From positions 310,001 to 374,000 of the forward strand of contig NZ_AQXU01000025.1 of NCBI RefSeq assembly GCF_000376945.1: DNA of 64,000 bases. Direction: 5' to 3'. Origin of the DNA: Leeia oryzae DSM 17879 (GTDB taxonomy: Bacteria > Pseudomonadota > Gammaproteobacteria > Burkholderiales > Leeiaceae). This document shows, piece after piece, positions 1 through 64,000 of the stretch (position 1 is its first letter; every line of letters begins with the position of its first letter). Under the pieces are notes generated by a model. The model had not been told where the DNA came from, did not search any database, and saw nothing but the letters and a program-made list of their open reading frames with translations. The translations under genes were made by a program, and so were the position numbers.

Positions 1-500
1 GTCACGCCTTTTGGCAGATGACGATCTAGCCATTCCAGACACAAGCGGGTGGTCGGGTGACTGCCGGTCCCAAATGCCAGGCCCGGGTCCAGCCACAGAT
101 TGACGGTTCCCTCGCCCGGGGCATCATGCCAGGTCGGGGTAATCCAGAGACGGTCAGAAATCCGGATCGGGTCAAACTGGCTCTGGGTCAGACGTACCCA
201 GTCCTGCTCGGCCACCACTTCGGCGGTGTAGGGAGGCAACTCTGCCCAGCCAAGGCCTTCTTGCAGCGCAGCCAGCCATTCCGTCGGCTCGCTGTCTTCC
301 GGCAACAGGGCCACCACCCGGCTGTCATGCCACAGTGTATCTACGGCCTCGCCGGGCTCGTTGAACAGCGGCTGTTCCTGATCCGTGCCTGCGTGCGCAT
401 CTTCGATGCTGACCGACAGGGCACCCAGTTCAAACAAGGCATCCGACAATGTTTCTGCCTCACGACTGGAAGACAGGATAGCTAATGAAACCCAACTCAT
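1..500 (-). CDS. prmA: Ribosomal protein L11 methyltransferase (N-terminal part, cut by window edge)
   Basis: SAM-dependent methylation of ribosomal protein L11. The visible 166 residues start MSWVSLAILS and reach the SAM-binding segment DPGLAFGTGSHPTT, which is characteristic of PrmA. The N-terminal L11-recognition domain is therefore complete, and the Rossmann-type methyltransferase domain continues past base 1. The ATG at 498-500 is the only sensible start. metC lies upstream on the same strand, 112 bases away, so cotranscription is possible but not shown. The family assignment is firm; the C-terminal half cannot be judged. Confidence 0.93.
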   Translation of the reverse strand, partial: MSWVSLAILSSSREAETLSDALFELGALSVSIEDAHAGTDQEQPLFNEPGEAVDTLWHDSRVVALLPEDSEPTEWLAALQEGLGWAELPPYTAEVVAEQDWVRLTQSQFDPIRISDRLWITPTWHDAPGEGTVNLWLDPGLAFGTGSHPTTRLCLEWLDRHLPKGV

Positions 501-612
501 GGCAAATTCCAATTCATAACAGGCACCATAATGCCATGCACAATTCAATAAGTAAAAACGCCGTACAGCTTAGTAATACGCCATTCGGATGATTGCGGGC
601 CTTCGATGGCGC

Positions 613-1800
613 TCAGTCGTGCTGACGCAAGGCCTGAAAACCGACTTCCAGATCCGCCATCAGATCATCTACCGACTCCAGCCCGACATGAATCCGGGCC
701 ATGGCCGACGACCAGTCTGCCGCGGTCACAGTGCGGGTCCGGGCGGGCCGTGAAGCCAGAATCAGGCTTTCATAACCACCCCAGCTATAGCCGATACCAA
801 ACAGGCGTACCGAGTCCACCAGGGCTTCTACTGCCTCATGGCTCACGCCCGGCTTGAACACGACGCCCATCAGGCTGGCGGCAAACTGCGGGTTAAAGTC
901 CCGCTTCCAGAGATCGTGCCCGGGACTGCCAGGCAGTGGCGGATACAAGACCTCAGCCACTTCTGGCTGGTTCTTGAGCCAGCGCGCAACGACCAGCCCC
1001 GCTTGCGCATGTGCCGCCATACGGGTAGTCAAGGTTCTGAGCCCGCGCAAAGCGAGAGACGCTTCGTCTGCACTGACCGCAATCCCCAGCAAGGTGTGTA
1101 CGCGCCGGATCTGTTTGAATGTTTCACCAGACCCCAGAATGGCACCCAGCATCACGTCTGAATGCCCGCCAATATATTTGGTGGCTGCGTGCAGGCTGAC
1201 ATCAACACCCAGCTCGGTCGCATGCCAGCCAATCGGCGTAGCCCAGGTACTGTCGGACACCACCAGCACGCCACGTTCGTGTGCAACCTCTGCAATGGCA
1301 GGAATATCCTGCACCTCGAAGGTATGCGAACCTGGCGACTCGACAAAGATCACCTTGGTTGTCGGCAAGATCAGCGACTCAATGTCGGCGCCCATGGTCG
1401 GCCGGTAATATGTGGTCACAATCCCCAGCGGCTTTAGCAGGTTTTCGCAGCAGTTCCGGGTGGGGTCATAGACACTGTCTGGCATCAGCAGATGGTCACC
1501 GGGCTGTAGCAACCCCAGCAACGTGGTCGTCACGGCAGAAAGGCCGGATGGCGTCAGCAGACAGCTTTCCATGCCTTCGAGTTCACACAGGACTTGTTCC
1601 AGCGCCGCATGGGTTTCGGTGCCATAACGGCCATACGACTTGCGCGACCCGGCCGCTGCATGCAGTGCGCGGGTATCCGGAAACAATTGCGTTGATGCCC
1701 GTATCACGCCCGGATTGACCGGTCCCTGAACGGTTTTATCTGCACGTCCCGCGTGAGTTACCGTGGTGGCGGGTTGGTACTTGCGTGTCGAATCTGACAT
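613..1800 (-). CDS. metC: Cystathionine beta-lyase (Cys/Met metabolism PLP enzyme)
   Basis: Cytoplasmic PLP enzyme that cleaves cystathionine to homocysteine in methionine synthesis. The 395-residue length is normal for the family. The PLP lysine is K208 in ATKYIGGHSD. D183 in the SDST segment would pair with the pyridine nitrogen, and YGRYGT near residue 56 supplies phosphate contacts from the neighbouring subunit. The motif set fits cystathionine beta-lyase better than gamma-synthase, but lyases of this fold (MetC, MetB, MegL) are hard to separate by eye. It is followed by prmA on the same strand. Confidence 0.88.
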   Translation of the reverse strand: MSDSTRKYQPATTVTHAGRADKTVQGPVNPGVIRASTQLFPDTRALHAAAGSRKSYGRYGTETHAALEQVLCELEGMESCLLTPSGLSAVTTTLLGLLQPGDHLLMPDSVYDPTRNCCENLLKPLGIVTTYYRPTMGADIESLILPTTKVIFVESPGSHTFEVQDIPAIAEVAHERGVLVVSDSTWATPIGWHATELGVDVSLHAATKYIGGHSDVMLGAILGSGETFKQIRRVHTLLGIAVSADEASLALRGLRTLTTRMAAHAQAGLVVARWLKNQPEVAEVLYPPLPGSPGHDLWKRDFNPQFAASLMGVVFKPGVSHEAVEALVDSVRLFGIGYSWGGYESLILASRPARTRTVTAADWSSAMARIHVGLESVDDLMADLEVGFQALRQHD

Positions 1801-1829
1801 GTCTGCTACTTTCTATGTTGATGCCCCCG

Positions 1830-2696
1830 TCAGGAAGCCCAGCTCACCATGCCCCAGTACCACGTGGCCAGAATCACACCGCCAAACAGCATACGGTACC
1901 AGGCAAACACGCCAAAATCGTGCCGGGCCACAAACCGCAACAAGCCACGAACCGCCGCAAATGCGCTGATAAAGGCCACCAGCGAGCCAACGGCAAACAC
2001 CATCCAGTCGGCGTGAGTCAGGATGACGGCGGCTTCGCCCGCTTTCGGATGAATCACGCCCCAGGTTTCCTTGAGGGTGGCCGCAAACATCACCGGAATC
2101 GCCAGAAAGAACGAAAACTCGGTCGCCGCCCTGCGGGACAGGCCAAACAGCAAACCACCAATGATGGTCGCACCACTGCGGCTGGTACCGGGAATCAGCG
2201 CCAGCGCCTGGGCCATACCCACTTTCAGGGCGTCCAGCGGTGACATGTCATCCACCTCATGTACGCGGATACGGTGTTCGCGCTTCTCTGCCCACAAAAT
2301 CACCACCCCGCCGACCACCAGCGCCACCGCGACCGATACCGGGTTAAACAGGTGTTCCTTGATCTTCTTGATAAACAGCACGCCCAGAATCGCTGCCGGC
2401 AGAAAAGCGATGATCAGGTTCAGCACAAAGCGTCTGGCGCGCGGTTGGCTGGGCAACTTGCTCACAACATCAACGATCTTGTGGCGGTACTCCCAGCAGA
2501 CGGCCAGAATGGCAGCCAGCTGGATCACGATCTCAAATACATCGGCCTTGTCTTTGGTCCAGAAATTCAGCAGGTCACCGGCAATGATCAGGTGCCCGGT
2601 ACTCGACACCGGCAAAAACTCGGTCAGACCTTCCACCAGGCCCATGACGGCAGCCTTCAGCAGCAAAATGGTATCCAAGGGATTCATTCCATTCAT
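1830..2696 (-). CDS. uppP: Undecaprenyl-diphosphatase
   Basis: Integral membrane phosphatase (BacA/UppP) that converts undecaprenyl diphosphate to the monophosphate carrier used for peptidoglycan and other surface polymers; its loss causes bacitracin sensitivity in other species. The two signature motifs are present: [14 protein letters not shown] at residues 22-35 and PGTSRSG at 169-175. Several hydrophobic segments fit the usual polytopic fold, and 288 residues is slightly longer than the common 265-275. An alternative ATG at 2687 would shorten it by three residues. metC follows 29 bases downstream on the same strand. Confidence 0.95.
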
Positions 2697-2717
2697 TGTA
2701 GATAGAAAAACTCAAAT

Positions 2718-2750
2718 CAAAAGAAGCATCTCGTCGAGATGCTTCTTTTG
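2718..2750 (-). terminator. Intrinsic terminator after pyrB
   Basis: A perfect 16-bp inverted repeat (2718-2733 and 2735-2750) around a single central base. The arms begin with an A/T run, so on the minus strand the stem ends in TTTT. It lies just past the pyrB stop codon and before uppP. Because the A and T runs are symmetrical it could also stop plus-strand transcription. Confidence 0.85.
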
Positions 2751-2765
2751 TCGGACTTGCGTAAT

Positions 2766-3782
2766 TTAGCGGTACGTGCGGCGGTTCTTCCAGACCGGAT
2801 CGCGCAGCGAACCCGGAATCTCATCGACTACCCCCATCACCAGCGCAAACAGGGCCATCCGTACCGGAATGCCGTTATCTGTCTGGCGGAAAATGGCCAG
2901 TTGCGGGTGATCATTCAAGTCGTTGTTAAGTTCGCAGTTGTCTGTACGGTTATCGCGCGGCAGCGGGTGCATCAACACGGTATCCGGACGACAGACGCGG
3001 CCAAATACATCGCGGTTGATGGTGTAGCTGCCACGGAAGCGTTCGGCGTCTTCCGGGTTCGGGAAGCGTTCTTCCTGAATGCGGGTGGTATACACCGCAT
3101 CCACATTGGCCAGTCCCTCTTCCAGATTGGCGGTCTGATTGACCTGGTGCCCACGGGACTTCAGGTAGTCAATCAGGGGTTGCGGCATTTGCAGTTCGTC
3201 CGGCGCCACCAGATTGAAGGTGATACCGTTAAAGAGGGCCAGCAGCTTGGCCAGTGAACGCACCGCACGGCCATATTTCAGATCACCTACCAACGCAATG
3301 CGAATGCCGTCAAACTGGTCGGCGCTACGCCCCAGTTCTTTTTTCAGGGTGTACAGGTCCAGCAACGCTTGGGTCGGGTGTTCGCCAGGACCGTCGCCAC
3401 CGTTAATCACCGGTACGCAGCTGGCCTCAGAAAACTCCTTGACGGCGCCCAGCCTCGGATGACGCACCACCATGACATCGGCGTAGCCGGAAATCACGCG
3501 GCTGGTATCGAAAATGGACTCGCCTTTAGCAAAGCTGGAGAACTCGAAGCCGGTGGTATCCAGTACCCGGCCACCCAGGCGCGAGAACGCCGCACCAAAA
3601 CTGATACGGGTACGGGTAGATGGCTCGAAGAACAGATTGGCCAGCACGGCACCGTTCAGCACCTGTGTCACTTTACTGCCTTGGGCCACAGGCTCCAGCA
3701 GCTCTGCCGTTCTGAAAACGGTCGCGATATCTTCACGTGACAATTGTTCGGCAGAGATCAAGTGGCTACCGAGAAATTCCAT
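2766..3782 (-). CDS. pyrB: Aspartate carbamoyltransferase, catalytic chain
   Basis: Catalyses carbamoyl phosphate plus L-aspartate to N-carbamoyl-L-aspartate, the first committed step of pyrimidine synthesis. The carbamoyl-phosphate loop STRTR is at residues 55-59 (within FFEPSTRTRISF), and the aspartate-domain motif HPLPRDN is present near residue 275. At 338 residues it is longer than the roughly 310-residue E. coli chain. The STRTRISFG variant, instead of the common SFE, belongs to a longer subgroup. It is six bases downstream of ruvX and ends at a strong terminator. No pyrR or pyrC is adjacent, as often seen in related genomes. Confidence 0.93.
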   Translation of the reverse strand: MEFLGSHLISAEQLSREDIATVFRTAELLEPVAQGSKVTQVLNGAVLANLFFEPSTRTRISFGAAFSRLGGRVLDTTGFEFSSFAKGESIFDTSRVISGYADVMVVRHPRLGAVKEFSEASCVPVINGGDGPGEHPTQALLDLYTLKKELGRSADQFDGIRIALVGDLKYGRAVRSLAKLLALFNGITFNLVAPDELQMPQPLIDYLKSRGHQVNQTANLEEGLANVDAVYTTRIQEERFPNPEDAERFRGSYTINRDVFGRVCRPDTVLMHPLPRDNRTDNCELNNDLNDHPQLAIFRQTDNGIPVRMALFALVMGVVDEIPGSLRDPVWKNRRTYR

Positions 3783-3788
3783 GACTGA

Positions 3789-4295
3789 CTACTCCTTGCT
3801 TTCCGGGATCCGGCTGATCTCGGGCGGATAATGATCAAAAAAATCTTGCAGAATCTGTTGTGCGGCCAGCTGGTCCAGCTTGCCTTTGTGCTGCTTTGAC
3901 TTCACCTGCTGCTCATGCAGCAAGCGGGTCGCGATACTGGAGGTATATTGCTCGTCTACCCAGCTGACGGGCAGGTTGAAACGGCCAAACAGGCGGCGGC
4001 CAAATTTTTCTGCCAGCGCCGCGACCGGGTGTGGATTGCCATCCGGGTAAGCCGGGCGTCCCACCACCAGCCACACCGGCTGCCACTCCTGGATGAGGGA
4101 TTCGATCACCTCAAACCGCCGGTCGGTAGCGGCGTCTGCAATCACCTGCAAGGGCGTTGCCAACCCCATGGTGATATCGCCGGTGGCAACACCAAGGCGG
4201 GCCTCGCCAAAGTCAAACCCCAGCACCGTGCCCGAGGCAGGTATCGGCCAGTCACTTCTCGGGAGCAGCGGGGCAGGAAACGGCGTTTGCGACAT
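3789..4295 (-). CDS. ruvX: YqgF/RuvX-family nuclease (putative pre-16S rRNA nuclease / Holliday junction resolvase)
   Basis: RNase H-fold protein, known as YqgF or RuvX and linked in E. coli to maturation of the 16S rRNA 5' end. The first metal-binding strand reads FDFGEARLGVA (residues 27-37), and the second conserved acidic site is WVDEQYTS with D114 and E115. The 168-residue length is slightly above the usual 138-150 because of an N-terminal extension. It lies between yqgE (two-base gap) and pyrB, the classical yqgE-yqgF neighbourhood. A run of seven A residues occurs on the plus strand near 3836-3843. Confidence 0.93.
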   Translation of the reverse strand: MSQTPFPAPLLPRSDWPIPASGTVLGFDFGEARLGVATGDITMGLATPLQVIADAATDRRFEVIESLIQEWQPVWLVVGRPAYPDGNPHPVAALAEKFGRRLFGRFNLPVSWVDEQYTSSIATRLLHEQQVKSKQHKGKLDQLAAQQILQDFFDHYPPEISRIPESKE

Positions 4296-4297
4296 GC

Positions 4298-4858
4298 TCA
4301 GGCGTGCCCGGCCTGATCAGACAGGTTGAGCAGGTCAATACCCAGTGAGGCCATCGCCGCTTCAAAACGTTCATCGGCAGGCACTTCGAAAATCACGTCC
4401 TGCCGGGCAGGCACGGTCAGCCAGGCATTCTGGGCAATTTCGTCTTCCAGCTGGCCAGCATCCCAACCGGCGTAGCCAAGCGTCAGCATGAACTGTTCCG
4501 GCCCCTGCTTCTGGCTAATGGCATGCAGAATGTCTTTGGATGTTGTCAGCGCCATGTCCCCGTTCATCGCCATGGTAGACAGCCAGCTGCCCACCGGGCG
4601 GTGCAGGACAAACCCGCGGTCCATCTGCACCGGGCCGCCAAAATACACCGGGGTTTTCCCCAGCGCGTCATCTTCCAGCGGCACATCCACCTGCTCGAAC
4701 AACTCTTTTAACGTAAGATCTGTCGGGCGGTTTACAATAATGCCCAGCGCACCACGCTCGTTATGCTCGCAAATGTAGGCAATACTGCGTACAAAATGCG
4801 GATCTTGCATATTGGGCATGGCAATTAAGAAGTGATGGGTAAGATTGACGTTTTCCAT
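4298..4858 (-). CDS. YqgE/AlgH family protein
   Basis: Member of UPF0301 (YqgE/AlgH), a conserved small cytoplasmic protein of uncertain biochemical function, often encoded just before yqgF. The family N-terminus [17 protein letters not shown] and the segments [14 protein letters not shown] and [15 protein letters not shown] are all recognisable. The length of 186 residues is typical. The ATG at 4856-4858 has no convincing Shine-Dalgarno sequence, and a promoter -10 hexamer ends only seven bases upstream, so the transcript may be leaderless. Confidence 0.95.
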
Positions 4859-4865
4859 GGCACAA

Positions 4866-4874
4866 ATTATCTCA
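4866..4874 (-). promoter_or_regulatory. Candidate extended -10 promoter for yqgE-ruvX-pyrB
   Basis: On the minus strand the sequence TGAGATAAT matches the extended -10 pattern TGn plus a near-consensus hexamer. No good -35 is seen at the normal distance. The predicted transcription start falls on or within a base or two of the yqgE ATG at 4858. Confidence 0.4.
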
Positions 4875-4985
4875 CAGCTTGACGCGGATGTGCGCTTGCA
4901 AGACTTCGATTCACCCGGCTAATGTGCAAAAAATCAGCTAAAACACCTTATCAACTGATCAATTCTTCCGCAAAGTCTTTGTCTC

Positions 4986-6410
4986 ATGCCTGATCACTCT
5001 GCCATCCTCGTCTGGTTTCGCCGCGACCTGCGCCTCCATGACCATGCTGCGCTATACCATGCCTTGCGCACGGGCCCAAAGGTCTATTGTGCGTTTGTCT
5101 TTGATACCACCATCCTGTCGAGCCTACCCAGACAGGACAAGCGCGTCAGTTTCATCTGGGAAAGCTGCCGCCAGCTGGATGCCGAATTGCGCCAGGCGGG
5201 CAGCCAATTGCTGTTTTTGCACGGCGACCCCGTCCGGGAAATCCCGGCGCTGGCCCGGCAGCTGAATGTCAGCCATGTTATGTGCAACCGGGACTACGAA
5301 CCTGATGCTATCCGGCGTGACGAACAGGTAGCACATGCCTTGCAAGCGGCAGGTGTTCGCTTCGACAGTTATAAGGATCAGGTGATTTTCGAGCAGGACG
5401 AGGTCCTGACCCAAAGCGGCACGCCTTATAGCGTCTTTACCCCTTACAAAAATGCCTGGCTCAAGCGCCTGACGCCATTTTTCCTGCAAAGCTATCCATG
5501 TCGCCCGGCCCCCGGCCAACTGGCAGCTACCGGTAACTACCAGCAACCCTCGTTGACGGAACTCGGCTTTGAGGTCATCGACCTGGCCGCCGGCCATATT
5601 TTCCCGGGTAGCCAAGGGGCAGAAAAAACCTGGCTGGACTTCACCCAGCGCTTGCCGGTCTATCACCAGACACGCGATTTTCCGGCGATCAAGGGTCCGT
5701 CCTATCTGTCGGTACATTTGCGTTTTGGCACCATCTCGATACGCCAGCTGGTGGCGTTTGCGGTTCAGGAGGGTAGCGCTGGCGCTCAAACCTGGCTAAG
5801 CGAACTCATCTGGCGGGACTTTTATCACCAGATTCTCTGGCACTTCCCCCACGCTGCCACCACGGCATTCAAGGCGGACTATCAATCGCTGGTGTTTCCG
5901 AACAATCCCCACTGGCTGGCGGCCTGGAAAGCCGGCCAGACCGGTTACCCGATTGTCGATGCGGCCATGCGGCAGTTGAACCAAAGCGGCTATATGCACA
6001 ATCGCCTACGCATGATTGCGGCTTCATTTCTGGTCAAGGATTTGTTGATTGACTGGCGGCTGGGTGAAGCCTATTTTGCAGAGAAACTGCTGGATTTTGA
6101 CCTGGCAGCCAATAATGGCGGCTGGCAGTGGTCGGCCAGTACCGGCTGCGATGCGCAACCTTACTTCCGCATCTTCAACCCCATTAGTCAGAGCGAGAAA
6201 TTTGACGCCGCCGGCAAGTTCATTCGTCGCTATGTGCCGGAACTGGCCAATCTGTCAGACAAGGCTATTCACGCACCCTGGCAGGCCAGCCCGATCGAAC
6301 TGGCAGCAGCTGGCGTTACGCTGGGCAAAGACTATCCGGCACCCATCGTGGACCATGGCGTACAACGCGTGCAGGCACTCGACCTGTTTAAGGCGGCCAA
6401 AGGCGGCTAA
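4986..6410 (+). CDS. phrB: Deoxyribodipyrimidine photo-lyase (class I)
   Basis: Light-dependent repair of cyclobutane pyrimidine dimers. The N-terminal photolyase domain opens with ILVWFRRDLRLHDH, where the antenna chromophore binds. The C-terminal FAD domain carries SELIWRDFYHQ, YPIVDAAMRQL and NNGGWQWSASTGCDAQPYFR, the standard FAD and lesion-pocket segments. The 474-residue length is normal for class I bacterial enzymes. It reads divergently from yqgE, with 127 bases between them, and ends 17 bases before the convergent TonB-like gene. No SOS-box-like operator is obvious upstream. Confidence 0.95.
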   Translation: MPDHSAILVWFRRDLRLHDHAALYHALRTGPKVYCAFVFDTTILSSLPRQDKRVSFIWESCRQLDAELRQAGSQLLFLHGDPVREIPALARQLNVSHVMCNRDYEPDAIRRDEQVAHALQAAGVRFDSYKDQVIFEQDEVLTQSGTPYSVFTPYKNAWLKRLTPFFLQSYPCRPAPGQLAATGNYQQPSLTELGFEVIDLAAGHIFPGSQGAEKTWLDFTQRLPVYHQTRDFPAIKGPSYLSVHLRFGTISIRQLVAFAVQEGSAGAQTWLSELIWRDFYHQILWHFPHAATTAFKADYQSLVFPNNPHWLAAWKAGQTGYPIVDAAMRQLNQSGYMHNRLRMIAASFLVKDLLIDWRLGEAYFAEKLLDFDLAANNGGWQWSASTGCDAQPYFRIFNPISQSEKFDAAGKFIRRYVPELANLSDKAIHAPWQASPIELAAAGVTLGKDYPAPIVDHGVQRVQALDLFKAAKGG

Positions 6411-6427
6411 GTACGGCGGGACCGAAC

Positions 6428-7357
6428 CTATTCGTCACCCAGCTTGCTGGACAATTTGCCCGAGTTCATGAAGGTAAATGTAGAGATGATCGACAAACGG
6501 TTGTCATCCCCCAGCAAAGCACGGCTAGGTATCTTGAATGGAGCAGACTGTTTGACAATATGCACAGCCGCCGCATCCAGCCGCTTGTTGCCGGAGCTCT
6601 TGATGATTTCGATGCTGTCCATAGAGCCATCCGGCCGAATGGTCACCACCAGTTTGAGCACCCCGTACAGCCCGACCGGGTAGTTCAGCTCACCGACGTG
6701 TTCGATCTTGCTTTTCCAGACGCTGTAATACAGGGCTGACTGGCTTTCCAGCGTGCGCGCCGTCACGTATTTGCGGCGGGGCTTCTTCTGGTAAGCCTCA
6801 TACTCTTTACTGATCTGGGCTTCCAGGCGGGCAATTTCCAGATCCCGCTGCAAGGCATCAGTCCCATCCAGCGTCTGCTCGCCGGGTTGCGGCAAGACTT
6901 TTTCGACCAGTTGCACCTGGGTTTTGGCGGCATTTTGCTGATGCACCTGCTCCAGTAGCTCGGCATTCTCTGCACTGAGCGCCTGTTGCTGCTTGCGCAT
7001 CTGTTCCAGGCTATCCCCGTTCTGATCCTGATCGCGCGCAGGCAGGGGCGATTTGGCCATGCGGTCTTGTTCGGTATTGCCACCCCCGTCCAGGTTGGCC
7101 TGCGCCAGCGCCTGCGGATTCACCGGGGCCCTGGCATGCTTGCTGTTGACCAGCACCACTTCCAGCTTTCTGGGCATGTTATTAAGGGCGTGCAGCAGCG
7201 GGTCGACAAAATGGGTTTTGATGATGCCGGCGTGCAGCATCAGCGAGACACTCACGGCAAACCAGATAGGCCATACCGGCGTCTTGCGTGGCGGCGCAAA
7301 TTGCACCATCAGCGCAGGCGTCAGTACGGGCTTGGCGTGTTCTGATCTGGAAGGCAT
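6428..7357 (-). CDS. TonB-like energy transducer protein
   Basis: Predicted inner-membrane-anchored periplasmic protein with a TonB-type C-terminal domain. The start chosen is the ATG at 7357, preceded by a good TCCGGAG ribosome site; an in-frame GTG at 7408 that overlaps the rnb stop lacks support. After a short cytoplasmic head there is one membrane segment (about residues 26-46), then the TonB2-like LEVVLVNSK, a glutamine- and glutamate-rich probable coiled coil, and a C-terminal domain containing YPVGLYGVLKLVVTIRPDGS. It lacks the long Pro-Lys spacer of classical TonB, and no exbB/exbD lies nearby, so a role in uptake is inferred only. It follows the RNase II gene. Confidence 0.8.
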   Translation of the reverse strand: MPSRSEHAKPVLTPALMVQFAPPRKTPVWPIWFAVSVSLMLHAGIIKTHFVDPLLHALNNMPRKLEVVLVNSKHARAPVNPQALAQANLDGGGNTEQDRMAKSPLPARDQDQNGDSLEQMRKQQQALSAENAELLEQVHQQNAAKTQVQLVEKVLPQPGEQTLDGTDALQRDLEIARLEAQISKEYEAYQKKPRRKYVTARTLESQSALYYSVWKSKIEHVGELNYPVGLYGVLKLVVTIRPDGSMDSIEIIKSSGNKRLDAAAVHIVKQSAPFKIPSRALLGDDNRLSIISTFTFMNSGKLSSKLGDE

Positions 7358-7404
7358 GAATACTCCGGATGATTTGCTGATTCTATGCAAGCCGCAGGCA
7401 CATG

Positions 7405-9339
7405 TCACGCATTCGTCATGCTTTCTGCCGGCACTTCATCCACAACGGGCTCAGTCATCTCGGCGTCTTCCTCCTCTTCCACCACCTGCATGCCCTCTTC
7501 CAGACGCAGGAAGTGCGCCCTGCACTGGCCTTGCCAGAAATCAATGCTCATGATCTTTACATGCACGCGGGCACCCTGCGTCAGGGTTGGCATGGCTTCC
7601 GGCTTGATCACCAGCGGCATGCCATCTACGCGGACCGATGCGCCATCTCGCAGCACCGAGCCACTAATTTCTTCAATGCCTTCCTGCTGCAAATAACGCA
7701 GGCACCAATAATGCTCCATACGATTCTGGAAGCCGAGGTACGCGCTGTAAGCGGCATCAAATTCGCGCATGGCGACAAACAGATCCTGGCCTTTGGGGTA
7801 TGGCGCTTTCTCGCCGGCAATACACGCGATCAATTGCCGCTGATTGATCAGGTCCACCGCGCGCCGCAATGGCGAGCTTGACCATGCGTACTGGGCAACA
7901 CCCAGCCCCTGATGCGGCTCTGCCCGTGTCGTCATCCGTACTTTGCCCGCGCTCTGGGCACGGTAAATGCCGGGGATATCATGATCTGCCAGCAACTTGC
8001 CCCAGTAGCTGTTGGTCAGAATCATCAATTCGGACACCAGCTTGTCGATCGGCGAACCCCGCTTGCGCGGCACAATCGACACATGCTCGCCTTCAATCAC
8101 AAAGCCATAGTCCAGCTGCGGTGCCCGGTTCGGGTCGGCCTTGCCGCGCGCCACTTCCAGTTGATTGGCGAACTGCCACAGATAGGTCAGCTCTGCCTTG
8201 TAGGCATAATCGGCACTATCAACGGCCGCCAGTGTTTCTTCGTTAAAACAGGTCTCCAGCGTGTCATGACGCAGGTTGGCGGCAATGAACACTTGCTCAA
8301 GCACCGTCTCCTGCGGAGTCACTTCGCCATCGGCTGAAACCAGCAAATACAAAGACAGCGCCGGGCATGCCTTGCCTTCCTGCAAGGTAAACGCACTGAC
8401 AAACTCATCCGGCAGCATGGTGATTTTATTGCCCGGCATATACACCGTCGACAAACGGTTCATCACCACCTGATCCAGCTCAGAGCCGACCGGAATCCCC
8501 AAAGCCGGCGCGGCAATATGCACGCCAACCCGGACTTGGCCATCAGCCAGCCACTGTACGGAAAACGCATCGTCAATCTCGGTAGTCGATGCATCATCAA
8601 TCGAAAATGCCTGAACCTGAGCGACAGGCAGTCCATCGCCGGATGACGCCGGCACTTGTACAGGAGCAAAACCTGTGCCGCGCGGGAAGTATTCAAACAG
8701 AAATGCACCCAGATGGTAGTCGTGATGATTCACGACACCGCCAGCATCAATCAGCAATTGCAGTGCCGATTTGCCGGACTCGCCCATGGCCTGTTCCAGT
8801 GCTTTGTATTCAAGACTGTTTTTATCAGGACGGTACAACAGGGTATTGATATGTGGCGGAAAACGCTCTGGCAACTTGCCGTTGACCAGCTCGGCGACCA
8901 TTCTGGCCACTTCTTCGGCTTGCAAACGCTTTTTCTCCTGCCCTGCCAGTGCCGCCTTGAGCGACTCTTCAGGGGCAGCCTTGTAGCGCCCTTTACCTTT
9001 GCGGTAAAAATACATGGGGGATGCGTGCAAACGGATCACCATCGCCGCCGCATCCAGACTCGGGGCCGGGTTTGCACCAAAGTATTCGGCGGCAAAATCC
9101 GCAAAAGCAAACTCTTCTGCCGGTGCCATCTCCCACAGAAAATCGACTTCCAGCTCGGCGGCTTTGGCTTCTGCCGCTTTCATGAAGTCGCCAAGCGGCT
9201 CCTTGAACTTCAGCAGTACATTGCCTGCCTTGATTTTACTGCGCTTGCCGCTGATGCTTTCGACCTGTAGCGATGCCTCGGCCTCCGTCATTACGTGGCC
9301 AACCTTGAAACTACCTTCTTCTTCAAACAGCACATTCAT
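7405..9339 (-). CDS. RNase II/R family exoribonuclease
   Basis: 3'-5' exoribonuclease of the RNB superfamily, acting in RNA turnover. The catalytic acidic cluster appears as SIDDASTTEIDDAF near residue 250, matching the metal-binding aspartates of RNase II. The RNB domain spans roughly residues 245-560 and is followed by a short S1-like tail (GARVHVKIMSIDFWQGQC). At 644 residues it is the size of RNase II (about 640) and shorter than RNase R (about 800). The N-terminal region is divergent, typical of the betaproteobacterial VacB/RNase II branch. The TonB-like gene follows directly downstream. Confidence 0.88.
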   Translation of the reverse strand: MNVLFEEEGSFKVGHVMTEAEASLQVESISGKRSKIKAGNVLLKFKEPLGDFMKAAEAKAAELEVDFLWEMAPAEEFAFADFAAEYFGANPAPSLDAAAMVIRLHASPMYFYRKGKGRYKAAPEESLKAALAGQEKKRLQAEEVARMVAELVNGKLPERFPPHINTLLYRPDKNSLEYKALEQAMGESGKSALQLLIDAGGVVNHHDYHLGAFLFEYFPRGTGFAPVQVPASSGDGLPVAQVQAFSIDDASTTEIDDAFSVQWLADGQVRVGVHIAAPALGIPVGSELDQVVMNRLSTVYMPGNKITMLPDEFVSAFTLQEGKACPALSLYLLVSADGEVTPQETVLEQVFIAANLRHDTLETCFNEETLAAVDSADYAYKAELTYLWQFANQLEVARGKADPNRAPQLDYGFVIEGEHVSIVPRKRGSPIDKLVSELMILTNSYWGKLLADHDIPGIYRAQSAGKVRMTTRAEPHQGLGVAQYAWSSSPLRRAVDLINQRQLIACIAGEKAPYPKGQDLFVAMREFDAAYSAYLGFQNRMEHYWCLRYLQQEGIEEISGSVLRDGASVRVDGMPLVIKPEAMPTLTQGARVHVKIMSIDFWQGQCRAHFLRLEEGMQVVEEEEDAEMTEPVVDEVPAESMTNA

Positions 9340-9374
9340 GGCAATCGCTATAGCTCGAACTTAAAAGAAAGCAA

Positions 9375-9968
9375 TTATACCGGAGTTTGCACACAAACCG
9401 CCTGCTGATCGGCAAATGCCATGATTTCGTCAAACCATGTCTCAAAACCTTCAAAGCGATGACTACCCCCTTCCTCCCGGGTCAGCCTGGCGCCGTTAAA
9501 CTTGCGCACACCAGCCCGGTAATCCAGCACTTCGTCACCCGTCTGGGTCATCAGCCAATAGCGGTCAGGGTTCGTCACCGGTACATCCATCGCCTGCCAG
9601 ACCGCCAGGTCCAGCTCTGTGAGCTGATATTCGGCACCGGTATAAGGGTTGGTCTGCACCCCGAGCATTTGCCGGAGCAGCGCGGGTGCCTCTACCGCCG
9701 GGTTCACCAGAATGGCGGGGAGCTGATAGCGTTCGGCCAGCCAGTGTGCATAAAAACCGCCCAGCGAGCTGCCAATCAGGCACACCGGTTCACGTTGCCG
9801 TTCCAGCAAGGCCATCAGGCAGTCGGCGGCATCCATCGACCGGTCTGGCAGGGCCGGCACCAGAAAATCATCGCGCCCCCGGGCACGCCAGAACTCGCCC
9901 AGCTGCCAGGCCTTGATAGAGCGAGGACTCGATTGAAAACCATGTAAATAGATCAGCATCGTTGTCAT
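9375..9968 (-). CDS. yqiA: YqiA-type alpha/beta hydrolase (esterase)
   Basis: Small alpha/beta-hydrolase related to E. coli YqiA, an esterase of unknown natural substrate. It begins MLIYLHGFQSSPRS, has the nucleophile elbow GSSLGG, an acid in QTGDEVLDY, and the catalytic histidine in GGSHRFEGFE, i.e. a complete Ser-Asp-His triad. The length of 197 residues is typical. Translation may begin at the ATG at 9968 or three codons later. It lies 35 bases upstream of the RNase II gene on the same strand and may share its transcript. Confidence 0.87.
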   Translation of the reverse strand: MTTMLIYLHGFQSSPRSIKAWQLGEFWRARGRDDFLVPALPDRSMDAADCLMALLERQREPVCLIGSSLGGFYAHWLAERYQLPAILVNPAVEAPALLRQMLGVQTNPYTGAEYQLTELDLAVWQAMDVPVTNPDRYWLMTQTGDEVLDYRAGVRKFNGARLTREEGGSHRFEGFETWFDEIMAFADQQAVCVQTPV

Positions 9969-10253
9969 GACCAGCGTTGATTGAAGTCATATCATGGCGG
10001 CATCACCACCCGATACACGTAACACCTGACGATATGGGCTATCGTCGGCAATGAAGTGAGCCATACCCCAGACGGGGGCAAGAAAAACCGTGAACAGCAA
10101 CAGATGAGTACATTAGACGTGCACGACAGTGCATCAGGCAAGATGTATCACAGGCAAGTCTATTGTTACAAAACGCAGACTTGCCTCGCCTCGACACACC
10201 ACCCGGCAGGATTGTCTGCGACCCAAGCGTGTCGGTCGCAGACAGGGCAGATC
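9969..10253. other. Intergenic region rich in inverted repeats
   Basis: This 285-base gap between two minus-strand genes has no convincing coding frame. It holds at least four perfect inverted repeats: 10028-10034/10040-10046 (7 bp), 10120-10124/10129-10133 (5 bp), 10152-10161/10177-10186 (10 bp) and 10213-10223/10234-10244 (11 bp). The last one starts ten bases past the stop of the glutaredoxin-like gene and may act as its terminator, although there is no following T run. The yqiA promoter should also lie here. Confidence 0.5.
10213..10244 (-). terminator. Hairpin after the glutaredoxin-like gene
   Basis: A perfect 11-bp inverted repeat (TGTCTGCGACC and its complement) with a 10-base loop, placed ten bases past the stop codon. 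It lacks the T tract expected of an intrinsic terminator, so it could instead be an mRNA 3'-end stabiliser or part of a small RNA. Confidence 0.4.
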
Positions 10254-10835
10254 TCAGGGATACGCTGGAGCAGCAGGTTTGGTTACTGGCTTGGTCGCGG
10301 GTGCGGGCACCGGCGCAGGCTTGGCCTTATCCGGCACGTCACCGTTTACTTTCAAGCCCTTCATGCTGCTTTTCGGGTATCCGGCGGCATCCAATGCGGC
10401 ATTCCAGCTGGATTCGTTAAACCCTTTGACCGTATTCGTACCAACGGTCAGCACCGGTACCTCCTGCACGCCCGTCAGTTTTTTCACGGTCGCCAATGCA
10501 TCCACATCCGTTTCCGGATTTTTGCTGGTATACGGAATGCCGCGCTCTGTCAGCAGATTCACACCCTTTTTACAACTGTCGCACTGGTTGGCATACAACA
10601 CCACCGGGTTTTTGCGCATAGCTTCCTTGACGGCAAACGGCAAATCTCCGGAAGACGTCAGATTGGCACCAAAGGATTTGGTTTTTGCGTCTTTGGCATT
10701 GGCCGGCGGCGGCTGGTCGGAGTACACCTTCTTGCCGGTTGCAGGGTCTGTCCAGACATAAATCTGCGCTTGTGCCACGCCAGCGACCAGCAACAGCGCA
10801 CCAAGTACCCAACCTGCTTTAAATGCGTAAGCCAT
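10254..10835 (-). CDS. Exported DUF4124 + glutaredoxin-like protein
   Basis: Predicted secreted thiol-redox protein of 193 residues. Residues 1-23 are a signal peptide (cleavage after VAGVAQA). Next comes a DUF4124-type segment, QIYVWTDPATGKKVYSD. From about residue 77 there is a glutaredoxin fold with strand VVLYANQCDSC, the CDSC redox motif, and the cis-proline segment EVPVLTVG. The tail is a Pro-Ala-Lys-rich stretch. A glutaredoxin outside the cytoplasm is unusual because glutathione systems are mainly cytoplasmic. The gene overlaps the upstream SH3-domain gene by 17 bases, so the two are probably translated together. The substrate is unknown. Confidence 0.85.
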   Translation of the reverse strand: MAYAFKAGWVLGALLLVAGVAQAQIYVWTDPATGKKVYSDQPPPANAKDAKTKSFGANLTSSGDLPFAVKEAMRKNPVVLYANQCDSCKKGVNLLTERGIPYTSKNPETDVDALATVKKLTGVQEVPVLTVGTNTVKGFNESSWNAALDAAGYPKSSMKGLKVNGDVPDKAKPAPVPAPATKPVTKPAAPAYP

Positions 10836-11343
10836 TTAGTTTCTTCCTGTAATACTGAATCACACCCAAGGAACCGACTATCCCGCCCAGCAAAAACAAC
10901 CCCACCCCCGCCAGCAACTCGGCCGAAGACAGGTTCTGGAACCGGGGTTCCTGCCTGGGCTCACTCAATCGTCGGGCATCACTCAATTGTTGCCGCGTTT
11001 GTGCCAGCTCCGTCTTTAACTGGTCCACCACCGGATTCTCGACGGTCACGGCCTCCGGGGCTGATGCCGCCTTCTCCAGTTTAGGCTCGGCTTGTAACAG
11101 TCGGTTCAATATCCAGCCGGTGGTGCCGTCATCCAGCTTTACCCGGGTATAGGTGCTGCTGGTAGTCAGGATTTCCACCCTTGCCCCCGGAGAGACCGAT
11201 CGCAAGATTCTGGCGTATTCCGCGTTGCCACTGCGCACATTGGCATTGGCAGGTCCTTGCACAATGGCAAAGTCCTCGGCAGCAACAGGCAAACAGAAGC
11301 ATGACAGCATCACCAACAACCCGAAGCGTTTTAATCGTCGCAT
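10819..11343 (-). CDS. SH3-domain protein with C-terminal membrane anchor (TIGR04211-like)
   Basis: Predicted envelope protein of 174 residues. The ATG at 11343 is preferred because it is preceded by a GAGAG ribosome site and yields an immediate signal peptide (RRLKRFGLLVMLSCFCLPVAAE). A bacterial SH3 domain follows (about residues 27-85), recognisable by GPANANVRSGN and TGWILNRLL. After a charged, probably helical linker comes one membrane segment (LLAGVGLFLLGGIVGSLGVIQ) and a basic tail. This architecture matches the TIGR04211/YgiM family, whose function is unclear. Its 3' end overlaps the glutaredoxin-like gene. Confidence 0.82.
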   Translation of the reverse strand: MRRLKRFGLLVMLSCFCLPVAAEDFAIVQGPANANVRSGNAEYARILRSVSPGARVEILTTSSTYTRVKLDDGTTGWILNRLLQAEPKLEKAASAPEAVTVENPVVDQLKTELAQTRQQLSDARRLSEPRQEPRFQNLSSAELLAGVGLFLLGGIVGSLGVIQYYRKKLNGLRI

Positions 11344-11427
11344 CAGCACACTCTCATCTATCGTCATGCCCCTTGTAATATAAAAGCCCGTCAACGTCAA
11401 TCGACAGCCTGCGGCCAATATGCCTGT

Positions 11428-13458
11428 CTAGGCGCTTAAGCCATTGTGCCTGAGCAGTGCCGCCACTTCTGGCTTGCGCCCACGGAAGGCCACAAAAGAC
11501 TCCATCGCAGGGCGTCCTCCACCTACTGCCAGCACATGCTGGCGGAACCGTTGCCCGGTCGTGGCATTCAGCACGCCCTCTTCTTCAAACGCAGAGAAGG
11601 CATCGGCAGACAGCACCTCTGCCCATTTATAACTATAGTAGCCCGCGGCATATCCACCACCAAAAATATGCCCGAAACTGTTGGGGAAGCGATTATAAGC
11701 AGGCGGAATTGCCACCGCGACCTGCGAACGCACCTGATCCAGCACCTGCTGCACCGCTGCGGCACTGGCAAACACGCGACCATCATGAATCAGCATGTCA
11801 AACATGGAGAACTCCAGCTGACGCACCATTTGCATGCCGCTCTGGAAATTTTTGGCCGCCAGCATCTTGTCAAACAAGGCTTTAGGCATCGGCACCCCTG
11901 TATCGGCATGGGCCGTCATGGGTTCCAGCACCGACCATTCCCAGCAGAAGTTTTCCATGAACTGGCTTGGCAGCTCTACGGCATCCCACTCTACGCCATT
12001 AATGCCAGCCACCCCACGCACATCCACTTCGGTCAGCATGTGATGCAACCCGTGCCCAAACTCATGGAACAGGGTCGTTACATCATCAAAGCTGAAATAT
12101 GCGGGCTCATTACCAACCGGAGACGGGAAGTTGCACACCAGATAGGCAACGGGGATCTGCACCTCGTCGCCCCGTTTGCAGCGGGTAATCGCATCATCCA
12201 TCCAGGCGCCACCGCGTTTACCGGCCCGCGCGTACAAATCCAGATAGAACTGGCCAACCACACGCTGGTCACGGTCGACCAGCGAGAAGAAACGCACCGT
12301 CGGGTGCCATACTTCAGCTTCCGTCGGCACGACCTTCACGGAAAACAGGGTTTCAACCACGCCAAACAGGCCACCCAGCACCTTGTCTTCCGGCAGATAG
12401 CGGCGCACTTCCTGTTCAGAAAAATCATACGCCTGCTGCCGCAGTTTTTCAGACACAAAAGGCACATCCCACATCTGCATGTCATCCAGACCCAGCGTCC
12501 TGGCAAACGCTTTCAGTTCGGCCATATCTTTTTCGGCAAAAGGCTTGGCTTTCTGACCAAGATCCGCCAGAAACCGCATCACCTCTTCAGCGGAATCTGC
12601 CATCTTGCTTTCCAGAGACAAGCCGGCAAAGTTATCGAACCCCAGCAAGGCAGACTCTTCCTGGCGCAAGGTCAACAGTCTGGCCATTAGCGGACCATTA
12701 TCCAGCGCGGGGTCCCCGAACTCCGAGGCCCGGGTCACATAAGCCCGGTACAGGGTTTCGCGCAAGGCCCGGTTTTCACCATATTGCATTAACGGCAAGT
12801 AAAACGGCATTTGCAGGGTCAGCTTGTACCCCGTTTTGCCCTCTTCTTCTGCAGCCTGCTGGTACATCTCCAGCACATCCTCCGGAATGCCCGCCAAGTC
12901 AGTTGCGTCTTCCACATACATGGCAAACGCATCCGTCGCATCCAGCAACTGGTTAGAGAACTGGTTGCCTAATTCAGCCATCTCTGCCTGGATTTCCGCA
13001 AAGCGGGCCTTGCCCGACTCATTCAGTTCCGCGCCAGACAAGCGGAAGTCACGGATTTCATTCTCCAGAAAACGCCGTTGCACTAGGGTTGCCTGCTGCT
13101 CAAACCATGGCGACGTCACCAATTGTTTGTAACGAGCATACAAGGCCTCATTCTGGCCAAGACGGGTATAAAACTCGGTCACCAGTGGCAGGTTCTCGTT
13201 ATAGGCCGCGCGCAACTCCGGCGTATTCATCACGGCATTCAGGTGGCCGGCGACGCCCCAGGCACGCGACAACCGTTCCAGCGCAACGTCCAGCGGCTCG
13301 ATAAAGGCATCCCAGGTGGGTGCCTCGTTTGACGTGGTCAGCGTAGCAATCGTCTGCTCCGCATCCGCCAGCAGTTGCTGCACGGCAGGCGTCACGTGCT
13401 CGGCCTTGATATCAGAAAAACGGGGCAGGCCTTTCGCCTGCAACAGCGGATTAGACAT
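11428..13458 (-). CDS. prlC: Oligopeptidase A (M3 metallopeptidase)
   Basis: Zinc oligopeptidase of family M3 that degrades short peptides, including signal-peptide fragments, in the cytoplasm. The metal site HEFGH sits in TTLFHEFGHGLHHML near residue 466, with the downstream glutamate in the ELPSQFMENF region. The 676-residue length agrees with E. coli OpdA (680). I use the ATG at 13458 (MSNPLLQAKG), the usual family N-terminus, rather than an in-frame upstream ATG ten codons earlier. The neighbouring gamma-carbonic anhydrase is divergent, the same pairing seen in other betaproteobacteria. Confidence 0.95.
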   Translation of the reverse strand: MSNPLLQAKGLPRFSDIKAEHVTPAVQQLLADAEQTIATLTTSNEAPTWDAFIEPLDVALERLSRAWGVAGHLNAVMNTPELRAAYNENLPLVTEFYTRLGQNEALYARYKQLVTSPWFEQQATLVQRRFLENEIRDFRLSGAELNESGKARFAEIQAEMAELGNQFSNQLLDATDAFAMYVEDATDLAGIPEDVLEMYQQAAEEEGKTGYKLTLQMPFYLPLMQYGENRALRETLYRAYVTRASEFGDPALDNGPLMARLLTLRQEESALLGFDNFAGLSLESKMADSAEEVMRFLADLGQKAKPFAEKDMAELKAFARTLGLDDMQMWDVPFVSEKLRQQAYDFSEQEVRRYLPEDKVLGGLFGVVETLFSVKVVPTEAEVWHPTVRFFSLVDRDQRVVGQFYLDLYARAGKRGGAWMDDAITRCKRGDEVQIPVAYLVCNFPSPVGNEPAYFSFDDVTTLFHEFGHGLHHMLTEVDVRGVAGINGVEWDAVELPSQFMENFCWEWSVLEPMTAHADTGVPMPKALFDKMLAAKNFQSGMQMVRQLEFSMFDMLIHDGRVFASAAAVQQVLDQVRSQVAVAIPPAYNRFPNSFGHIFGGGYAAGYYSYKWAEVLSADAFSAFEEEGVLNATTGQRFRQHVLAVGGGRPAMESFVAFRGRKPEVAALLRHNGLSA

Positions 13459-13632
13459 ATATGATTTCTTTCTCGAAAACTGAATCAATCGTGCCTCGGG
13501 ACACGAACCGGATCATGGTCAATACGGTTATATATGAGGACGAACAAGCCATCCCGCAAGAGCTGACGGTCACAGAAACAAATCTGTCCGTTTACGTTTA
13601 TACTACGCCAACCTTGAATCCGGAGATACCCA

Positions 13633-14184
13633 ATGCCTGTTACACCCTATCTTGAAACCCGACCGACACTGGGCAAAGATTGCTACCTGCATCAAAGCGC
13701 ACAGGTCATCGGCGATGTCGTCCTGGGTGACGAGAGTTCCGTCTGGTGCAACACGGTAATCCGGGGTGACGTCAATCATGTCCATATCGGTCATCACAGC
13801 AATATCCAGGATCTGACCATGTGCCACGTTTCCCACAAGACACCGGCCAAACCCGAAGGCTCGCCGCTCGTGATCGGCAATTATGTCACCATTGGCCACA
13901 GCGTCATTCTGCATGGCTGCCAGATCGGCAATGAGGTCCTGGTCGGCATGGGGTCCATCGTCATGGACGATGTCATTATCGAAGATCAGGTCATGATTGG
14001 CGCAGGCAGTCTGGTACCGCCAGGCAAACGTCTAGAAAGCGGTCACCTGTACATTGGCAGACCCGTCAAGGCAGTACGCACACTCACGGACGACGAGCGC
14101 CAGTTCCTGCGTTATTCTGCCGAGCACTACGTGCGCGTCAAGAACAATCACCTGAAGACAGAAGCAGCCAATAGCGCCGAATAA
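13633..14184 (+). CDS. Gamma-carbonic anhydrase family protein
   Basis: Left-handed beta-helix protein of the gamma-carbonic anhydrase/YrdA/PaaY class. Hexapeptide turns run through almost the whole 183 residues. The metal-binding histidines are recognisable in HVHIGHHSNIQD, MCHVSHKT and IGHSVILHG. A GGAG ribosome site lies eight bases before the ATG. Many members of this family have weak or no carbonic anhydrase activity, so the reaction is not certain. It is divergent from oligopeptidase A (174 bases between), and its transcript converges on engB. Confidence 0.92.
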   Translation: MPVTPYLETRPTLGKDCYLHQSAQVIGDVVLGDESSVWCNTVIRGDVNHVHIGHHSNIQDLTMCHVSHKTPAKPEGSPLVIGNYVTIGHSVILHGCQIGNEVLVGMGSIVMDDVIIEDQVMIGAGSLVPPGKRLESGHLYIGRPVKAVRTLTDDERQFLRYSAEHYVRVKNNHLKTEAANSAE

Positions 14185-14213
14185 CCGGGTTGCCGGCCCG
14201 CTGCACATGCAAT

Positions 14214-14241
14214 AAAAAAGCCCCAGTCAATGACCGGGGCT
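14214..14241 (-). terminator. Intrinsic terminator after engB
   Basis: Stem 14219-14241 (AGCCCC.GTC paired with GAC.GGGGCT, one mismatch, loop AAT), followed on the minus strand by a T run at 14214-14218. It is oriented for engB and placed between the convergent gamma-carbonic anhydrase and engB. Confidence 0.85.
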
Positions 14242-14346
14242 CAAAACCTTGATACTTGAACAAGGCACCCGCTCAGGGAGGGAAGCGGGGAGCATCGTAG
14301 CGCTCACAAGTGAGAGTCAAGTACCGGAAAAAAGTTCCAGAAATAA

Positions 14347-14973
14347 TCAGGCATTCGCCTTTTCTTCTACTGCATCGGTATCGTCTTCACCATACAGCCA
14401 GCCCAGCACGCGCTTCTCTGCCTCTTCCACCCCGGTTTTCTTCAGACTGGAGAACAGTTGCACCGAGATTTGTGGCCATTCTGCAACAGCCTTTTTCACC
14501 TCGCTTAATTGCTTGGCAGACTCCTGGCGGGTCAGCTTGTCGGACTTGGTCAGCAAGATATGAATCGGCTTGCCGGTGGGAGCAAACCACTCCAGCATCT
14601 GCCAGTCCAGGTCTTTCAGCGGATGACGACTGTCCATGATCACGACCAGGCCTTTCAGCTCGTCACGCGAGCGCAGGTACTCGCCCAGCAAGCCTTCCCA
14701 GTGCTTGCGTACGGCATTAGGCACCTGGGCATAGCCATAGCCAGGCAAGTCGACCACATGCACGCCATCGGTAATTTCAAAATAATTGATATGCTGGGTA
14801 CGCCCAGGGGTTTTACTGGTAAACGCAAGTCGTGTATGTTTTGCCAGTGTATTGATCGCACTGGATTTGCCGGCATTCGAGCGCCCGGCAAAGGCGACTT
14901 CAGCCACTGTCTGCGGCAAATCGACCAAATGGTTGACCGTAATAAAGAATTTGAGCTGTTGCAAACTGGGCAT
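14347..14973 (-). CDS. engB: Ribosome biogenesis GTPase EngB/YsxC (YihA)
   Basis: Small TRAFAC-class GTPase needed for large-subunit assembly. The G-motifs are visible: P-loop GRSNAGKSS (residues 30-38), switch region [12 protein letters not shown]3 in [10 protein letters not shown], and G4 LTKSDKL. The 208-residue length is typical. It is divergent from the cytochrome c4 gene, as in many betaproteobacteria and gammaproteobacteria where engB and c4 are adjacent. It ends before a clear terminator. Confidence 0.96.
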
Positions 14974-15142
14974 GGGGCTTTCGCGATGTGGCGTATCTAA
15001 GAAAAGGTGTTTAGAATAGCGGGTTTAGAATGGTGGCGAAAGTCTGACAGTGCAATTTAGTGCCTGATTGCGCAACAACTGTTGTTTGTATGCCCCTTAC
15101 GCCAGCCAGCAGAATTTTTATACATAGCTAGGAGTTTCTCCC

Positions 15143-15790
15143 ATGAAGCGCACTCGTCTTGTGGCCGCCCTGATTGCCACGGTCATCGCTCCACTAACCT
15201 GGGCTACAGAGCCTGTTAAAGGTGATCCAAGCAAAGGTCAGCAAATTGCCACCACCGTTTGTGCTGCCTGTCACGCTGCCGATGGCAATAGCGCGGTACC
15301 GACCAACCCGAAACTGGCTGGTCAGCACGCTGAATACCTGCTGAAACAACTGCAGCAATTCAAAGCGCCAATGGACCCTAAAAAGCCGGAAGACTGGCGC
15401 GCAGGTGCCAACCCGATGCGCGGCATCGTGACGGCATTGTCTGACGCCGACATGGCAAACCTGGCTGCCTACTTCTCCATCCAGAAACCAAAACCAGGCA
15501 AAGGCCGTGGCAAAGATGTTGCCGCAGCTGGCGAGAAAATCTACCGTGGCGGCATCGCCAGCAAAGGCGTGCCAGCCTGTATGGCCTGCCATGGCCCAAG
15601 CGGCGCAGGCATTCCGGTGCAATATCCGCGCCTGGCCGGCCAGCACAGCGATTATGTGATTGCACAGCTGAACGCATTCCGCTCTGGCGCACGTGCAAAT
15701 GATGCTAACAAAATGATGCGCACGACAGCTGCACGCCTGTCTGACACAGAGATCAAACAGGTTTCTGAATACATCGCAGGTCTACGCTAA
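15143..15790 (+). CDS. Dihaem cytochrome c4
   Basis: Periplasmic two-haem electron carrier to terminal oxidases. An N-terminal signal peptide (residues 1-21, ending LTWA) is followed by two class I c domains with CAACH at 40-44 and CMACH at 146-150. Likely axial methionines are M92 (ANPMRG) and one in NKMMRT. The repeated GQHxxYxxxQL segments are typical of c4. The length of 215 residues includes the signal. A good ribosome site, TAGGAG, precedes the ATG. The System II cytochrome c maturation genes resB and ccsA lie directly downstream, which would ligate its haems. Confidence 0.94.
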   Translation: MKRTRLVAALIATVIAPLTWATEPVKGDPSKGQQIATTVCAACHAADGNSAVPTNPKLAGQHAEYLLKQLQQFKAPMDPKKPEDWRAGANPMRGIVTALSDADMANLAAYFSIQKPKPGKGRGKDVAAAGEKIYRGGIASKGVPACMACHGPSGAGIPVQYPRLAGQHSDYVIAQLNAFRSGARANDANKMMRTTAARLSDTEIKQVSEYIAGLR

Positions 15791-15800
15791 GCAAGCCTGT

Positions 15801-15831
15801 CCGGACATGCTGCCCCAGGCGGCATGTCCGG
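15801..15831 (+). terminator. Terminator-like hairpin after cytochrome c4
   Basis: A 14-bp stem (15801-15814 with 15818-15831, one G-U wobble) and a three-base loop, placed ten bases after the stop codon. Only a weak pyrimidine tract follows (CATCCTCTTT), so termination may be partial. Confidence 0.6.
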
Positions 15832-16018
15832 CATCCTCTTTCCGTTGCATTTCTTGATTGCCAACAAGTTTTCCGGTTTCAAACGCGACTATCATTCGCG
15901 GCAAGGCAATCCATCATGCCGATTGCAGGGAACCGTTATCATTTTCTGCTGTCCGAGCCAGGTTGCCTTCCTGCTAAACAACCTTTGCATCACACTCGCT
16001 AGCCATACTGGGTAAACC

Positions 16019-18061
16019 GTGCGCCAGAATACTTTCAGACACTCCATCTATGAACTGCTAAGCTCGATGCGGTTTGCCATTACGCTGCTGGTCGTCATTG
16101 CGCTGGCATCCATCATTGGCACGATCATCAAGCAAAATGAGTCCTATACCGGTTATCTGGTTGAGTTTGGCCCATTCTGGTTCAACATTTTCCGTCGCCT
16201 TGGCCTGTTCAATATCTACAGTACCGGCTGGTTTGTCACCATTCTGGGCTTTCTGGTGGTCTCCACCAGCTTGTGCATTTACCGTCATGCCCCCCAGTTT
16301 GTGAAGGACATGCGCAGTTTTCGCGAAAACGCAACCTTGCATTCACTACAGAATTTCCAGCATCAGACCACCTTCGCGACCACGCTCGACCTGGATGCCC
16401 AGACACGTATCGCCGCAGACTTCCTGAACACCAACGGTTTCAAGTACAAACTGAAAGACCAGCTCCACGCCAGCCAACCTCACCGCCTGCTGGCGGCCAA
16501 AAAAGGGGTAGCTCAACGACTTGGTTACTTCTTTGCCCATGCTGCCATTATCCTGATCTGTATCGGCGGGCTATTGGATGGCAATCTGTTTATACGCATG
16601 CAAGAGTGGTTCAACGGCAAGCAGGTAGAAACCCGTGAAATGCGGGTCAGCCAGATTCCGGCACGCAGCAAGCTGTCAGACAGCAATCCGACGTTTCGTG
16701 GCAATGTCACCATTCCGGAAGGCAGCAGCACGGACGTACTGTTTCTGAATCACAAAGAAGGCTATTTTGTTCAGGAGCTGCCATTCACGGTCACGCTGAA
16801 GAAATTCCACGTCGAGCACTACCCGACTGGCCAGCCCAAACGCTTTGCCAGTGACATTGTTGTGACGCTGAAAAACAGCGGCAAGCAGATCAGCGGTACC
16901 ACCAGCGTGAATCATCCACTGATCGTCGACAATATTGCCATTTACCAGGCCAGTTTTGGGGACGGCGGCTCACCGGTGACGCTCAAGCGCTGGGACCTGG
17001 ATGCGCCGTCAACGCAAACCACCGATTTAAAAGGGGTTTCCCAGAGCAACCAGCCCGTCAGCGTCCACCAGCAACCCTATACGCTGGAACTGGGTGATTT
17101 CCGCTTCTTCAACATTGAAAACTTTGCCAACGACAAAACACCTGCAAGGCAGGGCATGATGGATGAATTCAAGGGCGACATGGAAAACGCCGCCAAAGTG
17201 ACCAAGGAAAAAACCCTGCACAATGTGGGGCCCAGCATCCTGTACAAATTGCGCGATGCTTCCGGCCAGGCACGTGAATACATCAACTACATGTCTCCCA
17301 TCACTCTGGAAGGGGCACCGTATTTCATCAGCGGCATGAAAGCCCGGGTGATTGACCCTTACCAGTATTTCCGTTTCCCGGCCGATGCCAATGGCGAAAT
17401 CACCGGCTTCATGAGCTTGCGCGCCTTGCTGCTGGATGCTGGCAAACGCAAACTGATTGCCGAACAGACTGCCAAGCAGGCACTCACATCGACCGCTCTG
17501 TCAGAGACTTACCGCTTGCAGTTCATTGACAGTGCAGAACGCGTGCTGGCCGCCTTCGCTAGGGGCGGCTTTCCGGAACTGGACCGGCAGCTGAAGATCA
17601 ATGTACCGCAAGACAAACGAAATGAAGTCGCACAGATCTATCTGAAAATCCTGCAAACTTCGGCGCTGGAAGCCTACAAGATGCAGCATCCGGAACACGC
17701 GCCCACAGGCCAGGAAATGCGCTTTGTACTGGATAGTCTGGTCTCGATGAGTGCTCTGCATGAGTACGGTAGCAGTGTATACTTCCAGCTTACCGATTTT
17801 CAGCAGGTACAAGCCAGTGGCTTCCAGATTTCCCGGTCACCGGCGAAGAAAATCGTGTATCTGGGTTGCCTGTTTCTGGTGCTGGGCGTATTTGCCATGT
17901 TCTATATTCAGGAGCAGCGCATCTGGCTGGCCTGCCAGAATGGCAAACTACTGTTCAGCATGTCCGGCACGCGTAAAAACCAGCAGTTTGAACACGCATT
18001 TACCCGTTATCAGGCAGCGCTGAAACAAGCCCTGCAATCCCCTGCATCACCGGAGGCATGA
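16019..18061 (+). CDS. resB: Cytochrome c biogenesis protein ResB (System II)
   Basis: Membrane component of the System II haem-lyase (CcsB/ResB with CcsA) that attaches haem to apocytochromes on the periplasmic side. About 680 residues from a GTG start, with hydrophobic segments near residues 17-37, 62-85 and 170-190, a large periplasmic domain, and a last membrane segment near 610-630 (KIVYLGCLFLVLGVFAMFYI). An ATG at 16067 would remove the first 16 residues; the GTG is kept because those residues look like the family N-terminus (FRHSIYELLSSMRFAI). It is separated by one base from ccsA and is surely cotranscribed with it. Confidence 0.93.
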   Translation: MRQNTFRHSIYELLSSMRFAITLLVVIALASIIGTIIKQNESYTGYLVEFGPFWFNIFRRLGLFNIYSTGWFVTILGFLVVSTSLCIYRHAPQFVKDMRSFRENATLHSLQNFQHQTTFATTLDLDAQTRIAADFLNTNGFKYKLKDQLHASQPHRLLAAKKGVAQRLGYFFAHAAIILICIGGLLDGNLFIRMQEWFNGKQVETREMRVSQIPARSKLSDSNPTFRGNVTIPEGSSTDVLFLNHKEGYFVQELPFTVTLKKFHVEHYPTGQPKRFASDIVVTLKNSGKQISGTTSVNHPLIVDNIAIYQASFGDGGSPVTLKRWDLDAPSTQTTDLKGVSQSNQPVSVHQQPYTLELGDFRFFNIENFANDKTPARQGMMDEFKGDMENAAKVTKEKTLHNVGPSILYKLRDASGQAREYINYMSPITLEGAPYFISGMKARVIDPYQYFRFPADANGEITGFMSLRALLLDAGKRKLIAEQTAKQALTSTALSETYRLQFIDSAERVLAAFARGGFPELDRQLKINVPQDKRNEVAQIYLKILQTSALEAYKMQHPEHAPTGQEMRFVLDSLVSMSALHEYGSSVYFQLTDFQQVQASGFQISRSPAKKIVYLGCLFLVLGVFAMFYIQEQRIWLACQNGKLLFSMSGTRKNQQFEHAFTRYQAALKQALQSPASPEA

Positions 18062-18062
18062 C

Positions 18063-19208
18063 ATGGAACTCGTCAGTCAGACATCTGGCAAATTTGCCAG
18101 CAACCGCTTCAAACCGGATACGTTTGATCTTGTATTTGCAATAGGCATCCTGCTCAGCGCGTTCTATGTGTTTACACACTTTAACGCCGACATGGATATC
18201 TACGAAAAAATCATCCTGATGGCAACTGCACCCGCAGTTATTGCCTTGGGATGGTACTGGAAATCCATTCGCCCACTGGTCATTGGCATTGCGGCGCTCA
18301 GCCTGTGGTCCATCAGCCTGCATCAAGGAGACCTGGCCCGCGCCGAAAAAGTGTTTACGCTGCGCTACATGCTATCGAGCCAGTCAGCCATCATGTGGAT
18401 GGGGGTCCTGTATATTCTGGCGCTGGTAGTCGCCTGGTTTGGTCTTTTCCGCCGCTCGGCCTTTGCCACCAAATTTGCTACCGGACTCACCTGGGCAGCG
18501 ACCCTCATGGGATTCACCGGCATGTTTGTTCGCTGGTATGCCAGCTACCTGCTAGGGCCCGATGTCGGGCATATTCCGGTCAGTAACCTGTATGAAGTCT
18601 TCGTGCTGTTCTGCCTGATTGCATCCCTGTTAACCCTCTTTTACAGCGAGCGTTATCAGGGTAGCCAACTACTGCCATTCGCTCTGCTGGTGATTACAAC
18701 CGCCGTCGGCTTTATCGCATGGTATGCCGTCAGTCGTGGCGCCCAGCAGATTCAGCCCCTGATTCCGGCCCTGCAGTCTTACTGGATGAAAATCCATGTG
18801 CCTGCCAACTTTGTAGGGTATGGTGCATTCGCGTTGGCAGCCATGATCGGAGTAGCCCTGCTGCTGACCAGAACACGCATGGCCACCTATCTGCCGGCCC
18901 CTGCCGTGCTGGATGAAATCATGTACAAGGCGATTGCCATTGGTTTCTTCTTCTTTACCATTGCCACCATTCTGGGCGCACTCTGGGCAGCCGAAGCCTG
19001 GGGCGGCTACTGGTCATGGGACCCGAAAGAAACCTGGGCACTGATTGTCTGGCTGAACTACGCCGCGTGGTTACATCTGCGCCTGATCAAGGGCGTGAGA
19101 GGCATGGCGCTGGCATGGTGGGCAGTCGGTGGCCTGCTGGTCACCAGCTTTGCTTTCCTTGGTGTTAATATGTGGTTGTCCGGCATGCATTCATACGGTG
19201 GTCTATAA
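18063..19208 (+). CDS. ccsA: Cytochrome c biogenesis protein CcsA (System II haem handling)
   Basis: Polytopic haem-handling protein of System II cytochrome c maturation. The 381 residues contain many membrane segments and the tryptophan-rich WWD motif WGGYWSWDPKETW near residue 313, followed by a conserved histidine in WLHLRLIKG. A strong GGAGG ribosome site sits six bases before the ATG inside the end of resB. Together with resB it replaces the CcmABCDEFGH system of many other proteobacteria. dksA follows after 143 bases with its own probable promoter. Confidence 0.95.
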   Translation: MELVSQTSGKFASNRFKPDTFDLVFAIGILLSAFYVFTHFNADMDIYEKIILMATAPAVIALGWYWKSIRPLVIGIAALSLWSISLHQGDLARAEKVFTLRYMLSSQSAIMWMGVLYILALVVAWFGLFRRSAFATKFATGLTWAATLMGFTGMFVRWYASYLLGPDVGHIPVSNLYEVFVLFCLIASLLTLFYSERYQGSQLLPFALLVITTAVGFIAWYAVSRGAQQIQPLIPALQSYWMKIHVPANFVGYGAFALAAMIGVALLLTRTRMATYLPAPAVLDEIMYKAIAIGFFFFTIATILGALWAAEAWGGYWSWDPKETWALIVWLNYAAWLHLRLIKGVRGMALAWWAVGGLLVTSFAFLGVNMWLSGMHSYGGL

Positions 19209-19256
19209 TAGATTGGGCATCTGACTGACAACGCCAGTTAAAGTCTAATATGCTTT

Positions 19257-19262
19257 TATAAT
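19257..19262 (+). promoter_or_regulatory. Candidate -10 hexamer upstream of dksA
   Basis: A consensus TATAAT lies 90 bases before the dksA ATG in an A/T-rich stretch that follows ccsA. No consensus -35 is present at 16-18 bases, so the promoter is only tentative. Confidence 0.35.
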
Positions 19263-19351
19263 GGTTAAATTGTCATATTGCACTTGCACAATACAGGCTT
19301 TGTCCGTTAATCTTTAATATTGTTGTGCAGCAACCTAGACGGTAGAAAACT

Positions 19352-19768
19352 ATGGAAAACCGCCCTTTGACAGAAGCAGACATCCAGAACGACAACGGTG
19401 ATGACTACATGAACAGTCGCCACCTGGAGTTCTTTCGCCAGTATTTGCTGAACATGAAAGCACAATTGCTGGAAAACGCAAATGCAACCAGCCAGCACTT
19501 GCAAGAACAGGAAGCAACGCCTGACCCTGCGGACCGGGCCACACTCGAAGAAGAGTATGCACTGGAACTGCGCACCCGGGATCGTGAACGCAAGTTGCTG
19601 ATCAAGATTGACCAGGCCATTAACCGCATCGATCAAGGCGAATACGGTTATTGTGAAGATACCGGAGAGCCTATTGGCCTGAAACGCCTGTTGGCACGAC
19701 CAACTGCAACACTGAGCATCGAAGCGCAAGAGCGTCGTGAACGCTTGAAAAAACAGTACGCAGACTGA
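19352..19768 (+). CDS. dksA: RNA polymerase-binding transcription factor DksA (zinc-finger cysteines mostly lost)
   Basis: Binds the secondary channel of RNA polymerase and, with ppGpp, adjusts rRNA and amino-acid promoter activity. The coiled-coil tip motif DPADRA (D58, D61, A63) is intact and aligns with E. coli D71, D74 and A76. In the globular domain only one of the four zinc cysteines remains: C101 is kept, while the other three positions are T104, S122 and A125. The sequence CEDTGEPIGLKRLLARPTAT is the version seen in many alphaproteobacteria and some betaproteobacteria. The length of 138 residues is slightly short. It ends before a strong hairpin terminator. Confidence 0.94.
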   Translation: MENRPLTEADIQNDNGDDYMNSRHLEFFRQYLLNMKAQLLENANATSQHLQEQEATPDPADRATLEEEYALELRTRDRERKLLIKIDQAINRIDQGEYGYCEDTGEPIGLKRLLARPTATLSIEAQERRERLKKQYAD

Positions 19769-19791
19769 TTGCAGATATCTTCTGGTAACAT

Positions 19792-19819
19792 AAAAAATGG
19801 CCCTTCAGGGCCATTTTTT
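19792..19819. terminator. Bidirectional-type terminator after dksA
   Basis: A perfect 12-bp stem (AAAAAATGGCCC paired with GGGCCATTTTTT) with loop TTCA, 23 bases after dksA. The T run on the plus strand makes it the dksA terminator; symmetry allows function in both directions. Confidence 0.9.
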
Positions 19820-19841
19820 ATGGGAACAACGGGAGCCCATC

Positions 19842-20117
19842 TTGTACTCGAACCGGAAAATCAGCAATCTTGGTCCCAAATCGCTTGCCATGCTGGAAAA
19901 GGCAGGGATCGGGTCGATAGCACAAGTTATTGAACTTGGTTCCGTGAGAACCTTTTTGCGAGTACGGCAAGTGTGCCCGGAGGCAAGCCTAAATCTTCTA
20001 TGGGCCTTGGAAGGGGCATTAAGCAACACACCATGGCAAATGGTAGCCCGTATGGAAAGGACGCGGTTATTGCTTGAGCTGGACGACCAGTGCAAGGCGG
20101 CCAGTAAGCACGATTAA
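19842..20117 (+). CDS. TfoX C-terminal-domain protein (stand-alone)
   Basis: A 91-residue protein consisting almost only of a TfoX C-terminal domain: LGPKSLAMLEKAGIGSIAQVIELGS is the helix-hairpin-helix-like opening, and LLWALEGALSN and RMERTRLLLELD follow. TfoX/Sxy regulates competence in gammaproteobacteria, but C-domain-only proteins are of unknown role. I choose the TTG at 19842 because GGGAG lies six bases upstream. The longer frame from ATG 19797 would start inside the dksA terminator. It is convergent with ruvA, four bases apart, and no own promoter is obvious after the terminator. Confidence 0.75.
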   Translation: MYSNRKISNLGPKSLAMLEKAGIGSIAQVIELGSVRTFLRVRQVCPEASLNLLWALEGALSNTPWQMVARMERTRLLLELDDQCKAASKHD

Positions 20118-20121
20118 CCTG

Positions 20122-20706
20122 TTAAGCTCTGGCAAGTTGCCGTAATGCTTGCCGGATACCATCTTCGACCGAACTACCCTCGGGCAGAGACTTTACAGCC
20201 AAACCGGCTTCTTTTTCTGAATACCCCAGCGCAACCAGCGCTTGCAAGACCTCATCATGTGCTGTTACGACAGGCGCTACAATCCCTGGCAGCAACGGTT
20301 CGGATGACGAAATCTTGCCCCCCAGCTCCAGCAAGAGCCGTTCTGCCGTTTTTTTGCCTACGCCCGGTGTTTTAGCCAGACGTGCTGCATCCCCATTGGC
20401 AATCACCAGTGACAGTTCACGCACCGACAGGCCGGACAGCACCGCCAGCGCCAGCTTTGGCCCGACCCCGCTCACCTTCAGAAGTTTCCGGAAGGCATCG
20501 CGCTCGTCCTTGGTCAGGAAACCATACAGCAACTGGGCATCCTCCCGAACAACCATATGCACATACAGCCGGGTTTCTGCGCCCGCCGGGGGTAAATCAT
20601 AATAGGTACTCATCGGTACATCGAGCTCATAGCCAACATGGCCTGCCAGCAACAGAATGGCGGGCGGCGATTTTTCCAGCAAGGTACCTTGAATATAACC
20701 AATCAT
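20122..20706 (-). CDS. ruvA: Holliday junction branch-migration protein RuvA
   Basis: Tetrameric Holliday-junction-binding subunit of the RuvAB motor. 194 residues from the ATG at 20706 (MIGYIQGTL), the conserved family start; a GAG ribosome element precedes it. The OB-fold domain is residues 1-62, the helix-hairpin-helix domain II contains LLKVSGVGPKLALAVL and LAKTPGVGKKTAERLLLEL, and the C-terminal UBA-like domain contacts RuvB. ruvB is not in the window and ruvC is 7 kb away on the other strand, so the usual ruvCAB cluster is dispersed. Confidence 0.96.
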   Translation of the reverse strand: MIGYIQGTLLEKSPPAILLLAGHVGYELDVPMSTYYDLPPAGAETRLYVHMVVREDAQLLYGFLTKDERDAFRKLLKVSGVGPKLALAVLSGLSVRELSLVIANGDAARLAKTPGVGKKTAERLLLELGGKISSSEPLLPGIVAPVVTAHDEVLQALVALGYSEKEAGLAVKSLPEGSSVEDGIRQALRQLARA

Positions 20707-20857
20707 TGTTTTCTCATTTACCGTAACGCCATTTACGGGGCGCACTATTGACGATGCTCAGCAACAGGCCTCAACCTGATCAGACGCTCATCTGAAATTG
20801 CATCAAATCCCGTCCTGCATTGCACTGGCGGTCGCCCTTGCGTACCAGGTGATACCC

Positions 20858-21640
20858 CTATCGGGCAGCAGCGCGCTGAACCGCGGCTTCGGCCAACTTG
20901 ATATAGGTATGGACAGACAGATTTTCAGCCCGATCACCCGGATTAACGCCGAGCGCCTGCAGGGCTTCAGCATCAAACCACCCGGCCAGGGTATTGCGGA
21001 CGGTTTTCCGGCGTTGTGAAAAGGCTGCCGTCACCAGCGGTGACAGCACTTTTTCTACCTCTGCCGACAGAATCAGGTCCTCGCGGGGAATCAGGCGTAC
21101 AACGGCTGAATCCACCTTCGGCGGTGGGTCAAATGAAGTGGGAGGTACGTCCAGCAGCCATTCCAGATGGAAACGGTACTGCAGCATGACAGACAGGCGG
21201 CCATAATCCGACGTTCCCGGTTCTGCCACCATACGGTCAACCACCTCTTTTTGCAGCATGAAGTGCATATCCCGGATCAAATGACGGTACTCGGCCAGGT
21301 GAAACAATAGCGGAGAAGAGATGTTGTACGGCAGATTCCCGACAATGCGCAAATCCTTGCCAACTGTCGAAAAATCGAACTTTAGCGCATCGGTCGAGTG
21401 AATGGTCAGTTGATCGGGTGGATACAAGCGGCTCAGACGCGCCACGATATCGCGGTCAATTTCGACCACGTGCAAATGCGGTAACCTGGCCAACAACGGC
21501 TGGGTAATCGCGGCCAAGCCCGGGCCAATTTCAATGACACAATCCCCGGCCTTGGGATCAATATCCCGGACAATGGCATCAATGATGCTGTGGTCAATCA
21601 GAAAGTTCTGACCAAAGCGCTTGCGGGGAATATGCTGCAT
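20858..21640 (-). CDS. rsmA: 16S rRNA (adenine1518/1519-N6)-dimethyltransferase
   Basis: KsgA/RsmA dimethylates two adenines in the 3'-terminal helix of 16S rRNA. It starts MQHIPRKRFGQNFLID, then the SAM motif VIEIGPGLAAIT (near residue 36) and the catalytic NLPYNISSPLLFHL. The length of 260 residues is usual. It is the last gene of the run lptD-surA-pdxA-ksgA, the same order as in E. coli, and lies 50 bases behind pdxA. No clear terminator is visible in the 151 bases before ruvA. Confidence 0.97.
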   Translation of the reverse strand: MQHIPRKRFGQNFLIDHSIIDAIVRDIDPKAGDCVIEIGPGLAAITQPLLARLPHLHVVEIDRDIVARLSRLYPPDQLTIHSTDALKFDFSTVGKDLRIVGNLPYNISSPLLFHLAEYRHLIRDMHFMLQKEVVDRMVAEPGTSDYGRLSVMLQYRFHLEWLLDVPPTSFDPPPKVDSAVVRLIPREDLILSAEVEKVLSPLVTAAFSQRRKTVRNTLAGWFDAEALQALGVNPGDRAENLSVHTYIKLAEAAVQRAAAR

Positions 21641-21690
21641 AAATGTGTAAATCCGTGGAATGAAATCGGGGTTGATGACGATAAATCAGG

Positions 21691-22671
21691 TTAATGCCCA
21701 CTCGCTGCCATTAATTCGGCATACTCAATGGCCGCCAGCAAACTGCCATCCGAGGCCTTGCCCGTACCCGCCAGATCCAGCGCGGTGCCATGATCTACCG
21801 ACGTACGAATGAAAGGCAACCCGAGGGTGATATTCACCCCTTCGCCAAAACTGGCAAATTTCAAGACCGGCAATCCCTGGTCATGATACATTGCCAGTAC
21901 GGCATCTGCTGACTGCAGGTATTTGGGCTGAAACAGGGTATCCGCAGGCAGCGGGCCTTGTAACTGCATGCCAGTCCGGCGCAGGCGCAGCAACACAGGC
22001 TCGATGACTTCGATCTCTTCCCTCCCCAGATGACCTGACTCTCCGGCATGCGGGTTTAACCCTGTTACCAGAATTCTGGGACTGGCAATGCCAAACTTGG
22101 TTTTCAGATCGTTGTGCAGGATGGTGAGCACTTCTTCCAGCAGAGGCTGTGTCAACGCCTCACTGACATCTTTTAGTGGCAGATGGGTTGTTGCCAATGC
22201 TACGCGCAAGTCAGCACCCGCCAGCATCATGACCACCCTTGGCGTGCCCGTTTTCTGGGCCAGATACTCGGTATGCCCAGAGAATGGCACACCACTGTCG
22301 TTGATAATGCCTTTATGGACAGGGGCCGTCACCATGCCGGCAAACCGGCCTTGCTGACACCCCGCGATTGCCGTATCCAGAATGGCCAGCACGCCGGACG
22401 CATTGTGACAGTCCAGCATACCCGCCAGCACGGGTGTTGGCATGTCTACATCCAGAAAAGAGATGGGGGCAGTGGTACCCTCCTCATACATCGGCCAGTC
22501 AAATGACACCCCCAGCATGACGGCACGCTCGGCAAACGTACGATGGTTGCCAATCACCACCAGCGGGCGCTGGAACCCAGCACCATCCCGAGAGAGTCCG
22601 AGACAAATATCGGGGCCAATGCCGGCTGGCTCACCACTGCAGATTGCTAGCGGCAGATTCGCGCGAATCAT
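21691..22671 (-). CDS. pdxA: 4-hydroxythreonine-4-phosphate dehydrogenase
   Basis: NAD-dependent enzyme of de novo pyridoxal 5'-phosphate synthesis that oxidises and decarboxylates 4-phosphohydroxy-L-threonine. Typical segments are SGEPAGIGPDI at the N-terminus, TAPVHKGIINDSG, metal-binding histidines in FSGHTEYLA and LNPHAGESGHLG, and MYHDQGLPVLKF. The length of 326 residues is normal. Its ATG overlaps the surA stop by one base (TAATG), indicating translational coupling. Confidence 0.96.
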   Translation of the reverse strand: MIRANLPLAICSGEPAGIGPDICLGLSRDGAGFQRPLVVIGNHRTFAERAVMLGVSFDWPMYEEGTTAPISFLDVDMPTPVLAGMLDCHNASGVLAILDTAIAGCQQGRFAGMVTAPVHKGIINDSGVPFSGHTEYLAQKTGTPRVVMMLAGADLRVALATTHLPLKDVSEALTQPLLEEVLTILHNDLKTKFGIASPRILVTGLNPHAGESGHLGREEIEVIEPVLLRLRRTGMQLQGPLPADTLFQPKYLQSADAVLAMYHDQGLPVLKFASFGEGVNITLGLPFIRTSVDHGTALDLAGTGKASDGSLLAAIEYAELMAASGH

Positions 22672-23981
22672 TATTGGTCTTCAAGCCGCAGTTCGACAAA
22701 TGCCTGATCACGCAACTGGCGCACCCAGTTGTCGTACTGCTCGTCCGACTTGCGGCTACGCAAGGCCTGACGCGCCTCCAGACGGGCTTTTTCACCGGAC
22801 ACGTCCTGTTGGCGACGTTCATCGACACGAATCAGATGCCAGCCAAACTGACTACGGACCGGACCACTGATTTCACCTGGCTTCAGGCCGTTCATTGCTT
22901 TTTCAAACTCAGGCACGGTATCGCCCTGGTTAAGCCAGCCCAAGTCACCACCATTGTTGGCACTTGCATCTTCGGAATGCAGGCGCGCCAATTCTTCGAA
23001 GTTGCCGCCATTATCCAGGCGCTCTTTAATGGCCATCAAGCGAGCCTTGGCATCCGTTTCAGACACGGCTTCGTTTGTCTTGATCAGGATATGGTGCGCA
23101 TGGGTTTGCTCGACCATGACTTCGCCACCTTGCTGGCGCTTGTCGGCCACCAGCACAATATGAAATCCGTTAGGTGTTTTCAGGACCCCCGTAAACTGGC
23201 CTTTTTCCAGTTTGCTGATGGCATTCAGATAGATATCCGGTAAACGGCTGCCTTCGCGCCAGCCCAGTTGGCCGCCTTGCATGGCATTATTGGCATTGGA
23301 ATAAGCCGCAGCAACTTCGGCAAACGACTTGCCAGACTGCAACTCTTTAAGGGCGGCTTGCGCACGGGCTTGCTTGCTGGAAACTTCTTCCGGACTCGCC
23401 TGCTCAGGTACTGCAATGACGATATTCTGCAATTGATATTCGGTACCTTGTCCTTTGGTCTTTGCCTGCAAGCTTAGGTAGTTATCGACTTCTGCATCGC
23501 TGATCACGATCTTGTTGTCGACCTCGCTTTCGCGGACCCGGTCCATCAGGATTTCCTTGCGGATGTCTTCCCTGAACTTGGCAAACGGGATGCCATCTTT
23601 GGACAATGCCTCCTTGAGCTGCTCAAGCGTCATTTTGTTCTGCTCTGCGATACGATTCATCGCAGCATCCAGCTGAGCGTCATCAACACGAATGCCGCTG
23701 TCCACGGCAAATTGCAATTGCACTTCGTCGGTGATCATGCGGTCCAGCAGCTGTTTTTTCAGCACCTCATCAGACGGCGGTGTTACCCCTTGCCGTTTCA
23801 GGTTGGCAAGCGTTACACGCAAGCGCTCGTTCAGCTCCCGCTCGGTGATCACATCCTTGTTGACGACCGCCACAATGCGATCGACAGCGATGGGTTGTGC
23901 GGCATGCGCAGCAGCACCCACAGAGGAAATGGCCAGTGCCAACACAGCAGACATCAGACGATCAAGAATCCTTGCATTCAT
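22671..23981 (-). CDS. surA: Periplasmic chaperone and peptidyl-prolyl isomerase SurA
   Basis: Chaperone for outer-membrane beta-barrel proteins. A signal peptide (about residues 1-28, ending AAHAAQ) precedes the N-terminal chaperone domain, then two parvulin domains at about 172-273 and 283-385 (each with ALKELQSGKSFAEVAAAYS or RLDNGGNFEELARLHS and GGDLGW-like turns), and a C-terminal helix. The length of 436 residues matches E. coli SurA (428). It is directly downstream of lptD, whose product is among its best-known clients. Confidence 0.96.
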   Translation of the reverse strand: MNARILDRLMSAVLALAISSVGAAAHAAQPIAVDRIVAVVNKDVITERELNERLRVTLANLKRQGVTPPSDEVLKKQLLDRMITDEVQLQFAVDSGIRVDDAQLDAAMNRIAEQNKMTLEQLKEALSKDGIPFAKFREDIRKEILMDRVRESEVDNKIVISDAEVDNYLSLQAKTKGQGTEYQLQNIVIAVPEQASPEEVSSKQARAQAALKELQSGKSFAEVAAAYSNANNAMQGGQLGWREGSRLPDIYLNAISKLEKGQFTGVLKTPNGFHIVLVADKRQQGGEVMVEQTHAHHILIKTNEAVSETDAKARLMAIKERLDNGGNFEELARLHSEDASANNGGDLGWLNQGDTVPEFEKAMNGLKPGEISGPVRSQFGWHLIRVDERRQQDVSGEKARLEARQALRSRKSDEQYDNWVRQLRDQAFVELRLEDQ

Positions 23982-24002
23982 ACCTGTAAACTCATCAATT
24001 GG

Positions 24003-26243
24003 TTAATTGGCTTGCTCTTTATTCAACTCTTGCGACGTTTTGTAACCTGAAATCCGGTCTTTCAGCAATTGCAACGGATTGGAGCCCAAGCGGGCCACAT
24101 CGTTCATTTCCAGCTGCACGAAGAAAGCCGTGTTGCGCTGTTTGTTGGTGGTGACATAGCGCTGGGCGATCATCCGCACGGCCCAGCAACCCGCGTTATA
24201 TTCCAGCCCGCCCAATACTTCAAGCGGTTTCTTGTCCTTCAGCGAGTAATTCCAGCGTCCCACACCATACCACCCGCCGCCCAATGGCCATTGCCCAGAC
24301 ACATCCAGCTGACGGAACTTGTCTGCCTCGCTGCTTGGCGTCACGTCATAGCGATACCCCAGATTCAACACTTTGCCCGGCCCCGGACGATATTGCAGAT
24401 CCAGACTGGCCTTTTGGGTCTTCGCCGTTTTGGTGCTAAATTGCAGTGCCGCTGAACCATGCCACTTGTCGGTTAACTGACCATCGAAACCAGCCAGGAT
24501 GTCCGAGCTTCTTTCATGGATGACCGAGTTATCCAGCGTCACCCGCTGCGTCTTGCGGAAGTAGTAGCGTTGCCCGACGGACAGCCGCATTTGCTCTTCC
24601 CCGGTTTCGTCATTGATCAGGCGAGAAGTGACGGAGGCGGTTACCTGATTCGCTTCGTTGATACGGTCACTACCGGTATAGCGGTTTTCCGAGAATAGCT
24701 GGCTAAAGCTGAAATCAGCTTCTGCGGTATCAAAATTGGGAAGCTTGCTCTGGTCCCGGTACGGGATGTTCACATAATACAGGCGCGGCTCCAGCGTCTG
24801 GGTCTGTGTTTTGCCGAACATATTGGTTGCACGCTCAAAATACAGACCACTATCTACGCTGAAAATGGGCAATATGCGCGTTGCACCATGAATGCCTGTC
24901 GTATTGTTTTCGCTCGACAAATCGTAGCGTGTCGCATGAATGCCCAGCTTGGGCGTGAAATATGCATAGGTGGAGGAAAGCGGCAAGCTCAGGCTTGGAT
25001 AAGCCACCAGACGCCGGCCATTGACCTTGGTAGGATGACTGAAGGCGGTAAAATCGCTTTGCAGATTGAAGTCGAATTTTCCCAAATTCGGCCGGTACCA
25101 GTTGAGCGTCAGCTGGGGCAGCTTGGCATACGGCGGGTCAATACTGTTGGCATCATCCTGCAGCGTTTGGTATTTCAGAAACCGTGCCGTCATGGAAAGG
25201 CCATTCTGGCTTTTGCTCAACCACAACTCTCTGGGCAGGTTGGTCACCGAAGTGACAGACAGCTTATCGCTCAGGTCATTGAAATAGTTGCGGTCTGACA
25301 CCTTTTCGGCATTGATGCCCAATTGCCAGTCGCTGATTTGCTGCAGGTGATTCCACTTGATACCGTAGCGGTTACGATCGGCCTTCTTGTCATTCGGCAG
25401 GAATTCGGCATTCAGCTGGCCATGATAGTCAGGCTCCAGATAGCGGAATTCGCCTTGTACCTGCAAGCCGCGTTTGGAGATCACGCGCGGCGTAATGGTA
25501 GCGTCACGATTAGGGGCGATGTTCCAGTAATATGGAACAGAAAATTCTGCACCACTGGCTCCGGAAGTACGCAAAGTCGGGGTTAGCCAACCAGACTTTC
25601 GGCCGCCATCCAGCGGAAAGTCCATCCAGGGCAGATAAAAGATCGGCACCCCTTTGAATACCATTTGGGCACCTGTGGCTTCCCCCACCTTGCGGGTGTA
25701 GTCCAGCGACAGATCCGTCGTCTTGAGATACCAGTCGGAATCCGGGTTCACGCACGTCGAATAGGTTGCGTTCTTGAAACGATATTGGTCCTGGCCTTCA
25801 AACAGCAACTGGTCGGCCTTGCCTCTGGCACCACGGCTGCCCAGCTCATATTCGGGCGACTCGAACACACCTTCTTTACGGGTTGTATTCAGTGACAAGG
25901 CCGGGCCGGACATTTTGTCCTGCTTCTGCTCGAAGCTGACATTGCCTTTGGCATCGATCTGCTCGCCATTGTTTTGCATCTTCAGCCAGTCCGCGCGCAG
26001 GGTTTGATCCCCGCGAAACACCTCTACGTTACCTTCGGCCTCAAGACTGGCATTGCCAGCACCTTGCAATTGATTCGCGTTAATGAAAATCGGTGCGTCT
26101 GCCGGATTGCTGCTGCTTGACAGTGACGGGGACAAGGATAACGCGTCCAAGTCAGGCGTATCGGCACTGCTCGCGTCATCGGCGAAAGCAGGCAAACTGA
26201 ACAGGGCCAAGACGGCCAAGGCTATAGGTTTTAGTTGCGGCAT
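24003..26243 (-). CDS. lptD: LPS-assembly protein LptD
   Basis: Outer-membrane beta-barrel that, with LptE, inserts lipopolysaccharide into the outer leaflet. 746 residues from the ATG at 26243, where a proper signal peptide begins (MPQLKPIALAVLALFSLPAFA); upstream in-frame ATGs give an implausible leader. The periplasmic OstA/LptA-like domain is about residues 45-180 (LEAEGNVEVFRGDQTLRADWL), and the barrel follows. Cysteines typical of LptD disulphides are seen at YSTCVNPDSDW and near the end at NAGCWAVRM. The gene starts the operon and is divergent from amgK. Confidence 0.95.
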   Translation of the reverse strand: MPQLKPIALAVLALFSLPAFADDASSADTPDLDALSLSPSLSSSSNPADAPIFINANQLQGAGNASLEAEGNVEVFRGDQTLRADWLKMQNNGEQIDAKGNVSFEQKQDKMSGPALSLNTTRKEGVFESPEYELGSRGARGKADQLLFEGQDQYRFKNATYSTCVNPDSDWYLKTTDLSLDYTRKVGEATGAQMVFKGVPIFYLPWMDFPLDGGRKSGWLTPTLRTSGASGAEFSVPYYWNIAPNRDATITPRVISKRGLQVQGEFRYLEPDYHGQLNAEFLPNDKKADRNRYGIKWNHLQQISDWQLGINAEKVSDRNYFNDLSDKLSVTSVTNLPRELWLSKSQNGLSMTARFLKYQTLQDDANSIDPPYAKLPQLTLNWYRPNLGKFDFNLQSDFTAFSHPTKVNGRRLVAYPSLSLPLSSTYAYFTPKLGIHATRYDLSSENNTTGIHGATRILPIFSVDSGLYFERATNMFGKTQTQTLEPRLYYVNIPYRDQSKLPNFDTAEADFSFSQLFSENRYTGSDRINEANQVTASVTSRLINDETGEEQMRLSVGQRYYFRKTQRVTLDNSVIHERSSDILAGFDGQLTDKWHGSAALQFSTKTAKTQKASLDLQYRPGPGKVLNLGYRYDVTPSSEADKFRQLDVSGQWPLGGGWYGVGRWNYSLKDKKPLEVLGGLEYNAGCWAVRMIAQRYVTTNKQRNTAFFVQLEMNDVARLGSNPLQLLKDRISGYKTSQELNKEQAN

Positions 26244-26327
26244 TAAAAACACAATCGCGGCAAAGTGATAGAATCCCAGAACTTTACCATGTTTGGCCCG
26301 AAGCCAACACCGCCACACAAGCAAACC

Positions 26328-28590
<2,263 letters not shown>

Positions 28591-28604
28591 CCATCGGCCA
28601 ACGC

Positions 28605-29111
28605 TCAGAATATGCCCATGAGGAGTGCAGAGGCCATAGCCCTGCCCGCTTCCTCCGCGTCTTGCAACAGGGCTTCGTCCAGCTCCTTGCTGGCAAGGAT
28701 CGCCTCAGGCGTTTGGGCATGGGTCTTGATGAGTCGCGCTTCAGCAACAGGTTTTAAGCGCCAGCCGGTCAGGATCCGCTGCATCTGACGGACCGTCGGC
28801 TCTCCATCACTGCCGGCGCACACCACCAGCAGATAAGGACGTCCGTTCACCTGATCCAGCACGGGGTAATACGTCCGGTCAAAAAAAGATTTCATCTCGC
28901 CCACCATGCTGCCTAACGTTTCCGGGCAGGCAAACACATAGGCATCCGCCGCAACCACATCCTCGGTACACACATCGGCAGCCTGTAGCAACCGAACCGT
29001 CACGGCAGACTCGTCCGCGGCACCATGACAGAATGACTGCACCCAAGACCGGGTTGCCCCAGTGATGCTGGCATAGACGACCAGCAGGACGGGCTTGTGC
29101 AAGAGAGTCAC
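28605..29111 (-). CDS. Flavodoxin-like NAD(P)H-dependent oxidoreductase
   Basis: A 168-residue single-domain flavoprotein of the flavodoxin/FMN-reductase superfamily. Strand 1 is VLLVVYASITGATRS (phosphate loop ITGATRS), the second FMN loop region reads AYVFACPETLGSMVGEMKSFFDRTYYPV, and the third is LLVVCAGSDGEPTVRQM. Substrate and partner are unknown. The GTG start overlaps the stop of the upstream EVE-domain gene (GTGA), so the two are translationally coupled. It is convergent with ruvC, 14 bases apart. Confidence 0.8.
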   Translation of the reverse strand: MTLLHKPVLLVVYASITGATRSWVQSFCHGAADESAVTVRLLQAADVCTEDVVAADAYVFACPETLGSMVGEMKSFFDRTYYPVLDQVNGRPYLLVVCAGSDGEPTVRQMQRILTGWRLKPVAEARLIKTHAQTPEAILASKELDEALLQDAEEAGRAMASALLMGIF

Positions 29112-29575
29112 CCTTTAAAACCGATCAGGTTGGCAATGTGCGCCCAGTGGGCGGGGTCTACCGGCGTAATCGACAAGCGGTTGCCGCGTTTCAGCACTTG
29201 CATGCCTTCGAGCACCGGGTCTTCCCGCATGGCTTGCAAGGGAAGAAACCGGGTTTTGGCGACCAGCAGCACGTCCACATTCAACCACCGCGGTTCTGCC
29301 GGAGTGGATTTCGGGTCAAAGTAATGGGAGCCGGCATCAAACTGGGTGGCATCCGGATAAGCAGTACTCGCCACCCGGACGACACCCGCCACACCTGGCT
29401 CGGCACAGCTGGAATGATAAAAGAGCACCAGATCGCCCTGCTGCATCTGGTCGCGCATGAAATTGCGGGCCTGGTAGTTGCGCACGCCAAACCAGGGCAC
29501 CGGTGTAGCCGGATCTGCCACCAGATGGTCAATCCCCACTTCATCCGGCTCAGACTTCATTAACCAGTATTTCAT
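29108..29575 (-). CDS. EVE domain-containing protein
   Basis: A 155-residue PUA-like EVE protein. EVE domains are related to YTH and ASCH readers and are thought to bind modified nucleic-acid bases. The start MKYWLMKSEPDE at ATG 29575 is the highly conserved family N-terminus. WFGVRNYQARNFMRD and GDLVLFYHSS form the aromatic pocket strands, and GNRLSITPVDPAHW closes the domain. It is fused by overlap to the flavodoxin-like gene. The role in this organism is not known. Confidence 0.93.
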   Translation of the reverse strand: MKYWLMKSEPDEVGIDHLVADPATPVPWFGVRNYQARNFMRDQMQQGDLVLFYHSSCAEPGVAGVVRVASTAYPDATQFDAGSHYFDPKSTPAEPRWLNVDVLLVAKTRFLPLQAMREDPVLEGMQVLKRGNRLSITPVDPAHWAHIANLIGFKG

Positions 29576-29717
29576 AGCGTGTCTCCCAAGCATTTCCAGA
29601 ATGGAATTGTTGCACCAAATGCAGGCAACTGCCAGCAAGGCTGATGGCCTGACCCGGCACCACCGCAAGGCAGCCGCTGCCTGCCTGCGGTTTTAGCGGC
29701 ATCGTCATTTCCCCTTG
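29550..29717 (-). CDS. Possible small ORF overlapping the EVE gene start
   Basis: An open frame of about 55 codons with candidate ATGs at 29717, 29705 and 29699. A GGGG element sits about eight bases before the ATG at 29699. The shortest form begins MPLKPQAGSG, and the frame ends 26 bases inside the EVE gene in another frame, a geometry that could couple translation. I do not recognise the peptide and it has no signal peptide. It may be chance; support is limited to the ribosome site and position. Confidence 0.22.
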   Translation of the reverse strand, partial: QGEMTMPLKPQAGSGCLAVVPGQAISLAGSCLHLVQQFHSGNAWETRYEILVNEV

Positions 29718-29773
29718 CATCCAGTTTGAGATAAGATTGCAGCTTTGATGAATCACTTACAGACGGATTACGG

Positions 29774-30415
29774 ATGAACCCGACTTACCCACACCCGATT
29801 CTAGCCCGTGAAGGCTGGCCTTTCATTGCAATCGCACTGGCGATTGCGGTGGTACTTTCTTATGCCGTGCCAGGCCTCTCTTTTGTCGGCTGGATCCTGT
29901 TTGTCTTTGTTGTCCAGTTTTTCCGTGACCCGGCACGTCCGGTGCCGCAAGCCGCCAATGCCATCATCAGCCCGGCAGATGGTCGCATTGTCAAGGTTGA
30001 AGAAGCGGATGACCCTTACCTCAACCGCCGCGCGCTGAAAATCAGCGTATTCATGAACGTGTTTAACGTGCATAGCAACAAAAGCCCGGTCGATGGCGAA
30101 ATTATCAACCGCTGGTACAACGCAGGTTCGTTCCTGAATGCGGCGCTGGACAAAGCATCGACAGAAAACGAACGCAATGCACTGCACATCAAGACCACTA
30201 GCGGCCACGATGTTACCTGTGTGCAGATTGCCGGCCTGGTGGCCCGCCGCATCCTGTGCTATGTCGAGCCCAAAATGAACCTGACCCGTGGCCAGCGCTA
30301 CGGGTTTATCCGGTTTGGCTCACGGGTGGATGTCTACCTGCCATTGTCCGCCAAGCCGCGCGTCAGCGTGGGCGACAAGGTCACTGGCGTCGCCACGATT
30401 CTGGCCGACCTGTAA
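29774..30415 (+). CDS. psd: Phosphatidylserine decarboxylase (short, PSD-II/archaeal-like type)
   Basis: Pyruvoyl enzyme converting phosphatidylserine to phosphatidylethanolamine. The self-cleavage site is G182-S183 in [12 protein letters not shown]183 would become the pyruvoyl group. H100 in [14 protein letters not shown] and the PADG motif at 67-70 are also conserved. An N-terminal membrane segment (about residues 15-50) anchors it. At 213 residues it belongs to the short subgroup rather than the 320-residue E. coli type. pssA follows, so the two successive steps from CDP-diacylglycerol are encoded together. Confidence 0.95.
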
Positions 30416-30450
30416 CCCGGCCCGACCGGTCAACCAGACTAGAGAACAAC

Positions 30451-31233
30451 ATGCCTGAACTAGAGCAAACCAAAACGCCATTTAACGAACGGATTCGCAA
30501 GCAGGGCATCTACCTGCTGCCCAATTCTTTCACGACGGCGGCCCTCTTTGGCGGGTTCTATGCCATTGTGCAGGCCATGAATGGCAAGTTTGACCATGCA
30601 GCAGTGGCCATCTTCATTTCGATGGTGCTCGATAGCCTGGATGGCCGGGTTGCCCGCCTGACGCATACCCAAAGTGACTTCGGCGCCGAGTATGACTCGC
30701 TGTCCGACATGGTTTCGTTCGGGGTGGCACCGGCACTGGTCATGTACCAGTGGGCATTGCAACCGTTGCACAAGATCGGCTGGATGGCGGCATTCATTTA
30801 TGCAGTCTGTGCCGCCTTGCGCCTGGCACGCTTCAATACGCAAATTGGTGTCGCCGACAAACGCTGGTTTACCGGCTTGCCCAGCCCTGCTGCGGCCGCG
30901 CTGGTAGCGGGTTCGGTGTGGATTTCCATCGATAACGGCTTCTCGCCTGCGCTTTACCCGGTCCTGCACTGGATTGCCCTGATTGTGACCCTGTTTGCCG
31001 GTTTGACCATGGTCACTAATGTTCGCTTCTGGAGCTTCAAGGAAGTGAACATGCGCCGCAGCGTGCCCTTCTTTGTGCTGCTGTTGCTGGTACTGCTGAT
31101 CCTGATCATTGCCTATGATGCGCCGATCGCGCTGTTTAGCCTGTTTGTCATCTACGGCTTGTCCGGCTATGTCATTGCCGCCTGGTTGTGGCTGAAAAAG
31201 GGCAAACAGCCTGCCCAGCCGCCAACAGAATAA
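30451..31233 (+). CDS. pssA: CDP-diacylglycerol--serine O-phosphatidyltransferase
   Basis: Membrane enzyme that makes phosphatidylserine from CDP-diacylglycerol and serine. The CDP-alcohol phosphatidyltransferase signature is complete: DSLDGRVARLTHTQSDFG followed by AEYDSLSD, with the metal-binding aspartates correctly spaced. Several membrane helices follow. 260 residues from the ATG at 30451, which has an AGAGAAC ribosome site; the open frame continues upstream into psd but that part is not coding in this frame. A terminator lies 30 bases downstream. Confidence 0.95.
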   Translation: MPELEQTKTPFNERIRKQGIYLLPNSFTTAALFGGFYAIVQAMNGKFDHAAVAIFISMVLDSLDGRVARLTHTQSDFGAEYDSLSDMVSFGVAPALVMYQWALQPLHKIGWMAAFIYAVCAALRLARFNTQIGVADKRWFTGLPSPAAAALVAGSVWISIDNGFSPALYPVLHWIALIVTLFAGLTMVTNVRFWSFKEVNMRRSVPFFVLLLLVLLILIIAYDAPIALFSLFVIYGLSGYVIAAWLWLKKGKQPAQPPTE

Positions 31234-31263
31234 ACCTTGCGCGTAGCAGCCAAGGCGTATCTC

Positions 31264-31291
31264 AGGGGCACCTCGGTGCCCCTGATTTTTT
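31264..31291 (+). terminator. Intrinsic terminator after pssA
   Basis: A perfect 9-bp stem (AGGGGCACC with GGTGCCCCT), two-base centre, followed by GATTTTTT. It closes the psd-pssA operon. Confidence 0.9.
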
Positions 31292-31408
31292 GGCACGCCA
31301 CACTGGCAAATTGATGCAGGCCAAGCCCTGCAACAATCGATTTGTCATGCCCGCATGATCGCGTTATCCTTCGGATTCTGATTTGCCCCTTTTGTTACCC
31401 AGGTTCAC

Positions 31409-32587
31409 ATGACAACCATATTGCCCATCGAACAAAAAGACCATGAAATGGCGGATGAACGCCAGCGGGTAGCCGCCCGCACCACCTGGATCAGTGTGGC
31501 CATCAATCTGGTACTCACAGTACTGCAAGTAGTGGTTGGCATCTTTTCCAAATCCCAGGCCCTGATTGCCGATGGTCTGCACTCTTTGTCTGATCTGGTC
31601 GCCGACTTTGTGGTGCTGTTTGCCAACCGCCACAGCCACCAGGCGCCGGATGAAGGCCACCATTATGGTCACGCCCGCTATGAAACGGTGGCCTCGCTCT
31701 GGCTGGGGGTCATTTTGCTGGTGGCCGGACTGGGCATGCTGCTGCGGGCGGGCGAACGCCTGACTTCGGGTTCTGCTGCCCCTACCGTGCACAGCATTGC
31801 TTTATGGGTGGCCTGCATCACCCTGTTTGCCAAAGAGGGTTTGTTCCGTTACATGCTGAAAGAAGCAGAGCGTGTTCGTTCTTCCATGCTGGTGGCCAAT
31901 GCCTGGCATGCCCGCTCTGATGCGGCATCGTCGCTGGTGGTTGCGCTGGGGATTGCCGGCAACTTGCTGGGCTACACGTTTCTGGATGCGCTGGCGGCCT
32001 CGCTGGTCGGGTTCATGGTGGCACGCATGGGCTGGAAGTTTGGCTGGGATGCCCTGCAAGACCTGAGTGATGCCGCACCGGATGCCGAAACGGTCACGGC
32101 CATTCGTCGCACGCTAGAAGGCACGGTAGGCGTGCAAGGCGTGCATGAACTACGTACCCGTAAAATGGGAGACATGGTGCTGGTGGACGCACACGTGCTG
32201 GTCAACCCGACCATCAGTGTGTCCGAAGGTCATTTCATTGCCGAGCAGGCCAGACGACTGGTATTGGCCAACCACCCGGTGCTGGATGTTCTGGTGCACG
32301 TAGACCCGGAAGATGACAACGACGCCAAGCGTAGCGCGATTCTGCCGGACAGGAACCATGTCAGGGCCAGTTTGCTGCCGCACCTGCCCGGGCAGACCTT
32401 GCGCGAAGAACAACTGGTCTTGCACTATCTGGACGGTCAGCTGGAGCTGGACCTGTTTCTGAACCCGGAAGACCTGCCAGACCCTGCTGAACTGGACCGT
32501 TTGAAAGCAGCGCTAGCCACCCTGGCCCATACCTCGGCGCATATCCGGGATATCCGCCTGCACCATTCGCTGCGCAAGCCGTCCTGA
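31409..32587 (+). CDS. Cation diffusion facilitator family transporter
   Basis: Proton-coupled divalent metal exporter of the CDF family. Six membrane segments occupy about residues 25-215, followed by a cytoplasmic dimerisation domain. The two transport-site motifs are GLHSLSD (HxxxD, TM2) and HARSD (HxxxD, TM5). HxxxD at both sites is the pattern of zinc-type CDFs, whereas FieF-like proteins have DxxxD in TM2; this suggests zinc, as an inference. At 392 residues it carries an extra C-terminal region of about 90 residues beyond the usual 300. An alternative ATG is at 31448. Confidence 0.9.
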   Translation: MTTILPIEQKDHEMADERQRVAARTTWISVAINLVLTVLQVVVGIFSKSQALIADGLHSLSDLVADFVVLFANRHSHQAPDEGHHYGHARYETVASLWLGVILLVAGLGMLLRAGERLTSGSAAPTVHSIALWVACITLFAKEGLFRYMLKEAERVRSSMLVANAWHARSDAASSLVVALGIAGNLLGYTFLDALAASLVGFMVARMGWKFGWDALQDLSDAAPDAETVTAIRRTLEGTVGVQGVHELRTRKMGDMVLVDAHVLVNPTISVSEGHFIAEQARRLVLANHPVLDVLVHVDPEDDNDAKRSAILPDRNHVRASLLPHLPGQTLREEQLVLHYLDGQLELDLFLNPEDLPDPAELDRLKAALATLAHTSAHIRDIRLHHSLRKPS

Positions 32588-32615
32588 TGCCATGTAACCG
32601 CCAAGGATTTCCCCC

Positions 32616-33236
32616 ATGCCCCAATTTGAACTGTTCTTGCTGAGCTCCATTGCCCTGACCCTGGCTCCGGGGCCGGACAATATTTATGTGCTGACCCGTG
32701 GCATCAGCCAGGGAAAAAGTGCTGCTGTTTCGGCGGCGCTGGGCTTTGCCAGTGGCTGCCTATGGCACACGCTGCTGGCGGCGCTGGGGTTTGCGGCATT
32801 AATTCGCCAATCCGAACTGGCGTTTAATCTGCTGAAATATGCCGGTGCAGCGTATCTGTTTTACATTGGCATCAAGGCATTGACCGGGAAAAGCAACCTG
32901 CAGCTGGATACCCGGCAAGACAACAAGACACTGTGGCTCATCTACCGCCAGAGCATCATCGCCAACATGCTCAACCCGAAAGTCACGTTGTTCTTTATCG
33001 CCTTCTTGCCGCAGTTCATCGACATGCAGGCTGGGCACTTGGCGACACAAATGCTGCTGCTCGGCTTGTTATTCATGGTGCAAACCGCCATTATTTTTGG
33101 ATCGATCGGACTGTGTTCTGGCTGGGTCGGCGCATGGCTGAAAGCCAAACCCGGCGTTGCCAGCAAGCTGGATACGCTGGCCGGACTGACGTTTATCGGC
33201 CTGGGTGTGCGGGTAGCGCTTCAAAGCCAGAAATGA
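32616..33236 (+). CDS. LysE/RhtB family amino-acid exporter
   Basis: Small inner-membrane exporter, probably of an amino acid or related solute. The family mark LTLAPGPDNIYVLTRGISQGK is at residues 14-34, and about six hydrophobic segments fill the 206 residues; NPKVTLFFIAFLPQF is also typical. AAGGA lies eight bases upstream of the ATG. Substrate cannot be predicted. It follows the cation efflux gene by 28 bases on the same strand and converges on the orphan binding protein. Confidence 0.92.
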   Translation: MPQFELFLLSSIALTLAPGPDNIYVLTRGISQGKSAAVSAALGFASGCLWHTLLAALGFAALIRQSELAFNLLKYAGAAYLFYIGIKALTGKSNLQLDTRQDNKTLWLIYRQSIIANMLNPKVTLFFIAFLPQFIDMQAGHLATQMLLLGLLFMVQTAIIFGSIGLCSGWVGAWLKAKPGVASKLDTLAGLTFIGLGVRVALQSQK

Positions 33237-33245
33237 GCAGCGTGT

Positions 33246-34124
33246 TTAGCGGATGCGGGGCTGATGCCACCACCAGTTGGTGTCAGGCAAGGGGTTACCT
33301 GGGGGCAGGACCGGATTGATCAGGAAAATGATCTGCCGTGGATGCGCCTTGAGAGCGGCAATTTCTGTTGCATAATAGCGTGCAAACAGACGGTGAAATG
33401 AGCCATCGGCCAGTGCGCGCTTCAGCCCGGTCTCAATCCGGCTGGCCAGTTGAGGATGATGCTTGTTGACCCAGAAGTAGATAGGAAACGGGAAATACAG
33501 CGCCTTGCTTTGCTCTAGCACCAACTGAGGATACTGGGCCTTGCGCTGCGCCAGCTCGATCTGCGCCTCGCTCAACCCCCGCGGAAAAGCATCAAACCGC
33601 TTGGCCGTCAGCATGGCAAAAAGGGTTTCATACCCTAAGGAAACTTCGGTATTCAGGCCATTGGCCCGCATGATGGGTACGTCGGCCCATTGTGCATTCA
33701 AGCCAAATGTCAGTTTCAGAAAAGACGCGGCATCCATGCCCTTGATCCGCTGCTGGTCAGCCGCACGGATGATCAGTACCCGGAAGCCGACAATCCCGCG
33801 CGAAATATCAATCCTGACCGGCAGCATCTCATTCTCGCGTTCCTGATTCGTCCCCAGCGCGAGGACATCAATAGCGCCCGTCTGCAGCAAGGACACAGCC
33901 CTTTTCTGGGAGGCATCATCCTGATAAGGCAACAGCGTCGTCGGACCGCCTTCCGGTGTATGTTTTAACGCCAGCGCCAGCAATTGCCAGCGATATTCAT
34001 AGATGGGGCCCACGGGGTAATAATGTAGTGAGTCGCCCAGCGCCTGCAGCCCCACAAACAGCAGAATACACAGGCTGCCCAATAGGGGAGCCAACCGATA
34101 GCGATGCGGATCAACGGTCTGCAT
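33246..34124 (-). CDS. Orphan periplasmic solute-binding-like protein
   Basis: A 292-residue protein with an N-terminal hydrophobic export or anchor segment (LAPLLGSLCILLFVGLQALG) and a periplasmic-binding-protein-like fold. Recognisable features are short: LQTGAIDVLALG and LGYETLFAMLTAKRFDAFPRG resemble the lobe segments of amino-acid-type binding proteins, and residues 215-260 resemble the C-terminal lobe. The ATG at 34124 has AGGGG five bases upstream. No permease or ATPase is adjacent. It lies 104 bases beyond cobQ on the same strand but has no recognised cobalamin link. It could instead be a sensor-type domain protein. Confidence 0.6.
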   Translation of the reverse strand: MQTVDPHRYRLAPLLGSLCILLFVGLQALGDSLHYYPVGPIYEYRWQLLALALKHTPEGGPTTLLPYQDDASQKRAVSLLQTGAIDVLALGTNQERENEMLPVRIDISRGIVGFRVLIIRAADQQRIKGMDAASFLKLTFGLNAQWADVPIMRANGLNTEVSLGYETLFAMLTAKRFDAFPRGLSEAQIELAQRKAQYPQLVLEQSKALYFPFPIYFWVNKHHPQLASRIETGLKRALADGSFHRLFARYYATEIAALKAHPRQIIFLINPVLPPGNPLPDTNWWWHQPRIR

Positions 34125-34228
34125 ATGGCCCCTGTCTGCCAAGCATGTCAGCAATTCATGAAAACCGGCGAAAGTCACCAGACCCCGCCATCTCACAACA
34201 ACCCGTCCGGGGGATTATCCTTTTTCCA

Positions 34229-35695
34229 TCATAGACCATGATCCAGCCGGATCAAAGCCGCCCGCCCGGCAGTCGTGAGTGACTCCGCCAGCGCCGTCGC
34301 CAGCCGGTCCAGTGACTGGTCCAAAGCATTGGCAGTAGATACGGCTGGCTGTACCTCGCACCCGGCCCATGCCAGCAGGGCAGCAACCACGTCAGGTGTA
34401 TCAAACAGGCCGTGCAGGTAACACCCCATGATGTGCCCGTCCTGGCTCAAGGCACCGTCCAGGAGCTTGTCCGGCCCCAGCGTCAGCATGGATGTGACAG
34501 GGCCATGGTAATGCGTTTGCCCGTGATGGATCTCGTAACCGTGCACCGGGACAGAATGGCCGCTGAGTTGCATGTAGCCCTGGGTCTGTTTGAGCGTTTT
34601 GTCTGGCGCCAGGGTCGTTTGCAATGGCAGATACCCCAGTCCCTCACTCTCGCCCGCCTCGCCTTCCACTCCGTCTGGGTCTGCAATGCGAGTGCCCAGC
34701 ATCTGGTAGCCGCCACAAATGCCGATCAACTTGCCGCCGTAGCGCAGATGCTTCTGGATAGCGATATCCCAGCCCTGTTGCCGCAGCCAGGCCAGATCGC
34801 TGCGGGTGTTCTTGCTGCCGGGCAGAATCAGCAGGTCGGCAGGGGGTAAGGCCTGCCCCGGGTGCGCAAACACCAGATCGACCCCGGGCTGCCGTCGCAA
34901 GGGGTCAAAATCGCTGTGATTGGAAATGTGCGGCAAGGTAACCACCACCACCTTGAACGCACCGTTGCCGGATGAGGCTTTCGGCAGGGCATCTTCAGCG
35001 GCAATGTCCAGATCCATCAGGTAAGGTACCACGGCCAGCACCGGTTTGCCGGTCTGTGCTTCCAGCCAGTCGATACCGGGTTGCAGCAGGCTGATATCGC
35101 CACGGAAGCGATTGATGATAAACCCTTCGATGCGTGCCTGTTCGTTGGCCGATAAACAGGCCAAGGTGCCGACAAAGTGGGCAAACACGCCGCCCCGATC
35201 GATATCGGCGACCAGCCACACCGGGCAGTCCGCCTCTTCGGCAAAGCCCATGTTGGCAATGTCCCCTTCCCGCAGATTCACCTCTGCCGGGCTGCCCGCC
35301 CCTTCTACTACCACCCAGTCGTATTGGCTGGCCAATCGTTGCCATGACATAAACACCGCCGCTTTGGCCTGGCGCTTGTAGGCATGATAATCCACCGCAT
35401 GCAGATTGCCGATGGATTTACCGTGGATGATGACCTGGGCCATGCAGTCGCTGCTGGGTTTTAACAGGACGGGATTATGGTCGGTATGTGCCGGGATCCG
35501 GCAAGCAGCCGCCTGCACCGCTTGCGCGCGGCCAATTTCACCACCGTCTGCAGTGACAGCGCTATTGAGCGCCATATTCTGGGGCTTGAAGGGGGCGACA
35601 CGCCGTCCCCGACGGGCCAGCAACCGGCACAGCGCAGCCACCATGGTGGTTTTGCCAGCATCCGAGGTGCAGCCCTGAATCATTAACGTAGGCAT
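34229..35695 (-). CDS. cobQ: Cobyric acid synthase
   Basis: ATP- and glutamine-dependent amidation of adenosylcobyrinic acid a,c-diamide to adenosylcobyric acid. The N-terminal synthetase domain begins with a P-loop in [15 protein letters not shown], and the class I amidotransferase domain holds the nucleophile cysteine in [11 protein letters not shown] and the histidine in YLHGLFD. The length of 488 residues is normal. It is the last gene of the cobalamin operon, 13 bases after cobC. Its substrate must be supplied by a corrin pathway or by salvage, since no corrin-ring genes are in the window. Confidence 0.95.
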
Positions 35696-35708
35696 GGTAA
35701 TTGATACT

Positions 35709-36233
35709 TCAATAGTCGATCAGATACGGGACCATATGGTCGATACGGGCTTGCCAGCGGTCATGGGCAGGGATGATACCCGCATCACTCAAGGCCATGC
35801 GGATAACCCCGGCATGGGTCACGATGACTTGCGGTCTGGCCAGCCGCTCCGATTGCAACCCATCCACAAAGGTTTGCCAGCGGGTTTGCAACTGCGAGGC
35901 AGATTCCCCTCCCCCGGGGCAAAAATGCCAGATGTCCTGCGCCCACGCGTCCAGCTCGGCACGCGGAACCTCGTCCCAGGGCATGCCCTCCCAAACTCCA
36001 AAGTCCAGCTCCTGCAAACAGGTACTGGTAAGATAGACCGGAGACAGCTGTGCGGCCAGTTGCTGGCACCGCTGGGCCGGGCTGCTCCAGACATCGTATG
36101 CCTCCGGCAGCGCAGCATGTAGCGCTGGCAAGGCGGTCTGCATGCCGGGCAGATCAGGGGCGATATCCAGCCGGCCATAACAGCGTCGGTCACCTTCCGG
36201 GCAAGGCGAATGGCGCAGCAGAATCACCTGCAC
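35709..36233 (-). CDS. cobC: Alpha-ribazole phosphatase-type histidine phosphatase
   Basis: Histidine-phosphatase superfamily protein, here most likely CobC, which dephosphorylates alpha-ribazole 5'-phosphate or cobalamin 5'-phosphate. The RHG-type motif is [10 protein letters not shown] with the catalytic histidine near residue 8, followed by [10 protein letters not shown] (typical of CobC) and the second histidine in [12 protein letters not shown] use the GTG at 36233; another GTG at 36227 would give a GTGA overlap with btuD. Either way the protein is about 174 residues. Context inside the cobalamin operon supports the assignment. Confidence 0.85.
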
Positions 36234-36994
36234 GGCAAAAACCACGGCATACCGTGCCGGTCCAGCGCCTCTACCGGGCAATGATACAGCTGGCTCAGGT
36301 TGTCTGCCGTTAGTTGCGCCGCAACCGTACCGGCTTGCCAGCGGCCATCGCCAAACAGCATCAATACATGGCTGGCAAACGCCCATGCATGGTTTGGATC
36401 ATGACTGACCACCACCATACCTTTACCCGCTTCGGCCAGTTGCTGCAGTTGCTGCAACCCGGCCTGCTGGTGGCGGATATCCAGCTGCGACAGCGGCTCG
36501 TCCAGCAGCAGCCAGTCGGTTTGCTGGGCCATCACCGCGGCCAGACTGGCCCTGCGCCGCTCGCCGCCAGACAGGGTGGCCAGATCGTGCGCAGCCAGAT
36601 GCGCAATGTCCAGACGCGCCAGCATGTCTAAGGCGATGCGCCGGTCCGTGTCGCTCTCCCACGACCAGCGCGGGATATAAGGATGACGCCCAGTGAGGGA
36701 TTTTTCCATCACCGTCATCGGGAAGGGGTGCTCATCCTGCTGTGACAACCATGCCAACTGCGTGGCGCGCTGCCCAGAAGGAAGCCGAGCAATATCGGTA
36801 CCGCCTAACGTGACAGCACCCGCAGATGGCGGCATCCATCCGGCCAGTACCGACAGCAGGGTACTCTTGCCGCAGCCATTTTCTCCTAGTACCAGCCAGC
36901 GCTCGCCCGGCTGCAAGGTCAGGGACAGGTCGCGGCACAAGGTTCGATCGCCCTGCTGCAGCACGACCCCGTGCAACTGGATCGCCGCGCTCAT
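36224..36994 (-). CDS. btuD: Cobalamin ABC transporter, ATP-binding protein
   Basis: ATPase of the vitamin B12 importer BtuCDF. Walker A is GENGCGKST, the signature is LSGGERRRASLA, Walker B is WLLLDEP, and the switch histidine is in VVVSHDPNHAW. 256 residues from the ATG at 36994, which overlaps the btuC stop (ATGA). The FecCD-type transporter could also carry iron chelates, but the B12 operon context makes corrinoids the likely substrate. Confidence 0.9.
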   Translation of the reverse strand: MSAAIQLHGVVLQQGDRTLCRDLSLTLQPGERWLVLGENGCGKSTLLSVLAGWMPPSAGAVTLGGTDIARLPSGQRATQLAWLSQQDEHPFPMTVMEKSLTGRHPYIPRWSWESDTDRRIALDMLARLDIAHLAAHDLATLSGGERRRASLAAVMAQQTDWLLLDEPLSQLDIRHQQAGLQQLQQLAEAGKGMVVVSHDPNHAWAFASHVLMLFGDGRWQAGTVAAQLTADNLSQLYHCPVEALDRHGMPWFLPCR

Positions 36995-37977
36995 GTCATC
37001 CCCCGTTGCCGTAACAGCCACAGGAACACAGGCACCCCGACCAGTGCGGTAATCACCCCGACCGGAATTTGCTGCGGAGCCAGCACCATGCGCCCCACCA
37101 TATCGGCCAGCACCAGCACGATACCGCCCCCCAGCGCACTGGCAGGCAATAACAGACGCAAATCAGTCCCCAGCATCAACCGCAGGGCATGGGGCACAAT
37201 CAGGCCGACAAAACCGATCATGCCCGCCGTTGTCACGGCCAGCGCCGTTGCTATGGCAACGAGCACATATAACCCCGTCCGCAGACGGCGAATCGGCAGC
37301 CCCAGCGCATGTGCGGGTTGCACACCGTGGCCCAGCAGGTTCAAATCCCGGGCAAACGGCCAGATCAGTGCCAGCAATACACCCAGTCCGGCCAGTGGCC
37401 AAGCGCCATCGGCACCCGACAAATCCCCCAGCAGCCAAAACACCATGCCGCGCAGCAAACCGTCCGGCGCCAGACTGAGCAACAGGGCATTCAGGGCCAC
37501 ACAAAACGAAGACACGGCCACGCCGGTCAGCAGCAGCCGGGTCTGGGCTGCAGACCGGTCATAACCGGCAAACAGAAACACCAGCAAAATGCTGGCAAAA
37601 GCCCCCACCCCTGCAGAGACCGAGACAATCACCGCACCGGCACCCAGCAGCATGGCCAGCAAAGCCCCCACTCCAGCCGCCCCGGCTGTCCCCAGCACGT
37701 AAGGGTCTGCCTTGGGGTTTCTCAGCAAAACCTGCTGCACCGTTCCGGCCAGTGCCAGCAAACCACCGACTGCCAGCGCAGCCAAGGTTCTTGGCAAGCG
37801 CAGTTGCAGGATGACATCCTTCGCCAACTGCTGGTCAGCGCCGGCTTGCCACCACTGCCAGGGACGATAGGTGGTGCTGCCAACGCACACACTCAGCAAT
37901 GCCATGCACAGCCACAGCGTCGCCAGGGCAAGGAGGACAACCAGCATGCGCCGCAGGGTCAGATGCGTGGCTACCAT
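36991..37977 (-). CDS. btuC: Cobalamin ABC transporter, permease (FecCD family)
   Basis: Inner-membrane permease of a FecCD-type importer. 328 residues with about ten hydrophobic segments. Typical motifs are LRLPRTLAALAVGGLLALAGTVQQVLLRNP with DPYVLGTAGAAGVGALLA, and GFVGLIVPHALRLMLGTD near the C-terminus, which contacts the ATPase. The ATG at 37977 overlaps btuF by seven bases; the longer upstream frame lies inside btuF and is not likely coding. Assigned to B12 by its neighbours. Confidence 0.9.
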   Translation of the reverse strand: MVATHLTLRRMLVVLLALATLWLCMALLSVCVGSTTYRPWQWWQAGADQQLAKDVILQLRLPRTLAALAVGGLLALAGTVQQVLLRNPKADPYVLGTAGAAGVGALLAMLLGAGAVIVSVSAGVGAFASILLVFLFAGYDRSAAQTRLLLTGVAVSSFCVALNALLLSLAPDGLLRGMVFWLLGDLSGADGAWPLAGLGVLLALIWPFARDLNLLGHGVQPAHALGLPIRRLRTGLYVLVAIATALAVTTAGMIGFVGLIVPHALRLMLGTDLRLLLPASALGGGIVLVLADMVGRMVLAPQQIPVGVITALVGVPVFLWLLRQRGMT

Positions 37978-38855
37978 TTCCTGGCCCTCTCTACTGCCTG
38001 GCACAGCGCAGCCACGCCGTCCGCCAGCCTTGGCCCCATCCGGGTCAGCAAATCTTTTGGCAAGGTCACCAGTTGCTGATGTTTCACCGCCATGATCGAT
38101 GGCCATGCCTTCCAGGGTTGCAGATCGGCTGCACCACTCTCGGCACTGTTAAGGATCATCTCCGGGTTGGCCACAATCACCGCTTCCTCATCTACGGTGG
38201 GCACCAAAGTAGGCAAATCGGCAAAGACATTGCGAGCCCCGCAGACGCGCATGGCATCCGAGATGATCTGCGCTTTGTTGATGGTCATTAAGGGTCTGCG
38301 CCACACCAGATAAAACACCCGCACCGCTTTTTTGTGCGCGTAGCGACGACGCAAGGTCTCAATCTTGCCGGCGAATTGCTGCCCGGCCAGCTGGGCCTGC
38401 CCGGTTTGTCCGGTCAGCACACCCAGCCGTTGTAATACGGTCGGAACATCGCTTAATTGCTGCGCGTTATCCATAAATACCGGAATCCCCAATTGGGCCA
38501 GACGGGCGAGTTGCGGTTGCGGGTTACCCGACTGCCAGGCGACGATCAGGTCCGGTTTCAAGGCACGAATCTTTTCTAGGTCCAGCCCGCTATAGCCCCC
38601 CACCCGCGGTATGCTGACAGCCGCCGCAGGGTAATCACTGTAATCGACCGCACCGACCACCCGGTCGCCTACGCCAATCGCAAACAGATCCTCAGTCAGA
38701 TGGGGAGACAAGCTGACAATACGCTTGGCCGGGCCGGCCAGGACAACTGGCTTGCCCGCATCATCCACCACGCGTAATTCGGCCAGTGCAGGCAATTGCC
38801 ACAAGCTCGCACACAGCACCAGCAGACCGCTTATCCGGTAACCCACGCTTACCAC
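37971..38855 (-). CDS. btuF: Periplasmic cobalamin-binding protein
   Basis: Class III solute-binding protein delivering corrinoid from BtuB to BtuCD. A signal peptide (residues 1-25, ending QLPALA) is followed by two lobes: RIVSLSPHLTEDLFAIGVGDRVVGAVDYSDYP and LEKIRALKPDLIVAWQSGN are typical of BtuF. The length of 294 residues is normal. The start is GTG at 38855, overlapping the cobO stop; a second GTG at 38846 is possible. Cotranscribed with btuC and btuD. Confidence 0.9.
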   Translation of the reverse strand: MVSVGYRISGLLVLCASLWQLPALAELRVVDDAGKPVVLAGPAKRIVSLSPHLTEDLFAIGVGDRVVGAVDYSDYPAAAVSIPRVGGYSGLDLEKIRALKPDLIVAWQSGNPQPQLARLAQLGIPVFMDNAQQLSDVPTVLQRLGVLTGQTGQAQLAGQQFAGKIETLRRRYAHKKAVRVFYLVWRRPLMTINKAQIISDAMRVCGARNVFADLPTLVPTVDEEAVIVANPEMILNSAESGAADLQPWKAWPSIMAVKHQQLVTLPKDLLTRMGPRLADGVAALCQAVERARKW

Positions 38856-39457
38856 TCCACCCCTTTTTGAGCCCGGATACCGGCCTCATAGGCATGCTTT
38901 TCCGGGCGCATCTCGGTCACCGTGTCCGCGATATCGGTCAGCACTGGCTGCGCACCGCGCCCTGTCACCACCACATGTTGCATCTCGGGTCGGGACAGCA
39001 AATCCTGGCGAATCATCTCCCCATCCAGAAAACCATACTGGATGCAGTACGTCAGTTCATCCAGCACCACCAGATCATACGCCGGGTTTTGCAGCATTTT
39101 CTGTGCCATTTCCCAGGCGGTTTGCGCCTTTTGCTGATCCTGGGCCAGGTTCTGGGTATCCCAGGTAAAACCATCGCCCATCACATGCCACTCTACGCCA
39201 GGCTGGCGAGAGAAAAAGGCTTCCTCACCGGTATCAGTACGTCCCTTGATGAACTGTACTACCCCTACCCGCAGCCCATGCCCCAGCGCACGGGCCACCA
39301 TGCCAAAGGCCGAAGACGACTTGCCTTTGCCGTTGCCGGTCAGCACCAGCAGCAAACCGGTATCGACATTGGCCTCGGCAATTTTCTGGTCAATCAGCGC
39401 TTTCTTGCGGGCCATCCGTGCCGCATAGCGGCTTGCTTTATCTGTATCTGTCGTCAT
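38849..39457 (-). CDS. cobO: Corrinoid adenosyltransferase (CobA/CobO/BtuR type)
   Basis: Transfers the adenosyl group from ATP to the cobalt of cobalamin or cobinamide, needed for both salvage and de novo routes. The P-loop is GNGKGKSSSAFG near residue 42, and VGVVQFIKGRTDTGE, VVLDELTYCIQYGFL and VVTGRGAQPVL match the family. 202 residues from the ATG at 39457, which follows GGAAGAATGAG. It lies four bases after cobT. Confidence 0.95.
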   Translation of the reverse strand: MTTDTDKASRYAARMARKKALIDQKIAEANVDTGLLLVLTGNGKGKSSSAFGMVARALGHGLRVGVVQFIKGRTDTGEEAFFSRQPGVEWHVMGDGFTWDTQNLAQDQQKAQTAWEMAQKMLQNPAYDLVVLDELTYCIQYGFLDGEMIRQDLLSRPEMQHVVVTGRGAQPVLTDIADTVTEMRPEKHAYEAGIRAQKGVEW

Positions 39458-39461
39458 GGTC

Positions 39462-40508
39462 TCATTCTTCCTTCTGGCTGACACTCGCCTCGGCAAAGGT
39501 CGCCATCTGCGCATGCAGTTCACACGCCAGTTTCAGGATCGGTACGGCCGCTGCCGCACCGCTTGCTTCCCCAAGGCGCATGCCCAGCTGTAGCAGCGGT
39601 CTGGCCTGCATCGCTTCCAGCACCCATTGGTGGGCCGGCTCTGCCGACTGGTGCCCGAAAATCAGCCAGTCACGTACACCGGGGTTGATACGGCACGCAG
39701 CCAATGCCGACACCGAACTGATAAACCCGTCCACCAGGCACGGCAAGCCCGCCTGTGCCGCCCGGATATACGCCCCACAGATCGCGGCCACTTCATAACC
39801 GCCCATGGCGGCCAATTCGTCTTCGGTATCCGTCAGCCCGGCATGGGTCGCCAGGATATCGTTGAGCACTCGCACCTTGTGCACCACACCCGCAGGGGCC
39901 AAGCCCGTACCGGGGCCAGCCACCGCCTCTGCCGGCATCTGCAGCCAGCGTGCGGCCAGCGCACTGGCAACCGTTGTATTGCCGATCCCCATTTCGCCAG
40001 CAATAAACACATCCGCATATGAAGACAACGCACGCTCTACCGCGCTGGCCCCGACATAAAATGCCTGATGCAACTGCACCATGGTCATGGCTGGCACATG
40101 CCGGCAATTGGCCGTACCTGGCGATATCTTGGCTTGTACTACAGACGCAAGATGACGTGTATCCGCCTCTACCCCTACGTCAACCACTTCGAACCTGGCC
40201 GACAATGCTTTGGCCAATACGCAAATCGCCGCCCCGCCCTGTACAAAATTGGCCACCATTTGCGCCGTCACCGCCCTTGGGAAAGCAGACACGCCCTCCA
40301 GCGCAATACCATGGTCTGCCGCAAACACCGTAATCCACGGCGCAACAATATGCGGCTGTTCCACACCCTGCATCCCGGCCAGTGTCACGGCCAGATTTTC
40401 CAGCTCACCCAGCGCACCCGCCGGTTTGGTCAATTGTGACTGCCGGTGCAAGGCCTGTTGTCTTGCGTCTTCACTTACCGGTTTTACCGGCTCCGTCCAC
40501 CAGTTCAT
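39462..40508 (-). CDS. cobT: Nicotinate-nucleotide--dimethylbenzimidazole phosphoribosyltransferase
   Basis: Makes alpha-ribazole phosphate, the lower-ligand precursor of cobalamin. Conserved stretches include FAADHGIALEGVSAFP, FVQGGAAICVLA, and GIGNTTVASALAARWL. The general base glutamate is expected near the C-terminus (LRLGEASGAAAAVP). 348 residues from the ATG at 40508; the start overlaps the cobU stop (ATGA). The source of dimethylbenzimidazole is not seen here. Confidence 0.95.
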   Translation of the reverse strand: MNWWTEPVKPVSEDARQQALHRQSQLTKPAGALGELENLAVTLAGMQGVEQPHIVAPWITVFAADHGIALEGVSAFPRAVTAQMVANFVQGGAAICVLAKALSARFEVVDVGVEADTRHLASVVQAKISPGTANCRHVPAMTMVQLHQAFYVGASAVERALSSYADVFIAGEMGIGNTTVASALAARWLQMPAEAVAGPGTGLAPAGVVHKVRVLNDILATHAGLTDTEDELAAMGGYEVAAICGAYIRAAQAGLPCLVDGFISSVSALAACRINPGVRDWLIFGHQSAEPAHQWVLEAMQARPLLQLGMRLGEASGAAAAVPILKLACELHAQMATFAEASVSQKEE

Positions 40509-41032
40509 CGCGTTCCCGTTTCGTTTTTCATGGTCAGCGGCAGCCCTGCCACCACCAGCTCCACCCGCTGGCATGCTGCGGCCAGTCGCTGGTGCAAGCG
40601 GCCAACCTCATCCGCAAACCGCCTCGCCAGTGCGGACTCAGGCACAATACTCCAGCCCACCTCGTTACTCACCAAAATCACCTCGGCTTGTAGTCGGGGC
40701 AATATGGCCAGCAAAGCATCGGTCTCCCGTGCCAATAACGTTTCATCCTCTGCCAGCAGCAGATTGGTCTGCCAAAGTGTCAGGCAATCCACCAGCAGGC
40801 AGCATCCTGCTGCATCCGCCTGCTGCAAGGCAGAGGCCAGATACAACGGAGACTCCACGGTATGCCAATGTGCGGGCCTGTCCGCCTGGTGCCGGGTAAT
40901 CCGCTCGGCCATTTCGCCGTCAGAGGCGGTCGCCGTTGCAATCAGTGTAACCTCTGCAAAGGTACTGGCCAGCGCCTGCGCGCGCGCACTTTTACCACTC
41001 CGGCGACCGCCAAGGATAAGGGTAGAGGTCAT
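40505..41032 (-). CDS. cobU: Adenosylcobinamide kinase/adenosylcobinamide-phosphate guanylyltransferase
   Basis: Bifunctional CobU/CobP, which phosphorylates adenosylcobinamide and then adds GMP to give adenosylcobinamide-GDP, the substrate of CobS. The P-loop is LILGGRRSGKSARA at the N-terminus, the guanylylated histidine region is RITRHQADRPAHWHTVE, and DCLTLW plus VSNEVGWSIVPES complete the family pattern. 175 residues from the ATG at 41032. It begins one base after the btuB stop. Confidence 0.95.
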   Translation of the reverse strand: MTSTLILGGRRSGKSARAQALASTFAEVTLIATATASDGEMAERITRHQADRPAHWHTVESPLYLASALQQADAAGCCLLVDCLTLWQTNLLLAEDETLLARETDALLAILPRLQAEVILVSNEVGWSIVPESALARRFADEVGRLHQRLAAACQRVELVVAGLPLTMKNETGTR

Positions 41033-41033
41033 G

Positions 41034-42899
41034 TTATTGCTTAGGATTCCAGGTGAGTGATAACCATGCCGTCCGGCCAGGTGCACGGAAACCCCAAGCG
41101 GGCAAATAGGCTTTACCCAGCAGATTCTTGATACTTAGCCGTAATTTCCAGTCATTATCCAGCTGGTAATCAGTACCCATATCCAGTAACGCATAGCCAC
41201 CTAACTGCCTGGTGTTATTGCTATCTTCACGCCGGCCCACCATTTTCAGATTCAGGAATGGCGACCATTGTCCGTAGTGCGTAGATATCTGGATATTCCC
41301 CTGATGGCTGGCACGGCGAATCAATTGCTTGCCGGTTTCATCATTGATGGCATGCAACCAGTCCAGATTGGCATCTACATTAATATCTTCACCGAGTTTA
41401 TCCTGCCAGTGCAATGTGGCACCTTTCAAGGTTGCCGAAGCCACATTCACCGGGCTCCATGGTGCAAAGTCATCGGTTGGGTCTGTAGAGCGCCATTCGA
41501 TCAGGTCTTTTACCCTGTTTTTATACACCACCAGCGAGACTGTCCGACGATCTGACTGGTAGCGAATACCGGCTTCAACATTCTTGCTGGACTCTGGTTT
41601 AAGCAGGGGGTTACCGTTGCTGCCATATGGGTCAATATAATACAGGTCATTGAAAGTGGGGGCCTTGAAAGAGCTGCCTCCACCGGCATAGACACGCCAT
41701 TCCGGGGTCAGATGCCAGCCCAGCATCAAAGATCCGGTCGTCTTGTGACCAAACTGGCTATCGCGAGTGGTACGGGCATCGGCCTGCCAATCCAGTGCGC
41801 CTGCTTCACCATGCCAGCCAGCCCATACGGCGCGTTGCGTACGCCGATTCACGCTTAGCGCCGATGTCCCGCCAATGTGCTGGCTTACATGCTCTGCCCC
41901 CAGCAATAATTTACCGATGGGTAAGGCGATACTGTTATCTACTGACAGGCGGTTTTCCGTACTGACATATTGAGCAGCGTACGGCGCGTTTGAATAATCC
42001 AATGCACTATAAAAGTTGTCATCAATACTGCGCGACCAGCGCACCTGGCTTTGCCAGCTCTCCGTCCAGCGACTATCCGCAAACAGTTGAAATTCCTGGT
42101 TTTTCTGAATCTGGTAATCATCATGTGCGATCTGGCTGGTATCCAGTTCGGACTTGGTATCCGAGTAGCGCAATACAGCACCCAGCGTATGCTGGTCGGT
42201 CACTTGTCGGCTGACGCGGATGCTGGCTGCTCTCTGGCGGTACCCATCCTTATCCGGGTCATGGAATGACGAGCCATCCGGACGGGCATCAATACCGGTT
42301 TCCGATTTCTCAGAAGCCTGCAATGCAATAGAGGTCCCACTCTGGTTGCCAGATGCACCGACTGATAGCAATCGGCCACCAAGGCTGCCTGCGCCAATCG
42401 TTACCGTTGGCAGGAGCTGTCCGGAGCCTTTCTTGGTGAATACCTGAACCACCCCTCCAATGGCATCACTGCCATACAGGCTACTGGCGGAGGCGCGGTA
42501 AACCTCGATGTGATCAATCTGCTCCAGCGGCAGGTTCTCAAGCGCCATGGCTCCCAGGGTTAAAGAACCGACGCGGACACCGTCCACCAGAACCACGGTA
42601 TGCCCGGTGTTGGTCCCGCGCACGTACATGGTGGCTGACGCACCGGCAGAACCCAGCTGATACACCTGCAACCCGCCCACGCGCGACAATACGTCTGTGA
42701 TGGTAGCCGCGCCCGACTTGCGGATATCTGCAGCGGTAATCTTGGTTACATCACCAATCACCTGCGCTTCGGGCGTCGCCACCCGGGTCGCGGTAATCAC
42801 GGTTTCGGGCAGTTCAAAGGCATCTTCGGCCCAGGCCGACACGCCGGCCGCCATGCTAGAACATATAAATGGAATCACAACAGAATAACGATACTTCAC
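41034..42899 (-). CDS. btuB: TonB-dependent vitamin B12 receptor
   Basis: Outer-membrane barrel importing cobalamin with TonB energy. I choose the GTG at 42899: AGGGAG lies seven bases upstream and a signal peptide follows (VKYRYSVVIPFICSSMAAGVSAWA). The TonB box region is PETVITATR, the plug domain (about residues 40-155) includes VLSRVGGLQVYQLG and VYRASASSLYGSDAIGGVVQV, and the barrel ends LSLTWNPKQ. 621 residues is similar to E. coli BtuB. Expression is very probably controlled by the cobalamin riboswitch in the leader. It is the first gene of the operon. Confidence 0.93.
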   Translation of the reverse strand: MKYRYSVVIPFICSSMAAGVSAWAEDAFELPETVITATRVATPEAQVIGDVTKITAADIRKSGAATITDVLSRVGGLQVYQLGSAGASATMYVRGTNTGHTVVLVDGVRVGSLTLGAMALENLPLEQIDHIEVYRASASSLYGSDAIGGVVQVFTKKGSGQLLPTVTIGAGSLGGRLLSVGASGNQSGTSIALQASEKSETGIDARPDGSSFHDPDKDGYRQRAASIRVSRQVTDQHTLGAVLRYSDTKSELDTSQIAHDDYQIQKNQEFQLFADSRWTESWQSQVRWSRSIDDNFYSALDYSNAPYAAQYVSTENRLSVDNSIALPIGKLLLGAEHVSQHIGGTSALSVNRRTQRAVWAGWHGEAGALDWQADARTTRDSQFGHKTTGSLMLGWHLTPEWRVYAGGGSSFKAPTFNDLYYIDPYGSNGNPLLKPESSKNVEAGIRYQSDRRTVSLVVYKNRVKDLIEWRSTDPTDDFAPWSPVNVASATLKGATLHWQDKLGEDINVDANLDWLHAINDETGKQLIRRASHQGNIQISTHYGQWSPFLNLKMVGRREDSNNTRQLGGYALLDMGTDYQLDNDWKLRLSIKNLLGKAYLPAWGFRAPGRTAWLSLTWNPKQ

Positions 42900-42913
42900 C
42901 AAACATCTCCCTG

Positions 42914-42936
42914 ATGCCACGCCCGCTGCATGGCAT
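42914..42936 (-). promoter_or_regulatory. Hairpin adjacent to the btuB ribosome binding site
   Basis: A 9-bp stem (ATGCCATGC paired with GCGTGGCAT, one G-U pair) with a five-base loop, ending one base before the AGGGAG ribosome site at 42907-42912 on the minus strand. It sits where a riboswitch expression platform that controls translation would be. The pairing is seen directly; the regulatory role is inferred. Confidence 0.55.
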
Positions 42937-43084
42937 GATCAAAATAAAGACAGGGAAAACGTCGGGAAACATGAGGGGCCATCGCAAGCGCAACGGTATC
43001 CAGAAGATCCCGCCGCGTGCACCCTGCCGAGCGTAATGTCACCCTGCTGGCGGCTATCGCCGGCCAAGCAGGCTGCACCGGTTT

Positions 43085-43262
43085 GCAAGAGGCAAACCGC
43101 CCAAGGCCGGTATCCGGACTCATCAGACTTGGTTTTCCGCCTTCCCACGCTTTTCTGCGCAGTGGCCTGATGGAAAACCCACACTGAATTACCGTTGCAG
43201 GGGCAGTACAGGCATTTCACCTGTTTCCCGTTTAACACCCCGAAAACTCGCATTTCCAGGGT
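43085..43262 (-). ncRNA. Cobalamin riboswitch (AdoCbl aptamer)
   Basis: The minus strand carries the aptamer core: GGTGTTAAACGGGAAACAGG, then the GAAATGCCTGTACTGCCCC and CTGCAACGGTAA elements, and at 43105-43120 the B12 box AGTCCGGATACCGGCC preceded by CTGATG. These are the hallmark conserved parts of the widespread cobalamin riboswitch. It precedes btuB by about 185 bases and would repress the whole salvage operon when adenosylcobalamin is plentiful. The exact edges are approximate. Confidence 0.95.
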
Positions 43263-43281
43263 AGCACCTTGAAGAAAATGA

Positions 43282-43290
43282 ATTATAACA
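43282..43290 (-). promoter_or_regulatory. Extended -10 promoter of the btuB operon
   Basis: The minus strand reads TGTTATAAT, a perfect extended -10 (TGnTATAAT), about 20 bases ahead of the riboswitch core. No consensus -35 is seen, which is usual for extended -10 promoters. It predicts a leader of roughly 375 bases before btuB. Confidence 0.6.
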
Positions 43291-43385
43291 GCAAGCCATA
43301 CTGAAATTACTTCATAATTCCTGCCAAAATGGCAAAATTAGCCTGCAGCTTACATAATTACAACACCCCCCATTGGCCCATTTAT

Positions 43386-44117
43386 ATGAAACAACGCTGG
43401 ATCACCTTTCTGATGGCGGTGCAATTCCTGACCCGCTTGCCCACACCCCGGATCGACCCTTTCAATCCGGCCCTGCTACCGGCATCAGCAATCTGGTTTC
43501 CACTGGTCGGGCTGATCATCGGCAGTCTCTTATGGCTCGCAGCATGGGTCGGGCATCTGCTAGATCCCTGGCTGGCGGCGGTGCTTTGTCTGATGTTCTG
43601 GGTCTGGGTAACCGGCGGCTTGCATCTGGACGGTCTGGCCGATATGAGTGATGCCCTGGGGGCAGCCCATCGAGACCCGGCCAGATTTCTGGCAGTCCTT
43701 AAAGACCCGCATCTTGGCAGCTTTGGCGTTATCGCACTGGTCATGCAACTACTGGCCAAACTGGTCGGCCTCATGCTGCTCGTCAAGCAGCAGCATCTGG
43801 CTTATCTGCTCTTGATCCCCGCATGGGCACGGCTGGGCACCCTTTACTGGTCCAGAACGCTCCCACCGCTTGGCCACGGCATGGCAGAACAATTCCAGTG
43901 GCAATTCAGTCGCCATGTCCTGTGGATATGGGCCGCACTGCTCATGATAGCCAGCGCATGGCTAGCCCCGGCCTTACTGGCAGCCCTCGCATTAACTTGG
44001 TGGTGGAAGCACTTCCTGATCAAACGGGTGGGGGGGGTCACGGGAGACTGCCTTGGCGCAGGAGTCGAAATCCTCGAATCCGGGTTATTGCTGCTGGGTG
44101 CGATTCCGCTCATCTGA
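43386..44117 (+). CDS. cobS: Adenosylcobinamide-GDP ribazoletransferase (cobalamin synthase)
   Basis: Membrane enzyme joining adenosylcobinamide-GDP with alpha-ribazole (phosphate), the last assembly step. 243 residues from the ATG at 43386 (MKQRWITFLMAVQFLTRLP, the usual N-terminus). Several hydrophobic segments and the motifs GGLHLDGLADMSDALG, LKDPHLGSFG and RVGGVTGDCLGAGVEI are present. The RVGGV codons contain a run of eight G bases (44030-44037), a possible slippage site. The gene is divergent from the rest of the operon and is therefore not under the same riboswitch. A hairpin follows. Confidence 0.94.
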   Translation: MKQRWITFLMAVQFLTRLPTPRIDPFNPALLPASAIWFPLVGLIIGSLLWLAAWVGHLLDPWLAAVLCLMFWVWVTGGLHLDGLADMSDALGAAHRDPARFLAVLKDPHLGSFGVIALVMQLLAKLVGLMLLVKQQHLAYLLLIPAWARLGTLYWSRTLPPLGHGMAEQFQWQFSRHVLWIWAALLMIASAWLAPALLAALALTWWWKHFLIKRVGGVTGDCLGAGVEILESGLLLLGAIPLI

Positions 44118-44144
44118 TCAACTCACCCTGCCAATCTCACTACC

Positions 44145-44176
44145 AGCAGCGGTTATGCTATTGGCAAACCGCTGCT
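44145..44176 (+). terminator. Terminator-like hairpin after cobS
   Basis: A perfect 10-bp stem (AGCAGCGGTT with AACCGCTGCT) and 12-base loop, 28 bases past the stop. The following tract TTACAGTTACTCTT is only mildly T-rich. Confidence 0.55.
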
Positions 44177-44257
44177 TTACAGTTACTCTTCTGAATTAGC
44201 TTGTCATACATTCATCCTGTTCATGGGCATAACAACATCATCATTCAGGGAGCCAAC

Positions 44258-45082
44258 ATGACTCAGCAAAATCCGTATGAAGCACCCAGACCCGATCCGC
44301 AACCGGGCAGAACTTTCCATCATGACAGCCGTTTCAACCCTGCGGGTCAGGCCGTACCAGCCGGCAACAGCATTAACTGGCTGACGGAAGGCTGGCAACT
44401 GTTCAAGCAGGCACCTGCCATCTGGATTGCCAACCTGATCATCTTCATGGTGGTCATCATGGTCTGTAGCCTGATCCCGCTCTTGGGCATGGTCATCCAG
44501 CCCATTGCCATCGTGATCCTGACCGGCGGTTTCATGCTGGGCGCCAAGGCGCTGGATGATGGCGAAGCGCTGACCGTGAACCATCTCTTCGGCGGACTGC
44601 AACAACACGCCTCGCCACTCGTCATCGTCGGACTGGTACAGCTGGGTCTGACAGTCGCCATGATGATTGCAATGATGATTCTGTTTGCCATCATCCTGGG
44701 AGGCTCCATGATGTCAGGCGGCATGTCCAGCGCCTTCTCGGGTGGAGCACCCTATATGTTTCATGCCATGTTCGCGGGTGCGTTCGGCTTCGGCATGATC
44801 CTGATCATGCTCCTGTCCATGATTGTCGGCTTCATGATCTATTCCGCCGTGCTGTTTGCTCCGGCCCTGGTGGTACTGCAGAACATGGAGCCGATCGAGG
44901 CCCTTAAGGCCAGTCTGTCCGGTGTCTGGAAAAATGTTCTGACCTTCATCGTCATGGGCATACTGTCCACCATCCTGATCATCATTGGCAGCATTCCTTT
45001 CGGATTGGGTCTGCTGGTGGTATTTCCCATTCTGTTTGCAGCAATCTATACCAGTTATAAAGACATTTATCTGCAGGGGTAA
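44258..45082 (+). CDS. BPSS1780-type multi-pass membrane protein of unknown function
   Basis: A 274-residue integral membrane protein. It opens with a soluble head MTQQNPYEAPRPDP containing the NPYEAP motif, then at least five strongly hydrophobic, methionine- and glycine-rich segments (for example about residues 60-80, 88-112, 128-160, 175-205 and 230-262). The pattern matches the family named BPSS1780 membrane proteins, seen in betaproteobacteria, for which I know no function. AGGGAG lies six bases before the ATG at 44258; an upstream in-frame start is not supported. It ends at a strong bidirectional terminator. Confidence 0.75.
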   Translation: MTQQNPYEAPRPDPQPGRTFHHDSRFNPAGQAVPAGNSINWLTEGWQLFKQAPAIWIANLIIFMVVIMVCSLIPLLGMVIQPIAIVILTGGFMLGAKALDDGEALTVNHLFGGLQQHASPLVIVGLVQLGLTVAMMIAMMILFAIILGGSMMSGGMSSAFSGGAPYMFHAMFAGAFGFGMILIMLLSMIVGFMIYSAVLFAPALVVLQNMEPIEALKASLSGVWKNVLTFIVMGILSTILIIIGSIPFGLGLLVVFPILFAAIYTSYKDIYLQG

Positions 45083-45117
45083 ACCGCCGCAAGCCTCAAG
45101 TGGGTAATCGTAGCGGC

Positions 45118-45155
45118 AAAAACAAAAGGGAGCGTAAACGCTCCCTTTTGTTTTT
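45118..45155. terminator. Bidirectional terminator between the BPSS1780-type gene and queD
   Basis: A perfect 14-bp stem (AACAAAAGGGAGCG with CGCTCCCTTTTGTT), loop TAAA, flanked by A and T runs. It serves the two convergent genes. Confidence 0.9.
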
Positions 45156-45173
45156 GCCATCCATTATTTCCGG

Positions 45174-45782
45174 TCAGTCATCGTCGCGCGTATGCACCTG
45201 CATGGTCACTTTCGGGTTCACAAAAGACAGCCCCTGCTTCAGTTTCTCGTACATGTCTGCATCCATCCACTCGGCTCGTACCTGATCAGAGAACACCACG
45301 TCCTCCAGCCGGATCTCGCCCATCCGCGGGTTATAGGCATCCTCACGGAAGCATTGTGCATAGCCGGTTTCAGTTTCATGCGCAATCACCGAATGCAGGG
45401 TGACATCTGCTTCCCCATTCTGCATCACGGTCTGTTTCAGCAAGGCATCGATAATCACAAAAAAGACCCGGCTGAACTGCTCTGCGCTCGGGGATACCGG
45501 CATGCTGATCCAGCGCGCAGAAAAGCGCTTGGACAACTCAATATAATCCGGTTCATCCCGGTCCCAGAATGTCACGGCATGGTCAAAGGCGTCGATGACA
45601 TCCCGGATGGTCCCTTTCATCAGACCAAAGTCGTACACCATCTGCCCGTTATCCAACGCATGCGCTTCCAGCAACACTTCCACCTTGTAGCTATGGCCAT
45701 GGATGGAGCGCCGGCAGCGGTCGCTTGAGCAATTGCGCACAATATGCGCACTCTCAAAGCCAAATTTTTTTCGTATCAGCAT
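45174..45782 (-). CDS. queD: 6-carboxy-5,6,7,8-tetrahydropterin synthase family protein
   Basis: Enzyme of the queuosine/7-deazaguanine pathway, using dihydroneopterin triphosphate. Zinc-ligand histidines are in FGFESAHIV and SIHGHSY, the catalytic cysteine is just before the latter (DRCRRS), and AFDHAVTFW and HETETGYAQC complete the active site. 202 residues from the ATG at 45782, clearly longer than the 120-residue E. coli QueD; the extra length lies in a middle insertion and a C-terminal tail. No queC or queE is adjacent. A pteridine role outside queuosine synthesis is possible. It follows the HAD gene by four bases. Confidence 0.85.
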   Translation of the reverse strand: MLIRKKFGFESAHIVRNCSSDRCRRSIHGHSYKVEVLLEAHALDNGQMVYDFGLMKGTIRDVIDAFDHAVTFWDRDEPDYIELSKRFSARWISMPVSPSAEQFSRVFFVIIDALLKQTVMQNGEADVTLHSVIAHETETGYAQCFREDAYNPRMGEIRLEDVVFSDQVRAEWMDADMYEKLKQGLSFVNPKVTMQVHTRDDD

Positions 45783-45786
45783 CCTG

Positions 45787-46464
45787 TCATTCCTTGCTAA
45801 CCCTGGTCCGTAACCAGGCAATGCGCTTCATTGCTGCAATATTCTTGACGCAGGCATCCACCCAGGAAGGCTTCTGCATGCGCGGGCTCACCAGCACCGT
45901 TCTCATGCCCAACCGTTTGGCAGTCCGCAGGTTTTCCAGCGTATCTTCCACCATGATCACCCGGGACGGATCCACACCGGTATGCCGCAAAATCTGCTGG
46001 TAGCCCTTAAGCGACGGTTTGGGGTAAAACCGGATATCCTCCAGTCCCCACACATCGTCAAACAGATTATCCACTTTTAACCCGTGCAATACCGCGTGCG
46101 CATAATGCCGCGGGGCATTGGTAAAGATGATTTTGCGCCCCGGCAGGCAGGCGAGCTGAGCCGCCAGCGCAGTCTCAGTACGCAATATATCCAATAAATC
46201 AGGGAATTGGTGAGTTTCTTTCAGAAAATGATGCGGGTTGACACCATGGTGCCGGACCAATCCGCTCAGCGTCGCCCCGTAGCGCTGCCAATAGCTCACC
46301 CGCAGCACGTGTGCGTCGGCTTCCGTCATCCCCAGATGGTGCACCAGATACTGGGTCATGGCCTCGGAGATACGCGGAAACACGGCCTGACTGGCGTCAT
46401 GCAGCGTATTGTCCAGATCAAACAACCACACCCAGGGCTGCCATGCGCGATGAGATTCTTGCAC
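45787..46464 (-). CDS. HAD-superfamily pyrimidine 5'-nucleotidase-type hydrolase
   Basis: Phosphatase of the HAD superfamily, closest by motif to the Sdt1-like pyrimidine 5'-nucleotidases. Motif I is FDLDNTLHDA, motif II is IIFTNAPRHYAHAVL, the lysine is in RFYPKPSLKGY and motif IV is VIMVEDTLENL. I use the GTG at 46464 with GGGGG four bases upstream, giving 225 residues; the longer frame from GTG 46518 would begin within the argB terminator hairpin. queD follows four bases downstream. Substrate unknown. Confidence 0.8.
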   Translation of the reverse strand: MQESHRAWQPWVWLFDLDNTLHDASQAVFPRISEAMTQYLVHHLGMTEADAHVLRVSYWQRYGATLSGLVRHHGVNPHHFLKETHQFPDLLDILRTETALAAQLACLPGRKIIFTNAPRHYAHAVLHGLKVDNLFDDVWGLEDIRFYPKPSLKGYQQILRHTGVDPSRVIMVEDTLENLRTAKRLGMRTVLVSPRMQKPSWVDACVKNIAAMKRIAWLRTRVSKE

Positions 46465-46481
46465 CCAGCCCCCATTCACAA

Positions 46482-46506
46482 TCAAACAAGGGGGAGCATC
46501 CCCCCT
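46482..46506 (-). terminator. Possible terminator after argB
   Basis: A GGGGGA/TCCCCC stem (46490-46495 with 46499-46504) and loop GCA, followed on the minus strand by TTGTTTGAT. The T tract is imperfect. It lies 25 bases past the argB stop. Confidence 0.45.
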
Positions 46507-46530
46507 AGCGAGCTTCACATTAACGTTTAC

Positions 46531-47430
<900 letters not shown>

Positions 47431-47433
47431 TTA

Positions 47434-47459
47434 TTCAGACGAGGGGGAGGTCGTCTGAA
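47434..47459. repeat. Inverted repeat resembling a Neisseria-type DNA uptake sequence pair
   Basis: TTCAGACGA and TCGTCTGAA form a 9-bp stem around GGGGGAGG, between the glutathione transferase stop and argB. The right arm reads AGGTCGTCTGAA (47448-47459). From memory this equals one Neisseria uptake-sequence dialect (AG-mucDUS). In Neisseria such inverted pairs often form terminators. I found no second copy of the 12-mer in this window. Confidence 0.5.
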
Positions 47460-47510
47460 GCAATACGTCAAATCACGATGTTAAACATCTACGGCCAACA
47501 TCTAAAGCTG

Positions 47511-48125
47511 TTAGCCAGGAACCGCCATGCCCCGCATAACGGCAGGTCTGACTTGCACCTGCTCATACCACCTGGCCACATGTTCATAATCGGCCAGCTC
47601 AATCTGCTGCCAGTCATGCCGGCTGATCCAGGGGAACAGCGCCATGTCGGCAATCGAATAGTCACCGGCAATATATTCAGACTGGCTTAACACCTGATTC
47701 AGCACCGCGTACAAGCGGTTGGCTTCGGTGCCATAGCGGTGGATGGCATATGGAACCGGCTCGGGTGCAAACCGCAGAAAATGGTGCACTTGTCCCAGTA
47801 TAGGGCCAATGCTCCCCATCTGAAACATCATCCATTGCAGAACTGCATAGCGTGCCGGACCGGATACGGGCAAAAACTGCTGATACTTCTCTGCCAGATA
47901 CACCAGAATCGCACCGCTCTCACAAATCGTGACCGGCTCTGCTGCACTACGATCAACGAGAACCGGGATCTTGCTGTTCGGGTTAATTGCTACAAACGCC
48001 GGTGCAAACTGTTCCCCTGCACCGATATTGATCGTATGGACCTGATACGGAACGCCAAGTTCCTCCAGCATGATCGATACTTTTCGACCATTGGGCGTAC
48101 GCCAGGTGTACAAGTCCATCATCAA
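47511..48125 (-). CDS. Glutathione S-transferase (Nu-class/YfcG-like)
   Basis: Two-domain GST of 204 residues. The N-terminal thioredoxin-like domain begins MDLYTWRTPNGRKVSIMLEELG; TPNG with Thr and Asn at the active site is the mark of the YfcG/YghU (Nu) class, which has disulphide reductase activity. The cis-proline segment NPNSKIPVLVD and the ESGAILVYLAEKY glutathione contact are present. The all-helical domain follows (about residues 85-204). A promoter is predicted 27 bases upstream of the start, so it can be expressed apart from glmS. Confidence 0.88.
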   Translation of the reverse strand: MMMDLYTWRTPNGRKVSIMLEELGVPYQVHTINIGAGEQFAPAFVAINPNSKIPVLVDRSAAEPVTICESGAILVYLAEKYQQFLPVSGPARYAVLQWMMFQMGSIGPILGQVHHFLRFAPEPVPYAIHRYGTEANRLYAVLNQVLSQSEYIAGDYSIADMALFPWISRHDWQQIELADYEHVARWYEQVQVRPAVMRGMAVPG

Positions 48126-48150
48126 ATGGTCCGCTCACAAACAATAGAAT

Positions 48151-48172
48151 TGGGGCGCATTGTAGCGCCCCA
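48151..48172 (-). terminator. Hairpin between glmS and the GST gene
   Basis: A perfect 8-bp stem (TGGGGCGC with GCGCCCCA) and loop TACAAT on the minus strand, about 50 bases past the glmS stop. No long T tract follows. The loop doubles as the -10 of a possible GST promoter. Confidence 0.4.
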
Positions 48173-48186
48173 CGGAAATTGCGCAA
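48159..48186 (-). promoter_or_regulatory. Candidate sigma-70 promoter for the GST gene
   Basis: On the minus strand TTGCGC (48181-48186) and TACAAT (48159-48164) are separated by 16 bases. The predicted start gives a leader of about 27 bases before the ATG at 48125. Confidence 0.5.
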
Positions 48187-48224
48187 GTATCTGACGCAAA
48201 AAAGTTTTTAGACTATCCCCGACC

Positions 48225-50054
48225 TCATTCCACTGTCACGGATTTTGCCAGGTTTCTAGGCTTGTCCACATCGGTCCCTTTTTGCAAAGCGGCATGGTAA
48301 GCCAGCATTTGCACCGGAATTGCATGCAGCACCGGGCTCAGTACGCCCACATGACGAGGCGTGCGAATCACATGCACGCCGTCGGACTCGCTGAAGTGGC
48401 TGTCCAGATCGGCAAACACGAACAGCTCGCCGCCCCGTGCGCGGACTTCCTGCATGTTGGACTTCACTTTTTCCAGCAGGGCATCATTGGGCGCAATCAC
48501 CACTACCGGCATTTTTTCATCCACCAACGCAAGCGGGCCATGTTTCAGTTCACCCGCCGGATAGGCTTCGGCGTGGATGTACGAAATTTCTTTCAGTTTC
48601 AAGGCGCCTTCCAGCGCAATCGGGTAATGCACGCCACGCCCCAGGAACAAGGCATGTTCCTTGTTGGAGAAACGCTCCGCCCAGCTCTTGATTTGCGGCT
48701 CCAGATTCAAGGCATGCTGCACACTGCCCGGCAAGTGGCGCAATGCCTCGATATACTCGACCTCTTTTTCCACTTTCAGACGCCCGGTACGCTTGGCGAG
48801 CGTAACGGCCAGCGTAAACAGCGCAATCAGCTGGGTGGTGAAAGCCTTGGTGGATGCCACACCAATCTCGGCGCCGGCACGGGTATAAAACACCAGACGG
48901 CTGGCTCGCGGGATGGCACTTTCCTGTACGTTGCAAATGGACAGGGTCAGGTCATGGCCCAGGGATTTTGCATATTTCAACGCTTCCATCGTGTCCAGTG
49001 TCTCGCCACTCTGGGAGATGGTCACAATCAGCGCATTCGGGTTAGCCACGGCATCGCGGTAACGATACTCGCTGGCGACTTCTACCGAGCAAGGCAGTCC
49101 CGAAATCGCCTCAACCCAGTAGCGCGCAACCGAGCCTGCATAAAAACTGGTACCACACGCAAGAATCTGCACTGCATTCACCTTCGCGAACACATCTTCG
49201 GCATCCTCGCCAAACAGTTCCGGACGGAATCCCGCATCCAGCACCTGTTCAATGGTGTCAGACAGCGCTTTAGGCTGCTCGTGAATTTCCTTCTGCATGA
49301 AGTGGTTGTAAGGCCCCAACTCCAAAGATGCCAGCGATACATCTGAAACGTGCACTTTGCGTGTCACAGCAGCGCCAATTGCATCCACAATCTGGATGCT
49401 GTCGCGCTTGATCTCGGCCACATCACCCTCTTCCAGAAAAATCACCCGGCGGGTGGCAGACAACACGGCAGAAACATCCGACGCGATGAAGTTCTCACCT
49501 TCACCCAGCCCGATCAGCAACGGGCAGCCGACTCGGGCACAAATCAGGGTGTCCGGCTGCTTCAGGGAGATCACGGCAATCGCATAGGCGCCGGTCAATT
49601 CACGGACAGCCTGTTGGGTCGCCTTGAACAGATCGGCATGCTGTTTGAAGTAATGGTGTACCAGATGGGCGATCACCTCGGTATCGGTCTGGGAGGTAAA
49701 CTTGTACCCCAGTGCTTTCAGGCGCTGACGTTGCGCCTCATGGTTTTCGATAATGCCGTTATGGACAATAGCCAGTTCGTCTTCAGACACATGCGGGTGA
49801 GCATTCGGCTCGGTTACCCCGCCATGGGTCGCCCAGCGGGTGTGGCCAATGCCGATATTGCCGGTCAATTTTTCGGCAATAGCAGCATTTTCCATTTCCA
49901 CCACCCGGCCGACACGGCGCACACGATGGATGTGGTCATCCGCCAGCACCGCAACGCCGGCAGAATCATAGCCGCGATACTCCAGACGTTTCAGCCCTTC
50001 CACCAGCAAAGGCACTACATTATTCGGGGAAATCGCACCAACAATTCCACACAT
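48225..50054 (-). CDS. glmS: Glutamine--fructose-6-phosphate aminotransferase (isomerising)
   Basis: First step of amino-sugar synthesis: fructose-6-phosphate plus glutamine to glucosamine-6-phosphate. The class II amidotransferase domain starts MCGIVGAIS with the catalytic cysteine at position 2. GHTRWATHG, two SIS sugar-isomerase domains (with SQSGETLDT and [18 protein letters not shown]), and the C-terminal [12 protein letters not shown] are all canonical. 609 residues is exactly the usual size. AAGGAG lies seven bases upstream, inside the end of glmR, and the two genes abut with no gap. Confidence 0.98.
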
Positions 50055-50846
50055 TCATTTTCTCCTTGGTGTATCTGCAGAGGGAGACGCACAGATCAGC
50101 GTCACGCCTTTAGCTTGAATCTGGTCACGCGCCTCAGCCCCCAGGCCATCATCGGTCACCAATGTATGAATACGCTGCCATGGCAGCTCCAGATTGGGAA
50201 TACGGCGGCCGATTTTCTCGGACTCCACCATCACAATCACTTCTCGGGCAACTTCTGCCATCACCCGTGACAGACCAACCAGCTCATTAAACGTGGTCGT
50301 ACCGCGCTCAAGATCAATCCCGTCAGCACCAATAAACAATTGGTCAAAGTCATAAGAGCGTAGCGCCTGCTCCGCCATCTGCCCTTGAAATGACTCTGAA
50401 TGCGGGTCCCATGTCCCGCCAGTCATCAACAGAATCGGTTCATTCTCCAATTCACGCAGTTGCCCTGCCACATTCAACGAATTGGTCATCACCACCAGAC
50501 CGCGTTTGTTACCCAGCAGGGGGATCATGGAACTCGTCGTCGTCCCGCTATCAATGATCACTCGGTTATGATCTCGAATCCGCTCTGCGGCCGCCCGTGC
50601 AATCGCTTGCTTTCGATTCGAAACCTGCTCGACATCCGGTTCAATGACCATTTCACTGGGTAACGATACTGCACCTCCATATCGACGGAGCAACAGACCA
50701 CCCGTTTCCAGCAAGGCAAGGTCTTTTCTTATGGTCACTTCTGAAGTAGCAAAGCGTTGGGTCAACGCTTCTACACTGACCTCTCCCTGCTCCTGCACCA
50801 ACACGGCGATCGCATGGCGACGTTGCTGAGTGTTTCGTTTGGTCAT
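50055..50846 (-). CDS. DeoR-family transcriptional regulator (GlmR-like)
   Basis: DeoR/GlpR-type regulator of 263 residues. The N-terminal winged helix-turn-helix includes VSVEALTQRFATSEVTIRKDLALLE (about residues 23-47), and a ribose-phosphate-isomerase-like sugar-phosphate sensor follows (IIDSGTTTSSMIPLLG and FIGADGIDLERGTTTFNE). Position directly before glmS points to amino-sugar-phosphate control of glmS, as an inference. Its own promoter region contains several TTTCG repeats that could be its operator. Confidence 0.9.
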   Translation of the reverse strand: MTKRNTQQRRHAIAVLVQEQGEVSVEALTQRFATSEVTIRKDLALLETGGLLLRRYGGAVSLPSEMVIEPDVEQVSNRKQAIARAAAERIRDHNRVIIDSGTTTSSMIPLLGNKRGLVVMTNSLNVAGQLRELENEPILLMTGGTWDPHSESFQGQMAEQALRSYDFDQLFIGADGIDLERGTTTFNELVGLSRVMAEVAREVIVMVESEKIGRRIPNLELPWQRIHTLVTDDGLGAEARDQIQAKGVTLICASPSADTPRRK

Positions 50847-50852
50847 GGCATG

Positions 50853-50865
50853 TTTCGTTTCGAAA
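50853..50865. promoter_or_regulatory. Candidate operator upstream of glmR
   Basis: TTTCGTTTCGAAA contains a direct repeat of TTTCG and a CGAAA arm, between the glmR -10 and start codon. Further TTTCG copies are at 50833-50837 and 50890-50894. DeoR-family operators often use TTTCG-type repeats; autoregulation is inferred. Confidence 0.45.
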
Positions 50866-50873
50866 GTTTTAGC

Positions 50874-50903
50874 ATCATATCAGGCTGAGTTTCGGTTTGG
50901 CAA
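50874..50903 (-). promoter_or_regulatory. Candidate sigma-70 promoter of glmR-glmS
   Basis: TTGCCA (50898-50903) and TATGAT (50874-50879) on the minus strand with an 18-base spacer, about 28 bases before the glmR ATG. Confidence 0.6.
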
Positions 50904-50925
50904 CATCGGCAGGACAACCATAAGC

Positions 50926-50959
50926 AAAAAGCCCGACAGGGTTAACCGATCGGGCTTTT
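50926..50959 (-). terminator. Intrinsic terminator after glmU
   Basis: A 9-bp stem (AAAGCCCGA with TCGGGCTTT) followed by a T run on the minus strand, 34 bases past the glmU stop. Confidence 0.85.
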
Positions 50960-50992
50960 GTCTGGCGTGTGAAAATTCCACCAAAGCGGAAA

Positions 50993-52369
50993 TCAATCTT
51001 TCTTTTTCACCGGACGCTGCCAATTTGTGATGGTGAGTTGCTTTGCCCTGGCAACGGTCAACACATTGTCCGGTGCAGGCTTGGTTATGGTAGAACCCGC
51101 ACCAATCGTGGCCCCGACACCAATTGTCACTGGTGCCACCAACATGCTACCAGAGCCAATAAATGCCCCGTCACCAATTTCGGTTAGCGATTTATTGGCT
51201 CCATCATAGTTGCAAGTAATCGTACCGGCGCCGACATTTACACCCGCACCAATTTTCGCGTCCCCCACATAGCTTAGATGGTTTACCTTGCTACCCAAAC
51301 CAACTTTGGATTTTTTAATTTCCACAAAATTGCCAATGTGCACATCAGCAGACAACTCTGCGCCAGGGCGAAGACGTGCAAACGGGCCAATTCTGGCACC
51401 TTCTCCCACCATTGCGCCATCAATGTGGCTATAGGCAGCAATTTGCGTCCCGGCTGCAAGCGTGCAATCCTTGAGAACGCAGTTCGGGCCAATAACTACG
51501 TCATCACCCAACACGACATCCCCTTCAAACACACAATTCACATCAATCATCACATCTTGGCCACAACGTAGCTGACCGCGAACATCCAGGCGCGAAGGGT
51601 CGCGTAAAGTAACGCCTTGCAGCATTAACTGTTGAGCAACTTCTGACTGATAATGGCGCTCCAGTTCAGCCAGTTGCAATTTGTTATTGACGCCCAGTGT
51701 TTCCCAGGGCTTACCTGGCTGGACGGTCTCGACAATCACCCCATCCTGCACCGCCAGCCCGATCAGATCCGTCAAATAATATTCTCCCTGAGCATTATTA
51801 TTGGTCAAAGCAGCCAGCCAGCGGTGCAAATGACGATTTGGCAGTAACAAAATACCAGTGTTGATTTCATTGATCGACAACTGCTCTGGAGATGCATCCT
51901 TGTGCTCTACAATGGCAGAAACTGCCCCCTGGGCATCACGCACGATACGCCCATAACCGCTCGGGTCATCCAGCAATTGCGTCAGTAAAACCACTTGCTC
52001 ACCACTACCCGCTACCGCCAGCATATTGTTAAGTGTACCCTCCGCCAGCAACGGCACATCACCATACAATACAAAGGTCATGCCCTCTGGTGGCAAAGCA
52101 GGAGCGGCACACTGCATCGCATGTCCAGTTCCAAGTTGCGGCTCTTGCAGCACCCATGTCAGTTGCTCATTGCCCATGGATGCTTTCACCAACTCCCCCT
52201 CATGGCCATAAATGACCACCAGATTTTCAGGCGTCAGCCTGCTCGCACAATCAATAACATGACCCAGCATGGGTTTGCCACCAATCTGGTGAAGAACTTT
52301 TGGCAGCTTGGAGTACATGCGAGTACCTTTACCACCAGCCAAAATGACTACATGAAGAGGAGAAGCCAT
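50993..52369 (-). CDS. glmU: Bifunctional GlcNAc-1-phosphate uridylyltransferase / GlcN-1-phosphate acetyltransferase
   Basis: Makes UDP-GlcNAc from glucosamine-1-phosphate. The N-terminal pyrophosphorylase domain starts [20 protein letters not shown], with YGDVPLL and a metal-binding aspartate. From about residue 250 a left-handed beta-helix of hexapeptide repeats carries the acetyltransferase ([10 protein letters not shown] contains its conserved loop). 458 residues is standard. Placed between atpC and glmR-glmS, it puts both ends of the amino-sugar route next to each other. Confidence 0.97.
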
Positions 52370-52469
52370 AAGAGAATCCGTGAGGGTTGGCGCAACAAAA
52401 TAAAGTCAGAAATATACCAGCAACCGGAAGTTACCGCAGCATGGGGGTAGCAAATCGGCCGCAGATAAC

Positions 52470-52497
52470 AAAAAAGGCAGCCGAAGCTGCCTTTTTT
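52470..52497 (-). terminator. Intrinsic terminator of the ATP synthase operon
   Basis: On the minus strand: GGCAGC, loop TTCG, GCTGCC, then six T. A textbook hairpin with a stable tetraloop, 16 bases past the atpC stop. Confidence 0.95.
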
Positions 52498-52513
52498 ATT
52501 TGGTACGACCCGG

Positions 52514-52939
52514 TTAGTGAGACCGTTTGCGCAGCTTGTTGATAGCGGCAAGTTGAGCTACCGCCTCTGCGAGTTCAGCCTGAGCTTTTGCCAGATCCAT
52601 TGCAGCAGACTTGTCTTTCAGTGCTTCTTCAGCACGACGCTTGGCATCAGCAGCACGGGCCTCATCGAGGTCCGCACCGCGCAATGCAGCATCAGCCAAC
52701 ACTGTTACAACATGAGGCTGCACTTCCAGCAAACCGCCAGAAACAAAAATGAATGTTTCTTCATCGGAATGCAGAAGCTTGATCTTTAGAAGACCAGGTT
52801 TCAAACGCGTCAACAACGGCGCATGGCGTGGGTAAACACCGATTTCACCCTTTTCTGCTGGCGCCACAATAAATTCTGCAGTTCCAGAGAAAACGTTCTG
52901 TTCAGCACTTACCACATCTACATGCATCGTCATGGCCAT
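52514..52939 (-). CDS. atpC: F1Fo ATP synthase subunit epsilon
   Basis: Epsilon subunit of the F1 central stalk. The beta-sandwich domain begins [31 protein letters not shown], contains [13 protein letters not shown] and [19 protein letters not shown], and is followed by the two C-terminal helices with the regulatory function. The exact start may be 52939, 52933 or 52927; three ATGs lie in frame. About 141 residues, last gene of the operon. Confidence 0.96.
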
Positions 52940-52954
52940 ATTCCACCCACCTTA

Positions 52955-54394
<1,440 letters not shown>

Positions 54395-54409
54395 TCATGC
54401 CCTCAAGCA

Positions 54410-55276
54410 TCAGACTGCTGCTGCCCCCGCGACAATTTCAGACAGTTCCTTGGTAATTGCGGCCTGACGGGTCTTGTTGTAAACCAGTTTCAGTTCGTCA
54501 ATTACGGTACCTGCGTTGTCAGATGCAGCCTTCATCGCAACCATCCGCGCACTTTGCTCGGAGGCCATATTTTCAGCCACAGCCTGATACACCAGTGCTT
54601 CTACATAACGCAGCAGCAATTCATCAATCACGGTACGCGCATCAGGCTCATACAGGTATTCCCAATTATGAGTCTGATCGTTTTTCAGCACATCGGCCTT
54701 CACTGGCAGCAATTGCTCAGCGGTAGGCTCCTGACGCATTGTGTTGATAAACTTGGTGTAAACAACATGCAGTTCGTCGATCTTGCCTTCGATGAATGCA
54801 TCCAGCATCACCTTGACTGGACCAATCAACTGATCCAGATGCGGTGTGTCACCCAAGTGAGTCGCATGAGATACCACGGTAGCGCCGATACGCTGCATGA
54901 AACCAAAGCCTTTACCACCAATGGCGCAGACATCCATCTCTACGCCCTGGCTTTGCCAGGTTTTCATGCGCTGCGTCAAAAGACGCAGCACGTTGGTATT
55001 CAAGCCACCACACAAACCCTTGTCAGATGTCACCACAATGACGCCCACGCGTTTGACGCTTGAACGTTCAATGAGGAAAGGGTGCATGTAATCTTTGGTG
55101 GCTTGCGACAAGTTAGCGGCAACGGTGCGGATTTTCTCACCGTAAGGGCGGGCAGCCCGCATCCGGTCTTGCGCACGGCGCATTTTGGATGCGGCAACCA
55201 TTTCCATCGCACGAGTGATCTTTTGCGTGTTTTGAACGCTCTTGATCTTGTTGCGAATCTCTTTTCCGCCTGCCAT
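54410..55276 (-). CDS. atpG: F1Fo ATP synthase subunit gamma
   Basis: Rotor shaft of F1. The N-terminal helix [33 protein letters not shown] and the C-terminal helix with [32 protein letters not shown], which together form the coiled coil, are fully conserved. 288 residues is usual. Confidence 0.98.
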
Positions 55277-55300
55277 AACAGTTCCTGTCCTTGCGTCCGA

Positions 55301-56842
55301 TTAGTAGGTCGAAGTCTTCTTGAACTCCACCATCGCAGAAGCCAGCAGTTTCTCGTTATCGCCAGACAACTCGGAAGTGCTGTCAACATCTGCAAGCACT
55401 TGCGGCAAGTTTGCCTTCACGTATGACAAGAACGCTGCTTCAAAAGCCAGACACTTCTCGACTGGAACGTCATCGTAGTAACCCTTGTTAACACCGAACA
55501 GTGTCAGGGTCATTTCAGAGACTTTCATCGGAGCGTATTGACCTTGCTTCATCAGCTCGGTTACACGACGGCCACGTTCCAGCTGCTTGCGTGTCGCTTC
55601 GTCAAGATCAGAAGCAAACTGAGCAAACGCAGCCAGTTCACGGTACTGAGCCAAGTCAGTACGGATACCACCAGACAGTTTTTTAACCGCTTTAGTCTGA
55701 GCAGCACCACCCACACGTGAAACAGAAATACCGGCGTTAATCGCTGGACGGATACCAGAGTTGAACAAGTCAGTTTCCAAGAAGATCTGACCGTCAGTAA
55801 TGGAAATCACGTTGGTAGGAACGAAAGCAGATACGTCACCAGCCTGGGTTTCAATGATTGGCAGCGCGGTCAGAGAACCGGTTTTGCCTTTCACTTCACC
55901 GTTGGTCAGTTTTTCTACATACTCGGCGTTCACACGAGCAGCACGCTCCAGCAGACGAGAGTGGATGTAGAATACGTCACCAGGGTAAGCTTCACGACCA
56001 GGTGGACGACGCAGCAGCAGAGAAATCTGACGGTATGCAACAGCCTGCTTAGACAGGTCATCGTATACGATCAGTGCATCTTCGCCGCGATCGCGGAAGT
56101 ATTCGCCCATTGAACAACCGGCGTACGGTGCAATGAACTGCATCGCTGCAGATTCAGAAGAAGAAGCAGCAACCACGATGGTGTGACCCAGCGCGCCGTG
56201 CTCTTCCAATTTGCGTACGACGTTGGCAATAGAAGAAGCCTTCTGACCAATCGCAACATAAATACAAATAACGCCGGTGCCTTTTTGGTTGATGATGGCA
56301 TCAATGGCAACAGCAGTTTTACCTGTCTGGCGGTCACCAATGATCAGCTCACGCTGACCACGACCTACCGGCACCATGGCGTCAATCGCCTTGATACCAG
56401 TCTGCATTGGCTGAGACACGCTTTGACGTGCAATCACGCCTGGAGCAATCTTTTCGATTGGAGAAGATGCCTTGGCAGCGATCGGGCCTTTGCCGTCAAT
56501 TGGCTGACCCAGCGCGTTAACCACGCGGCCAATCAATTCCGGACCAACAGGTACTTCAAGAATACGACCGGTACATTTAACTTCGTTACCTTCTGTGATG
56601 TGCTCATAATCGCCCATCACAACGGCACCCACGGAGTCACGCTCCAGGTTAAGTGCCAGGCCAAAGGTGTTGTTCGGGAATTCCAACATCTCGCCCTGCA
56701 TCACGTCAGATAGACCGTGAACACGAACGATACCGTCAGTTACCGACACAACCGTACCTTGTGTACGAGATTCCGAACCTGAAGACAGGTTCTGGATCTT
56801 GTTCTTAATCAGCTCGCTGATTTCAGATGGATTCAGTTGCAT
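55301..56842 (-). CDS. atpA: F1Fo ATP synthase subunit alpha
   Basis: Non-catalytic nucleotide-binding F1 subunit. It begins [17 protein letters not shown], carries the P-loop GDRQTGKT, and has the characteristic [26 protein letters not shown] region with the catalytic arginine nearby ([10 protein letters not shown]). 513 residues is the standard length. The two upstream genes atpH and atpF are separated by a few bases. Confidence 0.98.
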
Positions 56843-56850
56843 GTTTACTC

Positions 56851-57387
56851 CTAACTTTTGAGCCCATAGGCCATCGCCTGCAGCTTGCCGCGTACGGATG
56901 CGTCGATCACAACGTCTCCGACCGTGATCTTGACCCCGCCCAACAACTCGGGGTCAACCGTCACCTGTGCGCGAATCTGGCGATCAAACCGTTTTACCAG
57001 TTGGGCATTGAGCTCACCTAGTTGGGCATCAGTCAGCGGGTAGGCGGACACGATGCTGGCATCGACACTATGTTCTGCCTTGAGCTTGAGCTCGGCAAAC
57101 TGTTGTGCGATTTCTGGCACCAGGACCAGTCGTTTGTTTTCGACCAGTACCTGCACAAAGTTTTTCACTTCTGAAGAAACCTTGTCGCCAACAATATCCA
57201 GCAGCAGAGACTCGACCTGCGGTCCGGACACATTCGGATTGCCGATAATCCCGGCAATTGAAGCATCCTGAACCACCGCCACCAACAGACGCAAAGCGTC
57301 GTCCCAGGCTGTCAGCTGGTTCTGCTCTTTGGCGAGCTTGAACACAGCCTCAGCATATGGGCGCGCAACGGTAACGATTTCTGCCAT
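56851..57387 (-). CDS. atpH: F1Fo ATP synthase subunit delta
   Basis: Peripheral stalk protein that clamps F1 to subunit b. It starts [19 protein letters not shown], the family signature, with a helical N-domain and a C-terminal [25 protein letters not shown]. 178 residues is normal. It starts six bases after the atpF stop and atpA follows nine bases on. Confidence 0.96.
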
Positions 57388-57392
57388 GAGTT

Positions 57393-57863
57393 TTACAATT
57401 CCGCTTTGATGGTTTCAAGCAAATCTGCATGTGCTTTTGCATCGATTTCACGACGCAAGATTTTCTCTGCACCAGCCACAGCCAGAACGGCCACTTGCTG
57501 ACGGAGTTCTTCTTTAGCACGAGCAAATACCTGCTCGACTTCAGCCTCAGCAGCTGCAAGCTGACGCTCGCCCTCTGCCTTGGCAGCCTGTTTTGCCTCA
57601 TCAACAATCTGCGCTGCACGTTTTTCAGCCAAGGCGATAATTTCTGATGCCTGGCCTTTTGATTCACGCAGTTTGTCCGCAGCACGCTTCTCAGCATTTT
57701 CCAAGTCATGCTTGCCTTTTTCAGCAGCGGCAAGACCTTCTGAAATGCGTTTAGCGCGCTCGTCCATCATCTGGGTCAGCGGAGGCCAAACAAACTTCAT
57801 GGTAAAGACCACCAGAATAGCGAAGGTGATCATTTGCCCTAACAACGAGGCATTGATATCCAT
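57393..57863 (-). CDS. atpF: F1Fo ATP synthase subunit b
   Basis: Membrane-anchored peripheral stalk subunit. One N-terminal membrane segment ([23 protein letters not shown]) is followed by a long charged, alanine-rich coiled coil. 156 residues equals E. coli b. No second b-prime gene is present, as expected for a proteobacterial homodimeric stalk of this type. Confidence 0.97.
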
Positions 57864-57898
57864 GTTGTTTTCCTCTCAGGGTTTAAACGGGACCCAGA

Positions 57899-58231
<333 letters not shown>

Positions 58232-58252
58232 CTAACTCTTGTCAGATCCTGA

Positions 58253-59427
<1,175 letters not shown>

Positions 59428-59472
59428 TCGCTAGACCCTTCTTGAATTTTCTGTGGGCTAAAAAACCGCTGG

Positions 59473-59502
59473 ATTATAGCGAAAATGAGTAGTTCCCGTC
59501 AA
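59473..59502 (-). promoter_or_regulatory. Sigma-70 promoter of the atp operon
   Basis: TTGACG (59497-59502) and a perfect TATAAT (59473-59478) on the minus strand with an 18-base spacer. It is the best promoter match in the window and fits a highly expressed operon. Confidence 0.85.
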
Positions 59503-59551
59503 ACTTATCAGGCATTTCCCTTATTGAATTTCAATGAGTTACATGACAATG

Positions 59552-60559
59552 CTATGAAATATTGTAGTTTTCGTACCATTTCGCAAACCGCATCAACCCG
59601 TCCTCCAACGAGGTAGACGGCGCAAAGCCGCACAGTTGCTGCAACCGCTCGGTATCGGCATAGGTTGCCTCGACGTCGCCCGGTTGCATTGACAAAAATT
59701 CTTTGTTGGCGACTTTGCCCAGCACTTTTTCCAGCGTTTCGATGAACGTCATCAATGGCACCGGGTTGTGGTTGCCAATATTAAACACCCGATAAGGTGC
59801 AAAACTGGTTGCCGGCTGGGGGGCCAATCGGTCAAATTCGGCATCCGGTGTAGCCGGACGGTCCAACACCTGAATGATACCTTCGACAATATCATCGATG
59901 TAAGTAAAGTCTCGCCTTAATTGTCCATGATTAAAGACCGGGATGGTTTCTCCTGCCAGAATCTTTTTCGTGAAGGACCAGTAAGCCATATCAGGCCTCC
60001 CCCAGGGTCCGTAGACCGTAAAGAACCGAAGACCCGTGGTCGATATATTAAACAGATGGCTATAGGTATGAGCCATCAGTTCATTGGATTTTTTGGTGGC
60101 TGCATACAGACTGACCGGATGATCTACCGAGTCCGACTCCGAAAACGGGACTTTCTGGTTGGCGCCGTACACGCTACTGGAACTGGCATAAACGAGATGA
60201 CGCACCGGGTATTGACGGCACGCCTCCAGCACATTGACAAACCCGGTCAGATTGCTGGCGACATAGGCCCGCGGGTTTTCCAGCGAGTACCGCACACCCG
60301 CCTGGGCCGCCAGGTTGATGACGGCATCAAATTTTTCTTTGGCAAACAACAGCATCAATGGTGCGGCATCGGCAATGTCCATTTTCTCGAAACGGAAATT
60401 GGCATGCGGGGTCAGACGCGCCAGACGAGCCTCTTTGAGCGCCGGATCATAATAACTATTGAGGTTATCTATACCGACAACTTCATCGCCTCTGGCCAGC
60501 AGACGCTCGGCAACATGCATGCCGATAAACCCGGCAGCACCGGTAACCAGTATTTTCAT
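59552..60559 (-). CDS. NAD-dependent epimerase, UDP-glucuronate 4-epimerase type
   Basis: Extended short-chain dehydrogenase of 335 residues. The NAD-binding GAAGFIGMH motif is at residues 7-15, the catalytic YAATKKS (Tyr and Lys) near 152, and ASSSSVYGAN supplies the serine. NLNSYYDPALKEARL and RFFTVYGPWGRPDMAYW resemble UDP-glucuronate 4-epimerases (LspL/CapI), which make UDP-galacturonate for surface polysaccharide or LPS. The exact sugar cannot be proven. Its ATG overlaps the stop of the upstream glycosyltransferase (ATGA). Confidence 0.9.
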   Translation of the reverse strand: MKILVTGAAGFIGMHVAERLLARGDEVVGIDNLNSYYDPALKEARLARLTPHANFRFEKMDIADAAPLMLLFAKEKFDAVINLAAQAGVRYSLENPRAYVASNLTGFVNVLEACRQYPVRHLVYASSSSVYGANQKVPFSESDSVDHPVSLYAATKKSNELMAHTYSHLFNISTTGLRFFTVYGPWGRPDMAYWSFTKKILAGETIPVFNHGQLRRDFTYIDDIVEGIIQVLDRPATPDAEFDRLAPQPATSFAPYRVFNIGNHNPVPLMTFIETLEKVLGKVANKEFLSMQPGDVEATYADTERLQQLCGFAPSTSLEDGLMRFAKWYENYNIS

Positions 60560-61338
60560 GAGTTGTGTTCCTGTTTCTGGCGGGCAAGTTCTCTTGCCTT
60601 TGCATATTTGATAAAACTGTTGAAGCAGCCGATGCTGATATGTACCAGCCCGGCGGCGCCGTCTTTCCAGCCCCCTTTGAGTACCAGCATTTTGAACGCT
60701 CTTAATAACGGGGAAAAAAGCATCTTGCTGACTGTAGGCACTTTGCCCTGAGCAACCAGTGCCGCAGCCTGTAGTGTGGTGTAACGGTTTTGCTTGTCCA
60801 GATAAACGGAGATGTCATCGGCGGAATCATGCATCAGGTCTCCAGACAGCGTTCCCACCGGTTGACGGGTGACCACATGCTCGTGCACGGTGTGGGCACT
60901 CCATTGTGCCTGACGGCGATCAAACAGACGGATGTTGTAATCCGGATAGCCTTCCCCATGCTTTAACCAACGCCCCATAAACCGGTTACAGCGCGGCATA
61001 CGATAAACAGCGTAATCACTGCGTGTCAGTGCCACCTGAATGCTTGCAGCCAGGCGTGGACTGACGGATTCATCCGCATCCAGACACAGCACCCAGTCGT
61101 GCCTGGCCTGATTGACCGCGAACTGCTTTTGCGGCCCGAACCCCAACCATTCCTGAAAAATGAATCTTGCCCCAAACTGTGTGGCGATGGCTTCGGTATT
61201 GTCAGTACTACCTGAGTCGACAATGACGATTTCGTCACAAAACGCTAGCGAAGTCAGACAGGCAGACAAATGCGCGCCTGCATTTTTGGTAATCAATACT
61301 GCCGACAGCGGCTTGGGTGCATCCGGAATGCTGGCCAT
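60556..61338 (-). CDS. WaaE/KdtX-like family 2 glycosyltransferase
   Basis: Predicted LPS-core sugar transferase of 260 residues. The GT-A start is SAVLITKNAGAHLSACLTSLAF, then VIVDSGSTDNTEAIA and the metal-binding DADES near residue 88. The layout with FIFQEWLGFGPQKQFAVNQA is typical of the WaaE/KdtX subgroup that adds a beta-glucose to the inner-core heptose. It overlaps the epimerase gene by four bases and is divergent from waaC, which supports an LPS role. Confidence 0.88.
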   Translation of the reverse strand: MASIPDAPKPLSAVLITKNAGAHLSACLTSLAFCDEIVIVDSGSTDNTEAIATQFGARFIFQEWLGFGPQKQFAVNQARHDWVLCLDADESVSPRLAASIQVALTRSDYAVYRMPRCNRFMGRWLKHGEGYPDYNIRLFDRRQAQWSAHTVHEHVVTRQPVGTLSGDLMHDSADDISVYLDKQNRYTTLQAAALVAQGKVPTVSKMLFSPLLRAFKMLVLKGGWKDGAAGLVHISIGCFNSFIKYAKARELARQKQEHNS

Positions 61339-61421
61339 TGATGAAAGCCTGTGAATGGTTTTTGAGCGTGAATTCGGTTTTGCCCGAGATTATACCCCTA
61401 AGCTCCGGTACAATGCTGCAC

Positions 61422-62396
61422 ATGCCGAATATCTTACTTGTCCGCATGTCATCCATGGGGGATCTGATCCATACCCTGCCGGTGGTGACAGACATCAAAA
61501 CGCACTTCCCTGACGCACAGATCGACTGGGTTGCGGAAGAGGCTTATACCGAATTGCCCCGGCTGCATCCTGGTGTTGCCCACGTATTGCCAATTGCCAT
61601 CCGTCGCTGGCGCAAGCGCCTGTGGTCACCGGCAATACATGCAGAAATCCGTGCGTTTCTTGAGCGCCTCGACCAGGATCGTTACGATGCGATCATTGAC
61701 CCGCAAGGTCTGCTGAAAAGTGCATGGGTATGCAAGCGGGCCCGTGGGCCATCTTGCGCATTTGACAAAACCAATATCCGTGACCGGTTTGCGCTCCCCT
61801 TTTATGACCGGACATTTGCCATCCCGAAAACCGACCATGTGATTACCAAGAACCGGAAACTGGCGGGATTGGCGCTGGGATATACCCCGGATGAGGCCAT
61901 CCGCTATGGCATCCGGAATGTAGATCATCCGCTGGCGTGGCTACCCGCCGGGCCATACGCCTGCCTGTTGGTCAATACCGCCCGCGCGGCCAAGGAATGG
62001 CATGAACCGAACTGGATCCGCCTTGGTCAGGCACTGGCAGCCACAGGGTTGCAAAGCATCCTGACGTGGGGAAGCCATGCCGAGCGCGAGCGGGCCGAGC
62101 GCATTGCCAGCCAGTTGCCCGGCGCTATCGTGGCCCCCAAACTGACCTTGATGGATGCAACGGCCATGCTGTCCCGCGCGGAAGTGACCATCGGTGTGGA
62201 TACCGGCTTTACCCATATATCCAATGCAGTGGAAACCCCGACCATTGCGATTTTTTGCGATAGCGACCCGAACCACGCCGGTGTGATTGGCGACCAATAC
62301 GTAGCCAATCTGGGCGGCGTTCAGCAACAGCCCTCGTTCGATGAAGTCTTGCAGCATGTATTGGCAGCACTGGATAGCCGCAAGGTGACCGAGTGA
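61422..62396 (+). CDS. waaC: Lipopolysaccharide heptosyltransferase I
   Basis: Adds the first L-glycero-D-manno-heptose to Kdo2-lipid A on the cytoplasmic face of the inner membrane. GT-B family 9: ILLVRMSSMGDLIHTLPVVTDI at the N-terminus, and the C-terminal nucleotide-sugar site with VTIGVDTGFTHISNAVETPTIAIF. 324 residues from the ATG at 61422; an ATG three codons upstream is equally possible, and no strong ribosome site helps. Its stop overlaps the waaA ATG (TGATG). Confidence 0.93.
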   Translation: MPNILLVRMSSMGDLIHTLPVVTDIKTHFPDAQIDWVAEEAYTELPRLHPGVAHVLPIAIRRWRKRLWSPAIHAEIRAFLERLDQDRYDAIIDPQGLLKSAWVCKRARGPSCAFDKTNIRDRFALPFYDRTFAIPKTDHVITKNRKLAGLALGYTPDEAIRYGIRNVDHPLAWLPAGPYACLLVNTARAAKEWHEPNWIRLGQALAATGLQSILTWGSHAERERAERIASQLPGAIVAPKLTLMDATAMLSRAEVTIGVDTGFTHISNAVETPTIAIFCDSDPNHAGVIGDQYVANLGGVQQQPSFDEVLQHVLAALDSRKVTE

Positions 62397-63685
62397 TGTG
62401 GCGTCGGTTTGTCTACACGGCCTGCTGGTTTCTGCTGTTACCGGTTATCCCGCTACGGCTCTGGTGGCGCGGTCGCAAAGAGCCCGGCTACAAGCGGTTT
62501 ATTGCCGAGCGATTTGGCGTTTATCGTACTAGCGAGCCACAGCAGCCGGTGATCTGGCTGCATGCCGTGTCGCTTGGCGAAACCCGGGCGGCTCAACCTT
62601 TGGTGGACAAACTGCGCGAACACTATCCAGCCTATCATCTGGTGATTACCCACATGACCGCCACCGGTCGGCAAGCGGCCGAGAGTCTGTATGGCGAGTT
62701 TGCGACTATCGTTACCCTGCCCTATGATTATCCGTTTGCGATGCGCCGTTTTTTACGCCACTTTCAGCCTGCGCTGGGACTGATCATGGAAACGGAAATC
62801 TGGCCCAATATGTGTCACGCTGCCGCCGTCGCGCATGTGCCGCTGTTTCTGGTCAATGCCCGCTTGTCTGAACGCTCCGCCCTGCGTTACCGCAAATGGC
62901 ACAAGCTGATTGGCCCTGCCCTGTGCCGCTTTTCTGCCATTGCCGCACAAGGACAAGCGGATGCCGAACGCTTTGCCGCGCTAGGGGCGCAGCACGTACA
63001 TGTGTGTGGCAACCTGAAGTTTGACCTTACGCCCCCCGTTACCCAATTGATGCTTGGTCAGCAACTAGCAGCCTGGCTTGGCAAGCGTCCCGTATTTTTG
63101 TTTGCCAGCAGCCGCGAAGGGGAAGAACAGTTGCTGTTGACTCACTGGGTGCGCCATCGCATCGCCCGGCAAGCCTTATTGGTGATCGTCCCTCGCCACC
63201 CGCAGCGGTTTGATGAGGTCGCACTGCTGATGACGGATGCCGGTTTGAATTGGTCACGCCGAAGTTCGGCTGATCTGGCAGTACCGCTGGGCGCTGATAT
63301 TAACGCGGTGCTTGGCGACAGCATGGGCGAAATGTATGCCTGGTATGCCGCCAGTCAGCTGGCACTGATCGGCGGCAGCATGTTGCCCCTGGGCGGCCAG
63401 AATCTGATTGAGGCAGCAGCAGCGGGATGCCCGACGCTCTTGGGGCCACACATGTTTAACTTTGCCGAAGCCGCACAATTGGCAGTTGCCAGTGAAGCCG
63501 CCCGCGAGGTTCTGGATATGGAAGATGCCTTGTCGACAGCCAGCGTGTTGCTGAGCGAACCCGAGCATCTTGCCAGCATGCGTGAGGCCGGGTTGACGTT
63601 TACCCGACAGCATCGGGGTGCCGCCGAACGTGTTGTACAGATACTGCCGGCGCTGCCGCCACACCTTGGCCGGATCACGCCGTGA
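62396..63685 (+). CDS. waaA: 3-deoxy-D-manno-octulosonic acid transferase
   Basis: Transfers Kdo from CMP-Kdo to lipid IVA. A membrane-anchoring N-terminus (TACWFLLLPVIPLRLWWRG) is followed by the GT-B fold: IWLHAVSLGETRAAQPLVDKL contains the catalytic glutamate, and IGGSMLPLGGQNLIEAAAAGCPTLLGPHMFNF the CMP-Kdo site. 429 residues is usual. The ATG at 62396 overlaps the waaC stop; a GTG three bases earlier is possible. Its stop overlaps a GTG that opens recQ. Confidence 0.95.
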   Translation: MWRRFVYTACWFLLLPVIPLRLWWRGRKEPGYKRFIAERFGVYRTSEPQQPVIWLHAVSLGETRAAQPLVDKLREHYPAYHLVITHMTATGRQAAESLYGEFATIVTLPYDYPFAMRRFLRHFQPALGLIMETEIWPNMCHAAAVAHVPLFLVNARLSERSALRYRKWHKLIGPALCRFSAIAAQGQADAERFAALGAQHVHVCGNLKFDLTPPVTQLMLGQQLAAWLGKRPVFLFASSREGEEQLLLTHWVRHRIARQALLVIVPRHPQRFDEVALLMTDAGLNWSRRSSADLAVPLGADINAVLGDSMGEMYAWYAASQLALIGGSMLPLGGQNLIEAAAAGCPTLLGPHMFNFAEAAQLAVASEAAREVLDMEDALSTASVLLSEPEHLASMREAGLTFTRQHRGAAERVVQILPALPPHLGRITP

Positions 63686-64000
63686 CCTCGATGACCCAAG
63701 CACTCTCGGTACTGCAACATACCTTTGGCTATCCGGCGTTTCGCGGCAAGCAGCAAGCCATTATTGAGACACTAGCCCGTGGTGACGATGCACTGGTCTT
63801 GATGCCGACCGGTGGCGGCAAATCGCTGTGTTACCAGATTCCGTCGCTGATCCGCCCTGGCTGCGGCATTGTCGTTTCCCCCTTGATTGCCTTGATGCAA
63901 GATCAGGTGGACACCTTGCGCCAACTGGGGGTGCGGGCGGCTTATCTGAACTCGACACTGGATAGCCGTGACGCATGGCTGACCGAGCAGCAATTGCTCC
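63682..64000 (+). CDS. recQ: ATP-dependent DNA helicase RecQ (N-terminal part, cut by window edge)
   Basis: Superfamily 2 helicase for recombination and repair. The visible 106 codons include the family opening LQHTFGYPAFRGKQQAIIE, helicase motif I PTGGGKSLCYQIP and motif Ia SPLIALMQDQV. Translation could begin at GTG 63682, which overlaps the waaA stop (GTGA), or at ATG 63691. The rest of the helicase, RQC and HRDC domains lie beyond base 64000. Confidence 0.93.
   Translation, partial: MTSMTQALSVLQHTFGYPAFRGKQQAIIETLARGDDALVLMPTGGGKSLCYQIPSLIRPGCGIVVSPLIALMQDQVDTLRQLGVRAAYLNSTLDSRDAWLTEQQLL

Follow-up and report, generated by a model that had tools for sequence, protein, structure and literature searches.

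A class I cobalamin riboswitch proposed to close the btuB ribosome-binding site through competing L5, L13 and anti-Shine-Dalgarno pairings

The leader of btuB in Leeia oryzae raises the question of how a cobalamin aptamer could pass on ligand binding to the ribosome-binding site of the gene that follows it. We approached this question in a window of 64,000 nt (the whole stretch of DNA that was analysed) and by comparison with the corresponding leaders of relatives. Our reading, drawn from sequence comparison, is that the leader probably forms a class I cobalamin riboswitch by which translation of btuB is switched OFF, and that this control probably extends to a nine-gene operon for B12 uptake and salvage.

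The minus strand from 43286 to 43088 matches Rfam RF00174 over the full length of the model (positions 1–189) with 114.1 bits (E 7.4e-28, cut-off 31.5), a score and span that place it in the family, and this match is the sole one found across the genome. Both traits by which members of RF00174 are recognized, a C-rich L5 and a B12 box, are present, and the full-length alignment of 199 nt includes the large, peripheral P6 extension that marks the class I subtype. The leader from 43286 to 42890 folds with a z score of -3.59, and none of 100 shuffled sequences was as stable. A preliminary description of this DNA had already recognized a cobalamin riboswitch aptamer, which the family match bears out; the range that it gave, 42900–43265, falls 21 nt short of the aptamer's 5′ end. 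We dropped the loop of the P5 hairpin as a candidate for L5 and use the name for the C-rich stretch CCCC(C/U)GC, which is the stretch that changes with L13 and corresponds to the C-rich loop in the available text of an earlier study (PMC2258182).

Pfam matches identify btuB, whose product has a signal-peptide-like N-terminus (VKYRYSVVIPFICSSMAAGVSAWA, judged by eye), and eight further genes in the order btuB-cobU-cobT-cobO-btuF-btuC-btuD-cobC-cobQ (Table 1). The junctions, in operon order, measure +1, -4, +4, -7, -7, -4, -10 and +13 nt, lengths that depend on the starts chosen for btuC (ATG, 37977) and cobC (GTG, 36233). The overlapping junctions of the preliminary description therefore hold for five of the eight (4, 7, 7, 4 and 10 nt), whereas the other three are gaps of 1, 4 and 13 nt. 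Judged from these junctions, control of the whole operon through translational coupling is plausible.

Divergent from the riboswitch lies cobS (Pfam CobS, 43329–44117, plus strand), with a likely ATG at 43389 and about 100 nt to the aptamer; this B12-synthesis gene is outside the riboswitch transcript despite the common intergenic region. Elsewhere in the window, positions 14212–14291 of the minus strand match the anti-hemB small RNA (RF02837, 65.9 bits, cut-off 49.5) between a transferase-like gene (13633–14184, plus strand) and a YihA/EngB-like GTPase gene (14347–14973, minus strand), both named by eye. No hemB was recognized among the listed open frames of at least 120 aa between 12800 and 16000, and the antisense function that the name suggests may thus not hold here.

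Table 1 Features of the btuB leader and of the genes downstream, in window coordinates
Feature	Coordinates	Strand	Basis
Cobalamin riboswitch aptamer; B12 box GCCACUG at 43160–43166	43088–43286	-	Rfam RF00174
L5, GCCCCUGC; proposed aptamer half of the kissing loop	43197–43204	-	Aptamer alignment; joint change with L13
Pair of hairpins in the spacer separating P1 from P13 (43098–43080 and 43072–43043)	43043–43098	-	Fold
P13/L13 hairpin; L13 core GCAGGG at 43022–43027; GGCAGGG at 43022–43028 also proposed anti-anti-SD	43011–43033	-	Isolated fold; six Watson-Crick pairs with L5
Hairpin directly 3′ of L13 (CGCGGCGGGAUC...CCGUUGCG), overlapping the 3′ arm of P13	42989–43017	-	Fold
Proposed anti-SD, UUUUCCCUGUC; partners SD (UUUCCCUG:CAGGGAGA) or L13 (CCCUGUC:GGCAGGG)	42949–42959	-	Comparison and forced folds
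9-bp hairpin, loop AGCGG; proposed sequestor tip	42914–42936	-	Coordinates; same-place hairpins in relatives
Shine-Dalgarno (SD) AGGGAG	42907–42912	-	Sequence
btuB, GTG start; TonB-dependent receptor	41034–42899	-	Pfam PF00593 and PF07715
Downstream operon, eight genes	34229–41032	-	Pfam; starts and junctions
cobU	40505–41032	-	Pfam
cobT	39462–40508	-	Pfam
cobO	38849–39457	-	Pfam
btuF, periplasmic binding protein (named by context)	37971–38855	-	Pfam
btuC, ABC permease	36991–37977	-	Pfam
btuD, ABC ATPase	36224–36994	-	Pfam
cobC, histidine-phosphatase-family protein (named by context)	35709–36233	-	Pfam
cobQ	34229–35695	-	Pfam

Joint change of L5 and L13 among relatives

Rfam searches returned matches in 105 of 120 relatives; in the families of two of these relatives, 9 of 10 genomes and all of 43 genomes matched. 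The working set comprises 153 loci, namely the window and 100, 16 and 36 loci fetched from relatives, with four duplicates left out. Among the first 101 loci, window included, a BtuB-like frame lies downstream in 93 (1.8 kb away in one of them) and is lacking in 8. Four genomes of one genus (G152, G155, G158 and G159) have two cobalamin riboswitches each, about 18 kb apart, and all of the paired loci (L163/L196, L167/L197, L174/L198 and L168/L199) carry a platform of the GGCAGGG type.

In the window, L5 is complementary to the GCAGGG of L13. Across the 153 loci, GCAGGG occurs no further than about 110 nt from the aptamer in 34 of the 37 loci whose L5 reads CCCUGC, and GGCAGGG is present in all 34; where L5 reads CCCCGC, GCAGGG occurs in 8 of 106 loci and GCGGG in 82. 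Three CCCUGC loci miss GCAGGG. One, L154, precedes a different gene; in the other two, L190 and L194, GGCAGGG lies further downstream, apparently because the Rfam match stops early. Starts in the set were assigned by a rule (SD plus frame) that may be wrong for some loci, and two of the 34 window-type loci (L125 and L145) have TTG.

Both states of L5 also occur within four genera, in which every GGCAGGG found accompanies L5 CCCUGC. The window's own genus is mixed in this way (G001 versus G000 and G002), as are three others (G022 and G111 versus five others, G138 versus two, and G149 and G150 versus G148). Within 160 nt, GGCAGGG is absent from every CCCCGC locus of the four mixed genera, some of which also lack the GCGGGG forms that were searched for (L090 has none). 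These comparisons argue most strongly that the kissing partner in the window's group would be GGCAGGG rather than the hairpin at the SD. Exchange of L5 and L13 inside single genera amounts to a natural compensatory-mutation experiment on the kissing loop; complementarity and joint change are the two lines of evidence for the link from aptamer to expression platform that characterizes RF00174. A second GCAGGG in the window (43042–43047, minus strand), in the 3′ arm of spacer hairpin 43072–43043, could be an L5 decoy or chance. The same-genus genome G002 has one GCAGGG only and, by eye, no counterpart of this spacer hairpin.

Competing helices at the btuB ribosome-binding site

The mechanism that we propose has two states. 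Without ligand, GGCAGGG of L13 (43028–43022) would pair with CCCUGUC of the anti-SD (42955–42949), leaving the SD free. Docking of adenosylcobalamin, or of a related corrinoid, would bring L5 into a kissing interaction with GCAGGG of L13, upon which the anti-SD would lose its partner, UUUCCCUG would pair with CAGGGAGA and the SD would be closed, the 9-bp hairpin stacking as the tip of the sequestor in this OFF state. Both the ligand and the direction of the switch are what we infer for this leader.

The spacing of the elements is conserved. GGCAGGG lies 103–129 nt from the start in 34 loci, and in 20 of 22 leaders the best 7-nt complement to L13, searched over about 100 nt, lies 47–63 nt before the start; it is elsewhere in L191 and L192, and in L125, one of the 20, it is tied with a site at 73. 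The match reaches p < 0.05 singly in 8 of the 22, and the Fisher p value is 1.8e-6 for all 22; for 10 loci that represent nine genera, it is 7e-4. Comparison across loci supports the arrangement of a translational platform, in which an anti-SD with a second possible partner sequesters the SD, while the window's own L13:anti-SD match, taken alone, does not exceed chance (p 0.73) and rests on the common position.

The same site also fits the SD. In position-fixed tests that, like the search for the L13 complement above, were chosen after the results of free duplex searches were in hand, and with permutation results inflated by kinship among loci, a site picked by L13 complementarity alone has its adjoining 6 nt paired in register with the SD flank at 84 of 132 positions (69.8 ± 4.4 permuted; 3/5000), and contiguous pairs number 61 in the 22 leaders (38.8 ± 4.6 permuted; 0/5000) and 32 in the 10 loci from nine genera (17.5 ± 4.1 permuted; 6/10000). 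The total number of pairs in those 10 loci, 37 of 60, is not significant (reached by 1336 of 10000 permutations). The contiguous run is zero in the fixed register in 9 of the 22 leaders, including three from one genus (L163, L178 and L195) in which a neighbouring UCUCCUG serves the SD. The free duplex-energy searches yielded little or no signal, with mean z scores of -0.55 for L13 against the linker and -1.31 for the linker against the SD in 25 leaders. In 86 loci, p ≤ 0.05 was reached by the L13 flank in 9 and by the SD in 16, and the two sites overlapped in 43 against 38.3 expected. We consider these searches to be of low power because short G+C-rich stretches match anywhere.

When forced, both helices can form in each of the 16 leaders tested. 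They share 1–7 bases of the anti-SD in 13 of these, 5 nt in the window, whereas in the other three (again L163, L178 and L195) the best partners of L13 and SD are neighbouring, separate sites. Forced folds of the window have energies of -52.2 kcal/mol with L13:anti-SD and -55.1 kcal/mol with anti-SD:SD. In isolation the platform prefers the OFF form, the margin being 2.9 kcal/mol and the SD unpaired probability 0.01, so that the ON state would need co-transcriptional folding in which the anti-SD is made before the SD.

Hairpins similar to the one directly 3′ of L13 are seen by eye, uncounted, in relatives. In L101, L065, L102, L066, L059 and others, GGAAAU before the first L13 hairpin is complementary, again by eye, to a downstream AUUUCC, which matches an SD of the GGAA type and may represent the same relay in other letters; the general duplex test of it is weak.

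The 9-bp hairpin (AUGCCAUGC-AGCGG-GCGUGGCAU, one U-G pair included) is followed by a single C (42913), the SD, 7 nt and the GTG. The preliminary description, which had it ending one base before the AGGGAG of a GTG-started btuB, is exact on this point. Its wider proposal, an expression platform acting at the btuB ribosome site, agrees with the lack of terminator-like sites and with the conserved competing pairings of L5, L13, anti-SD and SD, which also provide the pairing between aptamer and platform that it had left to be sought; the part that falls away is the hairpin as sequestor. As placed in the sequence, the hairpin is not the sequestor: it lies between anti-SD and SD, excludes the SD, and has a loop that does not follow L5. 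A search confined to hairpins that end 9–24 nt before the start, which set pairing and rough place by its construction and had no shuffle control, yielded one for 84 of 86 leaders, and 61 of these 84 have GGG at the loop or beside it. The weight lies on the stems, which show several pair types at each position and change among close relatives of the window. Between 40 and 13 nt before the start, none of the 34 window-type loci has GCAGGG, 13 have GCGGG and 31 have GGG, and the loop at this place in G002 is AAUAAC, without a G run.

Two L5-complementary loops occur together in another group. A set of 63 leaders combines L5 CCCGC with a BtuB-like gene and 75–235 nt from aptamer to start. In these, GCGGG or CGGGG is found within 45 nt of the aptamer in 42, at 13–36 nt before the start in 40, and at both places in 30; 200 rounds of shuffling gave 16.8, 7.7 ± 2.5 and 2.0 (at most 5), respectively. 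The doubled loops are real as a sequence feature of these leaders. They could reflect a two-step lock with tandem L13 loops, in which L5 is handed during transcription from the aptamer-side loop, the anti-anti-SD, to the loop of the hairpin touching the SD, which in the window would be the 9-bp hairpin. We regard this as doubtful. In the window's group the second loop does not change along with L5, which speaks against its kissing L5, and GGG is kept, which speaks for it. No description of two L13 loops was found in the titles and abstract openings among the papers listed, and the published text consulted offered no explanation for the doubling. Vitreschak et al. (2003) is reportedly an older study of B12 elements.

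Other routes of control

Transcription could be the main point of control, with Rho terminating it in a ligand-dependent manner, within the leader or near the beginning of btuB, and the translation block secondary. Escherichia coli btuB does use Rho, within the coding region and after the translation block, according to the available text of PMC11162775, and in the window, too, Rho-dependent loss of the mRNA may follow the stop of translation. As the main control, Rho seems unlikely to us. A scan of 42800–43500, itself blind to Rho, found no terminator-like sites (0.8 expected), as befits a translational platform. The leader and the first ~390 nt of btuB contain no clearly C-rich, G-poor stretch (C-G at most 0.12 in 50-nt windows), and the conserved pairing of the SD argues that translation is the first step.

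A reading in which the 9-bp hairpin takes the role of L13, so that kissing by L5 would directly obstruct the ribosome, is distinctly unlikely; short leaders whose one L13-like hairpin adjoins the SD may work in this way. Its loop and the next G give GCGGG, which could form 5 pairs with CCUGC of L5 (one G-U), and three pairs suffice in one kissing loop studied in the accessible part of PMC10653944. Several short leaders have a single hairpin, of the GCGGG type and about 25 nt before the start, and both the excess of such motifs near the start of CCCGC leaders and the GGG of the window-type loci point the same way. Against it, the window-type loci never have GCAGGG there despite their L5 CCCUGC, and G002 keeps the other L13 beside a loop without a G run.

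Coupling to a leader peptide, encoded by a 75- (or 28-) codon frame whose UGA overlaps the btuB GTG (GUGA), is very improbable: the frame is open from within the aptamer to the start codon, with 75 codons from the first ATG, and termination-reinitiation has a precedent in uPPE2 before ppe2 (available sections of PMC11260477), but a 75-codon open run ends there in 76 of 600 shuffles, none of its three ATGs is preceded by an SD of at least 4 nt, and the longest ATG-started frame of that kind in G002 is 2 codons, so we treat the overlap as chance. Of the 34 window-type loci, 9, window included, have an ATG frame of at least 28 codons that ends no more than 8 nt from the start (30–80 codons in 8 of the other 33), but these frames stop at differing places (+1, -2, -3), and the peptide similarity to the window's frame (L163 best, 31% over 62 residues, E 9e-5; L172, L191 and L181 short and weak) is, in our reading, largely confined to the aptamer and L13 region, whose RNA is conserved in any case.

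Relation to known cobalamin riboswitches

The reading that we prefer, in which L13 is shared between L5 and the anti-SD, is now a set of named base pairs with comparative support and could be tested by a few short mutants. Expression platforms vary, and further mechanisms likely remain, as stated in the part of PMC10653944 available. In the Priestia megaterium metE corrinoid riboswitch described there, L5-L13 kissing couples ligand to downstream alternative helices, as proposed for the window; unlike the window, its platform is a transcriptional terminator.

The E. coli btuB riboswitch (locus L200, RF00174 87.0 bits) controls the same gene. Its ON state has an anti-SD:anti-anti-SD helix and its OFF state sequesters the SD, and a Rho step is documented in E. 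coli in the sections available (PMC11162775). It differs from the window in its AUG start and in its L5 region, GCUGACGCGC versus GCCCCUGC.

For the Mycobacterium tuberculosis metE riboswitch, probing and reporter mutants in the available text of PMC11260477 support the same logic, in which L13 pairs with the anti-TIR unless the kissing loop captures it. Several of its features parallel those of the window's element: it is presented there as class I, its L13 hairpin doubles as anti-anti-TIR, the anti-TIR lies about 60 nt further on and is freed by kissing to occlude the SD, and no intrinsic terminator is reported as found in that text. The gene, phylum and sequences differ, and the window's switch is one proposed from sequence; the window also has a hairpin with a G-rich loop between anti-SD and SD, and its L5/anti-SD and L13/SD share CCCUG/CAGGG. 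The window thus contains an ordinary type of B12 sensor, placed in the leader of a gene for B12 uptake; the switch design proposed for it is already known from another bacterial B12 riboswitch.
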